This document shows positions 1-12,658 of a stretch of 12,658 bases of DNA, piece by piece (positions within the stretch are counted from its first letter, which is position 1; each line of letters starts with the position of its first letter). A model generated the notes under the pieces. The model saw nothing but the letters and a program-made list of their open reading frames with translations. It did not search any database and was not told the DNA's origin. The stretch spans positions 1-12,658 of the forward strand of contig JAGHZG010000007.1 of assembly GCA_017743275.1 (NCBI GenBank), given 5' to 3'. The stretch comes from Chloroflexota bacterium. Lineage in GTDB: Bacteria > Chloroflexota > Anaerolineae > B4-G1 > DUEL01. Position numbers and translations under genes: made by a program.

Positions 1-1
1 C

Positions 2-121
2 TTAGGACTGCTCATCCTGTGCCTGCTGGCGGTGTTTGGCATCATGTTGATTCGGGGTAACTATTCAGCGGAGAACGTGCCAGGCACTTCTGAAAGTGCC
101 TGGCACGTTCAGAAGCAGTAG
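2..121 (+). CDS. possible C-terminal tail of a membrane protein (5' partial)
   Basis: Reading frame 2 is open from the left edge to a TAG at 119-121 and encodes about 39 residues. The first 17 or so are strongly hydrophobic (LGLLILCLLAVFGIMLI), followed by RGN and a polar tail. This would fit a last transmembrane helix with a short tail. The last third of the frame is made of a 17-bp perfect palindrome (73-110), so the present C terminus may have been created by a repeat landing at the end of the gene. No family can be assigned from so little sequence. Frame 1 also runs in from the edge but stops at 58-60 and does not look like protein. The gene call depends on sequence left of the window. 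Confidence 0.35.
   Translation, partial: LGLLILCLLAVFGIMLIRGNYSAENVPGTSESAWHVQKQ
73..110. repeat. 17-bp perfect inverted repeat, 4-nt loop
   Basis: GAACGTGCCAGGCACTT at 73-89 is the exact reverse complement of 94-110, with CTGA between. The core GTGCC(T/A)GGCAC recurs in degenerate form at 3835-3845 and inside the hairpin repeats at 6707-6719 and 8222-8236. There is no T-run after it, so it is a palindromic repeat and not an obvious intrinsic terminator. Confidence 0.85.
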
Positions 122-135
122 TATTACCAACTCCT

Positions 136-202
136 AATGAGGACAAGTATCGGCGCAGGCCGACACATGGCGCGAATCGTCCAGGGAGAACGATTTCAAT
201 TG
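136..202 (-). repeat. palindromic intergenic repeat, copy 1 of 3
   Basis: Read on the minus strand, this segment has CAATTGAAATCG (191-202), then CCTGGAC, then GCGCCA, then a hairpin whose arms are 147-154 and 159-166 (GTATCGGC / GCCGACAC, one mismatch). The same order and spacing is seen on the plus strand at 8203-8268 and, more diverged, at 6682-6745. By eye, identity with the 8203 copy is about three quarters over roughly 65 bp. It lies upstream of the tRNA promoter with no gene of its own. Confidence 0.7.
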
Positions 203-279
203 CTCTCCCGGAGGAGGCGGTTATTTGGGAACACAACCAATTTTACCAACAGGTGAACAATCACGAACACAAATAGGGC

Positions 280-307
280 TTGACAACTGCGACGATTTCC
301 GTATAAT
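280..307 (+). promoter_or_regulatory. promoter of tRNA-Met
   Basis: A perfect -35 hexamer TTGACA (280-285) and a perfect -10 hexamer TATAAT (302-307) are separated by 16 bp. Transcription would start near 313-315, immediately before the mature tRNA at 316, so almost no leader is made. This is the only textbook sigma-70 type promoter I can find in the window. Confidence 0.9.
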
Positions 308-315
308 ATAGTGCG

Positions 316-390
316 GGCGACGTAGCTCAACGGCAGAGCAGGGGACTCATAAGCCCTTGGTTGGGGGTTCAAATCCCTCCGTCGCCACCA
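316..390 (+). tRNA. elongator tRNA-Met (CAU)
   Basis: The cloverleaf folds completely. The acceptor stem pairs GGCGACG (316-322) with CGTCGCC (380-386), followed by discriminator A387 and an encoded CCA (388-390). The D-stem is GCTC/GAGC with a 7-nt loop containing GG. The anticodon loop CTCATAA (346-352) carries CAT at 348-350. The variable loop is 5 nt. The T-stem is GGGGG/CCCTC with loop TTCAAAT. The full G1-C72 pair and the GGC-ACGTAGCTCA start resemble elongator tRNA-Met and not the initiator, which has a mismatched first pair and GGG/CCC in the anticodon stem. A CAU-reading tRNA-Ile2 is less likely but is not excluded by sequence alone. The base pair closing the anticodon loop is a mismatch, A345 against G353. 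Confidence 0.95.
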
Positions 391-400
391 GTGGAAATAT

Positions 401-429
401 AAACGCCCCACCCGGTGTGTGGGGCGTTT
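401..429. terminator. bidirectional intrinsic terminator between tRNA-Met and trmD
   Basis: AAACGCCCCA (401-410) pairs with TGGGGCGTTT (420-429) to give a 10-bp stem with a 9-nt loop. A T-rich tail follows in the tRNA direction (TATTTT, 431-436). In the trmD direction the stem is followed by TATATTTCC. The gene ends are convergent: the tRNA ends at 390 and trmD stops at 443. One hairpin can therefore serve both. Confidence 0.85.
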
Positions 430-442
430 GTATTTTCGGGCA

Positions 443-1198
443 TCACTCCGGCCTTTCGGGCTCTGAGGCCTTGCGCCAGCCCAGATGGGCCAGAAAAGCC
501 CGGTCCTCCTCGGTCAGAGGAGCCCGCTCCAGCAAGTCCGGGCGGCGTTCCAGGGTGCGCCGCAGGGCCTGCTCCCGCCGCCAGCGGGCAATCGCCGCGT
601 GGTTGCCCGAAAGGAGCACCTCCGGTACCGCCCACCCCCGAAAGACCGCCGGTCGGGTGTAGTGCGGATATTCCAGCAACCCCCAGGCATAGGAGTCCTC
701 AAACGTCGCCCCGGGGTCTCCCAGGACCCCCGGCAGGAGGCGGGTGACGGCGTCTATGATGACCATCGCCGCCAGTTCGCCCCCGCTCAGGACGTAGTCC
801 CCGATGGAGATTTCGTCGGTCGCCAGGTGCTCCCGTACCCGTTCGTCCACCCCCTCGTACCGGCCGCAGATCAGCACCAAGCGACGATAGCGGGAGAGTT
901 CCCTGGCTACCTCGTGAGTGAAGAGCCGTCCCTGAGGGGAAAGGAGAATTACAGGGACGCCTTTCTCGTCTCCCAACACGGCCTCTACGGCGGCGAAAAT
1001 GGGTTCGGGCTTCATCACCATCCCCCCGCCGCCTCCGTAAGGGGCATCGTCTGTTATGCGGTGACGTCCGGTGGCGTAGTCCCGGATGTTGTGCAGGTAA
1101 ACGGAAATGAGCCCGCGCTCCTGAGCCCGTTTGATGATGCTCTCCTGCAGCGGGCCAGTAAACATCTCCGGGAAAAGGGTCAATACGTCAAACCGCAT
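443..1198 (-). CDS. trmD: tRNA (guanine-N1)-methyltransferase TrmD
   Basis: TrmD methylates G37 next to the anticodon of tRNAs that read codons starting with C (Leu, Pro, Arg), using S-adenosylmethionine and preventing +1 frameshifting. The 251-residue length is usual for the family. Diagnostic motifs are present: [13 protein letters not shown] at the N terminus; [16 protein letters not shown] (51-66); [13 protein letters not shown] (109-121); the trefoil-knot SAM site [17 protein letters not shown] (129-145); and [18 protein letters not shown] (166-183), whose Asp168 fits the family's catalytic Asp. Start and coupling: the ATG lies inside the last codons of the TPR gene upstream (ATGCGGTTTGA, 11-nt overlap), so translation is probably coupled. 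No separate promoter was found. In many bacteria trmD sits with rpsP, rimM and rplS; here it follows a TPR gene. Confidence 0.97.
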
Positions 1199-3680
1199 CG
1201 TCTTTCAGGATGTCCTCTTGATCCCGTCCTTCCTCCACTGCGGCGAGGGCCGACGGGAGCAGTTCCCGCAGTTCCCAGGGGATCAGGACGACTCTTTGCC
1301 CCTCTACTGTTCCGTCGCTGAGCAGTCCATAGAGCCGCAGGCGCCCCATCAGAGTTTTCGGCAGGGCATAATACCAGTCCTGGCTGTCCTCCACGTCATT
1401 CCCGTAGCGGGCCGTGAATTCGTCCCAGGGGAAAATGCCGCCCGCAGCCAGAACGTCCCGCAGGGCCCGCCGCTCGTCCGCCTCCAGTTCGGCTACCGCC
1501 TCCTCCAGACGCTCCGGGTCCGTGATGGCCTCCACCAGGTGCTGGATCAGAGGCTCCTTGCGAAGCCCGACGTAGGGGGCAGAGTAGGTCCGGGCCGTCG
1601 CGACCAGCGATTCCCGGCTCAGCCGTTCCAGGCACTGGCGGAGCGAAGCATCGGGCGGGATGGGACGATTCCGCTTTCGCTCCCGATACTGGCGGGACCG
1701 CTGAGCAAGAATGTATAGGCCAGAATCGGGCTCCCGCAGTGCCAAAATCCAATCCAGTTGATGGAAGCGTTCATCATCCGGATTCCAGCTCAGAGCGGTC
1801 GTCACGTAAAAGCGGGCCAGAGCCAGGTCTTCTTCGTGGAGGCTGATCGCCGTCAGCGCTTGAAGGTATCTCAGAAACTCCCACAGGGTGAATTCCTGCC
1901 GGTCCGCCAGGACTTCCAGGCACTGGCGGGCCGCCGGGATGTCTCCCCGGTCCAGCGCGAGCAGGGCCAGCCCGGACCAGCCTCCCGCGTGCCGGGGGTC
2001 CAGTTCCACCGCTTTCCGGAAGTACGTCTCCATCTGGGACGGGTCGTCGGCCCACACCAGCGCCAGGAACGCGCAGAGGTCTGGGTTGTTCGGAGCGAAG
2101 GAGAAGATTTTCTCCGTCAATTTCTGCGCATCCTGGAGTCGGCCCTCTTTCATAGCCTGAACCACCTCCTCGGCCATCTCCATCGCCTGCCGGGGGTAGC
2201 GGTCGGGTTCAACCTCTACAATCTTCCAGCGCGGGACCCTCAGCCGCCGCCACTCCTGCCGGACCTCGTCCCAGAGTTCCACCGGTTGGGAAACGTCCAT
2301 CAGGCCCGCCTCATCCAGCGACTGCAACGCAACCATCCGTTCCGCCAGTTTCCCTTTTTGGGAAAAAGCGAAGCGCCGGAGTTCCTCCACAGCCTCCGGA
2401 GTGCCCAGGAGGGCGAGAATGTCTATCCACATGAAACGGGATCTGGACTCCTGGAACAGTTGGACCAACTGGGAAAAGACGATGGGGTAACGGGCGACCA
2501 GTCCCCGTAATCGTTTCTGGAAGGGTTTTCGGCCTATCTCCCCACTGCTCCATAAGGTCAGCAGTTCATCAAATTCATAGACTGCGCGCCGGGGCATCAA
2601 ATGTCCGAACTGGAAGGTGGGATACCGGTCGGCGATCCCCGGTCCAGGCGCTTTCCGGTTCGCGGCCGACATCAGGGCAGAGAGGGTCTCTACCGGTCTG
2701 CCCGAGTATGACATCGCTCGTTCCCAAAGCCGTAGGGCCGTCCGAAAATGACCCAGGTTGGCAGCGGCGGAACCGAGGACAATCAGGCCGGGCCCATCCG
2801 CTATCTCCTCAACCAGATGGCGATGCTGGCGATACAGACGGTATATTCCCTCATCATCGTTCAGGTATCCCAGCGTCACAACCGCATTTTCCAGGTCCAC
2901 AGGGGAATCATAGGATAGAGACCGGAGCGGCCGGGCCGCCGTCTCGGCCGCCTCCCGGTTGCCCAGGGCAAGATATGACCGGACCAGAAGGGGGATCGCG
3001 GCGTCCAGGTCCGGGAAGTCCTTCAGGAGTCGTTCGGCCACTTCTATGGCCTTCCGGGGTTGCCCGTCCATCAGCAGAATTTCCCCCTCTATCCCCCGGG
3101 GGGTAGGCCAGCGCGGGGCAAGAGAGGAAGCCCGGCGGAGGTGACGAAGGGCAGAGGAAAAGTCTTCCGCCTCCCCTGCCCGCCTCCCCAGTTCCAGTTC
3201 GTACATGGCCTCTTCCGCCCGGTCCAGAGGCAGGTCTTGCGCTTTGGCGAAATGGGTCAGCAGTTCCCCCAGTCCATCCAGAAGGTCTTGTGCCTCCTCT
3301 ACCAGTTCTTGGGGCAGGATGTCCCGGTACTCCACAAACTCCCGCAGCGAGCGCCAGGCGTGGGCCGTCAGGTCCATCTCGTTATACATCATCCCCAGAA
3401 GGTAGTAGGTGAGCAGGTTATCGGGGTCGCGCCGCTGCACCTCTTCCAGGGTTAGCATCGCCTCCTGCGGGTTCCCCAGGCTGGCCAGCAGAAGTCCCCG
3501 GACCATCAGGAGTTCCGGTCGGCGCTGGAGATGCAGGGGGGCCTCGTCCAGAACCTGCAGGGCCTCCTCAAATTTCTCTTCTTCCTGCAGAGCCCGGACC
3601 CGAGAGAGAATTTCTTCCAGTCCAGACCCCCGCGGGCTCAGCGGTGGCTGGGGGTGGCGGCGTTTGGGCTTTTTGGCCAT
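1188..3680 (-). CDS. large TPR-repeat protein with C-terminal SAP/winged-helix-like region
   Basis: This 830-residue protein has a basic N terminus (MAKKPKRR), no signal peptide and no membrane segment, so it is probably cytoplasmic. Tetratricopeptide-like helical pairs occur in three groups: about 30-145 ([31 protein letters not shown]), 165-325 ([51 protein letters not shown]) and 500-640 ([24 protein letters not shown] and [18 protein letters not shown]). Residues 675-815 differ: [27 protein letters not shown] looks like a SAP or Rho-N fold, then [17 protein letters not shown] and [11 protein letters not shown] look like a winged helix. That domain reading is inference. The function is unknown; TPRs normally mediate protein contacts. 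The start is supported by AAGGAG a few bases before the ATG. Upstream is a 16-unit heptamer array, and downstream the gene overlaps trmD. Confidence 0.85.
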
Positions 3681-3695
3681 AGTGCTCCTTTTTGC

Positions 3696-3807
3696 GGATC
3701 GCGTATCGCATATCGCAAATCGCGTATCGCGTATCGCTTATCGCTTATCGCATATCGCTTATCGCGAATCGCGTATCGCTTATCGCGAATCGCTTATCGC
3801 TTATCGC
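3696..3807. repeat. 16-unit tandem heptamer array, NNATCGC
   Basis: Sixteen consecutive 7-bp units fill exactly 112 bp without a register slip. Every unit ends in ATCGC and the first two bases vary (GG, GT, AT, AA, GT, GT, TT, TT, AT, TT, GA, GT, TT, GA, TT, TT). On the minus strand the unit is GCGATNN. The array lies in the leader of the TPR gene, a few bases before its Shine-Dalgarno. There are no spacers, so it is not a CRISPR. Confidence 0.97.
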
Positions 3808-3822
3808 GCATGGGGTTTGAAT

Positions 3823-3909
3823 GTAGCACAGGCCGCCAGGCACGTTGACGCAGGCTAAAGCCTATGCCACGCAGGCTGACAGCCTGCGCCACAAAAAATT
3901 TGGTGCTAC
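3823..3909. repeat. palindromic element bounded by GTAGCAC/GTGCTAC
   Basis: A 7-bp inverted repeat (3823-3829 / 3903-3909) encloses two hairpins: an imperfect GCAGGCT..AGCCTATGC (3850-3867) and CGCAGGCT..AGCCTGCG (3870-3877 / 3881-3888, 8 bp with a 3-nt loop). The same building blocks, GTAGCGCAGG and CAGGCTGTCAGCCTG, occur at 8071-8117, so this is a repeat family and not a one-off hairpin. Confidence 0.7.
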
Positions 3910-3928
3910 TATCCAACGCCCGCGCTAC

Positions 3929-3975
3929 TTTCACGTCACGGTTCACGTTTCACGGTTCACGTTTCACGGATCACC
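3929..3975. repeat. short heptamer array, TTTCACG/GTTCACG, overlapping a stop codon
   Basis: The units are TTTCACG, a shortened TCACG, GTTCACG, TTTCACG, GTTCACG, TTTCACG and GATCACC. The last, degenerate unit contains TCA at 3971-3973, the complement of the TGA stop of the Mo-hydroxylase gene. The array therefore starts at that stop codon and runs downstream of the gene on the minus strand as (GTGAAAC)n. Confidence 0.9.
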
Positions 3976-6202
3976 GTCGCAGCCCCCTCCAAACCCGCTC
4001 CGGGGTCAGGGGGAATTCGTGGAACCAGACGCCGGTGGCGTCGCGGACGGCGGCGATGAGGGCCGGCGCGGCCGGAATGAACGGCATCTCCCCCATCCCC
4101 CGCGCGCCCCAGGGCCCGCGCGGGTCCGGCCTCTCCACCAGGAGCGACTCCACTCGCCCCGGGATGTCCAGCGCGGTGGGGATCAGGTAGGTGCTGAGCC
4201 GGTCGGTGAGGACCTGGCCCTGGCGAACGATAAAGTTCTCCACCGTAGCCCAACCCAGGCCCATCACCACCCCGCCCTCTATCTGCCCCTCCACCAGTTG
4301 GGGGTTGACCGCCTTGCCCACATCGTCGGCGCAGACGACGCGGGGAATCCGAATCTGCCCGGTCTCGGTATCCACCTCCACCTCCACCGCCTCCGCCACG
4401 TAGCCGTAGGCAAAATTAGGGGTGCCGTAGCCCGTTTCCGGCTCAAACTGGGTGGTCTTCGGGGCCAGGTAGGTGTATTCGGCGACGGCCGGACGCTCCT
4501 CCGCGCGCCACTTCTCCAGCGCGGCCGCCGCCGCCCCCCGCACAGCGTTCCCGGCCATAAAGGTGGTCCGGGAGGCAGAGGCGGAGCCGGAACTGCCGGG
4601 ACTGGTGGCGGTATCCGAGGGGACCAGGCGCACCCGCTCTACCGGAATCCCCAGCGCCTCGGCGGCCATCTGGGTGATGACGGTGTGAGCACCCTGCCCC
4701 ACTTCGGCGCTGCCGATATAGACGACGGCCTCTTCTATCTCCCCTTTCCCACGCAGTTCCACCTTCACCCAGCAGTTCTCCTGGTAGCCGAAGGAGAAAC
4801 CGACGTTCTTGAAGCCTGCGGCGAAGCCGATGCCCCGGCGGACCGGGCCGGAGGGCTGGGGGAGTTCGGGCCTGCGCCAACCCGCATCTGTTTTGGTCCA
4901 TCCCGCCGCCGCCGCGCAGCGCTCCACCACCTCCAACAGGTTGACGCCACCGGGAATGGGAGTGCCCATCGCGGTCAAACTCCCCTCCCGCAGGAGGTTA
5001 CGGACCCGCAATTCTACCGGGTCCATCTCCAGCGCCTCGGCCAGTTTGTTCATTTGCGTCTCGGCCAGGAAGATGCCCTGGGGCGCGCCGAAGCCCCGCA
5101 TCGCCGCGCTGGGCGGGTTGTTGGTGTAGTAGGCGTCCACGTCCACCTTGACGTTAGGGATTTCGTAGGGGCCAGTGCAGGTGACGGTCAGGTTGCCCAT
5201 AACTTTGTTGGTGGTGTAGCAGTAGGCGCCGCCGTCGGCGACAACGCGCACTTCGGCGGCCACCAGTTTCCCGTCCCGCGTCGCGCCCCACTTGCAGCGG
5301 GCCCAGACCGGATGCCGTTTACCGTGCCCGATGATGGACTCCTCCCGCGTCCAGACAATTTTCACCGGACGGCGAAGTCTCCAGGCCGCCAGGGCCAGGA
5401 CGATCTGGACGGACATGTCCTCCCGTCCGCCGAAGGCGCCGCCGATGGCCGGATAGACCACCCGAATCTGCTCCGGGGGGATGTCCAGCGCGTGGGCGAT
5501 CTGGCGTTGGTCCTCCCAGGTCCACTGCCCGGCAACGATGACCGTCACCCGCCCCTCCTCGTCTATGTAGGCCAGGCCGGCCTCCGGTTGAAGAAAGGCG
5601 TGCTCTTGAGAAGGGAGGCGATATTCGGCCTCTACAATGACGTCACACTGGGCCCAGGCGGCGTCTACATCCCCCTTGCGAATCTGGTGGTGACTGATCC
5701 AGTTCCCCTCCGTCCGGAGTTCCGGATGGATAGGGTTGGGAGCACGGGGCGGGTGGAGGGGATAAGCGTCCGGCTTCATGGCCTCCAGAGGGTCGGTGAT
5801 GACGGGGAGATCCTGGTACTCCACCCGGATGAGGTCACGGGCGCGGGCGGCGGCCTCCTCCGTCTCAGCGACAATGAGGGCCACCTGGTCGCCTTCCCAG
5901 CGGACGACGTCGGCGCCGGGTTTGGCGGAGCCGGGCCCGCAGAGGACCGGCTGGTCGGGGGTCTGCAGGCCGTACTCGTTGACGGGCACGTCCTTCGCGG
6001 TGAAGATGGCGACGACACCGGGGACCCTCTCCGCCTCGGCGGTGTCTATGCTCAGGATGCGGGCGTGGGGCCGCCCGGCGAAGAGAATCTTGGCGTGCAG
6101 CATGCCTGGCATGGAGAAGTCACCGGGATAGAGGGCCTCGCCAGTGACTTTGGCGCGGGCATCTACCCGGGGGATGGATTGGCCGACAATCTGTTCGGGC
6201 AT
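3971..6202 (-). CDS. molybdenum hydroxylase large (molybdopterin-binding) subunit, xanthine dehydrogenase family
   Basis: This 743-residue protein is the molybdenum-cofactor subunit of a xanthine dehydrogenase/aldehyde oxidase-type hydroxylase, which hydroxylates N-heterocycles or aldehydes with water as the oxygen source. It is near full length for a stand-alone large subunit. The first part (PRVDARAKVTGEALYPGDF, PHARILSID, VTAKDV-like 67-72, DDV-type loops) is the a/b hammerhead. Later come GGAFGGRED (254-262), AMRGFGAPQG (367-376), GSAEVGQGAHTVITQ (497-511) and GARGMGEMPFIPAAPAL (699-715). Glu705 corresponds to the catalytic Glu of xanthine oxidase. The AYRCSFR loop of form I CO dehydrogenase is absent, so it is not CoxL. 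SD GAGGAGGT lies 6 nt before the ATG. The FAD-binding and 2Fe-2S partners normally found beside it are not in the window. The substrate cannot be named. Confidence 0.93.
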   Translation of the reverse strand: MPEQIVGQSIPRVDARAKVTGEALYPGDFSMPGMLHAKILFAGRPHARILSIDTAEAERVPGVVAIFTAKDVPVNEYGLQTPDQPVLCGPGSAKPGADVVRWEGDQVALIVAETEEAAARARDLIRVEYQDLPVITDPLEAMKPDAYPLHPPRAPNPIHPELRTEGNWISHHQIRKGDVDAAWAQCDVIVEAEYRLPSQEHAFLQPEAGLAYIDEEGRVTVIVAGQWTWEDQRQIAHALDIPPEQIRVVYPAIGGAFGGREDMSVQIVLALAAWRLRRPVKIVWTREESIIGHGKRHPVWARCKWGATRDGKLVAAEVRVVADGGAYCYTTNKVMGNLTVTCTGPYEIPNVKVDVDAYYTNNPPSAAMRGFGAPQGIFLAETQMNKLAEALEMDPVELRVRNLLREGSLTAMGTPIPGGVNLLEVVERCAAAAGWTKTDAGWRRPELPQPSGPVRRGIGFAAGFKNVGFSFGYQENCWVKVELRGKGEIEEAVVYIGSAEVGQGAHTVITQMAAEALGIPVERVRLVPSDTATSPGSSGSASASRTTFMAGNAVRGAAAAALEKWRAEERPAVAEYTYLAPKTTQFEPETGYGTPNFAYGYVAEAVEVEVDTETGQIRIPRVVCADDVGKAVNPQLVEGQIEGGVVMGLGWATVENFIVRQGQVLTDRLSTYLIPTALDIPGRVESLLVERPDPRGPWGARGMGEMPFIPAAPALIAAVRDATGVWFHEFPLTPERVWRGLRR

Positions 6203-6220
6203 CGGTAGACCTCCTCGGGA

Positions 6221-6318
6221 AACGTGAAACGTAAGACGTGAAACGTAAAACGTGAAACGTAAAACGTAAAACGTGAAACGTAAGACGTGAAACGTAAGAC
6301 GTGAAACGTGATGCGTGA
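6221..6318. repeat. 14-unit tandem heptamer array, (A/G)ACGT(G/A)A
   Basis: Fourteen 7-bp units span exactly 98 bp. Position 1 is A or G and position 6 is G or A; the last unit is TGCGTGA. G and A at position 6 largely alternate (GAGAGAAGAGAGGG), suggesting growth by a 14-bp dimer. The array fills the whole gap from 1 nt after the small ORF's stop (6320-6322) to the Shine-Dalgarno of the Mo-hydroxylase gene (around 6209-6216). Confidence 0.97.
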
Positions 6319-6319
6319 G

Positions 6320-6604
6320 TTAGAACAGGGCCAGTTGGCGTACGCAGGGGGCAGTTTCGGCCAACGCCTTTCCTATTGCCTGTGCTTCCCCTGCCATTTC
6401 TTCCACCAGTTCGGCCAGAAAATCCTCCCTGGCGTCTATCGTTCCCTCCGCAACGGCGCGGGTGTAGAACTCCACCGTCTTACCCATAACCACGGTGAAG
6501 ACGTCCACCGGGTTCACCAGGAGCCCGGAGGCCAGGGTCCGCCCAATCCAGACCTCCGCGTCGGCCAGAATAGACCTTATCGGAAATAGGACACGGATGC
6601 ACAC
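6320..6604 (-). CDS. unrecognised small protein or gene remnant
   Basis: The frame encodes up to 94 residues. From about residue 12 on it looks like real protein: G/C-rich third positions as in the neighbours, and a helical composition with VNPVDVFTVVMGKTVEFYTRA followed by an acidic EDFLAELVEEMAGEAQAIGKAL and the end CVRQLALF. I do not recognise a family. The only ATG (6602-6604) lies inside a 10-bp tandem repeat (6591-6630) and has no Shine-Dalgarno, so the first residues MCIRV come from the repeat. Either translation starts at a non-ATG codon or the 5' end of an older gene has been lost. It ends 1 nt before the heptamer array and would be transcribed ahead of the Mo-hydroxylase. Confidence 0.45.
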   Translation of the reverse strand: MCIRVLFPIRSILADAEVWIGRTLASGLLVNPVDVFTVVMGKTVEFYTRAVAEGTIDAREDFLAELVEEMAGEAQAIGKALAETAPCVRQLALF

Positions 6605-6630
6605 GGATGGGTACGGATGAACACGGATTT
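6591..6630. repeat. 4-unit 10-bp tandem repeat, ACACGGATGN
   Basis: Four consecutive decamers: ACACGGATGC, ACACGGATGG, GTACGGATGA and ACACGGATTT. On the minus strand they read as ATCCGTGT repeats. Similar ATCCGTG-type repeats are, to my knowledge, widely scattered in bacterial genomes. The array overlaps the apparent start of the small ORF. Confidence 0.9.
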
Positions 6631-6649
6631 TGCTTTATTGGCTTCACTG

Positions 6650-6813
6650 TAACTACCTACCCGGCCGGCTTGTCGCTGTGCGCTGATGGGAAATCAGCCT
6701 CCCCTGGGCACGCTGTGCCGGGCGTCGGCCTGCGCCGACGCCCCCGGTCGGCGAAGGCCGACCGGAGGCCGAAGGCCTATGGCGGACGACTTTTGTCGGT
6801 ACGTAGGTAGTTA
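6650..6813. mobile_element. MITE-like element with 11-bp perfect terminal inverted repeats
   Basis: TAACTACCTAC (6650-6660) and GTAGGTAGTTA (6803-6813) are perfect inverted repeats enclosing 142 bp with no gene. Inside is a chain of hairpins: GCTGAT/ATCAGC (6682-6687/6693-6698), GGCAC/GTGCC (6707-6719), GGGCGTCGGC/GCCGACGCCC (6720-6729/6734-6743), CCGGTCGGC/GCCGACCGG (6744-6752/6757-6765) and AGGCC/GGCCT (6766-6778). Outside the termini, CGGATTTTG (6624-6632) faces CAAAAATCCG (6815-6824) as a second, outer inverted repeat. If TA is counted as a target duplication, the ends read ACTACCTAC..GTAGGTAGT flanked by TA, as in IS630/Tc1-type elements. That last point is inference. No transposase is present. 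Confidence 0.6.
6682..6745 (+). repeat. palindromic intergenic repeat, copy 2 of 3 (diverged)
   Basis: Within the 6650-6813 element, GATGGGAAATCAG, CCTGGGCAC, GTGCCGG and GCGTCGGC..GCCGACGC follow in the same order and almost the same spacing as GATTGAAATCG, CCTGGACAC, GTGCCAGG and GTGTCGGC..GCCGACAC at 8203-8268. Many differences are paired, so the hairpin stems are kept. For example, GTGTCGGC/GCCGACAC is replaced by GCGTCGGC/GCCGACGC. Confidence 0.65.
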
Positions 6814-6863
6814 TCAAAAATCCGCCGAATCTGTTCTCGTCTCTCCGACTCCATAGGCCATCA

Positions 6864-6888
6864 TCACGTTTCACGTTTCACGTTTCAC
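6864..6888. repeat. short heptamer array TCACGTT, ending in a stop codon
   Basis: Three perfect TCACGTT units (6864-6884) are followed by a partial TCAC (6885-6888). The TCA at 6885-6887 is the complement of the FBP aldolase/phosphatase stop codon. On the minus strand the array begins with that TGA, in phase. This is the same arrangement as at 3929-3975. Confidence 0.9.
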
Positions 6889-7982
6889 AGAATCGCCTCC
6901 CAGCGCCCCGCCAGTCTCTCCATGACCTGGGGGAGGGTGGTGTACTCCATTTCCTCCATCGGCAGCCGGTGGGGCTCAAAAGGGCCGTGGCGCCGGAAGT
7001 GGTCGGCGATGACGTTGCAGAGACGGCGCGCTTCGTCAAAGCCGGGGTCGTCAAACATATCCCGGGGCCCCACCAGCCGCCCTCCGGCAATCTGGAAGCC
7101 CAGGCAGACGACGCGCGGTGGGCCGTCAAACCGGCTGGGGGTGGCATGGTAGAGCGGTACGGGCATCAGCGGGCCGTAGTGGGAGCCCCGCATCCAGCCT
7201 TCCACGATGTGGGGCATGGTGAACGGCTCCAGCACCTCCCCGACGGCCGGAAAATCCCCCTGGCTGCGGACGATGCAGACGGGGTCGTCCTTGCCCACAT
7301 ACCGCCCGGCGATGAGAGCAAGACGCTGAGTGGAGGAAACGGCGGCAATCTCGCCCTTTTTGGTGTAGACGGCCTTGACCATGTAACGGCCCGGCGCGCC
7401 GATGAAGACCAGCAGGTCGTAGAGTTCCTCCGGCGTGTCAAAGAAGACCCGCCGATTCTCCTTGACATCGTGGACCTCAAAGCGAAAGCCGTCGTGCATG
7501 GCCGGGGAGATAACCAGACCGGCGGTGTTGAAAGGGTCGGCGAACATCCTGTAGAGGGGGAGATTCCAGGCCCCGGCGGAGGTTTTATCCGCCATAAAGA
7601 TGAGCACCGGCTCGGAGGGCCGCTCCGTGAACTCCATCTCCGCCACGCCGGGGCCCATGCCTTTGACGTTACCAGCGAAAGCGTCCGCCAGCAGGTCCTG
7701 CCCGGCGCCGTAGAGTTTCAGCCCTCTGGCAACATCCGTGCAGGCCTCAAAGGTCTCCCATGCCAGGCGGTGAATCTCCGGGCTATCCACCCCCTTCCGA
7801 TGGGTCATGACGAGTTGCAGGTCGTCGCCACAGGCGGTGACGTGAAAATCTACGATGAGGTCATCCTTCACCGCCGCTTCCAGTCGGTCCTCCGCCTCCT
7901 CTATCAGTTCGTCATAGACGCTGGAGTGGCCAACGAACCCGCCAACGTCGGCCTTGATGACGCTGAGGGTGATACGGTCCAT
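6885..7982 (-). CDS. fbp: class V fructose-1,6-bisphosphate aldolase/phosphatase
   Basis: This is the archaeal-type bifunctional gluconeogenic enzyme. It condenses glyceraldehyde-3-phosphate and dihydroxyacetone phosphate to fructose-1,6-bisphosphate and then removes the 1-phosphate in the same Mg2+-containing active site. The length (365 residues) matches the family. The metal and substrate residues known from the archaeal structures appear in order: Asp12 and His19 in KADVGGFVGHS, Asp53-Asp54 in CGDDLQL, Gln95, Asp132-Lys133 in ADKTSAGAWN, and Tyr206-x-x-Lys209 in VYTKKGEIAAVSSTQ, whose Lys fits the Schiff-base lysine. KDDP (231-234) and FTMPHIVEGWMRGSHYGPLMP (254-274) are also conserved. 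SD GAGGAGG is correctly placed before the ATG. The enzyme is common in archaea and deep-branching, often thermophilic, bacteria including Chloroflexota. Its stop codon lies in a heptamer repeat. Confidence 0.96.
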   Translation of the reverse strand: MDRITLSVIKADVGGFVGHSSVYDELIEEAEDRLEAAVKDDLIVDFHVTACGDDLQLVMTHRKGVDSPEIHRLAWETFEACTDVARGLKLYGAGQDLLADAFAGNVKGMGPGVAEMEFTERPSEPVLIFMADKTSAGAWNLPLYRMFADPFNTAGLVISPAMHDGFRFEVHDVKENRRVFFDTPEELYDLLVFIGAPGRYMVKAVYTKKGEIAAVSSTQRLALIAGRYVGKDDPVCIVRSQGDFPAVGEVLEPFTMPHIVEGWMRGSHYGPLMPVPLYHATPSRFDGPPRVVCLGFQIAGGRLVGPRDMFDDPGFDEARRLCNVIADHFRRHGPFEPHRLPMEEMEYTTLPQVMERLAGRWEAIL

Positions 7983-8037
7983 CTTTCCCTCCTCTGTTCT
8001 GTCCGGTCTGTCACAGTGGGGTTTCGTAGCACAGGAG

Positions 8038-8181
8038 GTAACTACCTGCCCGAATCGGCTTGCAGGTAACGTAGCGCAGGCTGTCAGCCTGTATGCAGGC
8101 CTGGCGGCCTGCGCTACAGGGGCAATATCTTTGCTGCATCCTGGATAGCGCTTGCCCAGAGGATCCCTGGGAGGTAGTTAC
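8038..8181. mobile_element. second MITE-like element, related ends to 6650-6813
   Basis: GTAACTACCT (8038-8047) and AGGTAGTTAC (8172-8181) are perfect 10-bp inverted repeats. The left end continues GTAACTACCTGCCCG..TCGGCTTG, matching the left end of the 6650 element (GTAACTACCTACCCG..CCGGCTTG), so the two share more than the terminal bases. The interior differs: TACCTGC/GCAGGTA (8043-8049/8062-8068) and the two hairpins listed at 8071-8117. No coding capacity. Confidence 0.55.
8071..8117. repeat. double-hairpin palindrome GTAGCGCAGG..CCTGCGCTAC
   Basis: A 10-bp perfect outer inverted repeat (8071-8080/8108-8117) encloses two competing inner hairpins, CAGGCT-GTC-AGCCTG (8077-8091) and GCAGGCC-TGGC-GGCCTGC (8095-8112). 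The parts resemble those of the element at 3823-3909. Confidence 0.8.
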
Positions 8182-8202
8182 TACGGGAGTAAGTATTCAC
8201 GC

Positions 8203-8268
8203 CGATTGAAATCGCCCTTCCTGGACACTTTGTGCCAGGTGTCGGCTTTCGCCGACACGCTTCCCATT
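8203..8268 (+). repeat. palindromic intergenic repeat, copy 3 of 3 (best preserved)
   Basis: CGAT-TGAA-ATCG (8203-8214) is followed by GGACAC..GTGCC (8223-8235) and by a perfect 8-bp hairpin GTGTCGGC-TTTC-GCCGACAC (8239-8258). The three hairpins recur in the same order at 136-202 (minus strand) and 6682-6745. Confidence 0.75.
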
Positions 8269-8314
8269 TGTGTGAAAGGGCAGCGAAGCCGCCGCTCCCA
8301 ACCCCCTATCGGCG

Positions 8315-9472
8315 CTACTTGAGTTTCTCCTCCCCACCGAAGGGCCGGTAGGGGCTCAGTTGATCCAGAATCTCCCGGTCTTCCGGGGTGAGGCTGTTTT
8401 GTACCATCCGGGTCAGAAGGACGCCGACGCCCGGCCCCAGCATGTACCCCTGTCCGCACATCCCGACGGCATAGATGTACCCCTCCAGTTCCCGCGCCCA
8501 GCCGATGATGGGAAAGCCGTCAGGGGTCATCGGATAAAGGCCCCGCCAGGTACGCCGCACTTTGATGTTGGCCAGTTTCGGCACCAGGTCCACCATCCGC
8601 CGGGCAATCATAGGCAGGAAGACGGAGGTCTCCCGGCGGTCGGTGCCGATGATGGGTGGTTCAGGGGTGATGCAGAAGACAACGGGGCCGGGCTTGTGCT
8701 GGTAGAAGTAGTAGTTCTTGGAGCCCTCAGCGGGGCGGATGTCCACCACCATCGGCTCCAGGAAACGGGCGACAGGTTCGGTGATGCCCGCCTCATGGCA
8801 ATCCGGGGTCACGGGGACGTCCAGCCCGGCCATCTGGGCCACCGCCCGCGCCCAGGGGCCGGCAGCGTTGATCACCACCTCGGTGGCATAGCCGCCCCGG
8901 TCGGTCCGCACGCCCACGACCCGTCCCCGGCGGCGGATGATGCCGGTGACCCGCTCTCGGAAGTGGAACTCGGCGCCCCGCTCCCGCGCCCGTATGTAGA
9001 ACGCGTGCGCTGTCAGCAACGGAGAGGCTGAACCGTCACCCGGGGAGTACGTCCCGCCGATCAGCCCCTCCGGATTCAGGTCCGGGATGACCTGCAGAAG
9101 GTCGTCCCGGTCCAGCCAGCGGATGTTCAGCCCGTAGGACTGCTGGACTTTCAGCAGGCTCTTGAGGACTTGCTCCTCCTGCTGCCGGTAGGCGACGAAG
9201 GAGTACCCGCCCTGGTACCATTCAATGTTGTCTCCATAGATCTCCTCCCAGGTGGAGAAAATCTCTATGGACTTCAGGCAGAGGCGGATTTTGGCGGGGT
9301 CAGAGTGAGTGGCGCGGATGCCGCCGATGGCGGCCTTGTTGGAGCCCTGTCCGGGACTGGCGAACTGGTCAATCACCAGAACTTTCAGGCCGGCATCGGC
9401 CATAAAGAACGCTGCGGGCAGGCCGATGCTCCCGGCGCCGACAATCACGACGTCGTAGGTCTGGGTGGTCAC
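8315..9472 (-). CDS. FAD-dependent oxidoreductase, DAO family (sarcosine oxidase beta-like)
   Basis: The 385-residue protein belongs to the D-amino-acid oxidase/glycine oxidase/sarcosine oxidase superfamily, flavoproteins that oxidise the C-N bond of amino acids or N-methyl compounds. The N-terminal dinucleotide-binding fold is YDVVIVGAGSIGLPAAFFMADAG (GAGSIG 12-17) with Asp35 at the ribose-binding position. INAAGPWA (201-208), PMTPDGFPIIG (314-324) and GMCGQGYMLGPGVG (337-350) are typical FAD contacts. The substrate is not predictable. I chose GTG at 9470-9472 because GGAGGT lies 5 nt upstream and the Rossmann fold starts a few residues later. A longer frame opening at 9595 only translates the heptamer repeats. 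The usual sarcosine oxidase alpha, gamma and delta partners are not nearby. Confidence 0.9.
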   Translation of the reverse strand: MTTQTYDVVIVGAGSIGLPAAFFMADAGLKVLVIDQFASPGQGSNKAAIGGIRATHSDPAKIRLCLKSIEIFSTWEEIYGDNIEWYQGGYSFVAYRQQEEQVLKSLLKVQQSYGLNIRWLDRDDLLQVIPDLNPEGLIGGTYSPGDGSASPLLTAHAFYIRARERGAEFHFRERVTGIIRRRGRVVGVRTDRGGYATEVVINAAGPWARAVAQMAGLDVPVTPDCHEAGITEPVARFLEPMVVDIRPAEGSKNYYFYQHKPGPVVFCITPEPPIIGTDRRETSVFLPMIARRMVDLVPKLANIKVRRTWRGLYPMTPDGFPIIGWARELEGYIYAVGMCGQGYMLGPGVGVLLTRMVQNSLTPEDREILDQLSPYRPFGGEEKLK

Positions 9473-9485
9473 AGGAGACCTCCGG

Positions 9486-9569
9486 GAAGCGTGAAGCGTG
9501 AAACGTGAAACGTGAAACGTGAAACGTGAAGCGTGAAACGTGAAACGTGAAACGTGAAGCGTGAAGCGT
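9486..9569. repeat. 12-unit tandem heptamer array, GAA(A/G)CGT
   Basis: Twelve units of GAAACGT or GAAGCGT span exactly 84 bp. The G variants are units 1, 2, 7, 11 and 12, at both ends and the middle. The array occupies the gap between the mltG stop (9574-9576, four bases away) and the Shine-Dalgarno of the FAD oxidoreductase (about 9478-9483). Confidence 0.97.
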
Positions 9570-9573
9570 GATG

Positions 9574-10749
9574 TCAGGGGACGGTGCCACCACACGAGGC
9601 GTAGTTGGCGTTGTGTTCTGCTTCGGTGCGGGCGAAGAGGTGGCTACCGTCGTTCTTGTGACAGTCGGCGATGAAGTAGAAGTAGTCGGTCTGGGCCGGG
9701 AAGGCCGATGCCTGGATGGATGCCAGGCCCGGACTGCAGATGGGGCCCGGAGGCAGGCCGGGGTAGCGGTAGGTGTTATACGGGTGGTCTATGTCGGCCA
9801 GGGAGTTGATGCCCAGTTCGTCAAAGTAGAGCCGACGCCACCAGGTCCCCCTCCGTTCGTCGTAGCCCAGGGCATACTGGACAGTGGGGTCGGCGTTGAG
9901 AAGCCAGCCGTTCCGCAGCCGGTTAAAGAAGACGCCGGCGATGATGGGCCGCTCCTCCGGAATGACCGCCTCCCGCTCCACCAGCGAGGCCAGGGTGACC
10001 AGTTGGTGGACGGTCAGGCCCTGGTTGGCGGCGCTCAACCGCATCTCCTCGGTCACCCGCGCGTCAAAGATCGCCAGCATGCGCGCCACCACGTCGTAGG
10101 CCGTCACCTCCTCCGGCAGGCGGTAGGTCTCCGGGAACAGGTATCCCTCCAGCGTGGCCTCCGGCGGCAGGTCGGCCAGGAAGGGATAGTTCTTCAGGTC
10201 GGTCTCCCGCCAACCGATGGTCGCCAGGGCGATGAAATCCGCCTCGGGGATGCCGGTCTGGGCGGCGACGGTGGCGGCGACCTCCTCCAGGCGGAGCCCC
10301 TCACGGACCGTGAGCACCCGCTCCGGGCGCCGACCGCTCTGCAGCGCCTCGGCGATCTGAGGGATGGTCATCGTCTGGCGCAGGGTGTAGGTGCCGGCCT
10401 CCAGGCCAGCGTCCATGCCCTTATACTGCAGGTATCGCCGGAAGAGTTCAGCGTTGGAGATGAGGCCGGCCTCCTGGAGCCGCCGGGCCACCTCCGCCGC
10501 GGTCTCGCCGGGCTGGACGACGAAGGTGACCGGGGTGTTATCGGTGCCGGCGGGGCGCTGGAGTTCCTCCGCGTGCATCTGGATGTAGGTCTCCAGAGCA
10601 ACCTCTCTGGGGGAACCTGCTGCGCTGATGTTGCAGATAGAGAGACCCAGCGCTCCGGTCTGGCGGAACGCCCAGAAACTCCCGCCAACGATGACCCCAA
10701 CCGAAGCCAAAGCCAGCAGAAAGGCAACAACGCGGGTTGTCTGTTTCAT
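9574..10749 (-). CDS. mltG: endolytic murein transglycosylase MltG
   Basis: MltG is an inner-membrane lytic transglycosylase that cuts nascent peptidoglycan strands and sets their length. The 391-residue protein has one N-terminal membrane anchor (about 6-25, VVAFLLALASVGVIVGGSFW), a LysM-like region (75-145, VTFVVQPGETAAEVARRLQEAGLI), and the YceG catalytic domain: LEGYLFPETY (200-209), LVTLASLVEREA (250-261) with Glu258 at the catalytic position, LNADPTVQYALG (284-295), YNTYRYPGLPPGPICSPG (324-341) and FIADCHKNDGSHLFARTEAEHN (359-380). The ATG at 10747-10749 is supported by GAGGTGA just upstream; the frame is open further, but only through an octamer repeat. It is downstream of ruvX, as in many bacteria where yqgF and mltG are neighbours. 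Confidence 0.96.
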   Translation of the reverse strand: MKQTTRVVAFLLALASVGVIVGGSFWAFRQTGALGLSICNISAAGSPREVALETYIQMHAEELQRPAGTDNTPVTFVVQPGETAAEVARRLQEAGLISNAELFRRYLQYKGMDAGLEAGTYTLRQTMTIPQIAEALQSGRRPERVLTVREGLRLEEVAATVAAQTGIPEADFIALATIGWRETDLKNYPFLADLPPEATLEGYLFPETYRLPEEVTAYDVVARMLAIFDARVTEEMRLSAANQGLTVHQLVTLASLVEREAVIPEERPIIAGVFFNRLRNGWLLNADPTVQYALGYDERRGTWWRRLYFDELGINSLADIDHPYNTYRYPGLPPGPICSPGLASIQASAFPAQTDYFYFIADCHKNDGSHLFARTEAEHNANYASCGGTVP

Positions 10750-10766
10750 TCTCACCTCGTCGGAGT

Positions 10767-10826
10767 ACCGAAGGCACAAAGGGGAGTGGACATTGGCAAT
10801 GCCTTGTGTCTTCGTGTCTTTGTGGT
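10767..10826. repeat. octamer-type repeat, degenerate inverted copy
   Basis: GTGTCTTC (10806-10813), GTGTCTTT (10814-10821) and GTGGT (10822-10826) match the right arms of the two hairpins at 11504-11632. ACCGAAGGCACAAAGG (10767-10782) is a decayed left arm. It lies between mltG and the DUF2283 gene. Confidence 0.75.
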
Positions 10827-10831
10827 GATTT

Positions 10832-11074
10832 CTAACCGACAGGAGCGGGGACGCGCGGGCCAATCAGGGCGATCTGAGATAGTGGCAGGGATTCCACTTC
10901 CAGCCGGGTCAGGTTGACGATGCGGCTGGCATGCTGGATGTCAATTCCGACCAGATGACCGTCGGCATCAAAGTCCAGCACCACGCCCGGCGCGACCTCC
11001 CGCGAATCCACGCTGGTCCGTTCGGAAAGGTCAATGTAGAGCGAATCGGTATCTGGATAGTAATGGAATTTCAC
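10832..11074 (-). CDS. DUF2283 family protein
   Basis: The 80-residue protein matches the DUF2283 pattern: MKFHYYPDTDSLYIDLSE, then a variable turn, then VAPGVVLDFDADGHLVGIDIQHAS. The family is small, soluble and of unknown function; members are sometimes found near toxin-antitoxin genes. The C-terminal third (RLEVESLPLSQIALIGP) is less typical. The GTG start at 11072-11074 overlaps the ruvX stop by 4 nt (GTGA), with AGGTGA about 5 nt upstream inside ruvX, so translational coupling to ruvX is very likely. No toxin-like partner (DUF4258, for example) is adjacent. Confidence 0.88.
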   Translation of the reverse strand: MKFHYYPDTDSLYIDLSERTSVDSREVAPGVVLDFDADGHLVGIDIQHASRIVNLTRLEVESLPLSQIALIGPRVPAPVG

Positions 11075-11493
11075 GGCTTCACCTGTTTTCTGGCTTCCAG
11101 GAACCCCTGCAGCAGGACGGCGGCTGCGACGGCGTCCACTTCGCCGCGTCGTCGGCGCTTTCCGGGGCGGACGGTCTCCAGAATCTCCTGGGCGGCGACG
11201 GTGGTGTAGCGCTCGTCCCACAACTCCACCGGCACGTCCAGCGCGTCCGCCAGCGCCTGCGCGTACGTCTCCACCCAGCGGGCCTGAGGGCCCACCTCGC
11301 CCCGCAGAGTCAGCGGCCGCCCGACAATCACCCGCTCGGCGCCGTATTCGGCCACCAGGCGGGCAATGGCGGCGAAGTCCTCGGCGCGGGACTTCCGCTC
11401 CACCACCCCCACCGGTCGGGCCACCGTCCCGCTGGGGTCGCTGACCGCCACCCCAATCCGCCGTTCACCCAGGTCCAGTGCCAGCACCCGCAT
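11071..11493 (-). CDS. ruvX: RuvX/YqgF family putative Holliday junction resolvase
   Basis: The 140-residue protein has the RNase H-like fold of YqgF: MRVLALDLGERRIGVAVSDP (1-20) with Asp7 as the first metal ligand, ERVIVGRPL (53-61), ELWDERYTTVAAQEIL (90-105) and VDAVAAAVLLQGFL (119-132) with the final conserved Asp120. The family is linked to processing of pre-16S rRNA and to Holliday junction resolution; the in vivo role differs between species. The ATG at 11491-11493 gives the canonical N terminus. The upstream Shine-Dalgarno is weak (AAGAAC), and the leader consists of octamer repeats. The stop codon overlaps the start of the DUF2283 gene. Confidence 0.94.
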   Translation of the reverse strand: MRVLALDLGERRIGVAVSDPSGTVARPVGVVERKSRAEDFAAIARLVAEYGAERVIVGRPLTLRGEVGPQARWVETYAQALADALDVPVELWDERYTTVAAQEILETVRPGKRRRRGEVDAVAAAVLLQGFLEARKQVKP

Positions 11494-11503
11494 GTTCTTG
11501 AGA

Positions 11504-11632
11504 ACCACCAAGACACGAAGGGGGAAATTAACAACAAACAAATCTTTGTGTCTTCGTGTCTTCGTGGTAAAAATCTCAGAACCACCAAGACACGAAGGCA
11601 CGAAGTTTTTTGTGTCTTCGTGTCTTCGTGGT
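11504..11632. repeat. two tandem hairpins built of 8-bp repeats
   Basis: ACCACCAAGACACGAAG occurs at 11504-11520 and again at 11581-11597. CTTCGTGTCTTCGTGGT occurs at 11552-11568 and again at 11616-11632. Each left copy pairs with the following right copy over 17 positions with one mismatch (loops of 31 and 18 nt). The right arms are 8-bp tandem repeats, GTGTCTTC twice plus GTGGT. The block fills the gap between ruvX and the baseplate-like gene. CACGAAGACACGAAG-type repeats are, to my knowledge, found in many unrelated bacterial genomes. Confidence 0.92.
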
Positions 11633-11645
11633 GAAAACCAAAACC

Positions 11646-12658
11646 TCAGGGCGTCACCTGGACGGTGATGCGCAGAGGGAGCAGGGGCAAATTCGGCAGC
11701 CAGCGGGGCCAGACCTGAATCTGGGGCGGCTGGGCCAGTGGCCACTGGCTCGCCAGCAACTCGGCAGCCTGGGCGATGGTCTTGCCCCGGACGATCTGCC
11801 GGACAGCCTGCGGGTCCACTTCGGCGGCCGCAGTGCCCACCGCCGAGACGGAGAAGGTGATCACCCCTCCCTCGGGGCCGGCCGTCGGCTCCTGAATCTC
11901 AAAGGCGGCATCCACCAGCACGTGCCCGGGTGGCAGACGGCGCACCAGGGCAGCATAGGCGACCGCCTCGGCGTTATCCCGGTCCACCGCCATACCGGTG
12001 ACCAGCAGTTTCATATACACCTGCAGCGTGTCCGCTCGCTCGTAGAGAAACCGGTTGTACGAGACCTCGCGGGCCTGAATCTCCAGAGACTGCCGGAAGA
12101 GGACCTCATTGGGCTCCAGATACTCCTGCAGGCCCTGGTAGGCTTCCTCCAGCAGTCGGGCCGTCAACTGTTCCCGGGCCCGGTCCATATCCTCCTGAGA
12201 GACGGCGCGGACTTCCTGCAGGCCACCACCCCGGGTCGGTTCCGGGTTGATGACCCGCAGGGCCAGCGCGGCGACGCCCTCCACCTGGTTGATGAGTCCG
12301 GCGCCGACGTTGCCCACCGGCCCCTCCTCCAGGGCCTCTACGGGGGCCGGGGCCTGCCCGAAGGGGGGCACCGTCACGTCCTGGGTGGTGGCGAAGCGGA
12401 CCGGGAAGGCGCCGGCAGAGGTCCGGACGACGGTACGGGCGGGCACCAGAATCTCCTGCCCCAGCATGTTGGTGAAGAGGACGGTTCCGGTGGCCCGGCC
12501 CGATTCGTAGGCGGCAGTGCCGGTGGTCTCCACCTCCAGACTCCCGACGAAGTAATCGCCCACCCGGCGGGCGGGAATCTGCCCGCCCGCCGCGTCCACG
12601 GCCTGCGTCTCCAGCCCGGCCGATACGGTGACGGTCGCCCGGACGGTCTCCACGGTGG
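11646..12658 (-). CDS. baseplate J-like protein (5' partial, runs off the window)
   Basis: The frame is open to the right edge; 337 codons including the stop are inside. GTVLFTNMLGQEILVPARTVVRT (57-79 counted from the GTG at 12653), VRFATTQDVTVPPFG and APVEALEEGPVGNVGAGLINQVEG (102-125) fit the core of the Baseplate_J/gp47 family. In tailed phages that protein forms wedges of the contractile baseplate. A helical stretch follows (EDMDRAREQLTARLLEEAYQGLQ, 154-176), then b-rich segments ending ITVQVTP. The true start lies outside the window. No other tail genes are seen, so a role in a contractile device is not shown. Such proteins beside ruvX and mltG may be a lineage-specific envelope protein that reuses the fold; that is inference. 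Confidence 0.75.
   Translation of the reverse strand, partial: TVETVRATVTVSAGLETQAVDAAGGQIPARRVGDYFVGSLEVETTGTAAYESGRATGTVLFTNMLGQEILVPARTVVRTSAGAFPVRFATTQDVTVPPFGQAPAPVEALEEGPVGNVGAGLINQVEGVAALALRVINPEPTRGGGLQEVRAVSQEDMDRAREQLTARLLEEAYQGLQEYLEPNEVLFRQSLEIQAREVSYNRFLYERADTLQVYMKLLVTGMAVDRDNAEAVAYAALVRRLPPGHVLVDAAFEIQEPTAGPEGGVITFSVSAVGTAAAEVDPQAVRQIVRGKTIAQAAELLASQWPLAQPPQIQVWPRWLPNLPLLPLRITVQVTP

Follow-up and report, generated by a model that had tools for sequence, protein, structure and literature searches.

The intergenic heptamer arrays of this Chloroflexota genome are built from a unit with a near-fixed GTGA core and a variable three-base spacer, and a sister family combines a GCGAT core with a free two-base spacer. 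The GTGANNN design, with four near-fixed bases and three varying ones, looks new. Four letters that hardly change beside three that vary suggest that GTGA is recognised or copied by some cellular component, and the fixed core is most likely read at the DNA level by a recognition or copying process. The arrays are dispersed, are resized in whole units and are lodged where they do least harm, which in close relatives means the gaps between stop codon and ribosome site of co-directional genes. A sequence-only reading of the window (the whole analysed stretch of 12,658 nucleotides) had pointed out the arrays; they are confirmed as real, and the interpretation given with them is partly supported.

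Heptamer arrays in the window

TRF detected period-7 arrays at 3936-3974, 6219-6311 (13.3 copies), 6864-6888 and 9486-9571 (12.3 copies). All 29 window matches to CGTGAAACGTGAAACGTGAA with up to three mismatches fell inside these four CGTGAAA-type arrays, and 200 dinucleotide-preserving shuffles of the window gave 0 matches to the pattern, so the four ACGTGAA-type arrays of the sequence-only reading were recovered where it had placed them. All ten called genes are on the minus strand, a point that reading had missed; the arrays at 3929 and 6864 therefore carry CGTGAAA in sense and supply or abut a TGA stop, and those at 6221 and 9486 carry it in antisense.

The two sense arrays, found by TRF and pattern match on the minus strand, have about six units (3929-3975) and about four CGTGAAA units (6862-6889). 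The first unit of the former overlaps the TGA stop (3971-3973) of a molybdenum hydroxylase gene (3971-6202, minus; Pfam MoCoBD_1/2 and Ald_Xan_dh_C), which encodes the molybdopterin-binding subunit of a xanthine-dehydrogenase-like enzyme and lies between the arrays at 3929 and 6216. The latter starts within the TGA stop (6885-6887) of its upstream neighbour, a fructose-1,6-bisphosphatase gene (6885-7982, minus; FBPase_3). The two antisense arrays, identified in the same way on the plus strand, consist of 13-14 CGTGAAA, CGTAAAA and CGTAAGA units (6216-6318) and of 12-13 CGTGAAA and CGTGAAG units (9483-9572). The first occupies the gap from the stop of a small upstream ORF with no Pfam match (6320-6604, minus) to the Shine-Dalgarno (SD) sequence of the molybdenum hydroxylase subunit gene, and the second the gap from the stop (9574-9576) of a YceG/MltG-like gene (9574-10749, minus) to the SD and GTG start of an FAD-dependent oxidoreductase gene downstream (8315-9472, minus; DAO). 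The claim that the arrays sit between stop codons and SD sequences, with the two largest filling their gaps, was thus borne out at 6221-6318 and 9486-9569. The reported 7-bp register was likewise unbroken, apart from a brief interruption, CGTGACG TGAAA, on the low-coordinate side of the array at 3929. A search of plasmid sequences with 301 bases around the array at 9483 gave no match.

Two further arrays, also overlooked before, were found by TRF. A second heptamer family, GCGAT plus a free dinucleotide, forms 16 units at 3694-3808 (minus) in front of a TPR-repeat protein gene (1188-3680, minus), and a 10-bp tandem array of 3.8 copies, ACGGATG plus three variable bases as judged by eye, lies at 6591-6628 (plus).

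Occurrence in the genome, its relatives and other phyla

Mapping across the genome with up to two mismatches gave 246 matches (144 + 102), against 0 + 1 for the reversed-pattern control, and CGTGAAA-type arrays also occurred in relatives, being present in 26 of 41 genomes, this one included; the family is therefore dispersed, as had been proposed. Its distribution is patchy, ranging from 0 to 500 matches within one genus. Of 400 Chloroflexota genomes sampled phylum-wide, only 11, again including this one, carry the unit at no more than one mismatch. The design had been presented as a Chloroflexota counterpart of cyanobacterial repeats; that restriction did not hold, because exact CGTGAAA arrays also occur in records that bear the labels of 11 other phyla (12 including Chloroflexota). 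A literature text search found none of four array stretches of 14 or 15 letters, which leaves the suggestion that the Chloroflexota arrays are undescribed uncontradicted.

Patterns with free spacers were matched as well. The pattern (GCGATNN)3GCGAT gave 198 matches genome-wide (control, 0), and G012, with 7 CGTGAAA-type matches, had 116 to (GTGANNN)4GTGA (control, 3), with TGC, GGC, GAC and TAC among the spacers. Overall, 139 unit consensuses were counted among 465 period-7 arrays. A third heptamer family, AATTACG, comprised 14 arrays and had no clear core. By eye, the pitch stays constant across family changes within one array (L066 and L086).

Fixed core and variable spacer

Among 593 units from sense and antisense arrays of G000, G003, G004 and G037, positions 2, 3 and 5 changed 6, 5 and 1 times, respectively, position 4 changed 53 times, always from G to A, and positions 1, 6 and 7 changed 75, 48 and 139 times. 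At positions 2, 3 and 5, sense and antisense arrays were similarly constrained (5/978 versus 7/801 changed, p = 0.39), although G000 alone gave 0/441 and 5/348. For comparison, fourfold sites diverge by 22-29% among G000, G003 and G004.

The contrast recurred in 715 units from other phyla that had not been used to find it, with 25 core and 222 spacer changes; these stretches were picked by an exact 27-mer that covered the unit positions almost evenly. Array by array, change in the core was lower in 69, higher in 10 and tied in 33 (p = 6e-12). GTGA was the least changed of the seven cyclic 4-mers in five of six sets; one of the five, the set of other Chloroflexota, seems to have a few contigs in common with G003 and G004. 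The commonest GTGANNN spacers were AAC, AGC, GAC, TAC, TGC and GGC, the first base being mostly A and the third mostly C. Ten GCGATNN arrays showed 15/755 changed core and 103/302 changed spacer positions, a result favoured by the fact that all stretches other than the one in the window had been picked with the core fixed. In G037 the core/spacer contrast was absent (13 against 8, p = 0.38). When units were instead selected by one of their other 4-mers, the contrast was weaker, and positions 2, 3 and 5 stayed low in most cases; the ACGT row of this test is distorted by the self-complementarity of ACGT.

Across 143 period-7 arrays, the contiguity of variable columns was 0.79, compared with 0.76 after column permutation and 0.64 if changes were uniform. 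These values indicate that the contiguous core/spacer split belongs to the GTGA and GCGAT families and not to all heptamer arrays. Conservation of a stop codon was rejected as a general cause of the core, since antisense arrays keep GTGA and GCGATNN has no fixed stop.

Placement relative to genes

In three close genomes the arrays lie in stop-to-ribosome-site gaps, 83 of 87 between co-directional genes and in both orientations; in the more distant G037, 9 of 18 were between co-directional genes and 9 of 18 between convergent or divergent ones. Orientation was nearly balanced (50 sense and 43 antisense arrays). In sense, the units place a TGA in each reading frame, and the complement TTTCACG contains no stop; the upstream stop was supplied by 22 of 46 sense arrays and by 0 of 38 antisense arrays. 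Many arrays end just before the SD by eye. Aimed placement beside the SD was nevertheless rejected, because 65 of 84 arrays within 25 nt of the start is close to the 61 +/- 3 expected under uniform placement in the same gaps, which indicates that arrays fill gaps rather than target the SD. Where the slack exceeded 40 nt, 12 of 15 sense arrays were closer to the stop and 12 of 20 antisense arrays closer to the start.

Random or in-gene positions, or confinement to a single contig, would have spoken against a family of this kind. The family is genome-wide, and only 15 of the 126 arrays mapped in five genomes lie mostly in called genes. Ten of these 15 were inspected: five were at gene ends and five within a called reading frame, one of the latter so close to the N-terminus that the start may have been miscalled. 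As the arrays supply stop and start codons and in-frame stretches, they can distort gene models, and annotators should treat them with caution.

Turnover at orthologous junctions

Comparison of orthologous junctions, as the sequence-only reading had proposed, revealed gain and loss of whole units (L083/L098/L254 and others); it was partly based on the second of three gene-call versions. Substitution without length difference had been taken to argue against slippage, an argument that fails, as slippage by whole units preserves register. The accompanying proposal of copying or selection of the unit fares better: the unit does not behave neutrally at all, GTGA being held while the spacer varies.

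Of 104 conserved gene pairs, which overlap and come from stretches partly chosen for arrays, 17 had arrays of at least two units in both species, 11 had them in just one species and 76 in neither. At one junction (L064/L095/L251), G000 has a CGTGAAA-type array, G003 a GACAACTG hairpin and G004 a 20-bp tandem. That unrelated repeats may occupy one gap in sister species speaks against a conserved gene-specific role.

Variants differed among lineages. CGTAAAA occurred in 23 of 47 G000 arrays, 3 of 28 G003 arrays and 0 of 26 G004 arrays (p = 3e-6), and AGTGAAA in 13 of 47, 19 of 28 and 5 of 26, respectively (p = 2e-4). Within G000 arrays, units of the same variant clustered (81 observed versus 49 expected), and lag-2 unit repeats look like two-unit duplications. 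Multi-unit blocks (k = 4) common to loci were only weakly above shuffles (G000, 46 versus 25; G004, 27 versus 11; G003, 19 versus 15).

Possible origins of the core

Since GTGA is kept whichever way the arrays face relative to genes, and in many phyla, it may be read as double-stranded DNA. The explanation we favour, tentatively, is that the arrays are read in this form by a candidate protein and serve as docking platforms. Such a sequence-specific protein would bind the GTGA core in every 7-bp register, side by side, much as the ribbon-helix-helix protein omega/ParB from plasmid pSM19035 occupies adjoining WATCACW heptads, and the arrays might load it at many operon junctions. It is rather doubtful that the GTGA and GCGAT arrays with 7-bp pitch in a dozen phyla are all the footprint of one DNA-reading system, be it a filament protein docking at junctions or a machinery that writes arrays by annealing at the core. 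The Omega_Repress profile (PF07764) matched in 0 of 12 genomes, and the control genomes likewise gave no match, so that this negative carries no weight. RHH_1 (PF01402) was present in 9 of 12 genomes and did not track the arrays, occurring in array-free G005 and giving no hit in G000 (77% complete) or G028, which are both rich in arrays. Counted against docking are the five arrays within called frames, the pattern of G037, the AATTACG family with no clear core, the unrelated repeats that can fill one gap in sister species and a spacer mismatch with the omega consensus.

Alternatively, the arrays may be self-propagating filler that has no host function, is seeded at new loci, is refreshed by copying from other arrays and survives where harmless. 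In this possible scenario, slippage, gene conversion or template switching would anneal through the core, which copying needs, and fill the spacer loosely. The lineage-specific variants at many loci, the clustering of like variants, the gain and loss between gene pairs, the junction with unrelated repeats, the patchiness within one genus and the in-frame arrays all fit, but the recurrence of GTGA in 12 phyla is left unexplained, and the weak block sharing may stem from local two-unit duplication. Plain replication slippage of neutral intergenic DNA, with period 7 reflecting a polymerase contact length (a proposal cited in PMC4692102 and PMC4679880), is improbable. It would account for register, two-unit repeats and the many other heptamer families, and period 7 was the commonest intergenic period in the sampled stretches of G000 (51/85) and G003 (32/83), in a census based on first gene calls that let shadow ORFs win; however, the repeat had been the reason for picking most stretches of G000 and roughly half of those of G003, and the unpicked G001 contigs gave 6/25 and G005 1/14. 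Neutral drift, moreover, would alter all columns and yield array-specific units instead of one core across loci and phyla, so the column contrast disfavours it.

A role in RNA is less probable still. The transcribed array would act as a ribosome standby or re-initiation relay or as a translation-regulator site, as proposed for TAACTGA repeats, and GTGA does combine a GTG start with an overlapping TGA stop, in arrays that lie between stop and SD and, when in sense, often supply the upstream stop. Against this, the near-equal orientations and equal core constraint indicate that no single RNA sequence is selected, and GCGATNN arrays lack a fixed stop. Six units fold at -10.1 and -6.0 kcal/mol on the two strands and are thus not specially unstructured; 3 of 60 unit permutations were unstructured on both strands. 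The idea of an unstructured RNA spacer, taken from the TAACTGA paper, is therefore not supported for CGTGAAA by folding energies. The least credible candidate, arrays as cDNA of a telomerase-like (DRT10-like) reverse transcriptase with the core as alignment region and the spacer as template, was rejected. The split formally resembles DRT10, which according to a passage of the preprint PMC12632851 uses a 4-nt alignment segment to make cDNA of short tandem repeats, but spacers vary inside individual arrays, as would not be expected from one template. RVT_1, a single profile model, was found in 5 of 12 genomes including G000 and not in G001, G004 or array-rich G003 (96% complete, with 500 array matches). 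A REP-associated Y1 transposase was also rejected as the mover: present in 9 of 16 genomes, it did not track array number, being found in array-free G005 and G013 and not in G000 and G368.

Comparison with known heptamer systems

Cyanobacterial STRR heptamers, as in Calothrix, are tandem heptamers of different sequence in intergenic DNA. The arrays described here are dispersed intergenic heptameric arrays of this type: they are tandem at many loci, mostly intergenic and change by whole units.

Heptamer arrays of other sequences have been published (PMC4692102, PMC4679880, PMC2700814), and the comparisons below concern passages of these papers and of PMC9499535. The GGGNATC and GGGGA(C/T)T arrays that Rehm et al. 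(2015, PMC4692102) describe in Xanthomonas and Nostoc are also 7-bp, abundant, dispersed and mostly non-coding, are also rarer between divergent ORFs and vary in unit number at junctions of sister species; their G-rich strand lies close to the stop when sense and close to the start when antisense. Unlike them, CGTGAAA has no G-run and hence no G-quadruplex, is unrelated in sequence and has a wider phylum range. GGGNATC has a free N, and a fixed-core/free-spacer analysis is not among the passages of PMC4692102 compared. TAACTGA repeats of Beggiatoaceae, Cyanobacteria and Bacteroidetes (MacGregor 2015, PMC4679880) are likewise heptamers that precede start codons in a scatter of unrelated phyla, with indels in 7-nt steps and other heptamers mixed in. 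In the Maribeggiatoa genome, most of them face forward, towards the start codon, and SDs are seldom present, whereas GTGANNN arrays, which differ in sequence, are not predominantly forward and many end before an SD. The hepta- and octanucleotide elements of Geobacter metallireducens (PMC2700814) are dispersed 7- or 8-bp units with the degenerate sequences MTYCTGA and GTTGCTYN, read as global-regulator binding sites; they differ in sequence, have three to five units and include several classes paired on opposite strands.

The parS sites of pSM19035 consist of contiguous non-palindromic 7-bp heptads, direct or inverted, of which at least four are needed, with one dimer of the RHH protein ParB/omega per heptad (PMC9499535). 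Their TCAC core is the complement of GTGA, so that WATCACW reads as GTGA + TWW on the other strand, but the array spacers mostly have A first and C third. Additionally, parS is present at six sites and serves in plasmid partition and as a promoter element, whereas GTGANNN arrays are dispersed. Bacterial heptamer arrays are a long-standing observation, and the cited passages settle neither why the period is seven nor why a given sequence is used. A fixed core with a variable spacer, common to unrelated phyla and blind to gene orientation, makes the question of why this heptamer testable, by finding the reader of GTGA at 7-bp pitch.

Units with a fixed core and a variable spacer

The four CGTGAAA-type arrays claimed for the window were all found in place, and a 20-base pattern matched 29 places there and none in shuffled sequences. 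Gene calling gave ten genes in the window, all on the minus strand. Read along these genes, the arrays at 3929 and 6862 have the form CGTGAAA and start within the TGA stop of the preceding gene, and those at 6216 and 9483 read TTTCACG and span from just past the stop to just ahead of the next Shine-Dalgarno site. A fifth array, of 16 GCGATNN units (3694-3808), had been overlooked. Where a gene next to an array has a Pfam match, it is a metabolic or house-keeping gene.

Changes were unevenly distributed over the columns of 593 units. Within the GTGA core (positions 2-5), G2, T3 and A5 were changed 6, 5 and 1 times and G4 53 times, each time to A; the spacer positions 1, 6 and 7 were changed 75, 48 and 139 times. 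This contrast was present separately in the window's own genome (G000), its close relatives G003 and G004, and other Chloroflexota, and was absent in the more distant G037 (13 vs 8). In the other phyla, 715 units from the matches listed carried 25 changes at positions 2-5 and 222 at positions 1, 6 and 7 (113 of 116 stretches grouped, L134, L157 and L210 being left out at first; two titled only 'uncultured bacterium' were counted under Chloroflexota). With these three stretches included, the core rate was lower in 69, higher in 10 and tied in 33 of 112 arrays among the matches listed (739 units, p = 6e-12). The places listed for another genome, G012, are mostly GTGATGC, GTGAGGC and GTGAGAC, that is, the GTGA core with other spacers.

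The sister family GCGATNN has a fixed five-base core, and 15 of the 16 spacer dinucleotides occur, by eye, among the matches listed; its pattern matched 198 times in G000, 189 times in G001 and not at all in G005-G007. No clear core was found in the AATTACG heptamer family. Fourfold sites differ by 22-29% between G000, G003 and G004, whereas the core is nearly invariant among their arrays, so either selection or constant renewal maintains it.

Other repeats were also observed. Elements with inverted GTAACTACCTNCC / GGNAGGTAGTTAC ends, possibly MITE-like, lie at 8038-8181 and 6649-6815 of the window (the right end of the second copy was read by eye only). GTAGCGCAGGCTGTCAGCCTG-type repeats occur at 3830-3895 and 8071-8117, and in G004 (L251) a relative is repeated in tandem more than ten times within a single gap. 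Octamers of the (A)CACGAAG type recur near the DUF2283/RuvX genes (10790-10830 and 11500-11640).

Placement relative to genes

Using a home-made gene finder, we mapped 126 arrays of at least three units in stretches retrieved from five genomes; because most stretches were chosen for holding the repeat, array densities are not estimates. The intergenic placement proposed by the sequence-only reading held for the most part: 15 of the 126 arrays lay mostly within called genes, and the ten of these inspected comprised five overlaps with gene ends and five in-frame arrays, which depart from it. The latter translate to peptides such as SRFTFHV, and one, 29 residues past the start, may reflect a miscalled start. 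Five of the 126 arrays lay at contig edges.

A neighbour was called on each side of 106 arrays: 50 of these were sense (CGTGAAA on the coding strand of co-directional genes) and 43 antisense, and the other 13 lay in convergent or divergent gaps. Pooling G000, G003 and G004 gave 83 co-directional arrays and 4 others, an excess relative to 78.5% of gap bases (p = 2e-5) and to 84% of gaps (p = 0.003; G003 by itself, p = 0.11). G037 differs, with 9 co-directional and 9 not. The median share of the gap occupied was 75% for sense and 47% for antisense arrays, and the remainder (medians 24-30 nt) was somewhat shorter than array-free gaps (32-49 nt). The array supplied the preceding stop codon in 22 of 46 sense cases, which is frequent because TGA recurs in each frame within three units.

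In G037, arrays within long called reading frames (L275 9878-9912, L276 3407-3427 and L285 9964-9984) adjoin other repeat-like peptides (TTDYGLR, QHSALSTQHS and RISGSAD), which raises the possibility that repeats contribute linkers to proteins. Arrays of this genome are often close inverted pairs, for example C70:3812+/3835- and C186:5074+/5111-, which could form hairpins.

Turnover at orthologous junctions

Pairwise comparison of 104 conserved, partly overlapping co-directional gene pairs, counting two or more units as an array, found one in both species at 17 junctions, in one at 11 and in none at 76. Conserved arrays differ by whole units, and some unit order is kept (L083/L098). The window array at 9483 is missing in G004, where home-made gene calls leave 32 bases. 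Several junctions have another kind of repeat instead of the array, namely a hairpin built of GACAACTG...CAGTTGTC, a tandem of 20-bp units or a different heptamer.

At the G003 junctions L095 and L031, REP-like hairpins (GACAACTG...CAGTTGTC or GGATAACTGTGAACAGTTGTCC) occupy gaps whose G000 counterparts contain heptamer arrays. By eye, one heptamer family gives way to another inside a single array, with the 7-bp register intact, at L066 ~1238-1333 and L086 ~9558-9670.

Distribution over genomes and phyla

The G000 assembly (2.26 Mb, 442 contigs, 77% complete) contains 246 CGTGAAA-pattern matches, against 1 for the reversed control. The supposed dispersal was borne out for this genome, and relatives carry the pattern too: 26 of 41 genomes match (own included). 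Inside the genus, counts range from 0 (G005, 93% complete) to 500 (G003), with G003, G001, G000 and G004 rich in arrays and G005, G006 and G002 poor in them, and across the phylum 11 of 400 genomes match at ≤1 mismatch (own included). In the Chloroflexota genome G368, the reversed control, an AAGTGCA heptamer, has 309 matches and represents another genome-wide heptamer family.

An exact 27-mer scan of named genomes returned at least 116 stretches, including Chloroflexota. Other titles among the matches listed name Desulfococcaceae/Desulfobacterales, Verrucomicrobia, Uhrbacteria, Betaproteobacteria, Gammaproteobacteria, Thermoanaerobaculia, Nitrospira, Flavobacterium/Bacteroidales, Gemmatimonadota, Planctomycetota, Latescibacterota and Neomarinimicrobiota, which we take, by our own taxonomy, to represent 11 phyla. 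The label of a Chloroflexota counterpart was thus too narrow, exact arrays being present in records of at least 11 other phyla by this grouping, though lone contigs from metagenome bins may carry the wrong label. Several of the contigs listed stand behind each of Desulfobacterota, Verrucomicrobia, Thermoanaerobaculia and Gemmatimonadota, and the finished chromosome of Nitrospira defluvii carries an array (exact 27-mer).

Possible mechanism and known systems

Intergenic heptamer arrays are already a known kind, as PMC4692102 (GGGNATC-type heptamers), PMC4679880 (TAACTGA repeats) and PMC2700814 (Geobacter metallireducens elements) indicate. Searches of literature text matched none of four tested stretches of array, and no listed title on heptamer or tandem repeats in Chloroflexi, Planctomycetes or Anaerolineae concerned the CGTGAAA repeat. 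What looks new is the CGTGAAA sequence family with its phylum range, together with the core/spacer design.

Lineage-specific variants (CGTAAAA and AGTGAAA) at many loci, together with the junction turnover, suggest that arrays spread from locus to locus. With its fixed core, rigid pitch and varying spacer, the layout has the look of a row of protein sites. Given this layout and the precedent of pSM19035, we tentatively rank DNA recognition first, as a reading short of probable, in which the GTGA core would be recognised as DNA by a putative protein. Core-primed selfish copying of the arrays is placed second, likewise as possible and short of probable, and neutral slippage third. An RNA role comes fourth, and the orientation symmetry of the arrays speaks against a single RNA message. 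Profile searches of 12 to 16 genomes, array-bearing and array-free, identified no protein for DNA recognition, the Omega_Repress model being silent in control genomes too.

Rows of protein sites have precedents, one of them MetJ on 8-bp boxes. The nearest worked example comes from pSM19035, whose RHH protein requires at least four contiguous WATCACW heptads (PMC9499535).
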